DNA of 64,000 nt from the NCBI GenBank assembly GCA_015057705.1, contig SVDU01000006.1, positions 1-64,000 on the forward strand, in the 5' to 3' direction. Position 1 is the stretch's first letter. Every line of letters begins with the position of its first letter. The notes below the pieces were generated by a model that was not told where the DNA came from, ran no database searches, and was given only the letters and a program-made list of their open reading frames with translations. This stretch comes from Paenibacillaceae bacterium. GTDB taxonomy: Bacteria; Bacillota; Clostridia; Lachnospirales; Lachnospiraceae. Positions 1 through 64,000 of the stretch are shown here, in pieces. Made by a program: the position numbers and the translations under genes.

Positions 1-59
1 GATGTGTTTTAGAAGAAGTTTGCCGCCGTTTTCAGCGGCGAGGTATATCATACCAAAGC

Positions 60-101
60 TTTCGACAAAAGTCAACACTTATTATGAAAATTTTGTCGAT
101 A
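60..101. promoter_or_regulatory. Inverted pair of Spo0A-box-like sites
   Basis: Positions 60-70 read TTTTGTCGAAA on the minus strand and positions 91-101 read TTTTGTCGATA on the plus strand. Nine bases of each (62-70 and 91-99) form a perfect inverted repeat with a 20-base spacer. The 0A-box core of Firmicutes is TGTCGAA; the first copy matches it fully and the second differs at the last-but-one base. The controlled gene may lie left of the window or be fapA. Assignment is by motif only. Confidence 0.35.
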
Positions 102-164
102 ACTTTTTGCGGTTTCAAACTATCTTTTTTACCGTTAAAGTAACCAAAATATACCATGATGTGT

Positions 165-191
165 TATATTATTGTTACAAACTGCCGATAT
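165..191 (+). promoter_or_regulatory. Sigma-28-like promoter for fapA
   Basis: The octamer GCCGATAT at 184-191 matches the Firmicutes sigma-D/FliA -10 element. A TATA sequence at 165-168 sits 15 bases upstream where TAAA is expected, so the -35 is weak. The same type of -10 element recurs before several other flagellar genes in this window. Confidence 0.45.
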
Positions 192-239
192 AGATATATA
201 ATCCATAACTATTCAGAAAAGGAGGTGTTCTATAAAGCC

Positions 240-293
240 TGTTTGTTATAGTTAAATCCAAATACAAACAAAACTACGGGTATCTATTTAACT
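240..293 (+). other. Candidate structured leader RNA (possible pseudoknot)
   Basis: Bases 240-246 (TGTTTGT) are complementary to 264-270 (ACAAACA), and bases 250-257 (AGTTAAAT) are complementary to 286-293 (ATTTAACT). The pairs interleave, which is the topology of an H-type pseudoknot with 7 and 8 base pairs. It lies in the fapA leader downstream of the sigma-28-like promoter. It does not match the cyclic-di-GMP-I or -II riboswitch consensus as I know them. The segments are AT-rich, so chance pairing is possible. Confidence 0.3.
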
Positions 294-438
294 GGCGTAT
301 GTAAGATGGAACAAAAGGATTGCAGCTTTATATATGATTGCTTTCCTTATGATAGCGCATTTATGGGGACTATATTATACTCTATTTGCCGACACCGGAT
401 ATGATATATCCGGTAGTCCATATGTTAGGGGAGAAAAA

Positions 439-2175
439 ATGAAAGATAAGAACAGAAAAGGATTCTTTGGACTCTTTCAAAATGTAAAACGCACTTCAGA
501 GTCTTTGGAAGAAAACGAAACACCACATTTTGAACCGGTTGAAGCATCAGAAAGTGACGATAGCGGGGAGGACACCACATTAACAAATGAAAATTTGTCT
601 CCAGACCCTGTTTCGGACGCTGAACCGGATATGAAAGAAAACGCTGCCCCCACATTAATATGGGAACCTTCCGATGACCCTTTGATTCTCCGGGTCAACG
701 AAGATCTTCTTGAGGTGGAACGCAGACAATTTGCTATGAAGATGAAAGCTCTTTCTAATATTTATAAGAAGAATGAGGTAACTACTTCTGAATCAACTGA
801 TGAACCAGAACCAAAAGCTGCCCAGCCCCATATACTGATCTCAACTGACAGAATGGCTGCCTGGATCTATGTTTTTTCGCCTTTAAACGGTGGTTCGGAT
901 ATCAAAGAAGAAAATCTGCGTTCTTTTCTTGCCCAGGAACATGTAAAAACTGGAATATTGGAAGATACCTTAAAATCAATTGCAAACGAGCAAATTTATG
1001 ATCAGGTGCTGTTAATAGCAAAAGGTATACTTGCCAGGAATGGAATTGATGGTTCTATAAAAGATCACTTTGACCGGGACATACAGCTTGAGTTTGAAGA
1101 GGACGAGAACGGTTCTGTGGATTACAAGAATCTAAATAATATACAGGCCGTTAAAGAAGGGGAAGTTATTTGTGAGATTACCCCTGCTATTCCAGGAGAA
1201 AACGGAACGACCATAGAAGGTCAGGTATATCCCTGTGAGATAAAAGGAACTCCCGTAGCGATTCCTGCCGGACGTAATATGCAGCTGACTGAAGATGGTA
1301 CTCTTATTATAGCTCAAAAAACAGGACATGTTACCTTTTCTAATGGTAAATTTAATATTGATCCACTGTTGAAGATTAATGGAAATATTGATAATAGCAC
1401 CGGAAATTTGGATTATGACGGAGATATTTTCATTTCTGGAGATGTAAGAAATGGATTCTCTGTAAAGGCCACTGGAGCCATCGATATTCGTGGATCCGTG
1501 GAAGGAGCTGAAATCATTGCCCGGGGTTCAATTACAATTGCCAGCGGAATGTCTGGAAATGGACGGGGAACACTCACCTCTGAATCATTTATCAAATGTC
1601 GTTATCTGGAACATTGTACCGTAAAAGCAGAGGGGAACGTTTATGCAGAAAGTATTATCAACTCTAAGGTACAAAGCGGGGAGGATATCATAGTGACCTC
1701 CGGAATAGGAGTTATTATTGGAGGATCACTGCTTGCAGCCTGTAATATCAACGCCAACATTATTGGATCAAAGGTTCGCCGTCTTATTACAGAATTAATT
1801 ATAGCTAACGTTCCGAAGAACGTAGAAGAATCATCCCGGCTTACAAGGGAATTAGAACAGCTGCATCACAACCTGTCAGAAATTAGAAAAAATATTGTTT
1901 ACCTTGAAAGTGTACAAAGACCAGATAAGCAGCAGCTACTGGATAGTTTAAAACAGGCTTCCGATTACTTAAATATAAGGGAACAGGAAATAACGAATCG
2001 ATTAACTGAAATTGCCTCTACTGATTCGGAGCAGATTGGGCTCATAAAATGCAGACAGCTATTACCGGTAGTCCGTGTCCGAATAGGTTCATCCAGCCTT
2101 TTAATTCAGGAAGAATGCTCCAGCAGTGTTCTGTACAAAAACAGCGAAGGTGAGATTACCATAGGAACTAATTAG
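439..2175 (+). CDS. fapA: FapA/DUF342 family protein
   Basis: This 578-residue protein belongs to the Flagellar Assembly Protein A family (PF03961). An acidic, low-complexity N-terminus (about 1-110) is followed by the conserved DUF342 region, then repeated short beta strands rich in Gly, Asp and Ile (about 310-450) that suggest a right-handed beta-helix, and a coiled coil (about 475-560). No signal peptide or membrane segment is seen, so it is probably cytoplasmic. I chose the ATG at 439 because GGGGAG lies six bases upstream; the frame stays open to an ATG at 334 without a good ribosome site. It is followed by a CheY-like gene, probably in one transcript. The biochemical role of the family is unclear; the link to flagella is from the family name and this context. 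Confidence 0.85.
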   Translation: MKDKNRKGFFGLFQNVKRTSESLEENETPHFEPVEASESDDSGEDTTLTNENLSPDPVSDAEPDMKENAAPTLIWEPSDDPLILRVNEDLLEVERRQFAMKMKALSNIYKKNEVTTSESTDEPEPKAAQPHILISTDRMAAWIYVFSPLNGGSDIKEENLRSFLAQEHVKTGILEDTLKSIANEQIYDQVLLIAKGILARNGIDGSIKDHFDRDIQLEFEEDENGSVDYKNLNNIQAVKEGEVICEITPAIPGENGTTIEGQVYPCEIKGTPVAIPAGRNMQLTEDGTLIIAQKTGHVTFSNGKFNIDPLLKINGNIDNSTGNLDYDGDIFISGDVRNGFSVKATGAIDIRGSVEGAEIIARGSITIASGMSGNGRGTLTSESFIKCRYLEHCTVKAEGNVYAESIINSKVQSGEDIIVTSGIGVIIGGSLLAACNINANIIGSKVRRLITELIIANVPKNVEESSRLTRELEQLHHNLSEIRKNIVYLESVQRPDKQQLLDSLKQASDYLNIREQEITNRLTEIASTDSEQIGLIKCRQLLPVVRVRIGSSSLLIQEECSSSVLYKNSEGEITIGTN

Positions 2176-2195
2176 TTCTTCGAAAGGGGAAGATT

Positions 2196-2579
2196 ATGAA
2201 AAAGACAATTATGATTGTTGATGACTCCATATTAATAAGAAATGAAATTGGAAAACTTCTTGAGGGAACGGATTACGAAGTAGTCTGTCAATGCCGGTGC
2301 GGGGAAGAAGCTTTGGAAACATATGAGAAAATACTTCCTGATATTGTAACCATGGATATTATATTACCAGGAATCGATGGACTGGAAACTTCCAAGCAAC
2401 TTTTAACCAAGCACCCGAAGGCAGGCATTGTTATTATCAGCTCCCTTGTATATGATAGAACCATGCAGATTGTTCAGGAACTGGGTCCTGCAATTCCTTT
2501 TGTATTTAAGCCCATTAATAAATCATTTTTTATTGAATCTCTTAATAAGGTGAGCAATGATTTAGATACATCTTTATAA
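2196..2579 (+). CDS. Stand-alone CheY-like response regulator
   Basis: A 127-residue single receiver domain with no output domain. The acidic pair Asp9-Asp10, the phosphoacceptor Asp54 in VTMD, Ser82/Ser83 and Lys105 in the KP motif are all present, so it should be phosphorylatable. It starts 20 bases after fapA behind GGGGA and probably shares its transcript. It is a second CheY-type protein besides the one at 39411-39770. Whether it binds the motor switch or acts elsewhere cannot be told; no histidine kinase is adjacent. Confidence 0.85.
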   Translation: MKKTIMIVDDSILIRNEIGKLLEGTDYEVVCQCRCGEEALETYEKILPDIVTMDIILPGIDGLETSKQLLTKHPKAGIVIISSLVYDRTMQIVQELGPAIPFVFKPINKSFFIESLNKVSNDLDTSL

Positions 2580-2636
2580 ATACATAGTACAGAATAAAGA
2601 CGGTTTAAATTAGTTTCGTTTTATACAGTGCAAAAA

Positions 2637-2676
2637 AATACGCCATCAATTGAGCATATACAATTGATGGCGTATT
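2637..2676. terminator. Bidirectional terminator between the fapA and transglycosylase transcripts
   Basis: A perfect 16-base-pair stem (2637-2652 with 2661-2676) with an 8-base loop lies between two convergent genes. On the minus strand the stem is followed by a run of seven T, so it is a strong terminator for the leftward operon; on the plus strand the tail ATTT is weaker. Confidence 0.85.
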
Positions 2677-2687
2677 TAGATTAAATA

Positions 2688-3479
2688 TTATAATAAGCTG
2701 ACCTTACTGGAATCATCTACATCAAACTGACCCGATACCCCGTTTGAAGCCATCTGCATTCTAAGCTTCATAAGCTCAATCAGATATAAGGAATTTGTCT
2801 TTTGGGTTGTCAGATCCACATCAGTACCATCTGCTTTCCCCGCTATGGATTTTAAAATATCCAGCCACTGAGATCCATAACCGTTAAGAGCGTCCTGATC
2901 GGAGAAATAATCGGACAGATCAGAAACCGAATTCCCGGAATAACCAGAAGCATATACGGCGTTATCATCCTTACCGCCTGACACTTCCATATCTCGCATT
3001 ATCTTCTTCACATATTCCTGTGTTTCTTTAAACGGAGGAATTCCTCCATATTTTTTCACATTATTGCTTCCTGCATTATAAGCAGCAAGGGCAAGTGATA
3101 CATCCCCATTATAATGATCCAGTTTTTCTTTTAGATATTTGGCACCACCCAATATATTGCTGCGCGCATCATATGGATCAGAAACGCCCAGTGATCTGGC
3201 TGTACCAGGCATTAACTGCATCACACCCGCTGCACCTTTGGGAGAAGTGGCTGCCGGGTTATAATTGGACTCAGCCTTAGCAACTGCTTTCAGAAGTTTT
3301 TTTGATACTCCATATGTCCTGGAAGCTTCTGTAAAAAAGGATTCTAAATCTTTAGGTACTTCCATCACTGATTTAAGGACCTTTTTAAAATTCCCAGCCG
3401 GAGCTTTTGTGGTTTGTCCTTTCTCCAATGACTGATTATTCCCTAACGCCATCATCCGCAACTGATCTATCGTCGCCAC
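2688..3479 (-). CDS. Lytic transglycosylase, SLT family
   Basis: A 263-residue protein with a soluble-lytic-transglycosylase domain (about 47-165). The catalytic glutamate is Glu70 in KAVAKAESNYNP, followed by GVMQLMPGTA and the ALAAYNAGS motif typical of the family. It cleaves peptidoglycan to make 1,6-anhydro-muropeptides. No signal peptide is present, so if it acts on the wall it may leave through the flagellar export apparatus, which would fit its position as last gene of a flagella-linked operon. The C-terminal 100 residues are poorly recognisable. It starts with GTG, eight bases after AGGAGG. Confidence 0.85.
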   Translation of the reverse strand: MATIDQLRMMALGNNQSLEKGQTTKAPAGNFKKVLKSVMEVPKDLESFFTEASRTYGVSKKLLKAVAKAESNYNPAATSPKGAAGVMQLMPGTARSLGVSDPYDARSNILGGAKYLKEKLDHYNGDVSLALAAYNAGSNNVKKYGGIPPFKETQEYVKKIMRDMEVSGGKDDNAVYASGYSGNSVSDLSDYFSDQDALNGYGSQWLDILKSIAGKADGTDVDLTTQKTNSLYLIELMKLRMQMASNGVSGQFDVDDSSKVSLL

Positions 3480-3504
3480 TTATTCATCCTCCTGTTGGTA
3501 TTAT

Positions 3505-4575
3505 CTACTGTATCCATTTTCCGTCAGCACCAATCTGATATCCGCCTATATTTGTGCTGCTGGCCATACTTCCATCTGAATTCATGTAGTACCAGATTCC
3601 CGGTTGCGTCTGAACCCAGCCAGTTAACATCTCTCCGCCTGTTGGATTTAAGTAATACCATTTTCCATTAACAAACTGCCACCCTGTAAGGAGCTTTCCA
3701 TCTGCCGGATTCAGATAATACCATCTGATCCCTGTTTGAACCCAACTGGTGCGTCGTACTCCATTGGCATCAAAATAATACCAGTCATTTAAAATCTGCT
3801 TCCAGCTGTTTCTCGGGATACCACCATCTTCCTCTACATAGGTGCTGCCCTTCCATGCTCCGGAGGTACTTCCTTCATACTCCATCGTAATATCCTGAGA
3901 GGTTATATTGTCTCCCTCTTTTAAATACTTTCGGTCATCTGCGGTAAAGCCAATGGCACGGACTTCATAATAATAAACTGCATTCTTATCCATCAGATCT
4001 GATAAATCAACTGTATTGGTTTGTACTGTAAGTGCCTTTTTTAATTTATCATCAGCATAAAGAGATACTTTATATCCTGTAGCAAACTCTACCTTGTCCC
4101 AGGCTGCTTTCGTTTTTTTGCTGTCAGTCCAGCCTGCCCTGGCTGTATTTCCCAGCTTAACTACCGGAATATAATCAACTTTCACCTCCAGGGTATTATT
4201 ATCCAGTGCTTTTGCAGAGACAAATCTTGCACCAGTAATTTTACATTCCGAGCGGTTATAGGTTTCTGCAAAGATTGTATTTGAAGAAGTTAAAATAACA
4301 CTGACTCTTTCTGCCTTTGCCGCCTTCCATTTGCTGATGTCACGCTTCCATACAAGATCCTGGACGGATACACCTGTTGTGGTTGTTGATACCTGAGGCA
4401 TTAAAATTTCCTGATCGCCAAACTGGCTATCGAATTTCAGATTCAGACTTCTTATTACAACCGATTCGCCTGCATAGATCTTTAAAGGTGTCGCTCCTAA
4501 GAGCACTGCAGTTGTTACTAAAGCCATTACGATACTAAATATAAAACTTCTTTTCATTTGAATCATTGTTTCCAT
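3505..4575 (-). CDS. Secreted cell-wall-binding-repeat protein (second of a tandem pair)
   Basis: A 356-residue protein with a cleavable-looking signal peptide, a beta-rich N-terminal region of about 200 residues, and C-terminal choline-binding-type repeats of about 20 residues each (motif GWxxxxGxWYYLN), from about 255 to the end. Such repeats usually tether proteins to teichoic acids or related wall polymers. It shares its whole architecture with the upstream gene, so the two are probably a tandem duplication that has diverged. Three in-frame ATGs (4575, 4566, 4557) are possible starts; the first overlaps the upstream stop by 13 bases. The function of the N-terminal part is unknown. Confidence 0.8.
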   Translation of the reverse strand: METMIQMKRSFIFSIVMALVTTAVLLGATPLKIYAGESVVIRSLNLKFDSQFGDQEILMPQVSTTTTGVSVQDLVWKRDISKWKAAKAERVSVILTSSNTIFAETYNRSECKITGARFVSAKALDNNTLEVKVDYIPVVKLGNTARAGWTDSKKTKAAWDKVEFATGYKVSLYADDKLKKALTVQTNTVDLSDLMDKNAVYYYEVRAIGFTADDRKYLKEGDNITSQDITMEYEGSTSGAWKGSTYVEEDGGIPRNSWKQILNDWYYFDANGVRRTSWVQTGIRWYYLNPADGKLLTGWQFVNGKWYYLNPTGGEMLTGWVQTQPGIWYYMNSDGSMASSTNIGGYQIGADGKWIQ

Positions 4576-5930
4576 ACTCCATCCTCATCTAACTGAAAGC
4601 CATCAATTACCGTGCTGACAGCCATAACTCCATCCTGCTGGTTAAAATACCGCCATACCCCGTCCACCTTTTGCCAGCCGGTAAGCATAACGCCATCTTC
4701 TCCAGTATAATAAGTCTTGCCATCGCGGTTAAACAGCCCCTTTAACATAGCCCCCTCTAAGTTACCCTGTACTGTATTCAGATAATACCATCTTCCTGCC
4801 TGGTTGACCCAGCCCTTTTGCATGGCACCCTGGTTATTAAAATAACGGTAGTAACCGTCAATCACCTGCCAGCCAGTTGCAGCAGCCCCCATGGGAGCCT
4901 CATAACCATTATCCGGATAGAAATAATACCAGTTGTTATCTATTTTATTCCAGCCCGTTATCATCGCTCCATTGGAAGCCATATAATAAATATCGGATTG
5001 GGTAAGAAACCAGCCGGTAACCATTTTTCCATTTTCATCAAAGCGATAGTAAACATTATCCAGCATAAGCCAGGAGTTTGCCTGAACGCTTCCGTCCGCA
5101 TAGCGGTAATACCAGACGCCGGATTGTTCTTCCCAGCCTGTTTTCTTTTCCGGATTGGCTGTAGTTCCTTTTGTTGTATCCGACTCTTTTCCCGTACCAT
5201 CAGAAACATCTCTGTCCCTGATAACCAGTTCATCGGATTCAACCCAGCCGCTTTTCTTTCCATTCTTCAGCTCATCTGCTTTAAACGGAACAGAGCGGAT
5301 CTTAAAGGAATATGTGCCTTCTTCCGTCATATATGGATAGAAATTGTAGGTAGTTGCTTTTACCTGCTCTTTCTTAAAAATCACCTTTTTACCTAAATAA
5401 AGCCAGACTTCATATGCCCCTGAGGTATTATCTCCCTTAGACCATACAGCCTGTCCCAGTCTGGTATCTTTCCAGCCGATATCTTCCGGCTCCGCATACA
5501 GTCCTTTAATTGCCTTAGCCCTTAAAGTAACAATCAGATCACTGCCGTTTCGCTTGGCACTCACATAGGTGCCTCCGCTTATCTTAATTTTAGATGCCTC
5601 ATAGTTCGACTTAAAGTAAGCGTCATATTCATCGGAAGGTGTCAGTGTAACATTCATCTTAGGTTCTTCTCCGATTGTCATATCCTTTGAAGTTGACGTG
5701 ACCCATTCGGCTTCTCTGATTGTGTATTTTTTATCTCCGGAAGTTACATAACATTCTCCATCTGTCTTATTAATCTTTATATCAGGCAGTCTGTCTCCCG
5801 CTTCGATATTTAATGAGACCTTAACACTGACTGAGTTTATGGATTCTGTTGCTGTTACCTTCTGGGCAGTAAGACACAGACAAAGTGCGCTTATAATGCC
5901 AACTGCCAAAGCTTTCCTCTGTTGTTTCAT
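4563..5930 (-). CDS. Secreted cell-wall-binding-repeat protein (first of a tandem pair)
   Basis: A 455-residue protein with a signal peptide (about 1-27), an N-terminal beta-rich region to about 245, and eight or so aromatic cell-wall-binding repeats to the end. The repeats carry the GWxxxxxxWYYF pattern of choline-binding proteins. Its N-terminal half ends with a region that has counterparts in the following paralogue. A sigma-28-like -10 element lies upstream at 5983-5990, so it may be made together with late flagellar proteins as well as from the operon promoter further right. No catalytic domain is visible. Confidence 0.8.
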   Translation of the reverse strand: MKQQRKALAVGIISALCLCLTAQKVTATESINSVSVKVSLNIEAGDRLPDIKINKTDGECYVTSGDKKYTIREAEWVTSTSKDMTIGEEPKMNVTLTPSDEYDAYFKSNYEASKIKISGGTYVSAKRNGSDLIVTLRAKAIKGLYAEPEDIGWKDTRLGQAVWSKGDNTSGAYEVWLYLGKKVIFKKEQVKATTYNFYPYMTEEGTYSFKIRSVPFKADELKNGKKSGWVESDELVIRDRDVSDGTGKESDTTKGTTANPEKKTGWEEQSGVWYYRYADGSVQANSWLMLDNVYYRFDENGKMVTGWFLTQSDIYYMASNGAMITGWNKIDNNWYYFYPDNGYEAPMGAAATGWQVIDGYYRYFNNQGAMQKGWVNQAGRWYYLNTVQGNLEGAMLKGLFNRDGKTYYTGEDGVMLTGWQKVDGVWRYFNQQDGVMAVSTVIDGFQLDEDGVWKQ

Positions 5931-5982
5931 TCATTCGCTCCTTTCCTTATAACTTTAAAATACAATAAAGCCTGTAAGTTAT

Positions 5983-6010
5983 GTATCGGCATAATGAGCT
6001 TCATTCATAA
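5983..6010 (-). promoter_or_regulatory. Sigma-28-like promoter for the cell-wall-repeat genes
   Basis: The minus strand reads GCCGATAC at 5990-5983, close to the sigma-28 -10 element, with TTAT at 6010-6007 sixteen bases upstream. It lies in the 84-base gap between the PilZ gene and the first repeat protein, about 50 bases from its start codon. Confidence 0.4.
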
Positions 6011-6014
6011 GCAA

Positions 6015-6662
6015 TTACTCTATTTTTCTCCTTTTCAGCTGTTCCTGAAAGGTAAATTTACGAACCATGGACTCCTGATAAGTGGACAAACCAAAATAAC
6101 GGCTTCCATAACGGTAAAAAGGTTCTTCCCCTTTTTCTGCGACTTCTCTGACCCACAAAACAGATGCCTTTAACCGGGTGTTTCCTGCATCTGTTTCAAA
6201 CTCAAAAGAGAAAATCTGATTCTCCTTTAGCTTTATTATGGATTCAAATCCAATTCCACCGGCACTGATGTCTTTTAGCTTTGCCGGTATATGGGTCACT
6301 TTTCCCAGTTCATCAGCAGTTTCCAGCACAACGGGAATTGACACCCGAACCTTTAAGTCTATTCTTCTTTGTTCCACGCCGATCAATTCATCTATTCTGC
6401 ATGGCACCTTATATATGGCTCTCCCTAAGTCCCCCATCTCATCTCCTACCACCTTGACTCTAGCGGACAAACTGCATTTACACGTTACAAGCCCCTGTAT
6501 GCCGTCGTAGAATACGATCACTGATTCTGTATTTACCTTATCCATGTCTTCTTCTTCAAAAATCAGAGCCATGCTCTCCTTCTCGGAATCAACCACTTTT
6601 ACCTCTGCAAGAAAAACTCCATTAAATGAATAGATACAAGCCTTTTCACATTCCTTTAACAT
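6015..6662 (-). CDS. YcgR-like PilZ domain protein
   Basis: A 215-residue protein with an N-terminal beta-barrel of the YcgR type (about 1-95) and a C-terminal PilZ domain (about 97-205). PilZ domains bind cyclic di-GMP through RxxxR and (D/N)xSxxG motifs. The second is present as DISAGG, but the first reads RIDLK, with lysine in place of the second arginine, so affinity may be altered. YcgR-type proteins slow flagellar motors or control surface traits. Its start follows the FlhB-like gene by four bases with GGTGGA as ribosome site, so translation is probably coupled. Confidence 0.8.
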   Translation of the reverse strand: MLKECEKACIYSFNGVFLAEVKVVDSEKESMALIFEEEDMDKVNTESVIVFYDGIQGLVTCKCSLSARVKVVGDEMGDLGRAIYKVPCRIDELIGVEQRRIDLKVRVSIPVVLETADELGKVTHIPAKLKDISAGGIGFESIIKLKENQIFSFEFETDAGNTRLKASVLWVREVAEKGEEPFYRYGSRYFGLSTYQESMVRKFTFQEQLKRRKIE

Positions 6663-6665
6663 AAA

Positions 6666-7013
6666 TTATTCCACCGTTTCTTCTTTTATTGTTTCCTCTT
6701 CCTCTGTCTCTTCCAAACTTTCTTTCATTATGCTGTTTTGTTTTCCAGGTACATAATCCAGAAAATAAAGGTAGATGTCTACAATAGCCTGATACAATTC
6801 TTCCGGGATCTGGCTCCCCAGTTCAAGCTGCGTGAGTATGGTAGCAAGGGAATTGTCCTCATAAACAGGGATCCCGCTCTCATTGGCCAGCTCTACAATC
6901 TTTTCTGCTGTGTAACCCATTCCTGATGCAACAATAACAGGAGACGTATTTTTTGATTCATCGTATTTTAAAGCAACTGCTTTTTTGTTAAGTGTACTTT
7001 TAAATTCTGACAT
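6666..7013 (-). CDS. FlhB C-terminal-domain protein (FhlB/FlhX, YlqH-like)
   Basis: This 115-residue protein resembles only the cytoplasmic C-terminal domain of FlhB, the export-gate switch: AVALKYD at residues 12-18 parallels AVALRYD of the full FlhB in this window, and the following alpha/beta pattern matches. The upstream autocleavage motif NPTH is missing. Related proteins (FhlB, YlqH) can stand in for the cleaved FlhB fragment. A Glu-rich tail of about 20 residues follows the domain. It overlaps the preceding YlqG-like gene by 14 bases, as in the ylqG-ylqH pair of Bacillus. Confidence 0.85.
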   Translation of the reverse strand: MSEFKSTLNKKAVALKYDESKNTSPVIVASGMGYTAEKIVELANESGIPVYEDNSLATILTQLELGSQIPEELYQAIVDIYLYFLDYVPGKQNSIMKESLEETEEEETIKEETVE

Positions 7014-8421
7014 CGACTGTATTCTTCCTTTCCTGTATTTTAGGAAAAACAGCTACAAGAGAAGAAGGTCCCTCTCCTGCCTGCAGGATGATCCGGTCTG
7101 ACCGCAGGTGGTTTTTTTCCAGAATACTCTTAATTCCCCTCTGGATACTGGTTTCTGATTTCTTAAGCTTCTCCGGATAATAAAGCTGGAGAGATGATGT
7201 ATTGTCTCCATAAAGCATTAAAAGCTTAAATGGTCCAAGCTCTGCAATTTCAAATTTAATAAAAATCCTTGCAATCCGCTGGGCACCTGCCTGCGTACTG
7301 CTGCCCTCTTCATCCGGATCAATCCACATCTCTGAGAACAATTTCTTTCCATTAATTTCCATTGGAAATGCCAGATGAAGGATGGGCATATAAACGCTTT
7401 CATTGACCACTAGTGACTGAATTATATTCAGAAACGTCTGTCTGTTTTCAAGACCGGCTCCTCCGCTTACTCCGGTTCTTAAAAATTCAATAAATTTATC
7501 TGACCACTGGTTTTTTCCTGCTGCCTGCTCCATGTCAACCTGACCAAGCAGTTCTCCAAACTCTTCAGCAGTCGTCGAACCAAAATGCCTGCGAAATCCC
7601 TGATACCCCGTAAGTTTTGCAAATGCCTGCAGGACATCTTCTCTGTTTCCATTTTCATATCTTGCCATAAGAACACTTAAAAGGGAAATCTTATCACGTA
7701 CAGTACCCATATCATGGTTTGCGGCAATATAACGGCCCATAAAAGGAAGAATTTTCTCTTTCAAAAGAGTGCTGTTTGCCTGGGTGTCTCCCTCTTTTGC
7801 GGATAAATCCAGTTCTTTTAGCATCTCCTCCAGCTGGGAAGCAGTCTGCTTGAATACATATCCTTCCATATCTTTTACTGTATTAAATATATCATGAAGA
7901 ATATGCTTTCCGGAAGACATATCATTAAACTTTTTTATAAAATTTAATATATCAGCTTTTAAATCAACAGAACCTGTATCAGCCATGACCTGTCGCAGCT
8001 GGTCAAAGATTCCTCCGTTGAAACGTACGGAAGACTCTGCCTGTTCTTTTAAAAACCCAAGTACATCTTCCTCTTTCATCTGGCTGGCCTTAAAAAAAGA
8101 AGCAATTTGTCTGGCTGCTTCTTCTCCCATCACACCTCCAGTTAACATCTCTTCTCCCTGGAAAAAAACATCAGAAAAAATCCGGGTAATATCCGGTGAA
8201 TTCTTGATCATATTGAGAAATGTACCGAAGTTGGAACGATACTGGAATGCCAGCTGCTGTTCCTGATTTCCTCCTGAATCAGTCCGGTTATCCCCACGCA
8301 TCACTTTCGACGGATCCACAGGGTTTTGTATCTGAGGTCCCTGGCCTGCCTGGGGGTTATTTTTAATTGTAGAATTATCATAGCCGGACATTGGAGTGGT
8401 TACTTTCAGAATATCTGCCAT
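7000..8421 (-). CDS. YlqG-like protein, FliK-related C-terminus
   Basis: A 473-residue, mostly helical protein with no signal peptide or membrane segment. Its last 140 residues (VYMPILHLAFPMEINGKKLF onward) show the beta-strand pattern seen in hook-length-control C-terminal domains, and its partner immediately downstream is an FlhB C-domain protein, the arrangement of ylqG-ylqH in Bacillus. FliK C-domains bind the FlhB C-domain, so an interaction is likely by inference. It is the first gene of a leftward operon, starting behind GGAGG, and is divergent from cheA. The identification rests mainly on context and weak similarity; a precise function is not known. Confidence 0.6.
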   Translation of the reverse strand: MADILKVTTPMSGYDNSTIKNNPQAGQGPQIQNPVDPSKVMRGDNRTDSGGNQEQQLAFQYRSNFGTFLNMIKNSPDITRIFSDVFFQGEEMLTGGVMGEEAARQIASFFKASQMKEEDVLGFLKEQAESSVRFNGGIFDQLRQVMADTGSVDLKADILNFIKKFNDMSSGKHILHDIFNTVKDMEGYVFKQTASQLEEMLKELDLSAKEGDTQANSTLLKEKILPFMGRYIAANHDMGTVRDKISLLSVLMARYENGNREDVLQAFAKLTGYQGFRRHFGSTTAEEFGELLGQVDMEQAAGKNQWSDKFIEFLRTGVSGGAGLENRQTFLNIIQSLVVNESVYMPILHLAFPMEINGKKLFSEMWIDPDEEGSSTQAGAQRIARIFIKFEIAELGPFKLLMLYGDNTSSLQLYYPEKLKKSETSIQRGIKSILEKNHLRSDRIILQAGEGPSSLVAVFPKIQERKNTVDVRI

Positions 8422-8481
8422 ATTATGCCTCCATACAAGTGGTGTTTCATATATTTTTTCAAAAGGTTGTTTGATTTACTA

Positions 8482-8508
8482 TTATTTTTTTTTAAGCCAT
8501 ACCGATAA
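8482..8508 (+). promoter_or_regulatory. Sigma-28-like promoter for the cheA operon
   Basis: ACCGATAA at 8501-8508 matches the sigma-28 -10 element at seven of eight positions, and TTAT at 8482-8485 sits exactly 15 bases upstream. The element ends 39 bases before the cheA start codon. Confidence 0.45.
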
Positions 8509-8547
8509 ATAATTATATACTATACTAGACAAGGCGGTGTAAATATT

Positions 8548-10665
8548 ATGGATAACGGCATGGATAATATGCTTGATATGTATCTTTTTGAAACCAATTC
8601 TCTACTGGAGCAATTGGACGAACTCCTGATCGAAGCCGAAAAAGCAGGAGATTTTACGGTGGATGATGTGAATGAAATTTTTCGTATCATGCATACCGTT
8701 AAGGGTTCTTCTGCAATGATGGAGTTTAACTCTTTGATGCAGATCGCTCATCACATTGAAGATTTATTCTTTTTTATCCGTGAGAACGGTTTGGATTCAC
8801 TTGAAAGTTCTCACAAAAGCACCCTTTTTGATTTAATGTTCCGCTCTACTGATTTGCTTCGTGCCGAAGTTTTAAAGGTTCAAAACAATGAGCCACTTAG
8901 TGATAATGTCGACAGTCTGACCGAGGAAATTAATAGTTTCCTAAAAAAAATCAGTAAGGATAATAAAGATACTGCACCAGAAAACAAGAAGACAGCTAAG
9001 CCGGCAGCAAAAGAAAGTGTAAAGCCAGCTGCTGCTCCCGTCGCAGTAGTGGATCTGGATGAGGTTCGTATGGATCTTGCAGAATGCCCGGATGATAATG
9101 CGGCTTATTTCCTTCGTATCTTTTTTGATGAAGGCTGCGGAATGGAGAATCTCCGCGCATTTATGCTCATCAGCTCTTTAAAGGAATCCGGTCTGGAATT
9201 TAATTTTTACCCCAGCGATGTGGAAACCAACAGTCAGAGCAGTGTTTCTATTATTGAAAAAGGATTTTATCTTGCTCTTGACTCCCGGGAGACTGCAGAT
9301 GCAGCTATTTCACTGATCAATAATATGAACAACCTCCGCTCTTATGAACTGATTCAGAATGCACGGGCAAAAAGTGCTGTTGAAGAAAAGGCTGTAGAGG
9401 CAGCTTCTGCTCCTGTTAACCAGGAAAACGCTACACCTGCTAACACACCTGCTGCCAGCACAGGACATCAGATGCCCAGTAAGCAGAATCTGATCAGTGT
9501 TAATTTAGCAAAGCTTGATAACCTGGTTGCAATTGTAGGTGAGATTGTAATAACTGAATCCATGGTTACATCTTCTCCTGAAATTCAGAATATGAAGAAT
9601 CTGGATAGTTTCTTAAAGGCAACCAGACAGCTTCGTAAGCTGACTGATGATCTGCAGGATATCGTTATGTCTCTTCGCATGGTTCCTGTATCCGGGGTGT
9701 TCCAGAAAATGAACCGTATTGTCAGAGATATGAAGCAAAAATTGAAAAAGGATGTCCGGCTGACAATCGTTGGTGAAAATACGGAAGTTGATAAATCCAT
9801 TGTCGACAGCATCGGCGATCCAATCATGCATATTGTGCGTAACTCCATGGATCATGGAATCGAAGAAACTGCTGAGGATCGTATCAGAGTTGGTAAAAAT
9901 CCTCAGGGTGAAATTATTCTTTCTGCCAGCCATACTACCAATGAAGTTATTATCTCCATACGTGATGACGGACGCGGCGTAAATCCAGCCGGAGTCCTTG
10001 CGAAGGCAAAAAGAAACGGGATTCTTACCAAACCGGAAAGCGAGTATACCCAGAAAGAGATTCTTTCTCTTTTATTAGCCCCAGGCTTTTCCACCAATGA
10101 GACAGTTACTGAGTTTTCAGGCCGTGGAGTTGGAATGGATGTTGTTAAAAAGAATGTGGAAGCCATTGGCGGAACCATTACTATTACAAGTGAGCTTGGA
10201 AAGGGAATGTGCACCACATTAAAAATCCCGCTTACCATGGCCATTGTTGACGGTATGGAGATCTCCGTAGGCAAATCCGTATTTACCATTCCAATTGCCA
10301 ATATCCGCCAGTCCTTTAAGGTAAAGAACGAAGAAGTTATTTATGATACAGAAGGAAATGAAATTATCAGATGCATGAATCAGTTCTATCCAATTATCCG
10401 GATTCACAGACTTTACAATATTGAAACAGAAGTGACCAATATTGAAGACGGTATTCTGGTATGGGTTGAATCCGGGGATAAATCCTACTGTCTCTTTGTA
10501 GATGATCTTCTGGGTGAACAGCAGGTGGTAGTGAAGCCTCTTCCGGTATACTTAAACAGCTTTAATATTAAAGATTCCGGTATCAGCGGATGTACCATTC
10601 TTGGCGACGGCAATATCAGCATCATATTAGACGTTTTAAATCTGTATGCTGCAGCTCATAATTAA
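8548..10665 (+). CDS. cheA: Chemotaxis histidine kinase CheA
   Basis: A 705-residue kinase that phosphorylates CheY and CheB in response to receptors. An HPt domain carries the phosphorylated His49 in HTVKGSSAMM. A Pro/Ala/Lys linker leads to a P2 response-regulator-binding domain (about 170-275), a second Ala/Pro linker, the dimerisation helix pair (about 318-370), the ATPase domain with HIVRNSMDHGIE, DDGRGVN and SGRGVGMDVV, and a CheW-like domain from about 570. All catalytic boxes look intact. Start is the ATG after AAGGCGGTG. It heads cheA-cheW-cheR-cheB; no chemoreceptor gene is in the window. Confidence 0.97.
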   Translation: MDNGMDNMLDMYLFETNSLLEQLDELLIEAEKAGDFTVDDVNEIFRIMHTVKGSSAMMEFNSLMQIAHHIEDLFFFIRENGLDSLESSHKSTLFDLMFRSTDLLRAEVLKVQNNEPLSDNVDSLTEEINSFLKKISKDNKDTAPENKKTAKPAAKESVKPAAAPVAVVDLDEVRMDLAECPDDNAAYFLRIFFDEGCGMENLRAFMLISSLKESGLEFNFYPSDVETNSQSSVSIIEKGFYLALDSRETADAAISLINNMNNLRSYELIQNARAKSAVEEKAVEAASAPVNQENATPANTPAASTGHQMPSKQNLISVNLAKLDNLVAIVGEIVITESMVTSSPEIQNMKNLDSFLKATRQLRKLTDDLQDIVMSLRMVPVSGVFQKMNRIVRDMKQKLKKDVRLTIVGENTEVDKSIVDSIGDPIMHIVRNSMDHGIEETAEDRIRVGKNPQGEIILSASHTTNEVIISIRDDGRGVNPAGVLAKAKRNGILTKPESEYTQKEILSLLLAPGFSTNETVTEFSGRGVGMDVVKKNVEAIGGTITITSELGKGMCTTLKIPLTMAIVDGMEISVGKSVFTIPIANIRQSFKVKNEEVIYDTEGNEIIRCMNQFYPIIRIHRLYNIETEVTNIEDGILVWVESGDKSYCLFVDDLLGEQQVVVKPLPVYLNSFNIKDSGISGCTILGDGNISIILDVLNLYAAAHN

Positions 10666-10691
10666 TTTTAATTGGAAACGGAGGAATACAA

Positions 10692-11183
10692 ATGTCAGCA
10701 GAAAGTACTAGAACAGCTATGGATGGTGCAGATAATTTAACAGATTTTATCTCTGACTCAACAGAAGCCATGGAGCGTTATCTCACCTTTCGCACCGACA
10801 ATTTAATTTTTGGTGTAAGCACAAACTATATTATTGAAATCATTACCAACCATGTTATCACTGCTATGCCCATGATGCCAAACTATGTAAAGGGTATTAT
10901 CAATTTAAGAGGGCAGATCGTTCCGATTATTGATATAAGGCTCAGACTGGGAAAGCCTGCAATTGAATACACCAGCACTACCTGTGTCATTGTATTAAAT
11001 GTTGATTCTGTTTTTATCGGTATCATTGTAGATGCAGTGGAACAGGTTCTGGATATTGATTATTCCAGAATATCCTCAGTTCCAGCAAGCAACCGGGAAG
11101 AACTTGTCAGCGGCATGATTTCCATGCCGGACAACAAAGTAGTTCTGCTTCTGGATTGCGTAACATTAGTTAATAACTCATAA
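10692..11183 (+). CDS. cheW: Chemotaxis coupling protein CheW
   Basis: A 163-residue CheW domain protein that couples receptors to CheA. After a variable N-terminus of about 25 residues the fold begins with YLTFRTDNLIFGV and includes the conserved GIINLRGQIVPIIDIR strand pair. It follows cheA by 26 bases with a good GGAGG site and precedes cheR. Confidence 0.96.
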   Translation: MSAESTRTAMDGADNLTDFISDSTEAMERYLTFRTDNLIFGVSTNYIIEIITNHVITAMPMMPNYVKGIINLRGQIVPIIDIRLRLGKPAIEYTSTTCVIVLNVDSVFIGIIVDAVEQVLDIDYSRISSVPASNREELVSGMISMPDNKVVLLLDCVTLVNNS

Positions 11184-11196
11184 AGGACGGCTATCT

Positions 11197-12009
11197 ATGT
11201 TAACACTCTCACAGCAAGACTTCACACGGCTGGTTCAGTTCGTGAAAAAAAATTACGGGATCGATCTTTCTAAAAAGATGCAATTGATTATGGGGCGGTT
11301 ATCCAATACCATTATATCAATGGGGTACACCTCATTTACAGATTATATAGATCAGATTACCTCGTCAAGAAACCCAGCCGACCTTGAAGTAATGCTGAAT
11401 AAGCTTACAACAAATTATACTTATTTTATGAGGGAAGAGGCCCATTTTAATTTCTTTCGTGATACCATTCTCCCATATTTGTTAGCCACCAAGAAAAACA
11501 AGGTTTTAAGTATATGGAGTGCAGGCTGTTCTTCTGGTGAGGAGCCTTATACAATATCAATGATTATAAAGGAAACCCTGGGGGCGCAAGCCGCCCTCTG
11601 GGATACCCGGGTTCTTGCTACCGACATATCACAGAACGCTTTGCGGGCAGCGAAAGAGGCAGTATACGACGAGGACTCCCTTAAAAATTTATCACCTGCA
11701 TGGGTATCAAAATATTTCGTAAAAACAGCAGAAAAAGGTATTTATACTGTGGCACCTTCCATTAAATCCAATGTTATTTTCCAGACATTTAACTTAATGG
11801 ATCCCATACGATTCCGATTAAAATTTGACGTTATTTTCTGCAGAAACGTAATGATTTATTTCGATCAGAGTACCAAGGACGCTTTAATACAGCGCTTCTA
11901 TGACGCGACTGCTCCAGGAGGCTATCTGCTGATTGGCCATTCGGAGACTATTAACAAAGAAAAAACACCTTATAAATATCTCATGCCAGCTACATACCGA
12001 AAAGAATAA
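11197..12009 (+). CDS. cheR: Chemoreceptor methyltransferase CheR
   Basis: A 270-residue SAM-dependent methyltransferase that methylates receptor glutamates. The N-terminal helical domain includes TTNYTYFMRE (71-80), the family hallmark, and the SAM-binding loop is IWSAGCSSGEEPY (106-118), followed by DVIFCRNVMIYF near residue 212. It lies 13 bases after cheW. A long hairpin follows it before cheB, so cheB may be expressed less or separately. Confidence 0.96.
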   Translation: MLTLSQQDFTRLVQFVKKNYGIDLSKKMQLIMGRLSNTIISMGYTSFTDYIDQITSSRNPADLEVMLNKLTTNYTYFMREEAHFNFFRDTILPYLLATKKNKVLSIWSAGCSSGEEPYTISMIIKETLGAQAALWDTRVLATDISQNALRAAKEAVYDEDSLKNLSPAWVSKYFVKTAEKGIYTVAPSIKSNVIFQTFNLMDPIRFRLKFDVIFCRNVMIYFDQSTKDALIQRFYDATAPGGYLLIGHSETINKEKTPYKYLMPATYRKE

Positions 12010-12015
12010 TCTGCC

Positions 12016-12067
12016 TAATATAAAATCTATTTACCAGGGTTAAAACTGGTAAATGGATTTTATATTA
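12016..12067 (+). terminator. Long hairpin between cheR and cheB
   Basis: Bases 12016-12037 pair with 12046-12067 over 22 base pairs, with one G-T wobble and an 8-base loop. The 3' arm is T-rich (GGATTTTATATTA) but there is no uniform T-run after the stem. It may act as a partial terminator or an mRNA-stability element within the chemotaxis operon. Confidence 0.6.
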
Positions 12068-12149
12068 CACAGATTTATCCATATAATATGGATGACTTTA
12101 AAAACATTTTCTGACTGTATGAACTTAGCAACAGAGAACGGAGTATATT

Positions 12150-13199
12150 ATGAATGAAAAAATTAAAGTTTTTATAGTAGATGATTCCATGCTTTTCCGC
12201 AAGGTTTTAATTGATAATCTATCACAGAATCCAAATATAGAAGTAGTTGGATATGCAATTGATGCATTTGATGCAGAAAGAAAAATACCGTTAGTGAAGC
12301 CTGACGTAGTGACGGTAGACGTGGAAATGCCGCGGTTAAACGGGATTGATTTTGTAAAAAAGCTTCTTCCAATTTATCCGGTTCCGGTTATTTTGGTTTC
12401 TTCCCTCAATTTAAATGTATTTGAGGCGCTTTCCGCGGGTGCGGTTGACTTTGTAAGAAAACCCGATATGTCCATGAGCATAAATACCAATACATTTTTA
12501 AATACATTAATGAGCAAGATATTTATAGCCTCACGGGCTAAAATTAAAGTGCCTGTAAAGGCGGCTCCTGCTGCTGTTCCTGTAGCTGCATTAGGAGGGA
12601 ATAAGCCTTTTGGTCTCAATGCATATAATACAGTTATCGCAATTGGTGCTTCAACCGGAGGGACAGAGGCCACTCTCCAGGTTTTAAAAGATCTTCCTGC
12701 AGATACGCCTGGCATCGTGGTTACCCAGCACATGCCAGAAGGATTTACCAAGATGTATGCTGACCGCTTAAACCGTCTCTGCCATATGAAAGTGAAGGAA
12801 GCCCAAAGTGGTGACCCAATTGAGCGTGGGCAGGTACTGATTGCTCCTGGCGATTTTCAAATGAAAGTAGTCCGGGTGGGAAGCCGCTACAGCGTAAACT
12901 GCTATTCGGGTGAAAAGGTAAGCGGACACCGCCCTTCCGTAGATGTACTGTTTCAGTCTGTTGCAGATGCTGCGGGGGCTTCCTCCGTTGGTATCATTAT
13001 GACTGGTATGGGACGTGACGGAGCGGACGGACTTTTAAGTATGAAAAAGAAAGGCGCCTTTACCATCGGTCAGGATGCGGAAAGCTGCGTGGTGTACGGA
13101 ATGCCTATGGTTGCCTATAATATCGGTGCCGTTGTTACTCAGGTTTCCTGCCCTAACATCTCCAATGTGCTGTTAAAGCATTTATACTCACTTAAATAA
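12150..13199 (+). CDS. cheB: Chemotaxis methylesterase/deamidase CheB
   Basis: A 349-residue protein with an N-terminal receiver (phosphoacceptor Asp57 in VTVDVEMP) joined by an Ala/Pro/Val linker to the methylesterase domain. The catalytic triad is visible as Ser168 in GASTGG, His194 in TQHMP and Asp290 in GMGRDGADG. It demethylates or deamidates receptors when phosphorylated by CheA. It begins 140 bases after cheR, beyond a long hairpin, with ACGGAG as ribosome site. Confidence 0.97.
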   Translation: MNEKIKVFIVDDSMLFRKVLIDNLSQNPNIEVVGYAIDAFDAERKIPLVKPDVVTVDVEMPRLNGIDFVKKLLPIYPVPVILVSSLNLNVFEALSAGAVDFVRKPDMSMSINTNTFLNTLMSKIFIASRAKIKVPVKAAPAAVPVAALGGNKPFGLNAYNTVIAIGASTGGTEATLQVLKDLPADTPGIVVTQHMPEGFTKMYADRLNRLCHMKVKEAQSGDPIERGQVLIAPGDFQMKVVRVGSRYSVNCYSGEKVSGHRPSVDVLFQSVADAAGASSVGIIMTGMGRDGADGLLSMKKKGAFTIGQDAESCVVYGMPMVAYNIGAVVTQVSCPNISNVLLKHLYSLK

Positions 13200-13219
13200 A
13201 GAAAATCCTAGATAAAAAG

Positions 13220-13246
13220 TTAATATTTCTTATTAAATGACGATAA
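13220..13246 (+). promoter_or_regulatory. Sigma-28-like promoter for flgM-csrA
   Basis: GACGATAA at 13239-13246 resembles the -10 element GCCGATAA, and TTAA at 13220-13223 lies 15 bases upstream. It is placed 56 bases before the flgM start, where autoregulated expression by FliA is expected. Confidence 0.45.
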
Positions 13247-13302
13247 TATAACTGTGATATAAAAAGTAAAGTTATTTAAAGCTCTCAGAAAGGAGTAATT
13301 TC

Positions 13303-13626
13303 ATGCGTATCTCATCGAATTATCTTAATACGCTGTATAATACATCCATGATACGACAAAACCAGGACTCAACCAGCAGCCCGGCTTATGAATCAGCAAA
13401 AACCAATTACGATGAAATCACCATACGTTCCGCTTCCCAGGAAGATATGGATTCAAAATTTGCTGCCACGCTAAAGAACATGCTCATGAATGAAATCAAG
13501 AATCCAGCGTCTGACGAAAAGCTGAGTCAGTTAAAGGAAAGAATGGATAATGGTACCTATCAGGTAGATGCCAATAAGATCGCAGAGAAGATTTTCTGGT
13601 ACAAAGGAGCAGAAAGTAATGAATGA
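13303..13626 (+). CDS. flgM: Anti-sigma-28 factor FlgM
   Basis: A 107-residue protein whose C-terminal half carries the FlgM signature ending in YQVDANKIAEKIFWY; the N-terminal half is Ser/Asn-rich and probably disordered, as in other FlgM proteins. FlgM binds FliA until it is secreted through the completed hook. The ATG follows AAAGGAG. It overlaps flgN by eight bases, and the operon continues into the hook-filament junction genes. Confidence 0.9.
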   Translation: MRISSNYLNTLYNTSMIRQNQDSTSSPAYESAKTNYDEITIRSASQEDMDSKFAATLKNMLMNEIKNPASDEKLSQLKERMDNGTYQVDANKIAEKIFWYKGAESNE

Positions 13627-14044
13627 GTTTACAACCATCGTTGAAAATCTGGTTGAGCTCTTCAAAGAGCTGACTGAGATCGAACAGATAAAAATAGAAG
13701 CGGTAAAGAAGAACATGGTCACTTACGTGGAAGACTGCATGAATAAGGAACAGGCTGCGGTTTTAAAGCTGAGAGGCCTTGATAAAAAGCGGGAAGCATG
13801 CCAGAAGGACATGGGCTTTGAGGGATATACCTTTCAGCAGATACTTGAGAACACCACTGGGGAAGAGCAAAGCCGGCTTCGGCAGCTTTTTAACACACTC
13901 TCCTACCATGTCAGCCTTTTTCAGGACACCAATGAAAGTGCCCGGGCTATGCTTGAAATAAGCCTGCATAATATTAACAAAGCTATACAACGCACCCGCA
14001 GGGACAGCACAAAAGATAAAAAGAATTGGGAGGGTCTCATATGA
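13619..14044 (+). CDS. flgN: Flagellar export chaperone FlgN
   Basis: A 141-residue helical protein of the FlgN type, expected to hold FlgK and FlgL for export. The sequence is rich in Glu, Lys and Gln with three long predicted helices. The frame is open further left to 13568, but the ATG at 13619 is favoured because it sits at the end of flgM in the usual overlapping arrangement. Its stop overlaps the flgK start (ATGA), which suggests coupled translation with its substrate. Confidence 0.85.
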   Translation: MNEFTTIVENLVELFKELTEIEQIKIEAVKKNMVTYVEDCMNKEQAAVLKLRGLDKKREACQKDMGFEGYTFQQILENTTGEEQSRLRQLFNTLSYHVSLFQDTNESARAMLEISLHNINKAIQRTRRDSTKDKKNWEGLI

Positions 14045-16083
14045 CACGATCTACATTTTCCGGTTTTACGATTGCTCAGCTTGCCATGACCGCCAGTCAG
14101 CGAGCCCTTGATGTTACCGGTCAGAATATTGCCAATATTAACACAAAAGGTTATACAAGACAGCAGGTGGATCTTGTAAGTCTTAATTTAAAAGGCGCGG
14201 ATCCCACCAGCAGCGGTGCTGGATCTAAAATCGGCTATGGTGTTGAGATTAAAGGAATCTCTCAGATAAGAGATCCGTTCCTGGATGTACAGTACCGCAA
14301 TCAGATTGCAAAAGTTGGTACTGCCGATGCCCGTCAGGCAGTTTTAGATCAGTTAGCTGATATCTTCGACGAAACAGACAGAGATGCCTTAAAAAAAGCC
14401 CTTAGTGATTTAAGCAGTAGCTTGGACAAATTATCTTCTAATGCAAATAACAGTGAATTTGACAGCATTGTACGTTCCAGATGTCAGGTTTTATTAAACT
14501 ATATACATCAAAAATCTGCTGATTTAAAAACCACTCGGGAAGAAACTATTTATGGGCTTGAGAACTCTGATATAAAAACTGTTAACAGCCTTCTTACTGA
14601 TATTGGGGAATTAAATGATAGCATCTGGAAAGGTCAGATACTAGGTAACCCATCTTTGGAACTGATGGATCAGAGGAACAACAAATTAGACGAACTTGCC
14701 GGTTATCTTCCTATTAGCGTAAGCTACAAAGAAGTCACTATTGGTAGCAACGAAAAGTATAGTTACCCAGTTGTAACATTCAATGGCACCAATGGAACAA
14801 GCTATCAATTGACCGCTGGAGACCACGGTGAAAACATTGCTTCTTTTTCTATCGATCACCCCCTAGATATTGATGGAAATCCTAATGGAACTGTTCGTAT
14901 TTCAATGATTCCCGCCACTAATTATCCTAAGGACATTGATGTTTCTGCATTAAAGACTGATGTAACCGAATACTTAAAAGAAGGTTCTATAAAAGGTACA
15001 GTCGATATGCTTAATCAATCTGGTGCACTAGATGATCCTCCTACAGACTATAGGGGGCTTGGATATTACGAGAAGGTGTTTGACACTTTCGTTCAGACTT
15101 TTGCAAAGACTTTAAATGATCTAAATGGTAATATGCAGCCTTACACAGGTGCTAATGTCATGCCATCTACAGGAATAGCCAACGCTATAAACACAACTGG
15201 GACTGAACATGCAGAGTTTTCCATTGGCTTTTCCAATACAGTAGGTAATTTTTTACCTGGTGAGAAAATCACCTTTAATGACCAGGAATATACCTTTGGA
15301 GATGGTACGGGAGGTACTATTGAGATTGGTGACACCTTAGATAAAAGCCTTGTAAAGTTAGCAGAAAAGCTTAATACCAATTTCGCCAGCTTAAATGTTA
15401 ATGACTCAACTACTCTGGGTGAATGGAAATACAGCGCAAGTGGGAAAAAAATAACTTGGACTAGTACCTCAGCTATGAGCTCTGGAATGAATATCACGAA
15501 AGACAGTATAAAGTTTTCAGATAAAAGTACTATTAGCTTTTCATACAAAGCTAATCCTTACAACGTTAAAAACTTTGATTTATTTACCACATCTGATGGT
15601 AGCAAGAAATTTACTGCCTCAAATATTAAGATTAATGATGACTGGATGAATAATTCAATTCATATTATTGCCTCACACGATAAAAACGCTGGAACTACAG
15701 CAAATGATAATATTCTAAAAATGCTAAAATCATTAACAGACAGCAGAGAGTTTAAATATGAATATACCAAGCAGGATGTCGCAGGAAATAAAACTACAAA
15801 TTATATATCATTTTATTCCGGCAACTTCTCACAGTGCTACTCTACTTTGGAGAATAATCAAGGTATTGACAGTTCAAAAAACAAGGTGATACTTGATAAT
15901 CATGTATCAGTTGTAAAACAAACTTCTAACAATAAAGATGCAGTTTCCGGAGTATCTTTGGATGAAGAAGGCATTAATTTGATGCATTACCAGAAATCTT
16001 TCAGTGCAGCTGCACGCTTTATGACAACATTAGATCAGGCGCTCGATGTACTAATCAATAATACGGGAGTAGTTGGCAGATAA
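14041..16083 (+). CDS. flgK: Hook-filament junction protein FlgK (HAP1)
   Basis: A 680-residue junction protein. The N-terminus has the rod/hook motif ALDVTGQNIANINTKGYTRQ and the C-terminus ends with a helix (LMHYQKSFSAAARFMTTLDQ) matching the family. FlgK homologues are often around 500-600 residues; here the extra length is in the middle (about 240-560), a poorly conserved, Asn/Thr/Ser-rich region likely to be surface exposed. Start is the ATG after GGGAGGG; an in-frame GTG-like start at 14026 lies within that ribosome site. Confidence 0.95.
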   Translation: MTRSTFSGFTIAQLAMTASQRALDVTGQNIANINTKGYTRQQVDLVSLNLKGADPTSSGAGSKIGYGVEIKGISQIRDPFLDVQYRNQIAKVGTADARQAVLDQLADIFDETDRDALKKALSDLSSSLDKLSSNANNSEFDSIVRSRCQVLLNYIHQKSADLKTTREETIYGLENSDIKTVNSLLTDIGELNDSIWKGQILGNPSLELMDQRNNKLDELAGYLPISVSYKEVTIGSNEKYSYPVVTFNGTNGTSYQLTAGDHGENIASFSIDHPLDIDGNPNGTVRISMIPATNYPKDIDVSALKTDVTEYLKEGSIKGTVDMLNQSGALDDPPTDYRGLGYYEKVFDTFVQTFAKTLNDLNGNMQPYTGANVMPSTGIANAINTTGTEHAEFSIGFSNTVGNFLPGEKITFNDQEYTFGDGTGGTIEIGDTLDKSLVKLAEKLNTNFASLNVNDSTTLGEWKYSASGKKITWTSTSAMSSGMNITKDSIKFSDKSTISFSYKANPYNVKNFDLFTTSDGSKKFTASNIKINDDWMNNSIHIIASHDKNAGTTANDNILKMLKSLTDSREFKYEYTKQDVAGNKTTNYISFYSGNFSQCYSTLENNQGIDSSKNKVILDNHVSVVKQTSNNKDAVSGVSLDEEGINLMHYQKSFSAAARFMTTLDQALDVLINNTGVVGR

Positions 16084-16097
16084 AAGGAGGTAAATAA

Positions 16098-17108
16098 ATG
16101 AGAATTACTACAAATGCAATCATTAGAGATTATAAAAGCAATCTTTCTACTTCAATTAATAATCTTAATATTTCACGTACTCATGTTATGACTCAGCGCA
16201 GTTTTAACACTGTAGCAGAAGATCCAGCTTCCGCGGCAAGAGCTTCCCAACTTCACCGTAAATATTATAAGAATCAGGATAATATAAAAATGCTGGAGGA
16301 AGCCCAGTCCAGACAGGATGGCCAGGAAGATGCTTTAAGGCAGGTTTCTGATATGGTAAAAACCATTAGTAAAAACTATAATATTCAAGCATTAAATGGA
16401 ACGAATCAAACAAAAGAAGTACGTCAAAGTTATGCATCTGCTATCCGCCAGTTTCAACAGTCAATGGTTCTTAGTATGAATTCTTCCTATGAGGACACGT
16501 TTCTTTTTGCCGGATCTGATGGAAAAAACCCACCATTTGAGTTAACTTCAGATGGAAATCTTAATTATCGTGGAATTGATGTCAATGCAATTAAAGGGTC
16601 TGCTGACTATGAAAAACTCAAGACCATGTCGAATGAAAATCTGTATGTGGATCTAGGAATGGGCTTAACAATGGATAATTTTGATAAAGTTGTTTCCTCC
16701 AGTGCCTTTGACATGTCTCTCCCAGGAATAAATGCTATTGGATTCGGAGTTGATGAAAAAGGAATGAGTAATAATATAGTTGTAATGGCCGGAAAACTGG
16801 CCGATTCATTAGAGGCGGAGACTTTTGATGCAGACCAGTTCCGTGATCTTATGAATAAGTTTGATACTCTGGGTACAAGTCTTACAAACCAAGTTACAGA
16901 GTTAGGTGTCAGATCCGAATTTTTAACAACAACAAAAGATCGTCTGGATAGTTCTGAAATATCAATACAGGCACAGATGTCCAGTGTAGAAGGCGTAGAT
17001 ATGGCAGAGGCTATTACCAATTATATGTGGGATCAGTATGCTTATAACGCGGCTTTAAAGGTCGGAACCAGCATCTTATCATCGTCATTTATTGATTTCA
17101 TGCGCTAA
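16098..17108 (+). CDS. flgL: Hook-filament junction protein FlgL (HAP3)
   Basis: A 336-residue flagellin-like junction protein. The N-terminal helix MRITTNAIIRDYKSNLSTSI and the C-terminal helix with MAEAITNYMWDQYAYNAALK are conserved D0/D1 segments. It follows flgK by 14 bases behind AAAAGGAGG and would be the second substrate of FlgN. Confidence 0.95.
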   Translation: MRITTNAIIRDYKSNLSTSINNLNISRTHVMTQRSFNTVAEDPASAARASQLHRKYYKNQDNIKMLEEAQSRQDGQEDALRQVSDMVKTISKNYNIQALNGTNQTKEVRQSYASAIRQFQQSMVLSMNSSYEDTFLFAGSDGKNPPFELTSDGNLNYRGIDVNAIKGSADYEKLKTMSNENLYVDLGMGLTMDNFDKVVSSSAFDMSLPGINAIGFGVDEKGMSNNIVVMAGKLADSLEAETFDADQFRDLMNKFDTLGTSLTNQVTELGVRSEFLTTTKDRLDSSEISIQAQMSSVEGVDMAEAITNYMWDQYAYNAALKVGTSILSSSFIDFMR

Positions 17109-17129
17109 GCTTTACAGGAGGGATTTTAT

Positions 17130-17738
17130 ATGGAACCATTGCTTCAGATAAAAACCATACCAATAAAATATGAGATGAAAGTTCAGAAGGCGGAACTTAG
17201 ATATACGAAATCTAAGACGGAAGTATTAATTAATAATGAAAGTGGTAGTCTGGATATTAACAGCAAACCAATTAAATTGTACATTGATACTTACAATGCC
17301 CGCAGTTCAATTACCCCAACTACCACAGAAAGTGTCCGTCAGGCTGCAGCTTCTGGTTTGGAAGCCGCAGCAGAAGCTACTGCTACCTATACAGAGGAGG
17401 CTGCACTATTGTTAGATGCTAAAGTTTCAAATCCACTTGATCAAATCTTTCGTCAGCGTGCCCAAATGCCAACTGGAGAATTTGGTTTAGCATTTATTCC
17501 ATCTACTGGTCCAGATCTGGAGTGGTCTGCCCCTGATCTTAATATTAAATATCAAATGGATAAGCTAAGTTTTGATATCAGGGCTGCAAAGGGTGATTTT
17601 GAATTTATTCCTGGCAGCATTGAGATTTCCATCACTCAGATGCCGGATGTGGAAATAGAATATATTGGCAAACCAATGTATGTTCCTCCCAGCGCTGCTA
17701 AATACTTTAACCATGAACCAATTGATATCTTAGCTTAA
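17130..17738 (+). CDS. DUF6470 family protein (YviE-like)
   Basis: A 202-residue protein that starts MEPLLQIKTIPIKYEMKVQ, the hallmark of the DUF6470/YviE proteins found between flgL and fliW in Bacilli and Clostridia. It is beta-rich with no signal peptide. Its role is unknown; the conserved position suggests a task in late filament assembly or its regulation. Ribosome site is AGGAGGG. Confidence 0.8.
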   Translation: MEPLLQIKTIPIKYEMKVQKAELRYTKSKTEVLINNESGSLDINSKPIKLYIDTYNARSSITPTTTESVRQAAASGLEAAAEATATYTEEAALLLDAKVSNPLDQIFRQRAQMPTGEFGLAFIPSTGPDLEWSAPDLNIKYQMDKLSFDIRAAKGDFEFIPGSIEISITQMPDVEIEYIGKPMYVPPSAAKYFNHEPIDILA

Positions 17739-17758
17739 TTTTTTATTTGGAGGTACAC

Positions 17759-18205
17759 ATGGAAATAAAAACACAATATTTTGGTTCAATTCCCTATACT
17801 AAGGAGGAACTGATTCATTTTTCAGACGGTCTGTTTGGATTTTCCGAAATGAAAAATTATGTACCTCTTGCATTTCAGGATAACAGCGATTCATTAATAT
17901 CTTTACAATCAATTGATGATCACAGAATATCATTTATACTTATGAATCCGTTTCAATTATATTCGGAATATGCTCCTGTTTTGTCTGTAGAAGACAGCAC
18001 TTTTTTAGAGGCTTCCTATGATGAAAAAAATATATCTTACTATGTAATCTGCGTTATCCATGAGCATATGGAAGAAAGCACGGTTAATCTAAAAGCTCCA
18101 ATTGCCGTTAATACAGATACAAGAGAAGCAAAGCAAATAATTTTAGATAACCCCTTGTATAAATTCCGTCATCCGATTAAAGATTTTATTATGAGGGGGA
18201 AATAA
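17759..18205 (+). CDS. fliW: Flagellar assembly factor FliW
   Basis: A 148-residue protein starting MEIKTQYFGSIPYTKEELIHF and containing FSDGLFGFSEMKNYVPL-type FliW segments. FliW binds either flagellin or CsrA; free FliW blocks CsrA and so lets flagellin be translated. The ATG at 17759 is chosen because GGAGG lies six bases upstream; the open frame extends 12 bases further left into that site. One base separates it from csrA. Confidence 0.95.
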   Translation: MEIKTQYFGSIPYTKEELIHFSDGLFGFSEMKNYVPLAFQDNSDSLISLQSIDDHRISFILMNPFQLYSEYAPVLSVEDSTFLEASYDEKNISYYVICVIHEHMEESTVNLKAPIAVNTDTREAKQIILDNPLYKFRHPIKDFIMRGK

Positions 18206-18206
18206 T

Positions 18207-18461
18207 ATGCTGATACTTCAGAGAAAAAAGGAACAGGCTCTAAACATTGGCGATAACATTTCTATTACTATATTGGAGATTGGAAATGATTGGGTGAAAT
18301 TAGCAATTGATGCTCCCAGAGACGTATCTATACTAAGAACAGAATTGGTAGAAGCAGTTTCTGCTAACCAGGAAGCAGTTTCTCTTCCTCTGAATGCAGG
18401 TTCTATTTCTAAAATTAAAGATTTTTTTTCAAAGCAGCAAAAGAACAGCGAAAATACCTGA
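18207..18461 (+). CDS. csrA: Translational regulator CsrA
   Basis: An 84-residue RNA-binding protein with the CsrA core MLILQRKKEQALNIGDNISI and VRDV-like APRDVSILR motif. In Bacillus it represses flagellin translation and is antagonised by FliW. It has a C-terminal extension of about 20 residues beyond the usual 60-75, ending in a Lys/Gln/Asn-rich tail. The usual target gene, flagellin, is not in this window. Confidence 0.96.
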   Translation: MLILQRKKEQALNIGDNISITILEIGNDWVKLAIDAPRDVSILRTELVEAVSANQEAVSLPLNAGSISKIKDFFSKQQKNSENT

Positions 18462-18485
18462 TTTTATTTGGGTATTTCCGCTGTT
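18444..18485. terminator. Bidirectional terminator after csrA
   Basis: Bases 18444-18458 pair with 18471-18485 over 15 positions with one mismatch (AACAGCG and CGCTGTT ends), followed by TTCTTTT on the plus strand. The stem spans the last codons of csrA and of the convergent gene at 18464-19705, so it serves both transcripts. Confidence 0.75.
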
Positions 18486-19705
18486 TCTTTTGATTCTTCA
18501 TCTTTATTTTCAACTACTTTTTTTCTATTTGCAAATGGTAACTTTACAAGTATTTGGGATAAGTGCACTTTAAACTTAGGATAAATTTTTAGTCTTAAAT
18601 AATTCATATATAACCTGCTAACATATCTCCATAAACGTAATATCCAAAAAAATGATAATAGTATCCCTATCCTTCCTATTAGTGGATAAATAGTCTCCAT
18701 ATATTTACGATCAGGAAAAAGCCATGATTTTATTTTTCTAAATTCCTCTAATCTCCGATTCCTTGCATAGCAATCAGCTACTGTTTTAATCAAAGGTAAA
18801 AGATTCGAGCTAAGCTCTCTCCCATCCACTCCTTTTGAAAGAATATATGATTCCATTGCTTCATAAATCTCCACATTTTCAATTACAGCACCAGTCCCAA
18901 ACCATCTAAGTATTAAATGTTCCAGGCGTTCTGCAAAATCTGATATTTTTAATTTTTTAAGCTTGCCGTATATATAAGGCCAATTGAAACTATCGCCATA
19001 TGACTTATAAAAAACCCAAAAATCCATAATCTGGCTTAGGCTAATATTCCCTCTGGCATAACTGTCAGTCATTCTGCACATTAGAAACAGATACCTGTCA
19101 TCAAGTGGCAATTCATGAATGTACTTATTTCCATTCTCAGGCGAAAATGGTTTAAGCAAACTCTTAAAGAATCTACGCATAGAGATGCCAAAAAATAGGG
19201 TATAATCATAATTCAAAACTCTGATACCTGGTATGCGATAATATAATCTCCCAGTCTCATCTGCTTTACGGTCTTCAAAGTCAACTTTACTTAAAAGTTC
19301 CCCAATCATCCGGGCACTCTTTCTACTGGAGCCAAACTCAATAGATTCACGGCAGCACATCTCTTCTATGGGATAATTTTTCACAATATCTGAATAACTT
19401 AAATAGAAACAGTTAATTTTTTCACGGGTCATCAGTGCTACCAACTGATTTTCACTTTTCATTAAACGCCCTACGCGGTATACAGAATCCAAATATTTAT
19501 CAAAAAACTGCTGTCTTACGGATTGGGGAATCTCTTGATCAATTCCTAGAATACCATAGTGTACAACATGAGCGACTCCGTGGTAATCTGCTAAACGAAA
19601 CATCTTTTCCCAATCAAGCGCACGTATGGGCTCTGGTGAAGTTTTTTGATTCATTACTGCTGATAGTAAAATTAGTAAATATCGCTCTTCATAACCTTTA
19701 ATCAT
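18464..19705 (-). CDS. Nucleotidyltransferase-fold protein (PF14907-like), probably degenerate
   Basis: A 413-residue protein resembling the uncharacterised nucleotidyltransferase family PF14907 by its N-terminal helical part and the segment YPIEEMCCRESIEF (about 126-139). In active members this place reads roughly YPxxxxRxxgDIDLL with paired aspartates; here the aspartates are replaced, so catalysis is doubtful. A stretch near residues 335-360 is hydrophobic and could be a membrane segment. It lies between flagellar genes and has a sigma-28-like promoter divergent from the C39-like peptidase. Its function is unknown. Confidence 0.5.
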   Translation of the reverse strand: MIKGYEERYLLILLSAVMNQKTSPEPIRALDWEKMFRLADYHGVAHVVHYGILGIDQEIPQSVRQQFFDKYLDSVYRVGRLMKSENQLVALMTREKINCFYLSYSDIVKNYPIEEMCCRESIEFGSSRKSARMIGELLSKVDFEDRKADETGRLYYRIPGIRVLNYDYTLFFGISMRRFFKSLLKPFSPENGNKYIHELPLDDRYLFLMCRMTDSYARGNISLSQIMDFWVFYKSYGDSFNWPYIYGKLKKLKISDFAERLEHLILRWFGTGAVIENVEIYEAMESYILSKGVDGRELSSNLLPLIKTVADCYARNRRLEEFRKIKSWLFPDRKYMETIYPLIGRIGILLSFFWILRLWRYVSRLYMNYLRLKIYPKFKVHLSQILVKLPFANRKKVVENKDEESKETAEIPK

Positions 19706-19775
19706 TCATTTTTCCATCCTTAATTAAATCCCAAATCCATACGCTGCCTGTAATTTCATGTAAGTCACATTATAT

Positions 19776-19802
19776 ATATCGGTCTTTTTCATTGAAATCT
19801 TA
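19776..19802 (-). promoter_or_regulatory. Sigma-28-like promoter, leftward
   Basis: On the minus strand TAAG at 19802-19799 is followed after 15 bases by ACCGATAT at 19783-19776, close to the sigma-28 pattern TAAA-N15-GCCGATAT. It would drive the nucleotidyltransferase-fold gene with a leader of about 70 bases. Its -35 overlaps the -35 of the rightward promoter. Confidence 0.55.
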
Positions 19803-19827
19803 ACTTTATAGGTCATTTATCCGATAA
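19801..19827 (+). promoter_or_regulatory. Sigma-28-like promoter, rightward
   Basis: TAAC at 19801-19804 is followed after 15 bases by TCCGATAA at 19820-19827. It lies 35 bases before the start of the C39-like peptidase gene and shares two bases with the -35 of the leftward promoter. Confidence 0.55.
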
Positions 19828-19861
19828 GTAAATTATAATACTAAAAATAAAGGTGAATCAT

Positions 19862-20575
19862 ATGAATAGATTATTAAAAAAACTAATCAAAATCCTGTTC
19901 GTAATTGTCATCCCGTTTGCGATTTTTTCTTCAAGTTATCAAATTGACGGATCAGCCGCTGATGTTTCAAAAAATTCAACCGTGTTACCAAACGAAACAG
20001 TTGAAGCTGATATTCCACAGGAAGGCAAATACGATGTGATGCTGGATAGCGTCTGTGGTCCCCTCACTTACTATAATCAGACAGATGCCAGATGGGGTAA
20101 TTATCTATGGGGAGGGCGAGATCCTTTGGTTACTTATGGTTGTGGTCCTACAGTTATGGCTATGGTCATAACCAGTCTGACTGGCAATCAGGTGCTGCCA
20201 ATAGATATTGCAAACTGGGCTGCGGCTAATAACAGCTGGTGTCCCGGACAGGGTTCTTACCACCGTCTTATTCCAGACAGCGCTACAGCATATGGTCTTT
20301 CAGTCTCTCCAGTCAAAAATCGTTCCGTAGAAGGAATAAAAAATGCATTGGATTCCGGTCAGCTGGTTATTGCTTTAATGAGAAAGGGACATTTTACCCA
20401 GCAAGGACATTTTATCATCATAACTAATTATACTCCTGATGGATCTTTTCGTATCGCAGATTCTAACAATTATGACAATACAAAAAACAACTGGGATCCC
20501 TCAATAATAGTTCGAGAATTAAATAATCATGCCTCCAACGGAGGACCCCTTTGGGCTATTTCTCCTTCAGGTTGA
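19862..20575 (+). CDS. Secreted C39-like papain-fold peptidase
   Basis: A 237-residue protein with a short basic N-terminus and a hydrophobic signal segment (about 8-25). The mature part starts near YYNQTDARWG and has the C39-like cysteine motif YGCGPTVMAMV and the later histidine motif GHFIIITNYT followed by DSNN, consistent with a papain-fold peptidase or amidase. The substrate is unknown. The ATG at 19862 follows AAGGTGA by six bases; a GTG nine bases upstream lies within that site. Its sigma-28-like promoter suggests expression with late flagellar genes. Confidence 0.75.
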   Translation: MNRLLKKLIKILFVIVIPFAIFSSSYQIDGSAADVSKNSTVLPNETVEADIPQEGKYDVMLDSVCGPLTYYNQTDARWGNYLWGGRDPLVTYGCGPTVMAMVITSLTGNQVLPIDIANWAAANNSWCPGQGSYHRLIPDSATAYGLSVSPVKNRSVEGIKNALDSGQLVIALMRKGHFTQQGHFIIITNYTPDGSFRIADSNNYDNTKNNWDPSIIVRELNNHASNGGPLWAISPSG

Positions 20576-20583
20576 AAGAATAT

Positions 20584-20979
20584 TTATTTATAAAAGGAAT
20601 GAGTACCTGCGACACGCGTACTGATATGTTTATCGATTTCAATAGTACGTTTTAGTATTTGCTGGATACTCTTTCCTTTTTCAATCAACATTCCTGCTAT
20701 CTTTCCATTTGGCTTCCAATTATCCTGTCCTTTTACCCAGTTTTCTGTCTGGGTAGCCTCTTCTGGAGACAGAAAAGATATCAGGCATCTTATATTCTTA
20801 TCAAATGCATCTACTTTATCCATCTCATCCTGCCGCATACCCAAAAGCATCTGGACAGAAGTTTGGTCGTTGCGAGAAATACATTCTCCTACTTCTCTGG
20901 TTATCCGTTCTATCTCTACTATACACTGATACTTTTTTTGCATCTCTTTTAAAATCTCCAAAAGTATGGAATCTTCCAT
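20584..20979 (-). CDS. FliT/FlgN-like helical protein downstream of fliS
   Basis: A 131-residue, almost fully helical and charged protein with no signal peptide. It follows fliD and fliS, the place where FliT-type chaperones for FliD normally sit, and has the size and helical make-up of FliT/FlgN proteins. The sequence match is too weak for a firm name. The ribosome site GAGGGTG lies just before the ATG. A hairpin separates it from fliS. Confidence 0.55.
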   Translation of the reverse strand: MEDSILLEILKEMQKKYQCIVEIERITREVGECISRNDQTSVQMLLGMRQDEMDKVDAFDKNIRCLISFLSPEEATQTENWVKGQDNWKPNGKIAGMLIEKGKSIQQILKRTIEIDKHISTRVAGTHSFYK

Positions 20980-21014
20980 TTATTCACCCTCTTATTTGCA
21001 GATTATTGATAAAC

Positions 21015-21041
21015 GGCTGGAGAGTTATTACCTCTCCAGCC
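21015..21041 (-). terminator. Hairpin between fliS and the FliT-like gene
   Basis: GGCTGGAGAG at 21015-21024 pairs perfectly with CTCTCCAGCC at 21032-21041 around a 7-base loop. On the minus strand it is followed by GTTTATC and not by a clean T-run, so it may be a weak terminator or an RNA-stability element. Confidence 0.5.
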
Positions 21042-21047
21042 AGTTAA

Positions 21048-21416
21048 TTAACCACCAATTCGTTGTGCTTCTCTAAAGGAGTCTCGCAGATCCATAATTA
21101 ACGGCCTTATCTCTGCTATTACTGTTGCATTTCTTCCTGCTTTAATCCGGACTAATTCATAAAGAAAAAAGTCATAAAGTCTTTTTAAATCATTGCTTAT
21201 CTCATATTTATAATTAAGAGTATCTTTCAAATATGTAACAATATCCATGGATCGTTGTATTGATTGCTCAAAAAGTTCATAATCTTTATTCTCTAAAGCT
21301 AACTCTGATCTGGTCAGCCGTTTTAGTAATTCATCATATAATAAATTGAGCATCTCACCCGGAGTCATTGTATTCACGGTTTGTTCCTTATAATGTTGAT
21401 ATCCGTTTACTGCCAT
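21048..21416 (-). CDS. fliS: Flagellin export chaperone FliS
   Basis: A 122-residue FliS with the N-terminal segment YKEQTVNTMTPGEMLNLLYD and four predicted helices. FliS caps the flagellin C-terminus before export. The ATG at 21416 is placed six bases after GGAG; a GTG one codon earlier is an alternative. It follows fliD by 14 bases. Confidence 0.95.
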   Translation of the reverse strand: MAVNGYQHYKEQTVNTMTPGEMLNLLYDELLKRLTRSELALENKDYELFEQSIQRSMDIVTYLKDTLNYKYEISNDLKRLYDFFLYELVRIKAGRNATVIAEIRPLIMDLRDSFREAQRIGG

Positions 21417-21430
21417 CACACACTCCGTTT

Positions 21431-24286
21431 CTATGAACCAAAGGCCGAACTCAACCAGCTGCTTTGGGAGTTCATCTGGGAAATCAATGTTTCTAAATTG
21501 GTAAACTGCTTAATATAACGATCCGTTTCTGTCTTCAGCTGAGTATTAAGCCGACTAATTACAGTATCCAGACTATCCATTGATTTCTGTAAAGAATTTT
21601 TCAAAATACTTGTAGGTGCATATACAGAACCAGCCTTTTCAATAAGAATACCTTTAGTTGCACCAGTAGTTCCAGCATATTTTTCAGTAATCTCAGTCAA
21701 TCTTGCCATAACGCCGCCCTTGTCACCCGTGGTTGAATTTGCAGTTCTCGTAAATAATTTTTGTATATCTGCTGAATTTGACTCCAATGATGCACGGAAC
21801 TTTGTTTCGTCTAAAACCAGCTTTCCGTTGTCACCATAGTTAGTACTTGTAGATATACCAAAGGAAGCCAGTGTATCCTTATCCATAGACCCACTCTCAA
21901 AAATAAATCTCATGCTATCTGAAAGGCCTCTTATATCTGAATCATTAAAAAGCATACCTTCCTTTGCTTTTTCTTCCCACTTCTTAATCTGATCATCAGT
22001 CATATCCGCTTTTTGCTCATCCGTAAGAGGCTCATATTTGCGGTTAGGTTTAGTTGAGACTTCTTTGTTAACCAATTCAATCATCTCATTGTAATCTTTA
22101 ATCATACTGGTGACAGCTGTTACAATACTGTCAGTATCTGTCTTTGCATTAAATTTAATTGGTTCAGTACCAGAGATCGGTGCAGCATTATAAATGACTG
22201 CAGATGATGAGACATAAGTATTATCTATTGTTTTAATATACGTTCCATCTGAGTCTTCTGTATATACATCACCCTCAAGTTTGTATTTTACATTTGGATC
22301 TATTAACTGTTTATACTGATTATCCGATGTTTTTACAAAATTACCGTATTGATATCCAAATGTACCATTTAAAGTAATATTCAATCCATCCAAATTAAAC
22401 GTATTACTTTCACGGGTCAAATTCACAACATCTTCGGATCCCGCATATTTAACACTGACTATTGCATCTTGGCCTTTAGTTACGGTGTACCCTGTTCCCT
22501 CTGCGCCAAATATCTCCAGCCCCTCAGATTCTTTGATTGCTACATCACCAGCTACGCCACCGACATTAGATTGAATTAGAAATTTGTCCGCATTTTTCAT
22601 ATAACTGATTGTAACCTTTGCATCTGAACTGTTTATCTTATTCATAATATCTGTTATCGTCGAATTATAAGTTAAACCTTTTATATCCACTTTATTAATT
22701 GATAATTTCAATTCTCTATCGTCAACATAAGATTTCATCTTGGTATTCAGGTCACCAAGATTCACCGCTGATTCAGTGTCTTTAAAATAATCTATTGCAG
22801 CATTGATACTACTTAAATCCTGATCTGACATGGTTGGATTTTTCGTAGCGATCAATTGCTTTAGAACAGCTAAAGAAGTATTACTGTCAACTGAGTCACC
22901 AAGTTCTTCAATCGCTGACTGAGCTTTTATTGCCCCTGCAAAATAAGTTGTATCTAGATTTAACTTTCCTTTATCAGAAAGTTTTTTCCCTATACCCAAT
23001 AATCCTGAATCTGCAAGAGATGCATTTGTATTCAAACGATTGGACTCACCACTAGAAACTTTTAGTGCACCATGTTTACCCAGTATGCCATTATCTGCAC
23101 TTGATATTGATAATATAGATGATGTATCTGGTGTATTAGTTGCTGCATCATTTGTCTTAAATACAAGTTGATAACCATCAACTACTGAATTAGGTTGAGC
23201 TTCAACTTTTATCCTCCCTGCACCAAACTGTTTGTCCAGTTTACCCTGAAGATCAGCTGCAACAGTATTTAATGCACTCTCGTCATTAGATGCAGCATCT
23301 ATCTTATCTTGAATATCTTTAGCGCTGGCGAACTCAACCGACTTAGTCGTACCATTATAAGTAAAACTAATATTCATACCGCCTACACGCTGAGCAAATG
23401 TCTTAGGTGTAAAAAACGATTGCTTATCCATAAAGGCTTCAGTAAAACCTGTAGTAGAAAGGGCTCGCTGTTCCTCACTTAACTTATCAAAGTTTTCAAA
23501 TCCAAGAGCTTTTAGTGCATTTTCACTTCCTCCATCAAACGCTAACGTATTCACTGCAGCCTCCGTGGATTTAAAATTTAATTTAAATGCTGTTCCTTCC
23601 TCATCTCCTGCATTTGATGGATTAGCTGTGACATTTATAACATCTGCCAGTGTTTTCCCCCCACCTATTGATACCTCTTTTAAAGACCTTGCAATAGACT
23701 CTTCAGCTTTCTTGCCATTGGAATAATCATAAGTATACCCATCTGTTGTAGTGCCACTTTTTAATGAAACAGAATATGATTTACTTCCATACTTAAAATA
23801 CAGGTATTGCCCTTCCAGATTACTCACCTGACTAGTACCCAGGTTAATACTTCCGGTTGTAAGACTGCGATCTGAAACTGCATTATTAGAAACCATAGAA
23901 GAATTCTTAGCGAGCTGCTTTACTCCAACAATTGACATAGAATCAGAAAGTGCAGAACTGCCTGATACACTAACATAGCTGCTGTTTGCTCCCAAAGGTG
24001 TAATACTGCTTTTAGCCCAAAAACTAGGACTGGACAAATTGGTAGACTGATTTGTGTAAGAGGTATATTTTTTTGAAAACTCCACAAGTTTTGAACTAAT
24101 AGAACGATTCGCCTCCTGTTGCCATGCGTAGGTTTGTTTTTTCTTCTGTTGTTTTGCAATTTTTGCCTTAGTTGAAGCTGTCATTCCCTCAATCAGAGTA
24201 TCTCTGTCCAGACCGCTTGCCAGACCGCCATACCCACGCAAGGAAGAGGCTGAACTGTTTTTGATACTGTTCAATGCTGATGCCAT
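21431..24286 (-). CDS. fliD: Filament cap protein FliD, enlarged
   Basis: A 951-residue cap protein (HAP2). The N-terminus has RGYGGLASGLDRDTLIEGM, the FliD_N signature, and the C-terminus has the conserved region with IKDYNEMIELVNKEV and a last coiled segment ending in TNLETLISQMNSQSSWLSS. FliD proteins are commonly 400-700 residues, so this one carries several hundred additional residues, mainly between about 200 and 690, without a domain I recognise. Such exposed cap domains often mediate adhesion. Start ATG follows AAAGGAG. A sigma-28-like promoter lies about 80 bases upstream. Confidence 0.93.
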   Translation of the reverse strand: MASALNSIKNSSASSLRGYGGLASGLDRDTLIEGMTASTKAKIAKQQKKKQTYAWQQEANRSISSKLVEFSKKYTSYTNQSTNLSSPSFWAKSSITPLGANSSYVSVSGSSALSDSMSIVGVKQLAKNSSMVSNNAVSDRSLTTGSINLGTSQVSNLEGQYLYFKYGSKSYSVSLKSGTTTDGYTYDYSNGKKAEESIARSLKEVSIGGGKTLADVINVTANPSNAGDEEGTAFKLNFKSTEAAVNTLAFDGGSENALKALGFENFDKLSEEQRALSTTGFTEAFMDKQSFFTPKTFAQRVGGMNISFTYNGTTKSVEFASAKDIQDKIDAASNDESALNTVAADLQGKLDKQFGAGRIKVEAQPNSVVDGYQLVFKTNDAATNTPDTSSILSISSADNGILGKHGALKVSSGESNRLNTNASLADSGLLGIGKKLSDKGKLNLDTTYFAGAIKAQSAIEELGDSVDSNTSLAVLKQLIATKNPTMSDQDLSSINAAIDYFKDTESAVNLGDLNTKMKSYVDDRELKLSINKVDIKGLTYNSTITDIMNKINSSDAKVTISYMKNADKFLIQSNVGGVAGDVAIKESEGLEIFGAEGTGYTVTKGQDAIVSVKYAGSEDVVNLTRESNTFNLDGLNITLNGTFGYQYGNFVKTSDNQYKQLIDPNVKYKLEGDVYTEDSDGTYIKTIDNTYVSSSAVIYNAAPISGTEPIKFNAKTDTDSIVTAVTSMIKDYNEMIELVNKEVSTKPNRKYEPLTDEQKADMTDDQIKKWEEKAKEGMLFNDSDIRGLSDSMRFIFESGSMDKDTLASFGISTSTNYGDNGKLVLDETKFRASLESNSADIQKLFTRTANSTTGDKGGVMARLTEITEKYAGTTGATKGILIEKAGSVYAPTSILKNSLQKSMDSLDTVISRLNTQLKTETDRYIKQFTNLETLISQMNSQSSWLSSAFGS

Positions 24287-24367
24287 ACTAATAACTCCTT
24301 TCTTAACTATCTAAATAATCCAATTTTCGTCAAAAATCGGTTTTTTTTATGTTTTGGCTATACTTAT

Positions 24368-24395
24368 TTATCGTCATATTGTATACTAAAGATAA
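24368..24395 (-). promoter_or_regulatory. Sigma-28-like promoter for fliD
   Basis: The minus strand reads GACGATAA at 24375-24368, identical to the -10 element before flgM, with TTAT sixteen bases upstream at 24395-24392. The -35 is weak, so this is a tentative call. Confidence 0.35.
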
Positions 24396-24431
24396 TAGTT
24401 TTATCTTAATTTACGATTGGAGGAATACAAT

Positions 24432-25202
24432 TTGTCAACTGTAATTACTATTACAAATCAAAAGGGCGGCGTAGGCAAAACCACCACTTCATGTTCCCTT
24501 GCCTGCGGACTTGCCATGAATAATAAAAGAGTGCTGGCCGTTGATTTAGACCCTCAGGGTAATCTTGGATTTAGTCTGGGACTGGAGATTGAAAACTGTG
24601 CAACAATTTATGAGGTTTTCCAGGGAACTGCTACGCTGCAGGAGGCAATACGTCCATCAAAATATTGCGACGTAATTTCATCTAATATACTTTTAAGCGG
24701 TGCTGAGCTGGAATTTACCGGTAAGCAGAGAGAAAGTATGTTAAAGAACTTACTGTCTACAGTTGCCGGTTATTATGATTACATTATTATTGATACTCCT
24801 CCTGCTCTTAATATTTTAACAGTTAACGCATATGCAGCTGCAGATTATCTGATTATTCCCATGGTGCCGGAGATTTTAAGCCTTCTTGGTGTTTCTCAGA
24901 TTAAAGATACCATTAACACAGTACGTGCCTCTGTTAATCCAAATCTGGTTGTGCTGGGAATACTGCTGAATAAGTATAATTCCAGAACACTACTTTCCAG
25001 AGAAGTGAAGGAGATGGCTCAGAGTATTGCCTCTCAAATCGGAACACGGGTGTTTGAGACACATATCAGATCCAGTGTCAGTGTTGCCGAAGCACCGGCT
25101 CAGGGAGAGAGCCTGCTGGATTATGCACCCAGATCCAATCCTGCCCAGGATTACAAAGCATTAGTAACTGAAGTCCTTGAATTGATTAAAAAATCAAAAT
25201 AA
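24432..25202 (+). CDS. ParA/Soj-type ATPase
   Basis: A 256-residue ParA-family ATPase with the deviant Walker A motif KGGVGKTT (11-18), the VDLDPQGN motif and a Walker B region YIIIDTPPA. ParA proteins form gradients on nucleoid or membrane to position cargo. There is no parB nearby, and the next gene encodes a ComFB-domain protein. The start is a TTG at 24432, eight bases after GGAGG. FlhG, the flagellar member of this superfamily, is not in its usual place after flhA, but this protein looks like Soj and not like FlhG. A role in placing flagella or chemoreceptor arrays is inference. Confidence 0.85.
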   Translation: MSTVITITNQKGGVGKTTTSCSLACGLAMNNKRVLAVDLDPQGNLGFSLGLEIENCATIYEVFQGTATLQEAIRPSKYCDVISSNILLSGAELEFTGKQRESMLKNLLSTVAGYYDYIIIDTPPALNILTVNAYAAADYLIIPMVPEILSLLGVSQIKDTINTVRASVNPNLVVLGILLNKYNSRTLLSREVKEMAQSIASQIGTRVFETHIRSSVSVAEAPAQGESLLDYAPRSNPAQDYKALVTEVLELIKKSK

Positions 25203-25228
25203 TACAGACTTGAGAGGAGCACATAAAC

Positions 25229-26365
25229 ATGGCTAGGAAAAGCAGCAAAACAGCTCATGTAATGAATCTTCTGGCCGGAGGTGAGGCGGAATCTTCGAAA
25301 TCAGAGGCTGCTAAGGAAAACCTTGCTGCCAGCCAGGCAGCTGAGTCAAAGGGGACAATTAAAGAATTGACGGTTCTGGCTCAGCAGGCATCCATACAAA
25401 TGCAGGATAGTCCCTTGTCTCCCAGCCCAATTTCTATTATTGATCTTTCCTCTTCGGTTCAGGATCCGGTTGCTGAATTAATTAAACAACAACTGGAAGA
25501 AGATGAAAAAAAAGAACTTGGAACTGAGTTTTCTGAGAAAAATGAAGATAATTCACTACCAGCTTCTCTTCCTGACCCTATTTCAGACAATGAAATAAAT
25601 CATGTGGAAGAATCAACTTCAGCAGACAGTGAAGAAGTGCCAGTTACAGAGCAATTTACCGAACTATTTGATAATTCACCAGATTTGATAGATGAGACAG
25701 ATGTGCAGGATTCCGATAATCGGAGTGAACCCAGTATATCTGATGTTAATGAGCAAGATCAAATGGACATATTAAGTATCGGTGAAACCGATCAAGCAGA
25801 TATGCAGGACATAGATGAATCGGAACAATCAGATATCGCAGCTTCTGATGAATTGCCGCAATCGGATAATCTGGTCTCTGATGAAACGGCTAAACCTAAT
25901 AACTCAGTTTCCGATGAATTGACGGAGACAGATCAATTTTCCGATGAACTACCGCAGCATGATAATCCGGATTTTAATGAACCGATACAGCCTGAAATTC
26001 AGGATTCCTATGAGTCAATAGATACCCCAGCACAAATTGAGGACATACCTGTAAAACCTCAGCCCCCTGTCATTGATACTCCTGCCACTCCAAAAGCCTC
26101 TAATTTCAAGTATTTGAATGTAATGGAGCATGTTGTTGAGAATGTTGCCAGGGACTATATAGGACGCCTTGGTGGCTGTACATGCGAACACTGCATTGCT
26201 GATGTTACTGCTTTGACGCTTAACAAACTCACTCCTAAATATGTGGTGGTGGAGCCTCCTGCTGCTTCTCCTTTGCTGAATTTTTATTCCAGCCGTTTTG
26301 CTCCACAGGTTATAGTTGAATTAACCAAATCATGTTTTATAGTAAAAGAAAACCCACACCATTAA
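25229..26365 (+). CDS. Acidic protein with C-terminal ComFB domain
   Basis: A 378-residue protein. Residues 1-285 are acidic and low in complexity, with degenerate repeats beginning SDE (about 205-245). The last 90 residues form a ComFB domain: NVMEHVVENVARDYI, a Cys cluster (Cys317, Cys319, Cys322 in GCTCEHC) and ALTLNKLTPKYVV. ComFB was named in Bacillus late-competence operons, and relatives in cyanobacteria have been reported as cyclic-dinucleotide receptors. It follows the ParA gene by 26 bases with GAGGAG, so the two probably act together. Its stop codon overlaps that of the convergent EAL/HDOD gene. Confidence 0.75.
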   Translation: MARKSSKTAHVMNLLAGGEAESSKSEAAKENLAASQAAESKGTIKELTVLAQQASIQMQDSPLSPSPISIIDLSSSVQDPVAELIKQQLEEDEKKELGTEFSEKNEDNSLPASLPDPISDNEINHVEESTSADSEEVPVTEQFTELFDNSPDLIDETDVQDSDNRSEPSISDVNEQDQMDILSIGETDQADMQDIDESEQSDIAASDELPQSDNLVSDETAKPNNSVSDELTETDQFSDELPQHDNPDFNEPIQPEIQDSYESIDTPAQIEDIPVKPQPPVIDTPATPKASNFKYLNVMEHVVENVARDYIGRLGGCTCEHCIADVTALTLNKLTPKYVVVEPPAASPLLNFYSSRFAPQVIVELTKSCFIVKENPHH

Positions 26366-26379
26366 GTGTGGGTTTTCTT
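26346..26379. terminator. Bidirectional terminator with both stop codons in the loop
   Basis: A perfect 14-base-pair stem (26346-26359 with 26366-26379) encloses the loop CATTAA. The stop of the ComFB gene (26363-26365) and of the convergent EAL/HDOD gene (26362-26364) both lie in this loop. The stem ends are A-rich on one side and T-rich on the other, so it can terminate both transcripts. Confidence 0.85.
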
Positions 26380-27645
26380 GCTTACGGGAATATCTGATTC
26401 CTGATCTGCACTGACCGTTAAACCGTTCCATATCTCATTAACAGCTTCTACACAGTCCATATAAGTCTGTGCCAGCTGACCGGAAGGTATCTCCAGTTTA
26501 TCGGATAACTGCTTCACTTTCTTCCATTCTGCATCTTCATAACTAAGAATGAGTTCATATAATTCACCACAAACTCCTTCCTTGCGAATAAGAGCGTCTT
26601 TTATTTCCTGAGCAACCGGAACTTCTTCCAGAATCTCTTCCAAAGGTGCATTGATCATGTACTGAAGTGTAGAGAACATGCCCATCATATAAACTTCTGA
26701 CCGAATTATAGGAAGATCTTTGATATGATCCGAAATCGCCATTGCAAAATTGGCTCTCAGGAAAGACAGCTTCATCATTGCTTCTAAAGATTCTTCATTA
26801 TCAATATCATTGTTGAAGCTTAATAAATATACCCATTGCTTCAACTGGCTGATTCCCATGGTAACCAATGCCTGACGTATGGAGGAAACTCTTCGGCGCA
26901 AGGCAAAGTATGCGGAATTAACGATTTTAAGAAGTGCATAGCTTAATGCAGCATCTCTGTTTATAATCTCTTCTATCTTTTCTATATCCGGTTCATCTTT
27001 AGAGACCTCTACCACCAACTGGAAAAAGTTCCCCTCTAAAAATTCCATACGGTTTACTTTTCCAGCCATAGCTTCCGCAACATAGCTTCCCTCTGCATAA
27101 TCCGCGCCTACCTCGATTGCAAGCTCGTAATCAGCCATGGAACTGACACCTGTTACGATGCACTTCTTATCAAAGCCCTTCATTGTGTTAATGAGGTTTT
27201 TTAAAGAACTGCGTTCTTTTCCATCCTGCTTGTTTCTGATGTCAATTTTTATGTAAGTAACATAATCCAGCATGGAGAAATATTTGGGAGAAAACTGGAA
27301 GTCATTGATGGCAAATACATACCCTTCTGCCCTGTACTTTCTTATGATAGTTGGAGACAAAGGGTGAATCATAACATGATCTTCGATCTGAATCACCATC
27401 TTCTCCTTATCAAAAATCTTCGGTGTATTCCGAAATAACAATGAAGGAGTAAATGTAACAAAAGTAAGCTTATCATGAAAAATGCTTTCTGTATTCTGCA
27501 TCAGAAATCCGGCAATTGTGTCAGCCGCTGCCACATCGGAGCTGCTGTAAAGCGAATCATAATCCTTCTGAAACAATACTTCGTAGCCGATAATCCTGTC
27601 CTCCTTCAACGCCTTAATAGGCTGCCGGGTGACATACTTATCCAT
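26362..27645 (-). CDS. EAL-HDOD protein (YuxH-like), probably inactive EAL
   Basis: A 427-residue two-domain protein: a degenerate EAL domain (about 1-200) and an HDOD domain (about 200-400, with ALLKIVNSAYFALRRRVSS). Active EAL phosphodiesterases need an E-A/V-L motif and DDFGTG; here EVL is kept but the second reads NDFQFS, so hydrolysis of cyclic di-GMP is unlikely and a binding or scaffold role is more probable. The ATG at 27645 follows GAGGAGG and overlaps the cheV stop by eight bases; longer starts upstream lack a site. It is the last gene of the long flagellar operon. Confidence 0.85.
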   Translation of the reverse strand: MDKYVTRQPIKALKEDRIIGYEVLFQKDYDSLYSSSDVAAADTIAGFLMQNTESIFHDKLTFVTFTPSLLFRNTPKIFDKEKMVIQIEDHVMIHPLSPTIIRKYRAEGYVFAINDFQFSPKYFSMLDYVTYIKIDIRNKQDGKERSSLKNLINTMKGFDKKCIVTGVSSMADYELAIEVGADYAEGSYVAEAMAGKVNRMEFLEGNFFQLVVEVSKDEPDIEKIEEIINRDAALSYALLKIVNSAYFALRRRVSSIRQALVTMGISQLKQWVYLLSFNNDIDNEESLEAMMKLSFLRANFAMAISDHIKDLPIIRSEVYMMGMFSTLQYMINAPLEEILEEVPVAQEIKDALIRKEGVCGELYELILSYEDAEWKKVKQLSDKLEIPSGQLAQTYMDCVEAVNEIWNGLTVSADQESDIPVSKKTHT

Positions 27646-28558
27646 TCGTCTTCCTCCTCTGAAGCAAGTGATCAATTACTTCTACCAGATGGGCGATTTC
27701 CGGCTTGCTCAGCTGTTCATCTGCGCCCAACTGCTTTCCTTTTATCATCAGTTCCTGATTAATCATGGAAGAGAAAATAACCAAAGGAATATGCTTTAAT
27801 TTTTTATCTTCTTTCACCAGTTTTGTAAGACGGTGTCCATCCATCTCTGGCATCTCAATGTCTGTGATAATCAGGCTTACCTTATCATCTAAATCAGAAT
27901 CATCTCTTATCTGGCTTAAATAATTCCAGGCTTCCTGACCATTATTTTTAAAAGTAAGGTTTTCATATCCTGCTTTTTTAAGAGCAGCTTCTATCATCTT
28001 GGTCAGAAGAATGGAGTCCTCAGCGATTAGTATGGGATTAGCAACAGATGCTCTCTTTCCCAGCTTATTAATATCATCGATCTGGATTCCGGTCTCAGGA
28101 GCGATGTCAGCAACAATTTTTTCAAAGTCAAGGATGGTAACAAGATCAGTTCCGCACTGAGCGATTCCAGTGGCTACGCCTTCATCTCCGCGGCTTATGG
28201 TATCGTCTGGTTTCTGTATATTCTTCCAGGAAATTCTGCTGATACCAACTACGCTGTGAACACGGAAAGCAATGTGCAGCTTGTTGAAATTGGTGATAAT
28301 AAACAGATCTTTGCCTTGTTTTTCACCTTTATTGCCAGTAAGGTAATAAGGGAGATCAATGACTGTAAGAAGAAGATCCCTTGGTTTAAAAATACCCTCT
28401 ACAGCTGGGTGGGCATGAGGGATTGGTTTCACCTTATCTGACATCATAATCTCGCGTACTTTCGCAACGTTAATTCCATATAATTCACCATAGATAGTGA
28501 ATTCCATTATTTCAATTTCATTCGTCCCTGATTCTAATAAAATCTCTGTTTCTGCCAT
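27638..28558 (-). CDS. cheV: CheV, CheW-receiver fusion
   Basis: A 306-residue coupling protein with an N-terminal CheW-like domain and a C-terminal receiver (about 175-300) that retains the AEDS acidic pair, the ITDIEMPEMDG phosphoacceptor and a KP motif. CheV couples receptors to CheA and its phosphorylation aids adaptation. It follows cheD after a gap of 83 bases with AAAGGAG before the ATG. Confidence 0.93.
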   Translation of the reverse strand: MAETEILLESGTNEIEIMEFTIYGELYGINVAKVREIMMSDKVKPIPHAHPAVEGIFKPRDLLLTVIDLPYYLTGNKGEKQGKDLFIITNFNKLHIAFRVHSVVGISRISWKNIQKPDDTISRGDEGVATGIAQCGTDLVTILDFEKIVADIAPETGIQIDDINKLGKRASVANPILIAEDSILLTKMIEAALKKAGYENLTFKNNGQEAWNYLSQIRDDSDLDDKVSLIITDIEMPEMDGHRLTKLVKEDKKLKHIPLVIFSSMINQELMIKGKQLGADEQLSKPEIAHLVEVIDHLLQRRKTNG

Positions 28559-28641
28559 ACTTTTTCTCCTTTATCCCAATATAATCCAGCAAAAACAACT
28601 GCCTGTTAATTTATCGGCAACTTTCTGCCAGTTCATAATGT

Positions 28642-29124
28642 TTACAAAACAATTTCTGCTCTGCCGTAAGTTCTGATTTTAACCTGCCCCGTACTTACAT
28701 CCATGGACATGGTCCGTGCATAGTTTTCTCCAACGTCCAAAGCGGCAAGCCGGATCCCCTCTTTTTGGAGAATCTGTTTTACGCTTACAATATTGCGGGC
28801 TCCGATATTGCCAAGAGTACTGTTACCCTGCAATTCGAACATTTTTGCCCCCCCTGCAATCTTTGCAATCAGCCTTGGTTTTCTTGCGCCCAGGATTTCT
28901 ATCTTTCTAAATGTCTCAGCCAGTCCGGTATCTGCATACTTAAATATATTTCCGTCTCCTGATCCGTATACTTCCGGAAGCATAATATGCACAAGCGCCC
29001 CCAGCTTTATCATGGGATCATATAAACAGATTCCAATGCAGGACCCCAGCGCATAGGTGATCAGTGTCCCCTCCTGTCTGGCAAATTTCATGTCCGCAAT
29101 TCCTACTGTTATCTGTTTATCCAT
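28642..29124 (-). CDS. cheD: Chemoreceptor glutamine deamidase CheD
   Basis: A 160-residue CheD with the catalytic Cys29 in ALGSCIGI, His46 in VHIMLP and Thr21 in GTLITYAL. It deamidates receptor glutamines and binds CheC. It overlaps the cheC end by eight bases, fitting the known CheC-CheD interaction. Confidence 0.96.
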   Translation of the reverse strand: MDKQITVGIADMKFARQEGTLITYALGSCIGICLYDPMIKLGALVHIMLPEVYGSGDGNIFKYADTGLAETFRKIEILGARKPRLIAKIAGGAKMFELQGNSTLGNIGARNIVSVKQILQKEGIRLAALDVGENYARTMSMDVSTGQVKIRTYGRAEIVL

Positions 29125-29743
29125 TTACAATCCCCAGCTTTTCCATTAAAAAGTTCAATGACATAATATCCGGCATCATCAGCAAGTCACTATGAAGGAC
29201 TTTTCCTCCTATTACAAACTGTCCGCTTATCATCATCATCTTATCTGTCTGATATCCAAATTCCACCATTGGAACACTTAAGATGCCTCCCAGCATGTTG
29301 ACTGCAATGTCAGGTACGGAAAGATTGATTGTCACTTCACTGAGTGTTGACATGGCATTTACATAAGATGAGATAATAATATTACCAATTTCTTCTAATG
29401 CGGAGGTCTCTAAAACATTAAGCTGGTAATAGTCTTCAATCTCCTGCTGCATAACGCTGGATAAAACTTCATTAATAAAATCCATCTTTAAAATAAAGAG
29501 CATTAAACCGTTGATTTCTCCTGTCATCTTTACCAGGATCGCTGCCACAATTTCCTCCGGATCACCCAAAAATTTAATGGCCTCATTATATCCCAGTATC
29601 TGAACATCGGGTAATGTCATCCGTACGGTCTTGTTCAGCATGGAAGAAAGTGCGGTAGCCGCATTGCCTGTACCAATACTGCCAATCTCCCGAATCAGAT
29701 CCAGCCCAAGCCCATTCATTTCGTCATAACGTGTTATTTTCAT
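29117..29743 (-). CDS. cheC: CheY-P phosphatase CheC
   Basis: A 208-residue protein with two phosphatase motifs: the first in REIGSIGTGNAATALS and the second in EEIGNIIISSYVNAMS, both keeping the Glu and Asn residues. CheC removes phosphate from CheY and is stimulated by CheD. ATG at 29743 follows GAGGG; the frame continues 18 bases upstream without support. It starts 34 bases after flgG. Confidence 0.95.
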   Translation of the reverse strand: MKITRYDEMNGLGLDLIREIGSIGTGNAATALSSMLNKTVRMTLPDVQILGYNEAIKFLGDPEEIVAAILVKMTGEINGLMLFILKMDFINEVLSSVMQQEIEDYYQLNVLETSALEEIGNIIISSYVNAMSTLSEVTINLSVPDIAVNMLGGILSVPMVEFGYQTDKMMMISGQFVIGGKVLHSDLLMMPDIMSLNFLMEKLGIVNG

Positions 29744-29776
29744 ATGATCGCCCTCTTTCATGAAACTCTGCCATAT

Positions 29777-30550
29777 TTACCGCAGAGAATTTATTGTCGA
29801 TTCAACTTCATCGGAAGTCTGTACCATCTTAAGAGCATAGGAATATGCTCTCTGGGCCTCCATCATTTTTGTCATCTCCAATGCAAAATCGGTACCAGAC
29901 TGCTCCAGAGATCCACTTATTACTTTTGCCTTCTCCAGGAGAATGGGAGTTCCATTGACTGCCGCTGCAGAAAAAACATTGTCCCCTATGGGTTTAAGGC
30001 TGCTGGTATTCGCAAAGGTATAGATTCCAATGGCATGGGGATCATGTTCTCCCTCCTGAAGTTCTTCCTTTTCTTCTTCCTCTTTCTCAGCTTCTTCAGA
30101 CGGGTAGGATGCCGGCTTTACATCATAGGAAATTTCCTCCTGATCCATATTAAGAACCCGTTTTCCATCCACATTGATAAGATAGAATTTGTCCGTTGTC
30201 TTTGCAAGGGAAAATCGTCCATCCCGAGTATATGTGATTTCTCCGGATACAGGATCCTTCAGCATGAAAAAGCCATCACCTTCCACAGCATAATCATGTT
30301 CCTGTCCAGTAGACTGATACGGCATGGCTGTCATGTTTGTCTTTACCTGGTCTATTTTTGATCCGCTTCCAGTCTTAACATTGGTATTATCAAGAGAATT
30401 CCGTGTCTGTGCATAAATCAGATCGGAAAACACACTGTATTCCGGTTTAAAGCCAACTGTATTTACATTCGCTATATTATTCGATACAACATTGAGTTTC
30501 GTCTGCTGATTCATGGCACCCTGTGCGCCTATGTAAAAGGATTGATTCAT
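29777..30550 (-). CDS. flgG: Flagellar rod protein FlgG (FlhP-like)
   Basis: A 257-residue rod/hook-family protein with the N-terminal motif NVVSNNIANVNTVGFK and the C-terminal ALEMTKMMEAQRAYSYALKM. It would form the distal rod. Residues about 151-172 form a very acidic Glu/Lys-rich loop absent from typical FlgG. Bacillus calls the two proteins of this pair FlhO and FlhP. It follows the flgF-like gene by 14 bases. Confidence 0.88.
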   Translation of the reverse strand: MNQSFYIGAQGAMNQQTKLNVVSNNIANVNTVGFKPEYSVFSDLIYAQTRNSLDNTNVKTGSGSKIDQVKTNMTAMPYQSTGQEHDYAVEGDGFFMLKDPVSGEITYTRDGRFSLAKTTDKFYLINVDGKRVLNMDQEEISYDVKPASYPSEEAEKEEEEKEELQEGEHDPHAIGIYTFANTSSLKPIGDNVFSAAAVNGTPILLEKAKVISGSLEQSGTDFALEMTKMMEAQRAYSYALKMVQTSDEVESTINSLR

Positions 30551-30564
30551 CCGTTGTTCCTCCC

Positions 30565-31368
30565 CTATACTCTGCCAATGTCAGATACTATTTTTCCCAT
30601 GAGCTGGTCGTACATCTTAAGCACCTGGGCTGCACTCTGGGTGGCTCTCTGACTGGTCATCATGGAGGTCATCTGTTCAATGGGATCAATATTAGATCGT
30701 TCCACTGATTTCCACATAATTCCACCATCAACAGCTTTTCCTTCTGCCTGGGTAGTGAATGTTCCATTATCCCCTTTTACCAACTGAGTTGTATCATCGA
30801 AGTTTACCACACCAAGCTTTCCAATGAGCGTTGGTTCTTCAGCCTCCGTATCACCGCCATCTTCATCGGTTTTAAGACCTTTTAAGGGCTCTTCATATAT
30901 GTTCCCGGACTGATCCACTGTAATGTGATTAGAGGTCATTTCAATAGGATTTCCATCTTCGCCAAGAACCCTTCCTAAATTTGATAAGCAAAGATAACCA
31001 TCCTTATCCACATCAAAAGATCCATTTCTTGTATAGAGTCGAGTTCCGTCTGTACCTTCAATGGTAAAAAATCCAGGCTTTGTTAAAGCAAAGTCCAGAT
31101 TACCTCCAGTTTCCTCCACATTTCCCTGGTCATAGCTGGTTTTCACACCTGCTACTGTTTTCAGCATGGATGCAGTACCAATCGGAGTGTAACTGCTTTT
31201 ATCCACATTACCGCTTCTGTAGAGCATCTCTTCCTTAAATGTGGTGCTGGTCATACGGTCTGATTTAAACCCAGGAGTACTTACGTTTACCATATTGTTA
31301 CTGATGGTATTTAAATTCCGGTTCTGATAAAGCATACCGGAAGCCAGATTATAAAATCCTTGAAACAT
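30565..31368 (-). CDS. flgF: Flagellar rod protein FlgF (FlhO-like)
   Basis: A 267-residue rod protein with NTISNNMVNVSTPGFKSDR at the N-terminus and PIEQMTSMMTSQRATQSAAQ at the C-terminus. It differs from the following flgG in sequence but shares the fold and length. An acidic loop, DEDGGDTEAEEP, lies about two thirds along. It starts 17 bases after fliA. Confidence 0.88.
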   Translation of the reverse strand: MFQGFYNLASGMLYQNRNLNTISNNMVNVSTPGFKSDRMTSTTFKEEMLYRSGNVDKSSYTPIGTASMLKTVAGVKTSYDQGNVEETGGNLDFALTKPGFFTIEGTDGTRLYTRNGSFDVDKDGYLCLSNLGRVLGEDGNPIEMTSNHITVDQSGNIYEEPLKGLKTDEDGGDTEAEEPTLIGKLGVVNFDDTTQLVKGDNGTFTTQAEGKAVDGGIMWKSVERSNIDPIEQMTSMMTSQRATQSAAQVLKMYDQLMGKIVSDIGRV

Positions 31369-31385
31369 CCCGCTATTCCCCTTTC

Positions 31386-32162
31386 CTATTTCCCATTTAT
31401 AAAATTAGTCAGATTCAGTCTCAGTTTCTGTATGGCATTGGAGTGAATCTGTGAAATTCTTGGTTCACTGACATTCATGACCCTGGCAATCTCTTTCATA
31501 TTTAATTCGTCCATATAATACAAAGAAATAACCTTTTGTTCATTTTCCTTTAGATTATTTATGGCAGATACCAGTATCTGTTTAAATTCTTCCTGAAGAT
31601 AGTGAGATTCCGGCTGGTCATTTTCGCTGATGGATGGGAGCTGGACTGTTTTTTTGTTGTCATTGCTTCCCTCTAACACCATATCAAGGGATATGACACT
31701 GTAAACATTGGTCTTTCCTAACGCTTCCTGATATTTATCCAGCGATACATTTAAATACTCGGCCGTTTCTTTTGAAGATGGAAAACGTCCCAGACGGTTA
31801 CACAATTCCATAACCGTATTGTCCAGTTCTTTGGCATTTTTTCTGACACTTCTTGGGATCCAGTCCTGTTTTCTTGCCATATCTATAATCATACCACGAA
31901 TACGCTTGGAGATATACGTTTCAAACTTCACATTCATACCAGGATCAAACTTTTCAATCCCATTCATGATCGTCAATACACCTTCATTAACGATATCCTC
32001 TATTTGAGCAAAGCTTAAATAGACATCACGCATTTGAATTGAAATGCTCTTCACCATATACATATAACGCATTACCAGCTCGTGCTTGATTTTAATATCC
32101 TTAGTACGCTTATATTTAATTAGTAAATCTTCATTGGTATATTGGCTTAACTCCTGCTCCAT
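31386..32162 (-). CDS. fliA: Flagellar sigma factor FliA (sigma-28)
   Basis: A 258-residue sigma-28 (WhiG/FliA type) with region 2 (HELVMRYMYMVKSI and FETYISKRIRGMIID), region 3 and a C-terminal helix-turn-helix (MKEIARVMNVSEPRISQIHS). It should direct transcription from the TAAA-N15-GCCGATAA-like promoters in this window and be held by FlgM. The ATG at 32162 gives the normal N-terminal length; a TTG at 32201 that overlaps the flhA stop is an alternative adding 13 residues. The flhF-flhG pair that often stands between flhA and fliA is missing. Confidence 0.93.
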   Translation of the reverse strand: MEQELSQYTNEDLLIKYKRTKDIKIKHELVMRYMYMVKSISIQMRDVYLSFAQIEDIVNEGVLTIMNGIEKFDPGMNVKFETYISKRIRGMIIDMARKQDWIPRSVRKNAKELDNTVMELCNRLGRFPSSKETAEYLNVSLDKYQEALGKTNVYSVISLDMVLEGSNDNKKTVQLPSISENDQPESHYLQEEFKQILVSAINNLKENEQKVISLYYMDELNMKEIARVMNVSEPRISQIHSNAIQKLRLNLTNFINGK

Positions 32163-32197
32163 TCCGATTAACACTGCCTTTCTGACATTAACCCCTG

Positions 32198-34270
32198 TCA
32201 AACGGTAATATTTCCGACTGCCTGGATCTGAATATTATTTGCAATTTCATTAAATGAAAGAACATAGACATTGGGATAAAACTGTTCAATCAGACGGTAA
32301 AAATACAGCCTTACTACCTGACTTGTTAAAATCACAGGTTTTTGTTCCAGATCGTTAAATTTCTTAATCTGTTCACCCAGCTGTCCGATTACTGACTGCA
32401 TTACCTCAGGGCTGAGAGCCAGATAAACGCCCTGCTCCCCTTTCGCCATGCTGCTGATAATATTTTTCTCCAGATCTGCATCCAGAGTCAGAACTTTCAT
32501 CTGACCTCCATCACAGAACATTCTGGTAATGGTTCTCTTTAAAGCGATTCTGATGTTCTCAGTAATAAGATCGATATCTCTGGTTGTTGAAAGAGCATCC
32601 ACAATGGTCTCTAATATAGTTTCCATATCTTTGATCGGCACACCTTCTTTTAAAAGACTGTTGAGTATCTTCTGGAAGTTGCCGTAGGATAGCTGACCTG
32701 GGAATAACTCCTCCACAAGTTCAGGTGAATGTTTCTTAACATTATCTAACAGCTGCATAATTTCCTGTCTGCCAAGCATCTCATATGCATGCTGCTTGAT
32801 GGTTTCTGATAAGTGGGTCAGCATAACTGACAACGGATCAATAACCGTATATCCATAGATTTCGGCCATTTCTTTATTTTCAGGCCGGATCCATTTACTT
32901 GGGATTCCGTAAGCCGGCTCCACAGTTTCAATTCCATCCACTTCACCGGAAAGAACCGGCGGTTCCAGGGCGAGATAATAATCTACCAGGATTTCACCCT
33001 TTGCTACTTCTTCACCTCTGATTTTAACAACATACTGGTTGGTATTCAGACTGGAACTGTCTCTTAGTCTGACCGATGGGATAACAAATCCCATGTCCTG
33101 GGCATACTGTCTTCTGAAAATGACAATACGGTTAATTAACTTTCCTCCGCTGCCTTCGTCAATCAGAGGGATCAGGCTGTAGCCGAATTCCAGCTCAATG
33201 GGATCTACACTAATCAGGGAATATACATTATTTACATCTCTGTAATAGGATTCTTCGTCTGCTGGTGTCTGCTGGCTTGTATCCTCCATGAACGTATTCT
33301 GATACTGCTCCACCTCTTTAAAGGCTGACTGTTTCACCTTACGCTCCAGCTGATAACCGGTTCCTATGAGTAAAACTGCCATAAGACCAAGCTGGAATTT
33401 AGGCATTCCCGGAACAAGCATCAATACAACCAAAACAAATCCCGTAAGCATAATGGCTCTTGGCTGAGCCAAAAACTGTGCGGACACATCCTCATTTAAG
33501 CTGCCATCTGATACAGCTCTGGTAACAACCATACCGGTAGCTACTGCGATCATAAGGGAAGGAAGCTGGGATACCAGTCCATCACCTACCGTAGCAATGC
33601 TATAAATGGTTAAAACCTCAGAGAAGGGCATATTGGACTGAACAATACCAATGATCGCACCACCAATAAAATTGATTGCGGTAATGATCAAAGAAACGAT
33701 TGCATCGCCTTTTACGAATTTAGTGGCACCATCCATGGCACCGTAAAAATCTGCTTCCTTCTGGATTTTATAACGTCTCAGCTTCGCTTCCTGCTCATTG
33801 ATCAGACCGGAACTTAAATCCGCATCAATAGCCATCTGCTTTCCTGGCATGGCATCCAGGGTAAATCTGGCTGCAACCTCAGATACTCGTTCCGTACCTT
33901 TTGTAATAACCAGAAAGTTTACTAAAACAATAATCAGGAATATGATAAAACCTACTACAACATTTCCCTGCAATACGAAATCACCAAAGGCCTTAATAAC
34001 CAGACCGGAAGATCCCATTTTGGTTAAAATGTTACGGGTGGAAGAAACGTTAAGTCCAAGCCGCAACAGTGTGGTGATCAAAAGCAGCGATGGAAATATG
34101 GAAAATTCCAACGGCTCCCGAATGTTCATGGTTATCAGAAGGATAATCATGGATAGGGAAATATTTATTATAATCATTACATCCATAAAAAATGGAGGCA
34201 ATGGGATGATCAAAAGAAGCACAATTGTAATGACAAATACTACAACGGAATTTTTAAGTAAAGTCTTCAT
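32198..34270 (-). CDS. flhA: Flagellar export gate protein FlhA
   Basis: A 690-residue export-gate protein with about eight N-terminal membrane segments, the FHIPEP-region segment with DAMPGKQMAIDADL in the cytoplasmic loop, and a large C-terminal cytoplasmic domain that docks chaperone-substrate complexes. Length is normal for the family. The ribosome site is weak. It follows flhB by 41 bases. Confidence 0.97.
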   Translation of the reverse strand: MKTLLKNSVVVFVITIVLLLIIPLPPFFMDVMIIINISLSMIILLITMNIREPLEFSIFPSLLLITTLLRLGLNVSSTRNILTKMGSSGLVIKAFGDFVLQGNVVVGFIIFLIIVLVNFLVITKGTERVSEVAARFTLDAMPGKQMAIDADLSSGLINEQEAKLRRYKIQKEADFYGAMDGATKFVKGDAIVSLIITAINFIGGAIIGIVQSNMPFSEVLTIYSIATVGDGLVSQLPSLMIAVATGMVVTRAVSDGSLNEDVSAQFLAQPRAIMLTGFVLVVLMLVPGMPKFQLGLMAVLLIGTGYQLERKVKQSAFKEVEQYQNTFMEDTSQQTPADEESYYRDVNNVYSLISVDPIELEFGYSLIPLIDEGSGGKLINRIVIFRRQYAQDMGFVIPSVRLRDSSSLNTNQYVVKIRGEEVAKGEILVDYYLALEPPVLSGEVDGIETVEPAYGIPSKWIRPENKEMAEIYGYTVIDPLSVMLTHLSETIKQHAYEMLGRQEIMQLLDNVKKHSPELVEELFPGQLSYGNFQKILNSLLKEGVPIKDMETILETIVDALSTTRDIDLITENIRIALKRTITRMFCDGGQMKVLTLDADLEKNIISSMAKGEQGVYLALSPEVMQSVIGQLGEQIKKFNDLEQKPVILTSQVVRLYFYRLIEQFYPNVYVLSFNEIANNIQIQAVGNITV

Positions 34271-34311
34271 TCTTTTTACACCATTTCTTTCAAGTATCTA
34301 TGCCGCATTTT

Positions 34312-35373
34312 CTACTCTATGATCTTGTTATTCATACGGTATACGTATACCAGAATCTCAGCGACCATACCATAATATTCCGGAGGGATTGGTTCCCCCA
34401 CTTTGGTACTGGCAAAAATCCCCCTTGCAAGAGGCTTGTTCTCCAGCACATAGATTCCATGTTCCTCGCCTATGGCCACAATCCTTAAAGCAAGTTCATC
34501 CTGACCCTTGGCAAGCAGAACCGGTGCATTATCCTTTTCTATATCATAACGCAGTGCTACCGCAAAGTGGGTCGGATTTCGAATGATTACATCTGCAGTA
34601 GGTACTGACTGCATCATCCTGCTGCGGGCTCTTTCTCTTTGCAGGTTCCGGATACGCCCTTTAATCTCCGGATTTCCTTCTGTCTGCTTGTATTCCTCTT
34701 TCATCTCCTGCTTTGACATCTTAATCTGTCGTTCATAATCCCACCACTGGTAGAAATAATCGAAGCCGGCGATTGCCAGGAATACTATTGATACTTTCAT
34801 TACCATATCCATGATAGAATTCAAAACATAAACTGACGAATCCATTACATTCATATCAATGGTTCTGGCCACTGCTCTTAAATCGCCTTTTATGATCTGA
34901 TACAAAATTACTGAAAGTATAATAATTTTAATCAAATTCTTAATAAGCTCTACCAGACTTTTTAAAGAAAGAAGATTTTTAATCCCTTTAATCGGGTTCA
35001 GTCTTTCAAACTTAGGTGCCATATTACTTTTTGTAAATAGAAATCCTGTCTGTACGCCTGTTCCAATCACTGCCAATGTAGTGGAAACAAGAATAATGGG
35101 TATCGCTGCTTTGGCAATGGCAATTACCATATCCCAGAAAATACTGGTTGTATAATCTGATATGGTATCTGCTACCGGAGCCAGACTTACATATTTGATC
35201 ATATAATCCTGCATGGTCCGATACATGAGCGGAAATAATGCTTTCAACATCACGAAAGTACCAAGAAGAGTGGCGATCATTACCACATCCTTACTAACAG
35301 CAACATGACCTTTTTTTCGTTCATCCTTCCGTTTTTTCGGTGAGGCCTTCTCGGTTTTTGAATCATCTGCCAT
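34312..35373 (-). CDS. flhB: Flagellar export switch protein FlhB
   Basis: A 353-residue protein with four membrane segments and a C-terminal cytoplasmic domain carrying the autocleavage motif NPTH (266-269). Cleavage switches export from rod/hook to filament substrates. A second, stand-alone FlhB C-domain protein is encoded at 6666-7013. It follows fliR by 23 bases. Confidence 0.97.
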   Translation of the reverse strand: MADDSKTEKASPKKRKDERKKGHVAVSKDVVMIATLLGTFVMLKALFPLMYRTMQDYMIKYVSLAPVADTISDYTTSIFWDMVIAIAKAAIPIILVSTTLAVIGTGVQTGFLFTKSNMAPKFERLNPIKGIKNLLSLKSLVELIKNLIKIIILSVILYQIIKGDLRAVARTIDMNVMDSSVYVLNSIMDMVMKVSIVFLAIAGFDYFYQWWDYERQIKMSKQEMKEEYKQTEGNPEIKGRIRNLQRERARSRMMQSVPTADVIIRNPTHFAVALRYDIEKDNAPVLLAKGQDELALRIVAIGEEHGIYVLENKPLARGIFASTKVGEPIPPEYYGMVAEILVYVYRMNNKIIE

Positions 35374-35396
35374 TTCCGTTCATCACATCCTTTGCG

Positions 35397-36158
35397 CTAT
35401 AAAATCCTGATTATATTCTCCACTGTCAGTAACATCTGACTGATTATAAATCCAACATAATCAGACATGGGGGAAAATAAAAATATAAGCATTAATAAAC
35501 CAACTAAAACTTTCGCCTGAATGTTAACCACAAACACATTAATCTGGGGTATCACCTTCATCAGAATTCCCACCGCAATTTCCGTTATAAACTCAATTGC
35601 CATAATTGGAAAAGCAAATTTAACTGCCATAACTATGCACTGGGTAAATATTTCAAGGATCGCCCATGCAACTTTTGTACCGATGACAACTTGTCCATAA
35701 GGAACGATCTCCGACGACTGGATTAAAAGTTTAAACAGAGCCAGATGACCGTCTACTGCAAAGAACAATAATATAAAATACGCATGAAAGATACTTCCCG
35801 TCACCGCAACCTGTGCATTGCTCTGGGGATCAAATACAGTGGCCATGGAAAGTCCCATCTGAAAATCTATAATTGTTCCCGCATATGTAATGATCATGAC
35901 AAACAGCTCCATGACAAAACCAATCACATACCCCATGGCAAACTCTTTGATCAGAAGAACTGCGTATTCGACGGAAGTAACTGGTTCCGGTACCTGCGCG
36001 GAAGAAAACGAATACAGCATAAGGGTAAATACCATAACCGTACCGCCCTTTACATAACCGGGTATATTCCGTCTTCCCAATATGGGATTCAGAAGAATAA
36101 AACCTGACATCCGCATGAGAATCAGGGAGAAAAGCATCATCTGTCCTATATCCGGCAT
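35397..36158 (-). CDS. fliR: Flagellar export gate protein FliR
   Basis: A 253-residue polytopic membrane protein of the FliR family, with NPILGRRNIPGYVKGG near the N-terminus and about six hydrophobic segments. It forms the export gate with FliP and FliQ. It lies between fliQ and flhB in the standard order. Confidence 0.95.
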   Translation of the reverse strand: MPDIGQMMLFSLILMRMSGFILLNPILGRRNIPGYVKGGTVMVFTLMLYSFSSAQVPEPVTSVEYAVLLIKEFAMGYVIGFVMELFVMIITYAGTIIDFQMGLSMATVFDPQSNAQVAVTGSIFHAYFILLFFAVDGHLALFKLLIQSSEIVPYGQVVIGTKVAWAILEIFTQCIVMAVKFAFPIMAIEFITEIAVGILMKVIPQINVFVVNIQAKVLVGLLMLIFLFSPMSDYVGFIISQMLLTVENIIRIL

Positions 36159-36184
36159 TTAACTCTTCCTTTCATCTGTCTTAC

Positions 36185-36445
36185 CTATCCCAGCATGGTA
36201 TTAAATACATGTATGGTAAAATCACTAAGTGTCTTCATCATATTGCTGCCCATCATCAAAAGAATCAGTCCCACAACAAGTAACTTGGGCACAAAGGTAA
36301 TGGTCTGTTCATGTATCTGGGTCGCTGCCTGCAGTATTGATATCAGAATACCGATGATCATACTTACCACAAGAACCGGCCCTGACAGCTTAACGGCTGC
36401 ACCAAACATTTCGTACATCAGGCTGCTGATTGCTACATCTGTCAT
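36185..36445 (-). CDS. fliQ: Flagellar export gate protein FliQ
   Basis: An 86-residue protein with two membrane helices, the second containing the conserved ISILQAATQIHEQTITFVPK segment. I chose the ATG at 36445 behind AGGAGGG; the frame remains open for six more codons upstream into the end of fliP. Confidence 0.95.
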   Translation of the reverse strand: MTDVAISSLMYEMFGAAVKLSGPVLVVSMIIGILISILQAATQIHEQTITFVPKLLVVGLILLMMGSNMMKTLSDFTIHVFNTMLG

Positions 36446-36462
36446 AAAAATCCCTCCTGTCA

Positions 36463-37122
36463 TTAATGAAAGCTTTTAACAAGGTTTGTAAATAATAACT
36501 CCCAGCCATTCACTGTAACAAACAACAGCAGCTTAAATGGAAGTGAAATCATGGCGGGCGGAAGCATTACCATACCCATTGACATCAGTGTACTTGAAAC
36601 AACAATATCCACCAGCATAAATGGGAGGAAAATCATAAAACCAGCCGTGAACGCCCGTTTTAATTCTGATGTCATAAATGATGGAATGACAACAGTCATT
36701 GGTAAATCTTCAATGTTTTCCGCTTTTTCTGTATGGGATAAATCTACAAACAAATTCAGAGTACTTGTTTCAGTCTGTTTCAGCATAAAACGCTTCATGG
36801 GAACCTGAGCCCGTTTTAATGCCTCCGACTGGTTGATCTCTTCTTTTATGTAAGGCTGGTAAGCCTGGGTATTAATGTCTTTTATAACCGGATCCATGAT
36901 AAACAAAGTTAAGAATAGCGCAATGCCTACCAAAACAATATTAGGGGGCGTTTGCTGTACACCAAGTGCATTCCTTGTAAAAGATAGGATAATGATGATT
37001 CTGGTAAAAGAAGTCATCATAACCAAGATGGAAGGCAGCAGTGATATGATAGTCAGAATGAGGAAAAGTTCCAGGGTTGGCACCCTGCCTCCATTAATGT
37101 TAACTAAGGCATCTGTATTCAT
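36463..37122 (-). CDS. fliP: Flagellar export gate protein FliP
   Basis: A 219-residue polytopic membrane protein with the FliP signatures MMTSFTRIIIILSFTRNALG and DIVVSSTLMSMGMVMLPP. It forms the core of the export gate. Length is near the lower limit of the family and no extra cleavable signal peptide is evident. ATG follows GGAGGAG. Confidence 0.96.
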   Translation of the reverse strand: MNTDALVNINGGRVPTLELFLILTIISLLPSILVMMTSFTRIIIILSFTRNALGVQQTPPNIVLVGIALFLTLFIMDPVIKDINTQAYQPYIKEEINQSEALKRAQVPMKRFMLKQTETSTLNLFVDLSHTEKAENIEDLPMTVVIPSFMTSELKRAFTAGFMIFLPFMLVDIVVSSTLMSMGMVMLPPAMISLPFKLLLFVTVNGWELLFTNLVKSFH

Positions 37123-37132
37123 TCTGCTCCTC

Positions 37133-37489
37133 CTACAAGTCTTTCCGGTTTTTATCCGTATATTTTTTCAGAATGCTGATAAAATCAGGGTACCCGCTTC
37201 CTGTTTGAGGATTCTGGATATCCATGCTTTGTTGAATATCCTCCTCCGTCAGTTCTGCCAGAATGTTAATCTGTGAAGAAGCGATACCAATGAGAAAATA
37301 ATGACTGCCTGCGCGAACAACCGCAATCGCCTTATCCTGCCCAAGGGAAAGCCTGTCTAACATCTGCATATAATTTCCCCCGCGTTTTAATCCCATCCCT
37401 TTTCCAATACTTTTGGTAAAAATATAGCTTAAGTACAGTATGAGAATGGTGATAATAAGAACTGATAACAGACTGATCACACTGTTCAT
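37133..37489 (-). CDS. fliO: Flagellar biosynthesis protein FliO/FliZ
   Basis: A 118-residue protein with one N-terminal membrane helix (about 4-24) and a small cytoplasmic domain with the FliO motif MLDRLSLGQDKAIAVVRAG and HYFLIGIAS. FliO helps FliP assemble. The sequence is poorly conserved as usual; its place between fliY and fliP supports the call. Confidence 0.88.
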   Translation of the reverse strand: MNSVISLLSVLIITILILYLSYIFTKSIGKGMGLKRGGNYMQMLDRLSLGQDKAIAVVRAGSHYFLIGIASSQINILAELTEEDIQQSMDIQNPQTGSGYPDFISILKKYTDKNRKDL

Positions 37490-37506
37490 CTACAGGCACT
37501 TCCTCT

Positions 37507-38889
37507 CTATTCAACGTTCTTTTTGATAATCTCCGTAATACGGATACCAAAATTGTCATCAACGACTACTACATCGCCCTTGGCAATACATCTTCCATTT
37601 ACGTACAGATCTACCTGCTCTCCTGCAAGTTTGTCTAAAATAACAAGAGATCCTTTTGTAAATTCAAGTATATCTTTTACCAGCTTTCTGGTTCTTCCGA
37701 TTTCTACGGATACCTCCAACGGTACTCCCATGATCAGCTCACGGTTTTCCTCCTGCTCTTCATAGCTTACCGGCCCTTCTGTAAGGTTATTCTGGGGAAC
37801 CGGCTTTACATTGATGGTTTTCGGCTCCGGAGCCTCTTTTTTGGGGGCGTTCATCTGTGAATTCTGCATCTGCAGTATCATCTGCTGCATCTGGTTGATC
37901 ATCTGCTGCTGCATCTGCATCTGATTCATCATCTGCTGCACGGCAGAATTATCAATCCCTGCTGGCTGGCTTACCATTGCCGGCGTGGAAACTGCAGGTT
38001 GAGGAGTTTGTGCTGGTGTCGGAACTGGAACTGGAGCTGGTGTCGGAGCTGGCGCTGCCACTGGTTCTGAAGCCTTTCCGCCATTTAACAGCATCTCTAT
38101 TTCCTCCTGAGACAGGATACCACCTGAAGATTCCTGTTTCGGAGGTTCCTGTGGCTGTGGCTGTGGTTCTGGAGCTGAACTGCCTGAAAGAAGTTTTTCA
38201 ATTTCTTCCTGGGATAAAATGCCGCCAGATGTAGCCGGAGCGGAAGCAGGTTGTGAAACAGGTTCGGGGACCGGCTCTTCTTCCGGTTCACTGCCTTCCT
38301 GGGGAAAGAATCCTGCCACCAGTTCTTTTGCAAGTGCAGGTGGCATTACATTAATAAATTCACTGGCCATCTGATCTGCTATCTTCAAATTAAAACCAAC
38401 TACAACCATTAAATCTTCATTGTGATAATATTTTTCTTTAAAATCTCCCACATCTTCAATTTCAAAAGAAGTTGGTGTTGAAATATTAACTGCTTTGCTT
38501 AAAAACTCGCTGAGAGCAGTCGCTGACGCCCCCATCATCTGATTCATTACTTCACAGATTGCGCTGATATTTAATTCATTTAATTCAAAATTCTCTTCCG
38601 GGGTTTCCGTTCCCATCAGCATATCTACGATGACCTTAACATCATGCTTTTTCAGGAGCATAATATTGCTTCCGCTAAGACCTGCAATATAAGTAATCTC
38701 CACCCCCACTGCCGGTTCCAGGTTTGATATTTCAAACTCACTTTTTGTCAGTACCTTTACTACAGGTGTGGTGATATCAACTCTGGCATTGAGCATGGTA
38801 GATACTGCAGTGGCTGAGGCTCCCAGGCTTATGTTTAGTATTTCACCTATGGCATCAATCTCAAATGCGCTAAAATTCTTCGAATCCAT
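37507..38889 (-). CDS. fliY: Flagellar switch protein FliY (CheC-FliN fusion)
   Basis: A 460-residue switch protein. The N-terminal CheC-like part has two phosphatase motifs with Glu16/Asn19 and Glu113/Asn116, so it should hydrolyse CheY-P. The C-terminal FliN/SpoA domain spans about 385-458. The linker (about 200-370) is unusual: GGILSQEEIEKLL at 222-234 and GGILSQEEIEMLL at 256-268 copy the N-terminal CheY-binding helix of FliM (LSQSQIDALL), and a Met/Gln-rich stretch follows at 318-346. Bacillus FliY carries a single such motif at its N-terminus. It lies between flgC and fliO. Confidence 0.95.
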   Translation of the reverse strand: MDSKNFSAFEIDAIGEILNISLGASATAVSTMLNARVDITTPVVKVLTKSEFEISNLEPAVGVEITYIAGLSGSNIMLLKKHDVKVIVDMLMGTETPEENFELNELNISAICEVMNQMMGASATALSEFLSKAVNISTPTSFEIEDVGDFKEKYYHNEDLMVVVGFNLKIADQMASEFINVMPPALAKELVAGFFPQEGSEPEEEPVPEPVSQPASAPATSGGILSQEEIEKLLSGSSAPEPQPQPQEPPKQESSGGILSQEEIEMLLNGGKASEPVAAPAPTPAPVPVPTPAQTPQPAVSTPAMVSQPAGIDNSAVQQMMNQMQMQQQMINQMQQMILQMQNSQMNAPKKEAPEPKTINVKPVPQNNLTEGPVSYEEQEENRELIMGVPLEVSVEIGRTRKLVKDILEFTKGSLVILDKLAGEQVDLYVNGRCIAKGDVVVVDDNFGIRITEIIKKNVE

Positions 38890-38939
38890 ACAACTTTTCT
38901 CCCTTTATACTCATTTAGCCCTCTATGCCATATTTTACC

Positions 38940-39386
38940 TTATTTACCGATCTCCAATGCCTTGGAAGCCATCATTTTTATGGCATTAAATGCGGTTATA
39001 TTGGCTTCATAGGACCGGGTTGCAGACATGCTGTCCACTGTTTCCTTTATCAGATCCACATTTGGCATCTGTACATAGCCGTTCTCATCTGCATCCGGAT
39101 GTTCCGGGTCGTAAACGGATTTTAAAGGGCTGGTATCTTCCACTACCTGTGATACCTTTACTCCCCCCGCGCTCTGCTGGCGGCTCTTACCTGCTGCATT
39201 CATTAAGGTTTTACGGAAATTGCTTTCAGTCTGTGCTTCAAGAACCACCATTCTTCTGCGGTATGGGCCACCGGTAGCCGTTCTGGTGGTATCGATATTC
39301 GCGATATTTTGTGATGAAATATCAAGTCTGAGACGCTGTGCGGTCATAGCAGACGCACTGATATTCATCGAACTTAAAAACGACAT
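38940..39386 (-). CDS. flgC: Flagellar rod protein FlgC, displaced
   Basis: A 148-residue proximal rod protein with SSQNIANIDTTRT at the N-terminus, PDADENGYVQMPNVDLIKE typical of FlgC, and a C-terminal AFNAIKMMASKALEIGK helix. Normally flgC stands between flgB and fliE; here those two are adjacent and flgC is about 13 kb downstream, between cheY and fliY. The start lies after GAGGAGGG and looks fully functional. Confidence 0.95.
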   Translation of the reverse strand: MSFLSSMNISASAMTAQRLRLDISSQNIANIDTTRTATGGPYRRRMVVLEAQTESNFRKTLMNAAGKSRQQSAGGVKVSQVVEDTSPLKSVYDPEHPDADENGYVQMPNVDLIKETVDSMSATRSYEANITAFNAIKMMASKALEIGK

Positions 39387-39410
39387 TTGTACCCTCCTCA
39401 GTGAATCAGC

Positions 39411-39770
39411 TTAGCCGATAATTCCAGTAACTGTCTTTAAAATTCTGTCCGGTTTAAATGGCTTAACAATAAAGTCTTTTGCTCCTGATTTAATCGCTTC
39501 AATAACCATGCTTTCCTGTCCCATCGCTGAGCACATAACAACTACTGCATTGGGATCTTTTGCTTTAATCGCCTTTAATGCTTCCAGTCCATCCATATTG
39601 GGCATGGTAATGTCCATGATGATAAGATCAGGACTTATTTCTGTAAACATCTGTACAGCCTGAGCGCCGTCAGCTGCTTCATACAAATCGGTATATCCGT
39701 TCTTTGTCAGAGTGTCCTTAATCATCATTCTCATAAATGCTGCATCATCTACTAATAATATTTTTGCCAT
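39411..39770 (-). CDS. cheY: Chemotaxis response regulator CheY
   Basis: A 119-residue receiver with Asp8-Asp9, phosphoacceptor Asp53, Ser81 and Lys103. Its position between fliM and fliY, the proteins that bind and dephosphorylate it, marks it as the motor CheY. ATG follows AAAGGAG. Confidence 0.96.
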   Translation of the reverse strand: MAKILLVDDAAFMRMMIKDTLTKNGYTDLYEAADGAQAVQMFTEISPDLIIMDITMPNMDGLEALKAIKAKDPNAVVVMCSAMGQESMVIEAIKSGAKDFIVKPFKPDRILKTVTGIIG

Positions 39771-39818
39771 TTTCTACATCTCCTTTATTATCCTATAATT
39801 CTTTATGTAATCCCTGAC

Positions 39819-40859
39819 TCAGCTTTCACTGGTCTGGTAATTTCCATTTTCAGCCTGATCATCAATATTTATAGCCATTTCATCAATTTTAACAGCTACG
39901 TTCCGCTTATGAACACCCAGCTGACCTTTAAACCATGGCTGACCTTCAATATAAAGCTTGACATCAGAATCTTTTGGCGTATTTAAGTTGATTACATCTC
40001 CAACATGCAGGTTATAAACATCATCAAGCGAAATTGAGGTATCGCCTAACTGTGCTCTGACAAGCATATCTGAAGATTTAATACTCTGCATAATCTCTCT
40101 CTTATTATCCTGGCTATTCGCCTCTTCACCCATGGCACTGTGCTTACGCTTGTCCATAATATCAAAAATGTTCATGAGAAGCGATCCTGGAATGCAGACA
40201 TTCAGCCTTCCTGAACACTCTTTCATATCTACATCTATAACTACAATAACAATGGTCTCATCCACACCAATTTCCTGAAACATACTTGGATTTTCTTCCA
40301 GCCTTGTCAATTCGAACTTCAAATTGATATAACTGGACCAGGAGTCCTTTAAAGCACCGATTATATATTGAATCACTCTGTGATACAAAGCCATTTCAAT
40401 TTCCGTATATGTATAGGATTCGTCTACTTTAACATCAGTTCCCACGCCTCCCAGCATACGGTCAATTAAATTGAGCATCAGCGTCATACTTGCATTAATA
40501 AGAAGAGGAGGGTTTTTACTGTTGTTGGGCAGAGTTACATTAACTACAGTAAGAATATCATTATCACTAAGCGCGTTGCCAAACTCATAATACCTTTGTT
40601 CCTCAACTGTAACCACGGACAATTCGCTGGAGGTCCGAAATATACTGCTAATCTGGGAGCCTGCTATTCTGGAATAATTATCGAATATACTCTTTAAAAT
40701 TTTCAGTCTGTCCTTGGTAAATTTCTTCGGACTATAAAAATCATATTTCCGGTATTTTACTTCATTTTCCTTTTTCTCAATCTCATCAATAGGCTCATCA
40801 GTTCCACTTAAGGAATTGAGAAGCGCATCAATCTGACTTTGGGATAATACTTCAGCCAT
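39819..40859 (-). CDS. fliM: Flagellar switch protein FliM
   Basis: A 346-residue switch protein. The N-terminal CheY-P docking helix LSQSQIDALLN is at residues 5-15, followed by a CheC-like middle domain and a C-terminal SpoA domain. The ATG at 40859 lies behind GGGAG; a GTG nine bases upstream is part of that site region. The gene follows motB directly; fliL, which often stands between them, is not present. Confidence 0.96.
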   Translation of the reverse strand: MAEVLSQSQIDALLNSLSGTDEPIDEIEKKENEVKYRKYDFYSPKKFTKDRLKILKSIFDNYSRIAGSQISSIFRTSSELSVVTVEEQRYYEFGNALSDNDILTVVNVTLPNNSKNPPLLINASMTLMLNLIDRMLGGVGTDVKVDESYTYTEIEMALYHRVIQYIIGALKDSWSSYINLKFELTRLEENPSMFQEIGVDETIVIVVIDVDMKECSGRLNVCIPGSLLMNIFDIMDKRKHSAMGEEANSQDNKREIMQSIKSSDMLVRAQLGDTSISLDDVYNLHVGDVINLNTPKDSDVKLYIEGQPWFKGQLGVHKRNVAVKIDEMAINIDDQAENGNYQTSES

Positions 40860-40881
40860 TTGTTTCACTCCCGCTTTTTAT

Positions 40882-41667
40882 TTAATTGCCCGCTTTGTTC
40901 TGAATATTGTGATATACCTGGTTGTAATACTCTTCCAGGGATTTTTCAACCGTATCATTTTTAGTTATCAAAATCTCAACACGGCGGTTTTTTGCACGTC
41001 CATCTTCGGTATCAAACGGTGCGATAGGGCGAAACTGTCCAAAACTCATCCCTACCAGTTTTTCCGGCGAAACAGCGTTCTGGCTCTGCAGAAAGATAAT
41101 AACCTCTGCGGAACGCTGCGCAGACAACATACGGTCATTACGAATGTTATTGGCTCTCTCCGGGTTTCCCTGAGAGGTATGTCCCAATACCTGAACTTCC
41201 TTAATATTGTCATTGGCCTGTGCCATTGCAGCTGCAAACTCACTAAGGACATCTTTGCCTTCCTGTCTGAGAACAGAGCTGTCTCCATCAAAAAATACTT
41301 TATCACGAAATGAGATAAATGTGAAGCCGTCTCCACGTGTAATTTCGACAGAATCCTGCATATTCCGATCATCAACCACTTTTTTCAGCATCAGATACAA
41401 TTCATCAAAATCTGTACTTTCTCCGCCTTCAGCAGGAGGATTCCCTTTTAATTCCCCCTCACCATCTTTCGCATTGGCATCCAATACAATCTGATCTGAT
41501 GATTGAGCAGCACTCGGATTAAAACTCTGAACCAGAATCTTCCATTTTGTCTGGTCAACGGAGGACATTGAATACAGAAGAACAAAAAAGCACAGCAATA
41601 ATGTAACCATGTCTCCATATGTATCCATCCAGCTTCCAAGCTCTTCCGGCTTTTTATTTCTCTTCAT
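40882..41667 (-). CDS. motB: Motor stator protein MotB
   Basis: A 261-residue stator protein with one membrane helix holding the ion-binding aspartate in WMDTYGDMVTLLLCFFVLL, and a C-terminal OmpA-like peptidoglycan-binding domain with LGHTSQGNPERANNIRNDRM and NRRVEILI. The ATG at 41667 lies six bases after AGGTGG. It follows motA by 53 bases. Confidence 0.96.
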   Translation of the reverse strand: MKRNKKPEELGSWMDTYGDMVTLLLCFFVLLYSMSSVDQTKWKILVQSFNPSAAQSSDQIVLDANAKDGEGELKGNPPAEGGESTDFDELYLMLKKVVDDRNMQDSVEITRGDGFTFISFRDKVFFDGDSSVLRQEGKDVLSEFAAAMAQANDNIKEVQVLGHTSQGNPERANNIRNDRMLSAQRSAEVIIFLQSQNAVSPEKLVGMSFGQFRPIAPFDTEDGRAKNRRVEILITKNDTVEKSLEEYYNQVYHNIQNKAGN

Positions 41668-41720
41668 CACCAACCACCTGTTTCCCTGTTAGAATAAATG
41701 CTGTAAGTTTTACTGGCTTA

Positions 41721-42530
41721 TTACGAAGCCGCATCACTGCCTGCACTGCCCGACCTCTTCTTTAAGATCTTATTTTGCTGAGCCTGTGAAAGATAAGACA
41801 AAAGTTTTTCCTCAAGGTATTTCGGATTATCTCCAGCCTGAATTGACAAAACACCTTCTATGATAATCTGCTTGTACAATAACTCCTCATCATTTCTAAG
41901 ACGAAGTTTTTTTGCCATTGGAACAAATACCAGATTTGATAATACACTGCCATAGAAGGTCGTAATCAGAGCAACAGACATATCTTCTCCCAGACTGCTG
42001 GCTCCGCCACCGTCCATATTCATACTTTTCAGCATATTTACCAATCCAACCAAAGTACCAATCATACCGAATGCAGGTGCCAGTGAGCTTCCTTTTTCAT
42101 ACACGCTGACGTCCTGATCATGTCGCTCTGACATGGCTGAAACTTCGCTTTCCAGCATCTCTCTTATTTTTTCTGCGTCCATCGCATCTACAATCAGCAT
42201 AATACTCTGTTTCAAGAATGGATCCTTAATGGCGTTAGCCTGTTCTTCCAAAACCAGTAATCCTTTTTTTCTGGCTGTCTTAGCCATGTCTACCATAGTA
42301 TCAATTACTTTTTCAGCATCGTATCTCTTGGGGTTGAGCATGATTGCAAAGTGCTTTGGTACCTGCGCCAACGTTTTAAACGGAAAGCTTGCCACCAGGG
42401 CTGCAATTGTGCCCCCAATTACAATAAGCACACTGGGCATATCAATGAAATTACCCAGCTTAGCCATACCTATTCCATTTACAATCAGAGCAAAACCAAC
42501 TACCCAGCCTATAATCAACGATATGTCCAT
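41721..42530 (-). CDS. motA: Motor stator protein MotA
   Basis: A 269-residue protein with four membrane segments and a cytoplasmic loop; the last two segments contain the family motif APAFGMIGTLVGLVNML and an ALITTFYGSVLSNLVFVP segment. With MotB it forms the ion-driven stator. GGAGG lies nine bases before the ATG. Confidence 0.96.
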   Translation of the reverse strand: MDISLIIGWVVGFALIVNGIGMAKLGNFIDMPSVLIVIGGTIAALVASFPFKTLAQVPKHFAIMLNPKRYDAEKVIDTMVDMAKTARKKGLLVLEEQANAIKDPFLKQSIMLIVDAMDAEKIREMLESEVSAMSERHDQDVSVYEKGSSLAPAFGMIGTLVGLVNMLKSMNMDGGGASSLGEDMSVALITTFYGSVLSNLVFVPMAKKLRLRNDEELLYKQIIIEGVLSIQAGDNPKYLEEKLLSYLSQAQQNKILKKRSGSAGSDAAS

Positions 42531-42563
42531 GAATAACCTCCAACTGTCCAGGCATCTCCCGGA

Positions 42564-42767
42564 TTAATCTTTCATATTCTTCCCGCGTGCATAGATTCGG
42601 GCATTGTAATCAATTGCCCTGTCTATAATTTCTTCAACACTTTCCTTCACCACATAATGCTTTCCACTTACCAGGATAACATTGGATTCCGGTATTGATT
42701 CCACCCGCTCAATCTGTGCGCAGTTTATTATGAATTCTTCATCATTCAGTCTTGTAAGACGAATCAT
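42564..42767 (-). CDS. flbD: FlbD family protein
   Basis: A 67-residue protein with the FlbD signature MIRLTRLNDEEFIINCAQIE and a central GKHYVVKES. It is found next to flgE and motA in many Firmicutes and probably helps in hook or motor assembly; it is distinct from the Caulobacter regulator of the same name. Ribosome site is GGAGAGG. Confidence 0.9.
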   Translation of the reverse strand: MIRLTRLNDEEFIINCAQIERVESIPESNVILVSGKHYVVKESVEEIIDRAIDYNARIYARGKNMKD

Positions 42768-42786
42768 ATATTACCTCTCCTTAAGC

Positions 42787-42815
42787 CCGGAGAGGCGGAT
42801 TTAATGCCTCCCCGG
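42787..42815 (-). terminator. Hairpin between flgE and flbD
   Basis: On the minus-strand RNA CCGGGGAGGC (42815-42806) pairs with GCCTCTCCGG (42796-42787) over 10 positions including one G-U pair, with a 9-base loop. No T-run follows, so it could be an RNA-stability element that sets the high level of hook protein mRNA relative to downstream genes. Confidence 0.4.
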
Positions 42816-42831
42816 ATTAGTGTGGATCCAA

Positions 42832-44430
42832 TTACCGTTTCATATTAACTAATTCTTCCAGCATCTGATCAGTTACAGTGATGATTTTGGAGTTAGCCTG
42901 GAAACCTCTCTGTGTGGTAATCATGTCTGTCATTTCTGTGGCGAGGTCAACTTTGGCCATTTCCAGGAAATTACTCTTTATACTGACATTCGCACTACCA
43001 CCTTCAAAGACACTTACATTACCGGCACTTGCACCGACGGTATAATAGTATCCTGAATTTTTTTCCAGACCACCTATATTCTGAACACTTCCCAGCGCAA
43101 TTTTACCGATTGTAACTGTATCAGAATTTGAGGTCACACCAACAATTGTCCCATCTTCCTGAATTTTATATGTTGAGAATTCAGCCAAAGAATCTTCTGT
43201 GGAAGTACCACTGTTACCTGAGTTTCCTGTTGATGCAGCTGTTTTCTGAGCAGAGTCCAAATTACCTTGTGCTGTTTTTATTCCATTTTTTGCACCCTCA
43301 AAAAGTGTCTCTTCTGTGCTAGCTTTAAGTTTGGCTGCATCTTTTAAGCCTTCCAAGGAACCGTCTTCCAGTATACTTAAGTTGGATTTTACATCTTTAA
43401 ATGCTTTTTCTGATGCTTTTAAATTGCTTACGTAGGTTGCATAATTCGCATCAGTATCAGGTGTGTCACGAACTAATTTTAAATCAGCAAGGTATTTTGT
43501 ATAATAATCTTGCGGATCCGTAACTTTTTTCAACTCATCTGGGGCTCTTAAAGTTGCTTTATCCTGGATTAATTTATACTCTGCATCTTCATAAGCATCC
43601 AACTTGTCATAATACGCTTTTCTCAAAGCATTTCCCGGATCAGTCGTTGCATTTTTCCAAGTAGAGTAAGCAGTTTCTGAATCAGATTTTAGAATTGCTA
43701 AATCTTCTTCTTTTTTCTTAATTCCAAGCGAATCATATTTAGACTGATAATTACTCTGTGCCAGCACATAAGCCTGTCTTGCGGACGTTAAGCTTGTATA
43801 CTGAGTATTATATATATCCCAAGCTTTGTTTAAAGCTGCTTTCGCGGAATCTACTGCTTTTGTATTATCCTCTCCCTTTAACTTGGTCAGTACAGATTGA
43901 TTTGGAAGCTTTAATGGAACCAATGATCCCTTAGCAAATGTCTTAGTGTCCTGATTAAAATCAAATCCATACACATAACTACCACTATCATCCGTTAAGT
44001 AGCCATGAGGATCCACCTTAAACTTACCAACTCTTGACAGATACAAACCGCTAGATTTAACTGCATCCTCTCCCTCTAATGGTACAGATCCACCATTTAC
44101 CATCGGACCGACAAGAAAGAATCCGGTTCCCTGAATCATACAATCCAGACCGCTTGCAGATGGTGCCATACTTCCTGTGGAAAAATCATAAGTAATTGAA
44201 CCTGTGGTTACACCATATCCTATCTGATTTGCATTTACCGCACCAATTCCTCCAGTTGCCGTATTTCCACCAGAACCAGAACTGGTATTTTGATACATGG
44301 CATCTTTAAAAGACATACTTCCTGCCTTATACCCCCAAGTATTTACGTTTGCTATATTATTACCAATAACATCCATCTTTGACTGATGTGCCCTAAGCCC
44401 TGCAACACCAGCGAACATTGATCTGACCAT
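42832..44430 (-). CDS. flgE: Hook protein FlgE with a large helical insertion
   Basis: A 532-residue hook protein. The N-terminus MVRSMFAGVAGLRAHQSKMD and NNIANVNTWGYK and the C-terminus with DMITTQRGFQANSKIITVTD are conserved. Between about residue 186 and 398 lies a Lys/Ala/Asp/Tyr-rich segment with strong helical and coiled-coil character, unlike the beta domains D1/D2 of usual hook proteins; it is followed by a Gly/Ser/Thr linker and a return to beta sequence. The ATG at 44430 behind AAAGGA is preferred to a start 15 codons upstream. It follows a TIGR02530 gene. Confidence 0.95.
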   Translation of the reverse strand: MVRSMFAGVAGLRAHQSKMDVIGNNIANVNTWGYKAGSMSFKDAMYQNTSSGSGGNTATGGIGAVNANQIGYGVTTGSITYDFSTGSMAPSASGLDCMIQGTGFFLVGPMVNGGSVPLEGEDAVKSSGLYLSRVGKFKVDPHGYLTDDSGSYVYGFDFNQDTKTFAKGSLVPLKLPNQSVLTKLKGEDNTKAVDSAKAALNKAWDIYNTQYTSLTSARQAYVLAQSNYQSKYDSLGIKKKEEDLAILKSDSETAYSTWKNATTDPGNALRKAYYDKLDAYEDAEYKLIQDKATLRAPDELKKVTDPQDYYTKYLADLKLVRDTPDTDANYATYVSNLKASEKAFKDVKSNLSILEDGSLEGLKDAAKLKASTEETLFEGAKNGIKTAQGNLDSAQKTAASTGNSGNSGTSTEDSLAEFSTYKIQEDGTIVGVTSNSDTVTIGKIALGSVQNIGGLEKNSGYYYTVGASAGNVSVFEGGSANVSIKSNFLEMAKVDLATEMTDMITTQRGFQANSKIITVTDQMLEELVNMKR

Positions 44431-44511
44431 GTTTTTTATCCTTTCTCTTCTGAAACTGCCGCAGCTCCACGTCAATCAGACATGTAGGCTAAGCCCCCAT
44501 AAATGGTCCGG

Positions 44512-44883
44512 CTATAATAAAACGGCACTGTCAATGTTGGTAAATATATTCTCTTTCATTTCGTTTTGTGACATTGTTGTTACCACTGTGTTATTAGGGA
44601 CATTGACGATAAATGCTCCCCGCTGGCTAATTATCACAACATCTTTTGCTCCTTTTAAACGGGCTTTTTCTACTGCGGATTGTAAATCATCTAAAAAGGA
44701 TGGTGTCATTTCAATTCCTCGTTGATTTACCCGTTCAGTCGCATGTTTGGAAAAGCGAAGCTTATCCGCACCAATCTGGCTGTTAAGAACATCACTGAAA
44801 CTGCCTGCGCATTCCGATACGGCTGTCGCACTCCGAAGTTTCAGCTGCCGGACGTCTTCATATTGGTTTATTTTTCCTATCAT
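44512..44883 (-). CDS. Flagellar operon protein, TIGR02530 family
   Basis: A 123-residue protein of the family often found between flgD and flgE in Firmicutes. It contains FSKHATERVNQRGIEMT and GAFIVNVPNNTVVTTM, both typical. Its function is unknown; the location suggests a role in hook building. Confidence 0.85.
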   Translation of the reverse strand: MIGKINQYEDVRQLKLRSATAVSECAGSFSDVLNSQIGADKLRFSKHATERVNQRGIEMTPSFLDDLQSAVEKARLKGAKDVVIISQRGAFIVNVPNNTVVTTMSQNEMKENIFTNIDSAVLL

Positions 44884-44936
44884 CTTTAATCACCAACCGT
44901 TTTAACTGGCCATTACCTCTCAGCCATTTCATTCAA

Positions 44937-45503
44937 CTACACTGATGCTTTCTTATCTGTTGTATTTTTATCCGTATTATTAGCTACATTATTTTCAGCA
45001 TTCGCATTATTCGAATTCTCTGTAGTTTCATCAACTGGTGCATGTCCCTTTTCGTAAACAGACATAACACCCGAAACCGGATAAGCTGTCTTTGTGTCAT
45101 CATCAAGATAAATAGTAGGAACACCATTATAGATATCCACTCGGGTTACCGTACCATTATGTTTTGTCATTACACCATTCTTATCTAAAACCCCAACTAA
45201 AACCGACTTTCCCATCATGGATGTACCATAATTAATTGTGTTTACCTGGGCAAAATCATCCATAGTTGTAGAAAAATTATCCATTGCCTGCATCATGGCA
45301 ATCTGGGTCATCTGAGTCATCATCTCAGAGTTATCCATGGGACTTGACATGTCTTGGTTCTGAAGCTGTGCTGCTAAAAGTTTAAAAAATCCTTCCGTGG
45401 ATAATTCGCTGTTCTTTTTATCTTTAACCTTAGAATCAGTATCTGTTGCAGCTGAGTTATATAGCAGATTGCCTGTGCCGCCTACTGCATCTGTACTAGC
45501 CAT
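44937..45503 (-). CDS. flgD: Hook capping protein FlgD
   Basis: A 188-residue hook scaffold protein with FFKLLAAQLQNQDMSSPMDN and MTQIAMMQAMDNF, the FlgD signature, then a small beta domain. The C-terminus is a Thr/Asn/Ala-rich tail of about 30 residues. Length is normal for Firmicutes. It follows fliK by 21 bases. Confidence 0.95.
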   Translation of the reverse strand: MASTDAVGGTGNLLYNSAATDTDSKVKDKKNSELSTEGFFKLLAAQLQNQDMSSPMDNSEMMTQMTQIAMMQAMDNFSTTMDDFAQVNTINYGTSMMGKSVLVGVLDKNGVMTKHNGTVTRVDIYNGVPTIYLDDDTKTAYPVSGVMSVYEKGHAPVDETTENSNNANAENNVANNTDKNTTDKKASV

Positions 45504-45524
45504 CGTTTATCTCCTTATCGTAAA

Positions 45525-46778
45525 TTACTTAATCAGCTCATCATAATCCGAGTCTGAAATACCCAATCTCAGTTTCTGGAGAAAATCATCTCCAAAATCT
45601 TCGGATTGATTTTTCTGGTGTTCCTGCTGCTCTCTTCCATTTCCCTGATGTTCCTGATTGTTATTTAAGTAATCTGACTGCTGTTTGTCTACGATTACAT
45701 GAATCGGACGTTCTAAGTTGTTTTCCAGAATACTTCCTAATTCACCAGCAGACTGGGACAGCATCTTTAAGGTCTTGCTTTCCGTACAGACAACAGATAC
45801 ACTCACCTGATCTTTGTCGTATGCAACTTTAATCAGAATCTTTCCCAGGTTATGAGGTTCCAGCTGCACTTCCAGACTTTTCCTGCCTGTTTCAATCTGA
45901 GATATGATTTTTTCTGAAAGCCTGGCATTCAGTTCTTCTAAATTTTGTACCGGTAAGGTTGTATCGGCTGCTTCGGCTTTATGGACATTTAATTGAGACA
46001 TATGACCTTGTCCGATCAACTTATCCTGCAACATACCAGGGAATTTATCCTGTGCAGTATCTTCGTCAGACAGAGTATCTTTCTCATTTGTTTTCAACCG
46101 ATATCCTGGGCCATAAGCCCTGACCGCTTTCTTCTCTGATAAAGCGCCTGGGCCATACTCGGTAAGGTCCTTATCAGATCCAGGTCCCACCTGTTCACTC
46201 ATCTTCATAAGAGCTTCTCCAGGTCCCTTCACTTCTTCCTTTTCTCCAGTTTTTAGCGGAGCAGCAATTTCGTCCTGCACTGCCAAACCGATTTGAGAAT
46301 CCGGAACTGTCTTCTTGGGCATCAGACTATTTAATTCATTGAAGTCTTCCTTTTCCTGAATTAGTGTACTGTCATCCTTTGGGTTCCAGTTCTTAAGCCG
46401 AAACTCCTTAAGCAGTTGAAACGAATCTACGGATTTTGTGTCTCCGGATTCTTCTTTTGAATTGAGCAGGTCAGGAAGCTGACCCTTTAAGGATTCCATG
46501 CCTGCAATCAGCATCTCTTTTTTCTGCTGATCCGAAAGGTCTGCTGCTTCACTGGTTTTTCCAGCCTGCTGCGCTTGTGGCACTCCCGCATTGGATGCTA
46601 CTGTTTCCAGATCCTTATTTAAATCCTTTTTGTCTTTGCTTCCAGTGTCCTTCTTCAGATCTTTTTCTCTCATCATTTTCTTAAAACCAGAAGAATCATC
46701 TACTGATTTCTCATCTGTTTTCTGAGATTTTGGCATCTGCCTGATTAAAACTTCCACACTGTTTGTTTTCATCTCCAT
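45525..46778 (-). CDS. fliK: Hook-length control protein FliK
   Basis: A 417-residue protein with a long, unstructured, Lys/Asp-rich N-terminal part and a C-terminal domain (about 280-365) with SLEVQLEPHNLGKILIKVAY, the FliK_C hallmark that contacts FlhB. Four GPG motifs occur at irregular spacing at about residues 190-235. The ATG at 46778 follows AAAGGAGG; 12 upstream codons lack support. It lies between fliJ and flgD. Confidence 0.9.
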   Translation of the reverse strand: MEMKTNSVEVLIRQMPKSQKTDEKSVDDSSGFKKMMREKDLKKDTGSKDKKDLNKDLETVASNAGVPQAQQAGKTSEAADLSDQQKKEMLIAGMESLKGQLPDLLNSKEESGDTKSVDSFQLLKEFRLKNWNPKDDSTLIQEKEDFNELNSLMPKKTVPDSQIGLAVQDEIAAPLKTGEKEEVKGPGEALMKMSEQVGPGSDKDLTEYGPGALSEKKAVRAYGPGYRLKTNEKDTLSDEDTAQDKFPGMLQDKLIGQGHMSQLNVHKAEAADTTLPVQNLEELNARLSEKIISQIETGRKSLEVQLEPHNLGKILIKVAYDKDQVSVSVVCTESKTLKMLSQSAGELGSILENNLERPIHVIVDKQQSDYLNNNQEHQGNGREQQEHQKNQSEDFGDDFLQKLRLGISDSDYDELIK

Positions 46779-46852
46779 TGTTCTTCCTCCTTTCTCTTTT
46801 CTGCCATCAGGCATTATTTTTTATGGTAACTGCCGGTTTTTAACCGACAGGA

Positions 46853-47302
46853 CTACCTGCTGCTACGAACTGACATCGTATTGGAAACAAATTCTTCGAT
46901 AAACAGCTCTTCGCTTTTCAGTACTTCTTTATTGTACTGATCCAGCTTTTTTTCTTTCAACTTATCTATAGAAGCTTTTTCTTTTTTCGCCTCGATCACT
47001 TCAGCTCGCTTCTGTTCTTCTTTTTTCTTAAGTTTTAAGAGTACTCCCTGTTCTGCCACAATTCTTTGCTGGATAAATGTTATATAACGTTCATATTCCC
47101 GCATGATATTGACGGTAACGCCACACTGTGTATCTTCTCTGTAACGTATGGCAGCGCTTTGGCTCTTCTCCATCAATTCCTCAATCCGTCTCTCCTGCTG
47201 TGCGATATCTACGAGAATCTGCGCATGTTCTGTTTTGAGATTCTCAAGCACCTGGTCTTTATAATTTAAAACAGTATTAAGAGGAAAATTGAATTTTTTC
47301 AT
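46853..47302 (-). CDS. fliJ: Flagellar export protein FliJ
   Basis: A 149-residue coiled-coil protein beginning MKKFNFPLNTVLNYKDQVLE, typical of FliJ, the central stalk of the export ATPase. Rich in Glu, Lys and Gln over its length. It lies directly after fliI. Confidence 0.92.
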   Translation of the reverse strand: MKKFNFPLNTVLNYKDQVLENLKTEHAQILVDIAQQERRIEELMEKSQSAAIRYREDTQCGVTVNIMREYERYITFIQQRIVAEQGVLLKLKKKEEQKRAEVIEAKKEKASIDKLKEKKLDQYNKEVLKSEELFIEEFVSNTMSVRSSR

Positions 47303-47324
47303 CTTTGGCCTTCTTTCACAGAGT

Positions 47325-48626
47325 TTACTTTAAAATCTCTTTCATCTTTTTCAAGATTTCTTCATAGCTGTCATTTTCATTAATACCCTGACACAAAAAC
47401 TTGTTAATCTTTTCTATCTTTGCAATGGCAACATCCAGCTTCGGATTTGTTCCCGACTTGTAAGCACCAATTGAAATCAAATCCTCATTTTTTTCATACA
47501 AGCTCAAAATATCTCTGATCTCAGAGGCCATTTTCCTGTGTTCTTCCGATACAATGTTCGTCATAAGACGGGATATACTGGCACTTACATCGATTGCTGG
47601 AAAATGGTTTGCATTGGCCAGTTTTCTGCTTAGCACGATATGACCGTCTACAATACCTCGCACAGTATCTGCTATGGGCTCATTGGTATCATCACCTTCT
47701 ACAAGAACTGTATAAATTCCAGTGATGGAACCTTCTTTAAAATTGCCGCTTCGTTCCAGAAGTTTTGGAAATTCAGCATAAATAGAAGGGGTATAACCTC
47801 TCGCTACCGGAGGTTCGCCAATGGCAAGTCCAATCTCTCTTTGTGCCATGGCAAAACGGGTCAGGGAATCCATCATAAGGAGTACATCTTTTCCCTGGTT
47901 TTTAAAATATTCTGCAATGGTGGTGGCAACCAGCGGGCATTTCATACGAAGCATAGCTGGCTGGTCCGAAGTCGCCACGATGAGAACCGAACGCTTCATT
48001 CCTTCCGGGCCTAAATCCTTCTCAATAAACTCCCTAACCTCTCGACCACGCTCTCCCACCAGTGCAACAACATTGATATCTGCTTTTACGTTTCTGGCAA
48101 TCATGCCAAGCAATGTACTTTTTCCAACACCACTTCCTGCAAAGATTCCAATACGCTGGCCTTTTCCGATGGTATTCATACCATCAATTGCTTTGACTCC
48201 AAATTCCAACGGGTCTGTAATCGGAGGACGGGTCATCGGATTAATATAAGGGTTTTCTACATAATAATATTTCGGATTTTCAAAAGGCCCTTTTCCATCC
48301 ATGGGTTCTCCCTTGGCATCAATAATGCGGCCTCTTAAAAAATCTCCCACAGGTATCTTTAAACGCCTTCTTGTATTTCTTACAAAGCTTCCAGCTGCAA
48401 TTCCGCTCATGTTTTCATAAGCCATAAGCTGAATCTTATCATCTTTAAAGCCAACAACTTCTACAGGAATCTGTTCTTTCCTGTCTTCATTGTAAATATA
48501 AGCAATATCTCCAATGCTGGCTTTTCCTCCGGAGGCTTCCATAGACATACCGACAATATTCTCAATCTTGCCAATATGGTCTATGGTCTCTGTTTTCATG
48601 ATTAATTCCGTTAAATCTTTGAACAT
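47325..48626 (-). CDS. fliI: Flagellum-specific ATPase FliI
   Basis: A 433-residue ATPase related to F1-beta, with Walker A GSGVGKST (164-171), the Walker B region VLLMMDSLTRFAMAQREIGL and the C-terminal domain. It drives export of flagellar substrates with FliH and FliJ. ATG lies behind GGAGG. Length is normal. Confidence 0.97.
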   Translation of the reverse strand: MFKDLTELIMKTETIDHIGKIENIVGMSMEASGGKASIGDIAYIYNEDRKEQIPVEVVGFKDDKIQLMAYENMSGIAAGSFVRNTRRRLKIPVGDFLRGRIIDAKGEPMDGKGPFENPKYYYVENPYINPMTRPPITDPLEFGVKAIDGMNTIGKGQRIGIFAGSGVGKSTLLGMIARNVKADINVVALVGERGREVREFIEKDLGPEGMKRSVLIVATSDQPAMLRMKCPLVATTIAEYFKNQGKDVLLMMDSLTRFAMAQREIGLAIGEPPVARGYTPSIYAEFPKLLERSGNFKEGSITGIYTVLVEGDDTNEPIADTVRGIVDGHIVLSRKLANANHFPAIDVSASISRLMTNIVSEEHRKMASEIRDILSLYEKNEDLISIGAYKSGTNPKLDVAIAKIEKINKFLCQGINENDSYEEILKKMKEILK

Positions 48627-48640
48627 ACGGATTCCTCCTG

Positions 48641-49414
48641 CTACAGTCTTGCGTTATTAAGAATTCCCTTAATATTTTCAATCTGGGTGTTTACACTGAC
48701 ATCAATAATTTCTTCCGGAAGTTCGATAATGCATGTTCCTTCTTCTGAATGATCCATGGAAATAATTTTGATATTTCCGGATATATGAGAAAGTTCATTT
48801 AGCAATCCCACATCTCCCTGGATCATCATTCCGGCATCCTTTTGTGATACGTAGATCTTCACCCATTGAGTCTTTTTCAGTTTTCCTGCAGCAGCGACTA
48901 TCATTCTTTTAATAATCTCACCGCTTGATTTCAAGCTGGTCTGAATCACCTTTTCCGCTATGGTTAAGGTAACTCGTTTTAAATCATCAATATAGGTCTC
49001 CAGAATCCTGTTTTTCTCTTCTGTAACACTTTCTATGGTAGATTTAATGGTTTCACGGAATTCTTTCATATGTAAATCAAGTTCTGCCTTATGCTCTTCG
49101 TACGCAGCTGCGTGTCCTTCCTGCAGACCGGCTTCATAGCCCTCCTGATAACCAGTCTCTCTGGCCTCTGCAAGAATTTTTTCAGCTTCTTCTCTTGCCT
49201 GATTTACTATTTCCTGTGCCCGACTTGAAGCCTTATCAAGAATCTCCGCAACCGGAGAATATTCATCTTCTTCATCCAGCTGAAACTGTTCTTCCTCCAC
49301 GGATCTGGTTGAGTCCTTTTTCGCAACAATATCTTCAAATTTCTGTTTAAAGCCATATTCCAGAACCCGATTTGCAGCCTCAGGACCTTTGATAATATTA
49401 GGCAATGATATCAT
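48641..49414 (-). CDS. fliH: Flagellar assembly protein FliH
   Basis: A 257-residue protein with an acidic N-terminus, a coiled stretch of alternating Ala/Glu (about 70-115) including EAGLQEGHAAAYEEHK, and a C-terminal domain that binds FliI. Its start lies within the end of fliG (17-base overlap), giving coupled translation. Confidence 0.93.
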   Translation of the reverse strand: MISLPNIIKGPEAANRVLEYGFKQKFEDIVAKKDSTRSVEEEQFQLDEEDEYSPVAEILDKASSRAQEIVNQAREEAEKILAEARETGYQEGYEAGLQEGHAAAYEEHKAELDLHMKEFRETIKSTIESVTEEKNRILETYIDDLKRVTLTIAEKVIQTSLKSSGEIIKRMIVAAAGKLKKTQWVKIYVSQKDAGMMIQGDVGLLNELSHISGNIKIISMDHSEEGTCIIELPEEIIDVSVNTQIENIKGILNNARL

Positions 49415-50402
49415 CCTTTCCGCCCTTGCTGATGATCAGCTCGCCTTCTTCTTCCAGACGTCTGATAATAGCAACGATTCTCTGCTGTGCCTCTTCAACA
49501 TCTTTCAGACGAACATTTACGGTAACTTCCATATCGGACTGAATGCTTTCTTTCATACGGGTTGACATATTGTTGAAAATAACATCTGTAATCTGCTTAT
49601 TGGCATTCTTAAGCGCATAAACCATATCCTTCATATCGCATTCGCGGATAAAACGCTGAATGGATCTGTCGTCCATCGTAATGATATCTTCGAAAACGAA
49701 CATCTTTTTGCGGATGGTATCGGCCAGTTCTGCATCTTTTCTTCCCAACTCGTCGAAGATAAGTTTTTCGTTTCCCCTGTCCATATGGTTCATTACGTTT
49801 GCTATGTAATCGATACCGCCAACCGTTGTATAATCCGTCGTAAGGATACCGGAGAACTTCTTCTTAATCTCACTTTCCACAATCTTAATTGCTTCCGGAG
49901 ATGCGCTTTCCATTCTGGCAATGGATTCCACAACCTGAAGGCGCTTCTCGGGAGGAAGCTCAGAGATCAGCTGCGCGGTCATCTCTTCATTGGTATAGGA
50001 TAAAACAAGCGCAATGGTCTGAGCCCTCTCATGCTGGAGAATTGAGAAAAGATTCTTGGAATCACTCTTCCGGATAAAGCCAAAGGATCTGGATTTAAGG
50101 GACTGGGTGACTTTCTGGAGCAGACTGTTGGCAGTGCTCTCTCCAAATGCCTTTTCCAAAACAGTTCTTGCATATTCCAGACCACCGTCTGTTACCACCT
50201 TCTGGGTTAAACAGGTTTTATAAAACTCATCCAGTATGGCCTGTGTGGTTTCAGAAGGAACATGTCCCAGTTTTGCAACTTCGACTGTTAATTTCTCAAT
50301 TTCCTCTTCACTCAGATACTTATATATTTTGGAAGCCTTATCCACACCGAGTGAAACAATAACTGTTGCCGCTTTTTGCTCCGGCGTTAAATTAGTCGTC
50401 AT
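49398..50402 (-). CDS. fliG: Flagellar motor switch protein FliG
   Basis: A 334-residue rotor protein. The N-terminus begins MTTNLTPEQKAATVIVSLG, the middle domain contains HERAQTIALVLSY and the C-terminal torque domain contains FEDIITMDDRSIQRFIRECD with the charged residues that contact MotA. The ATG at 50402 follows GGAGG and overlaps the fliF end by 11 bases; an ATG 15 bases upstream overlaps the ribosome site. Confidence 0.96.
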   Translation of the reverse strand: MTTNLTPEQKAATVIVSLGVDKASKIYKYLSEEEIEKLTVEVAKLGHVPSETTQAILDEFYKTCLTQKVVTDGGLEYARTVLEKAFGESTANSLLQKVTQSLKSRSFGFIRKSDSKNLFSILQHERAQTIALVLSYTNEEMTAQLISELPPEKRLQVVESIARMESASPEAIKIVESEIKKKFSGILTTDYTTVGGIDYIANVMNHMDRGNEKLIFDELGRKDAELADTIRKKMFVFEDIITMDDRSIQRFIRECDMKDMVYALKNANKQITDVIFNNMSTRMKESIQSDMEVTVNVRLKDVEEAQQRIVAIIRRLEEEGELIISKGGKDDIIA

Positions 50403-51987
50403 TATTGTTTCCTCCATTTAACCAGGTCTTTAATAGCTGTGCTGAAATCTCAGGGTTCTGCTCAGCGAATTCCCGAACGCTCTCACGCAGTTCGGCTCCT
50501 CTGTCTTCTTCAGGTGCAAGAATTTCAATCTCCTGATCTTCCTTAGAAGGCATCTGAGGAAGAATCGGTACATCTTCCTGACTATCTTCTTCCAGTTCTT
50601 CTGCAAGCGCTCTCTTCTTTCTTCTGCGACGCACAATGAGTACAATCATAAGTACCAGAAGAAGTACTCCAGCCAGTGCCCCAATGAGAATCCACTGGTT
50701 AATCAGAATACCATTGGTACTTGCCTCTGCAGGCTTATCCGGTTCTTTTGGAACCTCAATGGTATAGAATGGTGCCGCCACAGCTGTAATTTTTTCAGCC
50801 CGATCTGCCTGAGCAATTCCCGCAGCGTTTCCTGCAAGATTACGGATATCATCGATGGAAAGTGTTCCAAAGTCGCTGCCATTGACTACAACTGAAACAG
50901 TAAGGTTTTCTATACTTCCCGGATTGACCTGTCCCTGTTCCTTAATCTGATTTAATAAGTACTTTCTGTTTAAACTATTGGATGCATATGCACTATCTGC
51001 ATTTTGTCCGCCAGCATTATACTGTGGTATATCTGCATTGGCTTCTGAACCGGCAACCCCTGAAGCTGTCTGTGCATTCCCTGAATATTCTTTGGAAATG
51101 GACTCCTCAGAAGTAAGACCTGTTTTATCCTTCTCGTCAATCTTCTCCGGTGTATTGTAAACAATACTTTCCCGGATCAGCTTTTCCATGTTCACGGTAC
51201 CTTTTACAGATACCCTTACATTGCCATTTCCGTAGATGGGACCCAGTACATTAATTACCTTAGCTGTAATCTGGTCTTCAATGAGTTTTGCTATCTCATC
51301 TGCAGCTTTTCCGGAATTTGTATCAGTATCACCAGCGTTAGTTGATACCTGACGGCCGTTTCCGTCAAAGACAGATACATTATCAATTACCATCCCCGGA
51401 ATACTTCTTGATATTAAAAGCTGTATGGAATTCGCCTGTTCTTCCGTGGGCGATCCCCCGTCCTTCATAACGACAACAGCCTGGGCACTCGCTTCTTTCG
51501 CGCTATCTTCGGACAGTGCATATTTAGAAGTTTCTCCCAGGGCTATGGTAACGTATGCCTCTTTTACTCCATCAAAAATCTGAATCGTAGATCCAATTCT
51601 TGTCTCCAGATCGTACAGCTTAAATGTCTGACGATCTGTATCTGTAGTCATAAGATTAACATTGTTTTTGAAAACGTCATATGTAAAACCGCTTTTGGGA
51701 TATCCTTCTGATACCAGCTTGGCTCTTGTGGTGTCCATCTGTTCTGTAGGCACCTTAATATCACCATTATCATACTGATAATCAATCCCGTCTTCCTGCA
51801 GTTTCCCAATAATCTGCTTTGATTCTTCACTACTCACCCCGGTAAACATAACTTCATACGGTTTCTGCCGCATGGACATTGCTGCAAAGACAGCGCCGCC
51901 TATAACCAATACGCCAATCACTGACGCAATAATTATCTTTTTCGTCTTATCACTTAGTTTACCTAATAATTCCTTAATTTTTTCCAT
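50392..51987 (-). CDS. fliF: MS-ring protein FliF
   Basis: A 531-residue membrane protein. Two membrane helices (about 19-37 and 430-450) bracket the ring-building domains, which include VPTEQMDTTRAKLVSEGYPK. The C-terminal tail from about 490, with ESVREFAEQNPEISAQLLKT, binds FliG. Length is normal. Confidence 0.96.
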   Translation of the reverse strand: MEKIKELLGKLSDKTKKIIIASVIGVLVIGGAVFAAMSMRQKPYEVMFTGVSSEESKQIIGKLQEDGIDYQYDNGDIKVPTEQMDTTRAKLVSEGYPKSGFTYDVFKNNVNLMTTDTDRQTFKLYDLETRIGSTIQIFDGVKEAYVTIALGETSKYALSEDSAKEASAQAVVVMKDGGSPTEEQANSIQLLISRSIPGMVIDNVSVFDGNGRQVSTNAGDTDTNSGKAADEIAKLIEDQITAKVINVLGPIYGNGNVRVSVKGTVNMEKLIRESIVYNTPEKIDEKDKTGLTSEESISKEYSGNAQTASGVAGSEANADIPQYNAGGQNADSAYASNSLNRKYLLNQIKEQGQVNPGSIENLTVSVVVNGSDFGTLSIDDIRNLAGNAAGIAQADRAEKITAVAAPFYTIEVPKEPDKPAEASTNGILINQWILIGALAGVLLLVLMIVLIVRRRRKKRALAEELEEDSQEDVPILPQMPSKEDQEIEILAPEEDRGAELRESVREFAEQNPEISAQLLKTWLNGGNNNDD

Positions 51988-52013
51988 CGCGTACGTCCGC
52001 CCTGTTATCTGTT

Positions 52014-52325
52014 TTAAATACTAATACGAATAATTTCCGTATAAGCTTCTAATGCCTTATTCCTAAGCGCGGATAAAAGTTCTACGGATAACTGGGCCTT
52101 TGCCGCTGCAGCCGGCACGGTATGTGCATCATCAATCTGCCCGGTCGCCAAAAGGTACTGCTGATTGCTTAAGTCCGCTTCCGTTGTTTTCACATTCTGA
52201 ACTGCCTCTTTGAAAATATCCGAAAATGCAGATCCTCCGTTTTGTCCGGATACTGCCTTCTTAGCTGCTCCTATATCCCCAATGGTGTCCAATGAGCGAA
52301 TGGGCGTTATGAACATCTGTTCCAT
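52014..52325 (-). CDS. fliE: Flagellar rod adaptor FliE
   Basis: A 103-residue protein with the C-terminal FliE pattern AKAQLSVELLSALRNKALEA and YTEIIRISI at the end. It joins the MS ring to the rod. It follows flgB by 17 bases; flgC, which usually stands between them, is missing here. Confidence 0.94.
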   Translation of the reverse strand: MEQMFITPIRSLDTIGDIGAAKKAVSGQNGGSAFSDIFKEAVQNVKTTEADLSNQQYLLATGQIDDAHTVPAAAAKAQLSVELLSALRNKALEAYTEIIRISI

Positions 52326-52342
52326 CTTATATGCCTCCCGTT

Positions 52343-52723
52343 TTAACCTTTAATAATTGTACGTAGTCTGCTGATATCACTGTTTAAAGAATTCAGTTCG
52401 TACTGATACTGCAGGGTAGTCCTCGCAAGTTCCACGTTCTCTACATCCACATTGACATTGTTGCCGTCTAATCTTGCAGATTCCTCTTTGGTATTTCGTA
52501 CAAAATATCTGGAGTTACTGATAATGTTACCGATATCTGCCGAAGTACCTTTCCTCGCTGCCGCGAGCCGGTTACGAAATTCATCTTCGAATTTCACATA
52601 TTTGGCCTTATAGCCCGGAGTTTCCCCATTCGCGATATTATTAAGCGTCGTCGTCTGCTTAGCCCACAAATAATCCAGAGATTTTTCCGCCATGGAAATG
52701 CTGTTTCCAAAAATCGAATTCAT
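52343..52723 (-). CDS. flgB: Flagellar rod protein FlgB
   Basis: A 126-residue proximal rod protein with TTLNNIANGETPGYKAKYVK at the N-terminus and a C-terminal LARTTLQYQYELNSLNSDIS helix. It is the first gene of the large leftward operon; GAGGA lies ten bases before the ATG. Confidence 0.95.
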   Translation of the reverse strand: MNSIFGNSISMAEKSLDYLWAKQTTTLNNIANGETPGYKAKYVKFEDEFRNRLAAARKGTSADIGNIISNSRYFVRNTKEESARLDGNNVNVDVENVELARTTLQYQYELNSLNSDISRLRTIIKG

Positions 52724-52858
52724 CGGATCTGTTCCTCACTTTCATTTCTTCCGGCAATATGCCATAATGACGTATACGGACTGTTACAAAATGGAAAAAA
52801 TAGTTAAATTTTAACAGTCAAATGCAAATTCTTAAATTTTTTGTAATTTTCTTACTCC

Positions 52859-52887
52859 ATTTTACATTTTATTACAAATATTGTCAA
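52859..52887 (-). promoter_or_regulatory. Sigma-A promoter of the flagellar operon
   Basis: On the minus strand TTGACA (52887-52882) is followed after 17 bases by TAAAAT (52864-52859), a perfect -35 and a -10 with one change from consensus. Transcription would start near 52852 and give a leader of about 130 bases before flgB. This is the only strong promoter found for the 26-kb operon. Confidence 0.8.
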
Positions 52888-52943
52888 GAAAGTTCTTTTC
52901 AATCGACACTGGTTTTATTGGTTAAAAAATGATCAAACGTAAA

Positions 52944-52965
52944 AAACCTCGTATTTACGAGGTTT
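52944..52965 (-). terminator. Terminator between the glycan cluster and flgB
   Basis: AAACCTCGTA (52944-52953) pairs with TACGAGGTTT (52956-52965); with the inner pairs open the loop is short. On the minus strand the stem is followed by TTTTTT, so it ends transcripts arriving from the right. Confidence 0.8.
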
Positions 52966-53242
52966 CTAGGGTATTGGAGAGCAAAATTTTACCATATTTT
53001 TTATTTCGCCTGGGTAAATATGGGTTAAATTTTTAGCAGATTTTGTGTATTTCATTAGATTTTCAGTTACTATTTTCGTCTTAGTAATGCTATTTTATTA
53101 TTATATGTAACGTTTTTACGCAAAAATCACGATTACTTTATACGTATAATAAGTTTATGGAGTGTATAGATAAATTATTTATAAAAAGTATATCTCTTGT
53201 AATGAACTATTTAATTTATGTCAGTATGATGTTACTATCTTG

Positions 53243-54192
53243 CTATACTTCAACAAAATAATCATTCATAAATTCCTTATACTTTATCACTCTTTCGTCG
53301 TTTGGAGCATACGCATCAAGTTTATCTAATACATTCACCCATAGAAAGTCTTTGTTAGACATAAGCAGTTCCATTGTCTGAATACCATGCTCCACATCAA
53401 AAGCTCTTTCCATATCTTCTTTATAGCCTCGCCTGGCTGCATTAAAAAAATCAGGCTCCGAAAAATACCTCTTATCGGTTTGACCAAACATTATTTTTAT
53501 TATTTGTTCAAATGTTTCACGATAAAATTCTTTTTCAAAATGAGCACCGTTTAAGTTCTCCCATTGTGTTTGATCTCCCATAAAGTATTGAGATAGATCA
53601 ATCACATAAGGATTATACTTTGCTATAATATAATTTTCTAATTCCTGCAATGATTGATTATATCTATCATTAGCCTGATATGGTTGTTTAAAATCTACTG
53701 GTATTTCTTTAATCTCTCCATTTTTAGCTAAATATTTGTCATAATTTTTTCAAAGAATATATCTATGTATGGATACCATATCCATTGAGGAATTGTCATA
53801 AAATTAGCAAGTCCAATACCTGCTTCATACCTTTTAAAAAATTCGTGTGCGCATGTGGCAAATGCAGTTTCTTTATAAACTGCAAAATCATTTTGCATAT
53901 CAAAAAGATCCATAACCAGCCAGTCAGCATCGGATTCCAGTAATAACTTAATGGTGTATTTATTTATGCATTGCTATAATGAACAAAGACGCGTTTTGTC
54001 CCACAGCTCATCAGCTGTAATTTGTAATACCTCTTTTTCAGGAAATGGAGGCGGCATAACAGATAAAGCAATATTCTGTTTATCCAGAAAATAGCCCATT
54101 TCTACATCATCGTGTGCGATTCTATGCCCTGCCTGATTACCGTTAAGCATAGAAATACGTGAAACACAACTTCCTAAAATATTCACTTTCAT
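53243..54192 (-). pseudogene. Broken DUF6270-type gene
   Basis: The frame begins MKVNILGSCVSRISML at 54192, typical of DUF6270 (SGNH-like) proteins, behind AGAGGGA. It meets an in-frame TAG at 53976-53974, then continues in the same frame until a shift in a run of six A (53750-53745 on the minus strand); one extra A restores a single frame to the stop at 53243. Repaired, the product would have about 316 residues. Proteins of this family occur in polysaccharide clusters. The stop and the shift are two independent lesions, so decay is likelier than a sequencing error. Confidence 0.75.
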
Positions 54193-54232
54193 ACAAAATC
54201 CCTCTTTAGCATTTATTATTTTTTCTACATCC

Positions 54233-55171
54233 TCACTTTTCTATCTCGCTTGCAAAATACTGACCTATTTTAGCAATAAAACCTAATACATCTTGTTTCA
54301 TTGGTTTTGGAAATGTTGATATGACAGGTGCTGTCTCAAAACTTAAAACTTTATTAAATTTAATATTTCTCATCCCTCTGATAAACCCCTCCCAATCTGT
54401 AGAAGACCGATTTTCTCTGTTCTTTGTAAAGGTAAAAGGGATCTGGTGTAAATCAGAGGCTCCGTCATTATCATGAATGTGCAGAACTTTTAATCTTTCC
54501 CCAAGTTCTGTAATAAAGCCCGCAAAATCAATGCCTACCAGATTTGCATGACCCGTATCAAAACAAAAGCCCAAAACTTCAGCATGATATTTTTCATTTA
54601 TGCTGTCTATCCGTTCAACTGCCTTTTTTACGTCACAGCATGGTCCTTCTACGAGATGTCCGCCAATACTGTCGTATAAATTTTCAATACATATTGTTAT
54701 ACCGAGTTCCTTGGCTAATGGAGCAATGGAGTGAATAAATTGCGATGTCTGCTTCCATTCCTCATCTTCTGAACCTAAATACCGCGCTAATTTACAACCA
54801 TGTATTACAATATATTGACAATTAAAAAAAGCACAGACCATCATGCTTTTGGGTGCTACTTCTTTCCATAAATATTCATTCAATTCCTTGCCTGCCATAG
54901 GCACATATATTGGATATGGCATATGCATCTGGCTTATTTTAATTCCACTAGAAGCTGCACCATTCTTATGGGGTAAAAAAAAGTTTTCTAATTCCTGAAT
55001 AGACTTATCAAAGAATGTATTTAACTCCATCTGATATAAAGAGGTATTCATCAGATATGAATTTAAACTAAAATCTGCACAAGTAAATCCTGTATGTTTT
55101 AACATAGAAAACCCTTCTTCCGGGCAATTGTCATTTATGACATTTTTTGTCTGTACACCTATTTGATTCAT
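54233..55171 (-). CDS. Sugar-phosphate isomerase/epimerase-like TIM barrel
   Basis: A 312-residue xylose-isomerase-like TIM barrel (AP endonuclease 2 superfamily). Probable metal ligands are kept: Glu in CIENLYDS, Asp and His in FCFDTGHAN, His in LHIHDNDG and Glu in LSFETAP. Such enzymes isomerise or epimerise sugars or their phosphates; the substrate cannot be told. ATG at 55171 follows GGGAG and lies one base after the stop of the upstream paralogue, so translation is coupled; a longer frame reads into that gene without a better site. Confidence 0.8.
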   Translation of the reverse strand: MNQIGVQTKNVINDNCPEEGFSMLKHTGFTCADFSLNSYLMNTSLYQMELNTFFDKSIQELENFFLPHKNGAASSGIKISQMHMPYPIYVPMAGKELNEYLWKEVAPKSMMVCAFFNCQYIVIHGCKLARYLGSEDEEWKQTSQFIHSIAPLAKELGITICIENLYDSIGGHLVEGPCCDVKKAVERIDSINEKYHAEVLGFCFDTGHANLVGIDFAGFITELGERLKVLHIHDNDGASDLHQIPFTFTKNRENRSSTDWEGFIRGMRNIKFNKVLSFETAPVISTFPKPMKQDVLGFIAKIGQYFASEIEK

Positions 55172-55172
55172 A

Positions 55173-56435
55173 TCATTTGCTCCCAAGTCTGTCAAAAAAA
55201 TAAGATGGCATATACTCGTCATTAAAAAATTCAATATTCTTAATTCCCATGCCATTCAGCTGTTCTTGTATTTCACGATAATAAATATTACAGATAAATA
55301 TACCACAGCCTTCCGGAAGTTCTAAAAGGCTATCCGGGGATCTCACCTCCAAACCGCAGAATTCTGTACCCCATATGCTGCGATTGTTATCACACGTATA
55401 TAATGGAGGATATTTCTCACCATAGCATTTCATAAAGTTACGGCACATATTCCCTGCACCAAAAAGAACAATATGCTTGTATTTTTTCAAAAGATTTTCT
55501 ATTTCAATCTGCCACTGAAAGTAATTTGCCACCGATCTGGCAAGTTGCATCAGTTCTGTCCGAAGAATTGGAGAAAAAGATTTCGCCGTATCACCAAAAC
55601 TCAAAATCAAATGACCATCAAAACCAATATCTCTTAATCCACGAATCAAGCTAAGCCAATCTGTAAGAGGCTGGGATCTGTTCACACAGGTAAATGGCAG
55701 CATGGCATTCTCTGTCTGGCCATCACAATCTCGCAAATTAACTGCTTTTAGCCTGGAGCCCAGATCCAAAACAAAATCATACATGTTCTGTCCGCATAGA
55801 TTACACACACCCACATCCAGGCAAAAGCCAAAACGTTCTTCTCCTACTTCTTTATTTAGTTCATCAATCCACTTTGATGCTGTTTTTCCATTTGAGCAGA
55901 TTCCCCTGATTAAATGACCATTCAAATCCCGACATTGATTTTCTAACAGTATTGTTACATTATGTTCTCTTGCAATACCGGCAAGGTGAAGATAATATTT
56001 TTTATTTACTGCCCACTCATCTTCCGGCTCTATACCGGAAAATAGTGGTCTTATGATAATAGCCTGGCATTTAGCCTCCCTACACACTTTGATGCTCTCC
56101 TCTGCCAGCTGGATCATAAGTTGATTAGATTCAACATGCTTAGAGGCTCTTTCCAGATATGGCGCGTAAGCAAGAGTTGTATGCAGCTGCGTTTGTCTGC
56201 ACTGAACAAGCATCGGTATTAAATCGTGGTACAGTTCGGTTGGATTCCCTGATACACATATTCTTTGATTAATTTTATTTTGACCAACCTTACTGGTCAT
56301 CCTAAGTTCAATTGGGGTACATGCCAGTGATGCGTCAAGCAGCACATCACAAAATCCCGATCTCACAATATCAATTGCACCCTGTCTCGGTCGATCTATA
56401 TCTATAATACCATCTGGAGCGCATATAATATTCAA
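55173..56435 (-). CDS. Degenerate TIM barrel fused to a Rossmann-like domain
   Basis: A 420-residue protein. Residues 1-310 align with the following TIM-barrel gene, but several metal-site residues are changed: CFDTGHAN is CLDVGVCN (206-211), HIH is NLR (233-235) and SFE is SFG (279-281), while Glu165 and Asp207 remain. Catalysis as an isomerase is therefore unlikely. Residues 321-405 form a nucleotide-binding-like unit starting HIVLFGAGNMCRNF and TCDNN. It starts with TTG behind AGAGGTG. A role as regulatory or substrate-channelling partner is inference. Confidence 0.7.
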   Translation of the reverse strand: MNIICAPDGIIDIDRPRQGAIDIVRSGFCDVLLDASLACTPIELRMTSKVGQNKINQRICVSGNPTELYHDLIPMLVQCRQTQLHTTLAYAPYLERASKHVESNQLMIQLAEESIKVCREAKCQAIIIRPLFSGIEPEDEWAVNKKYYLHLAGIAREHNVTILLENQCRDLNGHLIRGICSNGKTASKWIDELNKEVGEERFGFCLDVGVCNLCGQNMYDFVLDLGSRLKAVNLRDCDGQTENAMLPFTCVNRSQPLTDWLSLIRGLRDIGFDGHLILSFGDTAKSFSPILRTELMQLARSVANYFQWQIEIENLLKKYKHIVLFGAGNMCRNFMKCYGEKYPPLYTCDNNRSIWGTEFCGLEVRSPDSLLELPEGCGIFICNIYYREIQEQLNGMGIKNIEFFNDEYMPSYFFDRLGSK

Positions 56436-56463
56436 GTTCTTTCACCTCTTTTCTAATATACTT

Positions 56464-58701
56464 TTATACCAGTTTTTGCTCGATTAATGATTTGATTTTG
56501 GTTGAGCTGGTACCCTCCGTATAAGGAAAAAAAACCATTTCTGCACCGTGTTTCTCCAAAAATTCTTTATCTGCTAGCCAATCTGGATTATCTTTGTAAT
56601 CACTTCCTGAAAATTGGCAGTCGAAATGGTACATTCTATATGCATCTCTGGTTCCACTATAATTTAGAGGTATTTCAACAGCCTCATTCACATATTTACA
56701 GGAACGCACTAACTCTATTCTATCTTCAAACGGAATAAATGGTACTGTTTTTTTATATTTCCTTACACCCTCATCCGTTACCACACCAACAATGAGATGA
56801 TCACACTGCTCTTTTGCTTTTTTAAACATATTCAAATGTCCTATATGAAACAAATCAAACACTCCTGCAATATATCCTGTATGATACTTTTTGGGTAAAG
56901 AATCCTGTCCTATCACAAGATTCTGGATTACCTGCTGTTTTCTGACATATTCTGCATTTTTATCATAGATGCAGTATTCTTCAACTCCCATTTTTCGCAA
57001 TTGATGAACAATTGCAACATAATTCTTGATACAGATAATAATTCTACGTTTCTCCTTTGGCAGATCCAGAATAGTTTCAGGCGGCATAATCTCAATTCCA
57101 TTCAAACTACTTCCCCATTTACGGGCATCATTATCTACAATCCCATAAATATCATACTGCTTCTTAAATTGAGACAGAAAGTATTTCGTAAAATTCCCTG
57201 AACCAAAGAGAACTATCTTCTTTTTCTCTGCATCTTTAAAAATATCTACAAAAATTCTCTGATACTGGGGATTAGAATAATTAATCCTCTGTCTGTTGGT
57301 ATGAACAGTCTCTAGATTCCGCTGATACTTTTCATTAAAGAGTCTTAATTCCCTCTGGTTTCTCAGCTTGTTTATAAATTCCCATGACATACTGATCCAC
57401 AGCTCCAATTTCTCACTCAAACCATACTTTTCATAAAAATAATGTTTGGGAAGAATTGCTTCCATCTCTGGTTCTCCTGCATAAACAATTTCAACTATCC
57501 TGAAAACAATTGCATTGGCTGGATAATTTTCCTCACAAAACTCTTGGTCATAGAAAACATACTTACCATTATCATAAAAACAATTAAGAGGGACCAAATC
57601 CACATATCCCTTTTCCAGTAAAATACCCAATTCTTTTTGCTTCTCTGATGCCTCTATATGGGGCGAAGACTGGAAGATAAAATTCCGGAACCGGTCCATT
57701 TCCAATATAAAACTATCCAAATTTTCTCTTGCCAATCTGCGAAGATGAATCAATGCACTCTCACTGTCTACATAAGGCATACAGTATGAATGATTTATGC
57801 ACTTTCCTTCCAGAATTTCTAGTCCCCGGGACCTTAAATCATTCTCATTGTTTTTAAGTTCTTGCAGTTTATGTCTGCCTTCCTTATACAGTACAAGTTT
57901 CTCCACTGTATGATCATTCCTGATAATCGTAGCCATGGCGTTTTCCCTGCCTCTGTCCATAGAAAGTGTCACATGCCTGACATTCTCAAAGGAATTATCA
58001 TTTGAACATTCGATAAAAAAGGAGTTAGCCATAATATGAAACATTCCGTTTTTAATTATGTCTTTATATAGAAATTCTTCTTCAAGGAAAATGGTATCTG
58101 GAAAATGATACATAGGGAATAATCTTATATCCAATTCTTCTGTAGGAAGATAGTCTTCTGAATAAATTAACTGGGGGAATTCCAAACCTGGAAAAACCGA
58201 ATAAAACTTTCGGTCTTTCCAGCCGGACAAATCCAGCATATTACATATTTCTTCTCTGGAATAATTACGTCCCTGTAAATATTTTCTATCTTCTTTCAAT
58301 ACTTTTCGGTAGTTCTCAATTCCGTCAAAATTACGGTTGGTGAATGGATCCCTGTCGCCGCAAAAATAACGCAATCCGAGTCTATTATCCATACCAAGAA
58401 GCAGTCTTCCATTGTCTTTAAGCAATTCTCTCCACAACGAAAGAGTCTTTACCGGATTGTCAAGGCGTTCTACCATGCCAATTATAACTATATAATCAAA
58501 CGTTCCTCTATATTGCTCCAAAAATGCTTCACATAAAGAGGCCGTTAAGTCTGAGCAAATCACTTCTTTGCATATATCCTGTAAAAATTCATTTATACTG
58601 CTTTCTTTTTCCTCAATATAAAGAACCTTCCCATCGGAAGAAAAATTGTACCAGTTCAGCAATCCTTTGGGCATTTCCCAAATAATTTTATCTGCCTCCA
58701 T
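56464..58701 (-). CDS. Methyltransferase-like / Rossmann / cytidylyltransferase fusion
   Basis: A 745-residue fusion. Residues 1-230 resemble a class I methyltransferase subfamily with LLLGMDNRLGLRYFCGDRDP and FDGIENY, but the SAM-binding glycine loop is lost (KVLYIEEKESS at 25-35). Residues 230-480 are not recognised. Residues 495-580 form a Rossmann-like unit starting KIVLFGSGNFTKYF. Residues 606-740 form a glycerol-3-phosphate/choline-phosphate-type cytidylyltransferase with HIGH (619-622), FEDRIELV and EGTSSTKI. It may make CDP-activated glycerol or a similar group. ATG at 58701 follows GGAGG. Confidence 0.8.
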   Translation of the reverse strand: MEADKIIWEMPKGLLNWYNFSSDGKVLYIEEKESSINEFLQDICKEVICSDLTASLCEAFLEQYRGTFDYIVIIGMVERLDNPVKTLSLWRELLKDNGRLLLGMDNRLGLRYFCGDRDPFTNRNFDGIENYRKVLKEDRKYLQGRNYSREEICNMLDLSGWKDRKFYSVFPGLEFPQLIYSEDYLPTEELDIRLFPMYHFPDTIFLEEEFLYKDIIKNGMFHIMANSFFIECSNDNSFENVRHVTLSMDRGRENAMATIIRNDHTVEKLVLYKEGRHKLQELKNNENDLRSRGLEILEGKCINHSYCMPYVDSESALIHLRRLARENLDSFILEMDRFRNFIFQSSPHIEASEKQKELGILLEKGYVDLVPLNCFYDNGKYVFYDQEFCEENYPANAIVFRIVEIVYAGEPEMEAILPKHYFYEKYGLSEKLELWISMSWEFINKLRNQRELRLFNEKYQRNLETVHTNRQRINYSNPQYQRIFVDIFKDAEKKKIVLFGSGNFTKYFLSQFKKQYDIYGIVDNDARKWGSSLNGIEIMPPETILDLPKEKRRIIICIKNYVAIVHQLRKMGVEEYCIYDKNAEYVRKQQVIQNLVIGQDSLPKKYHTGYIAGVFDLFHIGHLNMFKKAKEQCDHLIVGVVTDEGVRKYKKTVPFIPFEDRIELVRSCKYVNEAVEIPLNYSGTRDAYRMYHFDCQFSGSDYKDNPDWLADKEFLEKHGAEMVFFPYTEGTSSTKIKSLIEQKLV

Positions 58702-58725
58702 CACTTCCTCCATATATATTACCGA

Positions 58726-61266
58726 TTATTCTTTCATTTCCATAACCTTCATCATATATTCATGTACTTTCATTCCACAGGTCCCATCCAGATTGGAGGC
58801 CAGAGTAGACAGTTCCTCAAGTTGTCTGACACGAACCTCTTTCAGCCTGTCCTGAGCCAGTTCTTCCAGAAAGCTTTCAAAAGAGAAGAATTTACTTTCT
58901 CTCCGGAAAAAACCAGACTTTTTTTCTATCTTTTCAAAACCATCTTCCCCGTCTGTCATTTTCCCATAGTCTGCTTTGGTGAGCGTAGGATAAAACAACT
59001 CCCAGGATTCATTCTCCACATGGATGATGGCAGCCGCTTCATCACAATTTCTCTGGACAATCACCTTGTTCTCATCCCATCTGGCTCCAAATTCGCTGGC
59101 CAGGGACCAATCCGGATTATAACCATTCCCCACTTCTTTGGATTTATCCCAAAAGTCTTCTAAAAGAAGAGAAGTCTTTCCGGTTGTTTTATCTAATTTT
59201 ACCATGCAATTAGAAAATCCAGGAACTGTCACGATCCATTTTCCCATACCAATCAGATGTACATGAGGCAAATTCCTGCCAAATATTTTACCGGGCCAAG
59301 AGCGAAAACCTTCCGGCATCGTAAAGGCTCTGACCTTCCCGGAACGTCGGTCCCATCTAATGAGATTTCCGCTGTTTATTTCAGCAAGCCAGATACAGCG
59401 TTCCTCCGCAATAATTCCCGAATAACCATTTCCCTTTTCTCCTACCGGACAGAGCGCATATGTACCGTCTTCCATATGAAAACGCAGAAGGCAATTGGTA
59501 TAGACAGCACTAATCCATATGTCTTTTTCACATACTGAGCAGCGAAATGTAACACCCTGCTTCTCAGCCTCTTCTTTGCCTACATCTTTCCATAATTCTT
59601 CTATGCATTCTGTATGATACTTCCACTTTCCTGTTTCTATATGAAACTCTGCAATGGCTCCTCCCACTGATGGAAGATAGAATACTCTGCCGCCCCATGT
59701 TGCAATCCGATTGAAGCCGGCCACTGTGTCAGAATCCTCCCTTCCAATTAACTCCTGCTTCATGGTTATCAGGTCGAATACGGCGGGGCATCGGGCCAAA
59801 GTTGGAGAAAGAAACAGCTTATTATCTACTTCTGCAAAAAAAGGATATGAGCTGTACCATTTTGGCTGTTTTTCCACACGATCTTTAAAATGAACCATCT
59901 TTGTATTAACATCCATATAAAGAAGGGAATTTAAACGGTTGGTCGTTATCCAGACTTTGTCCTTCTGCCTGAAAATATCTGTCATATGTACCCTATATTT
60001 TTCTTCTTCTGTATAACTATCAGTGATGTAATTATTAAGTATAAAAATCGGTTTTCCCGCAGCTCCAAATAGATTGATTATTGAGGTACTCTCCTCCCCT
60101 ATGTATCCATCTGATATGGCAACTGCCCTTGAGATATCTGAGGTTTCATCTAATACACCAATTTTATTTTCTGTAAAATAGGCCTTAAGGCTGCTGTACG
60201 CTTCCATTAAATGAGGTCGCATGGATATTATGGTTGCTTCCAAAAGAGGATGAGGCCTCCATATAAGGGCTACCTGACTCTGTTGTTTTACTATCTGACA
60301 AATTCTTTTTATTTTCCGAAGATAAATTTCTCCATCCTGTAAAAAGCAGCCAATACTGGTATTGAGCATCAATACCTTTTTTCCTTTTAGCATTGGCTGC
60401 CACTGCACCGGAACGACGCTTCCATTCCGGCATAAGTTAATTACCCGGTCTAGCTTAGGAGAACCAAAAGGAATAATTTTATCGTAGTAATACATACCTT
60501 CACAAAAACTTTTTGCGTATTCTGACTGCACTACCATATAATCCATATACTGATAAACCGGCAGTCCCAAATGATCCTTCGCAATGAATCCTCCTGTAAC
60601 ATAATAGGGCACGTAAACTAATTTTCCTACATATTTTTTCAGCTCTCCGGAAAAATATCTTCTGTTCACTTTGGTGACAAAATTCCAGTCATCATAAGGA
60701 TTATGTATATAAGCAATGTCAGGAAGATTCTGTTCTAATGAATATTTTTGATAAGCGACAACCGGAACATATTCCGGGAATTTAGATCCATCATAATGTT
60801 CTACCCATTGGTTTTTATTGGCATCAAATTCATAATAGGGTATGGGAATTACATAGCACTCACAGCGTTTATCTTTTTGTGCAGCAAGCCAAATGCTCTC
60901 CAGACTGTCCCACATGGAAGCTTTATAGGGCAAAAATACCACTTGATAGTTTTCCAATATATCTGCAAGAAATGTTTTTATGCGCTCCGTGAGATTACTT
61001 AAAACCCTCACGTTTCTTTCACCTGCTGATTCCTGAGATTGGCTTATCAAAAAGGCCTCTTCACAGTATTCTTCCAGCAAAGAAATAATTTCTTCATGAT
61101 CAAAAGTATCACTTTCCAGTGTCTCCCCAATGGTAATCGCCGCCTGTTGGCAATCTGTTAGCACTGAAATAATTTGAACTTGATCAGTTAAATTGACAAG
61201 TAAGCTTTGCATCTGTTCTACAGAGTCCAATAAATCCCTAAGCTGTTTCTTGATATATGTACGCAT
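58726..61266 (-). CDS. CDP-glycerol-transferase-like protein with propeller-like tail
   Basis: An 846-residue protein. A coiled N-terminus (1-75) precedes a GT-B-like domain (about 90-420) related to CDP-glycerol glycerophosphotransferases, with IPFGSPKLDR, ALIWRPHPLL and DGYIGEESTSI motifs. From about 430 to 760 short repeats built from Trp/Leu strand segments (VWITTNRLNSLLYMD and similar) suggest a beta-propeller. No membrane segment is seen. It may move a glycerol-phosphate-like group onto a surface polymer or protein using the product of the neighbouring cytidylyltransferase. Confidence 0.7.
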   Translation of the reverse strand: MRTYIKKQLRDLLDSVEQMQSLLVNLTDQVQIISVLTDCQQAAITIGETLESDTFDHEEIISLLEEYCEEAFLISQSQESAGERNVRVLSNLTERIKTFLADILENYQVVFLPYKASMWDSLESIWLAAQKDKRCECYVIPIPYYEFDANKNQWVEHYDGSKFPEYVPVVAYQKYSLEQNLPDIAYIHNPYDDWNFVTKVNRRYFSGELKKYVGKLVYVPYYVTGGFIAKDHLGLPVYQYMDYMVVQSEYAKSFCEGMYYYDKIIPFGSPKLDRVINLCRNGSVVPVQWQPMLKGKKVLMLNTSIGCFLQDGEIYLRKIKRICQIVKQQSQVALIWRPHPLLEATIISMRPHLMEAYSSLKAYFTENKIGVLDETSDISRAVAISDGYIGEESTSIINLFGAAGKPIFILNNYITDSYTEEEKYRVHMTDIFRQKDKVWITTNRLNSLLYMDVNTKMVHFKDRVEKQPKWYSSYPFFAEVDNKLFLSPTLARCPAVFDLITMKQELIGREDSDTVAGFNRIATWGGRVFYLPSVGGAIAEFHIETGKWKYHTECIEELWKDVGKEEAEKQGVTFRCSVCEKDIWISAVYTNCLLRFHMEDGTYALCPVGEKGNGYSGIIAEERCIWLAEINSGNLIRWDRRSGKVRAFTMPEGFRSWPGKIFGRNLPHVHLIGMGKWIVTVPGFSNCMVKLDKTTGKTSLLLEDFWDKSKEVGNGYNPDWSLASEFGARWDENKVIVQRNCDEAAAIIHVENESWELFYPTLTKADYGKMTDGEDGFEKIEKKSGFFRRESKFFSFESFLEELAQDRLKEVRVRQLEELSTLASNLDGTCGMKVHEYMMKVMEMKE

Positions 61267-61292
61267 GCTTTTTTTATTCCCCTTTTGTATTC

Positions 61293-62660
61293 TTACACAT
61301 CCTTTTTCCCATCTTCATGCAGTTCTAAAATAGTTTCTAACAAAGCTGCTTTTTCTGGCATTCTTTGCAGTAAATAAACTGAATCAGGTGAAATACCAGA
61401 AACTCTTAACTGGTCTAAAATCTCCTGAGGCTTATGTCTATTTGCGATTACATAGAATGCATTTTTATGTTTTAATACCGTTTCTTTTGGTTCTTCCACC
61501 AATAAACCACGGACTTCTCTGTTAATCTTATTTATATCGTTATCACAAATTGCAACCACATTCCCTTTTAAAAAAATATAGTTCAGTTCTGCCAAATCTT
61601 CTCCATATTTACCTGCTCCAAATATCACGATTTCTTCTTTTTCTCTGAAGATTTTCGCTATCTGAAGAAGATCTTTTTTTAACATTGTTCTATCTTGATC
61701 AAATTTATGTGTTTCCCCAATATCTCCACATAATATCTTCACTTCTCTCACCTGTTCATAATTTAATGTTTTAAAATATGAATCTTCATTCCCGAATTCA
61801 AATTCCATTTCTTCATGAATTTCCTCTATGAATTTTTTACGAAATTCCAGCAAAAGTCTTTTATAATTCCAAAAGTACGAAATGAGCTTCTTGTTTTTAT
61901 AAAAGTTAGTAAAATCCTCTCCGTTAAGGTGATTAAGCTGCATTTGTTTTTTTAACCAACAAAATTCATCTATAATACAGCTGTATTTTTTCTGTGATTT
62001 CACCGAAGAATTGTTGTTATCGAGCCGATAATGATATAGCTGATGATCTGAAAAATAAACCTTTTTGGAAAGCAACGTTGCCAATACGGAAAATCCTGTA
62101 TCCTGATAAGAAGCTCCCTGAGTCTCATTTAAATATAAATGGTTACTAATTAAAAAATCCTTTTGATAAAGTCCAGCCCATATACTGTATCCAACATAAT
62201 ATCTGATTTCCGGTTCTTCCTGCACGTTTATAACACAATTATATCGGGATTGATTTGCTAAATGTTTAAATTCAGACTCAATCCTTCTTCCACCGATATC
62301 AATAAACTTTTTGTAATCTGCTTTTATAAAATCCACCTGGTATTTCTCTGCCGTTTCATATAAGATCTGCAACATATCACTTCTGATATAATCGTCCGAT
62401 TCCACAATTGCAATATAAGTTCCCTGAGCTAAGGAAATTCCCTTGTTAATCTTATAACCATAACTTGAATTACTGTCATACAAATAGTGAACTCGTCTAT
62501 CATTTTCAGCATATGATCCAATAATATTTGAAGTTGCATCAGAACCACTATCAATACATATAATTTCAATTTCCTGCAATGTCTGATTAATTATACTATC
62601 CATGCATTCTTTTATATATTTTTCAGAGTTATGTAATGGTAAAATAACGGTAATCTTCAT
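61293..62660 (-). CDS. GT2 glycosyltransferase with C-terminal Rossmann-like domain
   Basis: A 455-residue protein. The GT-A fold of family 2 occupies about 1-220 with VILPLHNSEKYI, the DxD-like ESDDY (87-91) and YQDTGF. A helical linker follows, and residues 343-433 form the Rossmann-like unit with EIVIFGAGKYGEDL and ICDND, as in its neighbours. The sugar donor and acceptor are unknown. ATG lies behind AGAGGAG. Confidence 0.85.
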   Translation of the reverse strand: MKITVILPLHNSEKYIKECMDSIINQTLQEIEIICIDSGSDATSNIIGSYAENDRRVHYLYDSNSSYGYKINKGISLAQGTYIAIVESDDYIRSDMLQILYETAEKYQVDFIKADYKKFIDIGGRRIESEFKHLANQSRYNCVINVQEEPEIRYYVGYSIWAGLYQKDFLISNHLYLNETQGASYQDTGFSVLATLLSKKVYFSDHQLYHYRLDNNNSSVKSQKKYSCIIDEFCWLKKQMQLNHLNGEDFTNFYKNKKLISYFWNYKRLLLEFRKKFIEEIHEEMEFEFGNEDSYFKTLNYEQVREVKILCGDIGETHKFDQDRTMLKKDLLQIAKIFREKEEIVIFGAGKYGEDLAELNYIFLKGNVVAICDNDINKINREVRGLLVEEPKETVLKHKNAFYVIANRHKPQEILDQLRVSGISPDSVYLLQRMPEKAALLETILELHEDGKKDV

Positions 62661-62683
62661 CTTTTTACTCCTCTAATTTAACT

Positions 62684-63877
62684 TTATTCCAAACATATTG
62701 GTGATTTCCAGACTACCTTTTGCTCATTTATCCCCAATTCTTTAAGATTTTCTTTAATTTCTAAAACAGTTTTTTCATTTTTAACTGCTATTACTACATA
62801 ATCAAACTCCATGTCTCTTAATATATCAGGTGATTGAATTATATGATCTTCGGTCATCAGATTTGTGTAATTTTGATCCACCCACCCATGTAATTTTGCA
62901 TATCTGCTTTTTATCAGATTTTCTTCATATGATGCCCCAACATTTCCTCCACCGTATATTACTACACTGCTATCTTTTTCAATTAATTCAAACGGGAAAA
63001 GATACTTGGGTCTTTCTGGTAGAATATCAAATACACTTTTTATAGCCCAAAATAAAAATATTTTTGTATATGCTTTCACCTGTGTTTCCGTTTGGCTCCA
63101 AATACCAAACTCCAAAAACTTTTTCCTCATATAATGATAAAACTTATAAATCTTTTGAAAAGAGTCGATATTGTTATTCTGCGTCAAAGAATTAGAACGA
63201 GCTACATAATGATACCAACTTCTGTCAAGTATCATTATCTTTGTAGCTTTCGTAATAAATATATAAGTAATTGCAGCATCATCTCCCAAAACAATATTTT
63301 CGTCTAAATCAGCGCAAACTTTTTTCAACAATTCCACTTTATAAATTTTATTTGACATAGATGGAGTAATAGCCCTCTGTTTTGTTTGCATATCATACAT
63401 CATGCAAGGAATTATCTTATCATTTATATCCTCACACTCATATAATCCAGGAGGTATTTTATCAATCTCATAAATAACATTTTTGGGGGTTTCTATAGTG
63501 AGACCGGATGTAATCATATCCGGATTATATTCTGCATACGCAGCCATCATACAAAAATACATATCAGGCTCTATCCAGTCATCACTATCTACAAAAGTTA
63601 TCAATTTACCATAAGCCAATTGAACACCCAGATTTCTTGCTGCAACTGGTCCATTATTATTTATATGTATAACACGTATTCTATCGTCCTTATTTGAAAA
63701 TTCATCACAGAATTTCCCCGAATCATCTGTAGAACCATCATTAATTAAAATAATATCTAATTTATTATATTTCTGATAAATAATACTATTTATACATTTT
63801 TCCAGATACTGTGCAGTGTTATAAACAGGAACCACTACAGTCAATAATTCATTTATAAAAACATCTGTGTTGTACAC
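62684..63877 (-). CDS. GT2 glycosyltransferase with C-terminal Rossmann-like domain
   Basis: A 397-residue protein. The GT2 domain (about 10-220) contains TVVVPVYNTAQYLEKCI, NDGSTDDSG and the DxD motif DSDD (97-100). Residues about 303-390 form a Rossmann-like unit with SSVVIYGGGNVGASYEE and WVDQN. The GTG at 63877 is chosen since the GT2 fold should begin close to the start and AGAGG lies upstream, though 12 bases away; another GTG at 63922 has no site. The neighbour at 61293 has the same two-part design. Confidence 0.8.
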   Translation of the reverse strand: MYNTDVFINELLTVVVPVYNTAQYLEKCINSIIYQKYNKLDIILINDGSTDDSGKFCDEFSNKDDRIRVIHINNNGPVAARNLGVQLAYGKLITFVDSDDWIEPDMYFCMMAAYAEYNPDMITSGLTIETPKNVIYEIDKIPPGLYECEDINDKIIPCMMYDMQTKQRAITPSMSNKIYKVELLKKVCADLDENIVLGDDAAITYIFITKATKIMILDRSWYHYVARSNSLTQNNNIDSFQKIYKFYHYMRKKFLEFGIWSQTETQVKAYTKIFLFWAIKSVFDILPERPKYLFPFELIEKDSSVVIYGGGNVGASYEENLIKSRYAKLHGWVDQNYTNLMTEDHIIQSPDILRDMEFDYVVIAVKNEKTVLEIKENLKELGINEQKVVWKSPICLE

Positions 63878-63912
63878 TTTTTTAGTATTCCTCTCTTTAA
63901 ATAAATATATCA

Positions 63913-64000
63913 CTAAAACCACAATTCAGAGAATTCTAAACGTTTTGAAAAGCGCCTTCTGCACATTATTTCCACTTCTTTTGCATTTTCAACTCTTAAC
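63913..64000 (-). CDS. Possible 3' end of a gene cut by the window edge
   Basis: Only one minus-strand frame is open from the edge to a TAG at 63915-63913, giving a basic 28-residue tail ending SKRLEFSELWF. It is followed by a ribosome site and the GT2 gene, as expected inside an operon. The segment is too short for identification and could be open by chance. Confidence 0.3.
   Translation of the reverse strand, partial: LRVENAKEVEIMCRRRFSKRLEFSELWF

What the first reader, a model, noticed from the sequence alone, without database searches (positions are those of the whole stretch)
55173..63877. One Rossmann-like module fused to four different enzyme types in a single cluster
Four of the five intact glycan-cluster genes between 55173 and 63877 carry a unit of about 85 residues starting with a strand plus (F/Y)G(A/S/G)G loop, then a (V/C)D(N/Q) strand, then a (D/E)-Y/I-x-V-I-x-(A/C) strand. 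It follows a degenerate TIM barrel, lies between a methyltransferase-like and a cytidylyltransferase domain, and ends two GT2 enzymes. Similar folds precede acyltransferase domains in sugar-modification proteins. Its repeated use beside each enzyme suggests a shared ligand, a nucleotide sensor or a docking unit that assembles the cluster's proteins into one complex. The module and its spread are seen in the sequence; the shared role is inference.
Basis: partly seen in the sequence, partly recalled or inferred. Interest (0 to 1): 0.75.

Follow-up and report, generated by a model that had tools for sequence, protein, structure and literature searches.

The report
Rossmann add-on shared by glycan enzymes
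A small nucleotide-pocket protein domain has been attached to many enzymes of a sugar-building gene island that tracks with bacterial flagella, even to a degenerate copy of an enzyme whose intact twin sits next door, which suggests that it regulates or assembles the pathway rather than taking part in one reaction.

Summary
The four units are one homologous ~97-residue Rossmann-type domain; profiles built without the same partner type still find each at E 6e-25 to 4e-14, against 0.017 for the best other ORF. Three more proteins just past the window carry it: 7 of 19 ORFs of one flagellin-flanked island. In 69 related loci 444 of 1079 ORFs carry it, on 24 Pfam families, at either end or in the middle. 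Its nearest relatives are NeuD/PglD N-domains, Rex and 3NKL, so it is a variant of a known fold. Unexpected: in 46 of 56 regions with any TIM barrel, an intact barrel without the module sits beside a degenerate barrel that carries it, where the module is far better conserved than the barrel (74% vs 47%). Thirteen loci encode the module almost alone behind a hydrophobic segment. The base-reading Asp of UDP-binding relatives is nearly absent; DN prevails. I favour a nucleotide-gated assembly or regulatory module; that role is inferred. One ligand for all is unlikely: 89 of 477 modules lack the ribose Asp.

The parts
55203..55487 (-). module 1 (C-terminal, on degenerate TIM barrel; GAGNM loop, DNN after strand 2)
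55500..56435 (-). pseudo-TIM barrel (xylose-isomerase-like, PF01261), aligned active-site set REDVNRS instead of HEDHHHE
54233..55177 (-). neighbouring intact TIM barrel without module (HEDHHHE)
56941..57231 (-). module 2 (internal, between middle domain and cytidylyltransferase)
56464..58713 (-). 749-aa protein: methyltransferase-like domain without GxGxG, unassigned middle domain, module 2, glycerol-3-phosphate-cytidylyltransferase-like domain; marker used to find the islands
58726..61266 (-). 846-aa protein without module
61353..61646 (-). module 3 (C-terminal, on GT2)
61293..62660 (-). GT2 glycosyltransferase with C-terminal module 3
62696..62983 (-). module 4 (C-terminal, on GT2)
62684..63922 (-). 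GT2 glycosyltransferase with C-terminal module 4

Best explanation
The unit is an autonomous Rossmann-type nucleotide-pocket domain of the NeuD/PglD-N / Rex group that has become a common add-on of the enzymes of one glycan island. Shown: it is one family, it sits on many unrelated enzymes, it is more constrained than the barrel in a degenerate TIM protein, and its conserved residues favour the nucleotide pocket. Inferred: it works as a nucleotide-dependent assembly or regulatory module. A nucleotide produced or used by the pathway (UDP/UMP, or perhaps CDP/CMP where the pair is DN) would bind the DN-class modules and set their contacts with other pathway enzymes or control the attached enzyme. 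The intact TIM enzyme would obtain its module in trans by pairing with the pseudo-TIM, and the membrane-anchored stand-alone copies would hold part of the machinery at the membrane.
For: One family. 24 Pfam partner families, with the module at the N end, C end or middle. In 46 of 56 non-duplicate regions with any TIM an intact module-less TIM lies next to a degenerate module-bearing TIM, from 149 bp overlap to 187 bp gap; all 55 module-less TIM copies found keep HEDHHHE (three duplicate loci included). 48 pseudo-TIMs form one group, support 100/100. In 44 pseudo-TIM proteins the module is 74% and the barrel 47% identical on average, module above barrel in 99.8% of 946 pairs; columns conserved at 95% or more: 40 of 96 in the module, 38 of 300 in the barrel. 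Conserved module columns favour the strand-end pocket: 15 of 24 vs 25 of 72, and 8 of 24 vs 4 of 73 in the 749-aa family. Thirteen of 15 listed stand-alone copies carry an N-terminal hydrophobic segment (KD17 1.75-2.81; above 1.6 in 1.9% of 486 other module proteins). Precedents, passages read: the WbaP accessory domain carries most dimer contacts, binds uridine nucleotides and is linked to UMP inhibition (PMC10942596); models place two EpsW regulators beside the cytoplasmic part of the related EpsZ dimer (PMC12802240); the PglD-type N-domain binds UDP through Asp-Asp (PMC8040287).
Against: No complex was modelled and no ligand docked. Modules follow their partner enzyme (34.5% identical across islands) and inside an island different-partner modules are barely more alike than expected (20.9% against 20.7% in shuffles, reached by 5 of 300), so nothing shows a common co-evolving interface. 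89 of 477 modules lack the ribose Asp, 64 of them as VS or VT, 23 of these with an acidic residue one place later. In four genomes the module sits on an intact TIM; three islands have only the intact TIM and three only the pseudo-TIM. The pocket was defined by me from the models' strands, and its p values (0.03, 0.001) are uncorrected. Module-bearing GT2 enzymes are mostly intact (a loose DxD pattern in 111 of 117 readable of 129), so a paired pseudoenzyme is seen for TIM only.
Confidence: 0.42

Rival explanations
1. Each module is a substrate-binding half-site in cis: it holds the nucleotide of an NDP-sugar or CDP-polyol for its own enzyme, as the N-domain of PglD does.
For: Nearest relatives include NeuD/PglD N-domains; pocket columns conserved; modules follow their partner enzyme.
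Against: Present on a degenerate TIM and almost alone behind a hydrophobic segment; partners include enzymes with their own donor site (GT2, GT4) and types with no obvious NDP substrate (radical SAM, Asn synthase); linear position differs among partners.
Confidence: 0.25
2. The module docks the enzymes onto a common protein substrate such as flagellin, which the island's enzymes would modify one after another in the cytoplasm.
For: The window island lies between flagellar basal-body genes and flagellin; flagellin in 49 of 50 island genomes, against 62 of 120 in the family at large.
Against: Conservation favours the nucleotide pocket; enzymes acting on small molecules (TIM, cytidylyltransferase) carry it; flagellar genes lie within the fetched flank in 4 of 69 loci only; related genomes share flagella by descent.
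Confidence: 0.12
3. The module is a Rex-like NAD(H) redox sensor.
For: Rex is among the nearest solved relatives (6.8e-10) and by hhalign (1.5e-5 to 2e-12).
Against: The residue after the Asp is Asn in 255 of 388, not the Ile of most Rex controls; the context is glycan synthesis; no Rex DNA-binding domain was matched in the window proteins.
Confidence: 0.06
4. The units are ordinary or vestigial parts of the neighbouring enzymes without a role of their own.
For: The sequences are divergent (27% mean column identity in A8) and some lack pocket residues.
Against: Stronger constraint than the attached barrel; same family on 24 Pfam families; separate domain in both models.
Confidence: 0.06

Closest known systems
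NeuD/PglD N-terminal domain (PF17836, TIGR03570)
   Same: Same Rossmann-type core, GxG loop, Asp after strand 2; profile E 5e-7 to 2e-12; 13 of 55 sampled modules match PF17836 at E <= 0.01; glycan context
   Different: No left-handed beta-helix in the window proteins; the second, uracil-reading Asp is almost never present (1 of 388)
C2185-like N-terminal domain (PF22674)
   Same: 8 of 55 sampled modules match (best 1.7e-16); above cut-off in a DUF4422, a DUF1919 and a GT4 fusion
   Different: Not listed for the TIM or 749-aa proteins of the window
CoA_binding_3 (PF13727) domain of WbaP-type transferases; 3NKL
   Same: 3NKL is the best solved match (1.4e-10) and WbaP chains match at 4e-4 (that 3NKL belongs to this group is recalled); an accessory domain that dimerises and binds uridine nucleotides (PMC10942596, passages read)
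   Different: Controls have DD in 21 of 22 readable rows of 30 loci; weaker profile match (E 0.02 to 1.5e-5, only 6 control sequences usable)
Rex C-terminal NAD(H) domain
   Same: Solved matches 6.8e-10, hhalign up to 2e-12, same D..K.G..G..V run
   Different: Rex is a repressor; here the partners are enzymes; the residue after the Asp differs

Membership tests
NeuD/PglD N-terminal domain group | Rossmann-type core with GxG loop and Asp after strand 2 | tested here: met
   G11 98%, G13 97%, D35 81% of 496 modules; models; hhalign
NeuD/PglD N-terminal domain group | Asp-Asp pair, the second reading uracil | tested here: not met
   DD in 1 of the 388 modules with D35; roles of the pair from passages of PMC8040287. 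The NeuD controls themselves have an acidic second residue in only 7 of 11 (by eye)
NeuD/PglD acetyltransferase (whole protein) | C-terminal left-handed beta-helix | tested here: not met
   No such domain in the four window proteins
C2185-like_N (PF22674) | score above the Pfam cut-off | tested here: not met
   62684-63922: 22.4 bits against 27; the other three window proteins not listed. Met by three other members
CoA_binding_3 (PF13727) | accessory cytoplasmic domain that dimerises and binds uridine nucleotides | not testable with these tools
   needs protein; PF13727 not listed for the window proteins
Rex | N-terminal DNA-binding domain before the NAD(H) domain | tested here: not met
   Rex models match only the module region; the partners are enzymes
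Xylose-isomerase-like TIM enzymes (55173-56435) | metal-binding and catalytic residues | tested here: not met
   REDVNRS against HEDHHHE, 5 of 7 changed (which are metal ligands is recalled); fold kept, best PDB matches are ketose 3-epimerases

The most novel reading that the evidence does not exclude
A general snap-on module turns separate glycan enzymes into one nucleotide-gated complex. It reads cytidine rather than uridine nucleotides (Asp-Asp changed to Asp-Asn), and a dedicated pseudoenzyme exists to bring it to a catalytic partner that lacks it, while membrane-anchored stand-alone copies serve as the scaffold.
Probability: 0.2. Interest if true: 0.85.

Novelty: new variant of a known kind. 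Interest (0 to 1): 0.6.

Why it matters
How bacteria coordinate many glycan enzymes is an open question. Here one small domain recurs on many enzymes of an island and is kept, better conserved than the barrel, in a protein whose barrel has lost most of its active-site residues. If it gates or assembles the pathway, it offers a testable handle on glycan metabolons and on the common but poorly understood Rossmann accessory domains of glycan enzymes.

Tried and rejected
Single-module phmmer against the PDB found nothing useful; profiles were needed. The middle domain of the 749-aa protein looks kinase-like to me from a D-x4-N...DxE pattern (recalled motif; a strict regular expression hits 20 of 49), but Pfam and a PDB profile search found nothing; not claimed. 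Homogenisation of modules inside islands was tested: the excess is 0.2 points. G012 and the C14 locus of G000 are counted in the 504 and in the 75 regions but are not islands by the 749-aa marker. Of 97 partner clusters 45 were scanned with Pfam; 52 were not, 18 of these short ORFs under 230 aa. Of the 40 representatives had no Pfam match. Some of the 24 families overlap (Gly_transf_sug and Caps_synth). Three short module ORFs cut by a locus end were left out of the stand-alone list. In one search only 10 of 12 NeuD, 6 of 30 PF13727 and 12 of 12 Rex loci gave usable control sequences; rows from other ORFs of the same loci were ignored. Literature searches (two returned nothing) listed no description of this module in the open-licence library; subscription papers were not searched. 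Of papers, passages were read of PMC10942596, PMC12802240 and PMC8040287; all others were seen as listings only. Recalled, not from a call: the metal-ligand roles in ketose epimerases, the base-reading argument for Asn versus Asp, the flagellar gene names other than flagellin, and the names hexapeptide transferase, SGNH and motility accessory factor for unscanned partners.

Full report
WHAT IS THERE. Genes 55173-56435, 56464-58713, 58726-61266, 61293-62660 and 62684-63922 (minus strand) follow flagellar basal-body genes (FliG, FliF, FliE and FlgB/C are my names from the sequences). Four of the five carry a ~97-residue unit. The island goes on past the window to a flagellin gene at 79588-80874 in continued coordinates, and three further proteins carry the unit at their N ends: 64974-66179 (Methyltransf_24), 66312-67697 (GT4) and 69500-70318 (no clear family). 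That makes 7 of the 19 ORFs of at least 150 aa between 54233 and 79499.

IS IT ONE FAMILY. The six other copies are 19-33% identical to the first. An HMM separates the seven (E <= 2.4e-15) from the other ORFs of 100 kb (best 1100). To lessen circularity, HMMs were trained without the same partner type and without the window genome: the four window units score 6.1e-25, 4.7e-24, 7.9e-15 and 3.6e-14, and the best non-module ORF 0.017 (the training members had been picked by the earlier HMM). Profile-profile comparison of seven partner types gives E 1.3e-10 to 5e-26 in all 21 pairs. AlphaFold2 models of 55173-56435 (pLDDT 92.1, pTM 0.90, 48 sequences) and 56464-58713 (90.3, 0.84, 49 sequences) show the unit as a separate domain with the same order of strands and helices, next to the TIM barrel and between the middle and cytidylyltransferase domains. 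The GT2 proteins were not modelled.

WHERE IT OCCURS. The 749-aa protein found 69 loci, mostly Lachnospiraceae, with some Selenomonadaceae, Veillonellaceae and Spirochaetaceae records. In them 444 of 1079 ORFs carry the module; with the same-genus regions it is 504 proteins, 485 after removing duplicates. The 73 non-duplicate islands hold 1 to 11 copies each as fetched. In the window genome 7 of the 8 copies at E <= 1e-9 are in this island. Outside, dense clusters are rare: among 120 family genomes 27 have a match at E <= 1e-10, and all but the window genome have at most 4; in a phylum sample of 149 one more genome has 7 (some matches there look like Rex by length). Partners of 40 scanned representatives plus the window and L010 cover 24 Pfam families: GT2, GT4, GT8, GT11, GT90, GT92, GT-D, WbsX, RgpF, Gly_transf_sug, Caps_synth, DUF4422, DUF5672, DUF1919, CDP-glycerol phosphotransferase, LicD, four methyltransferase types, radical SAM, Asn synthase, TIM barrel and cytidylyltransferase (5 of 40 without a match; 52 of 97 partner clusters not scanned). 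Placement is C-terminal on GT2 and TIM, N-terminal on most others and internal in the 749-aa protein.

FLAGELLA. Flagellin was found in 49 of 50 island genomes (50 of the 66 non-duplicate loci given), against 62 of 120 family genomes. Flagellar genes (five queries) lie within the fetched flank in only 4 of the 69 loci. The island thus tracks with flagella, but a flagellin glycan is inferred.

THE PSEUDOENZYME PAIR. The TIM barrel of 55173-56435 has lost 5 of 7 conserved active-site positions (REDVNRS instead of HEDHHHE). The next gene, 54233-55177, keeps them and has no module. All 55 module-less TIM copies keep the set; module-bearing ones are degenerate except in four genomes (three duplicate loci included). 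In 46 of 56 non-duplicate regions with any TIM both lie side by side, overlapping by up to 149 bp or separated by up to 187 bp. 48 pseudo-TIMs form one group at 100/100; some long branches make inner placement unsure. In 44 pseudo-TIM proteins the module is 74% and the barrel 47% identical on average. Selection has thus kept the module more tightly than the barrel it is attached to.

STAND-ALONE COPIES. Thirteen short ORFs of 156-171 aa hold the module with a linker behind an N-terminal hydrophobic segment; two further listed short ORFs lack the segment. The same linker and module end WbsX, GT4 and Asn-synthase fusions.

THE POCKET. G11, G13 and D35 are 98, 97 and 81% conserved in 496 modules. 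In PglD-type enzymes the first Asp binds the ribose and the second the uracil (PMC8040287, passages). Here the pair is DN in all 53 TIM and all 73 749-aa modules, and DD in 1 of the 388 with D35. PF13727 controls have DD in 21 of 22 readable rows of 30 loci, NeuD controls an acidic second residue in 7 of 11, Rex in none of 12 (counted by eye). 89 of 477 modules have no Asp there, 64 of them VS or VT, mostly on GT2 and RgpF; 23 of these 64 have D or E one place later. One ligand for all modules is therefore unlikely. Conserved columns favour the pocket.

HOW IT MAY WORK. Three facts speak for a role beyond the attached enzyme: the pseudoenzyme carrier, the anchored stand-alone copies and the range of partners. 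The pocket speaks for a nucleotide. [quoted passage not shown] I therefore favour a nucleotide-gated assembly or regulatory module (0.42), before a cis substrate site (0.25) and flagellin docking (0.12). Against it: no complex was tested, and modules in one island are barely more alike than shuffled ones (20.9% against 20.7%, reached by 5 of 300).

NOVELTY. The fold and its use in glycan enzymes are known. The breadth of partners in one island, the pseudoenzyme pairing and the DN signature were not met in my searches (open-licence papers only). I rate it a new variant of a known kind.

Noticed in passing
window 56464-58713: The methyltransferase-like N-domain of the 749-aa protein shows no GxGxG in residues 16-70 in 48 of 49 orthologues, so it may be a second pseudoenzyme; the middle domain has no assigned family.
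   Followed up: partly
L010:3917-5503 (continued coordinates 67917-69503): A GT2 fused to a DUF6270 domain, without the module.
   Followed up: no
window 53243-53650: A 135-aa ORF between the flagellar genes and the island with no Pfam or NCBIfam match; it may be the end of a broken gene.
   Followed up: no
L106:16399-18348, L085:3336-5873, L097:5459-8641, L066:7686-9926: Proteins with two modules, on LicD, GT8 plus GT2, CDP-glycerol transferase plus GT4, and capsule transferase plus FkbM.
   Followed up: partly
L117:3180-5261: Asparagine synthase fused to the module.
   Followed up: no
G000:C14:135020-135295 (L055): One further module of the window genome, at the N end of a 391-aa protein that looks FkbM-like, outside the island.
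   Followed up: no
A8 modules: Phage family phrog_24523 of unknown function matches 6 of 55 sampled modules (best 1e-5).
   Followed up: no
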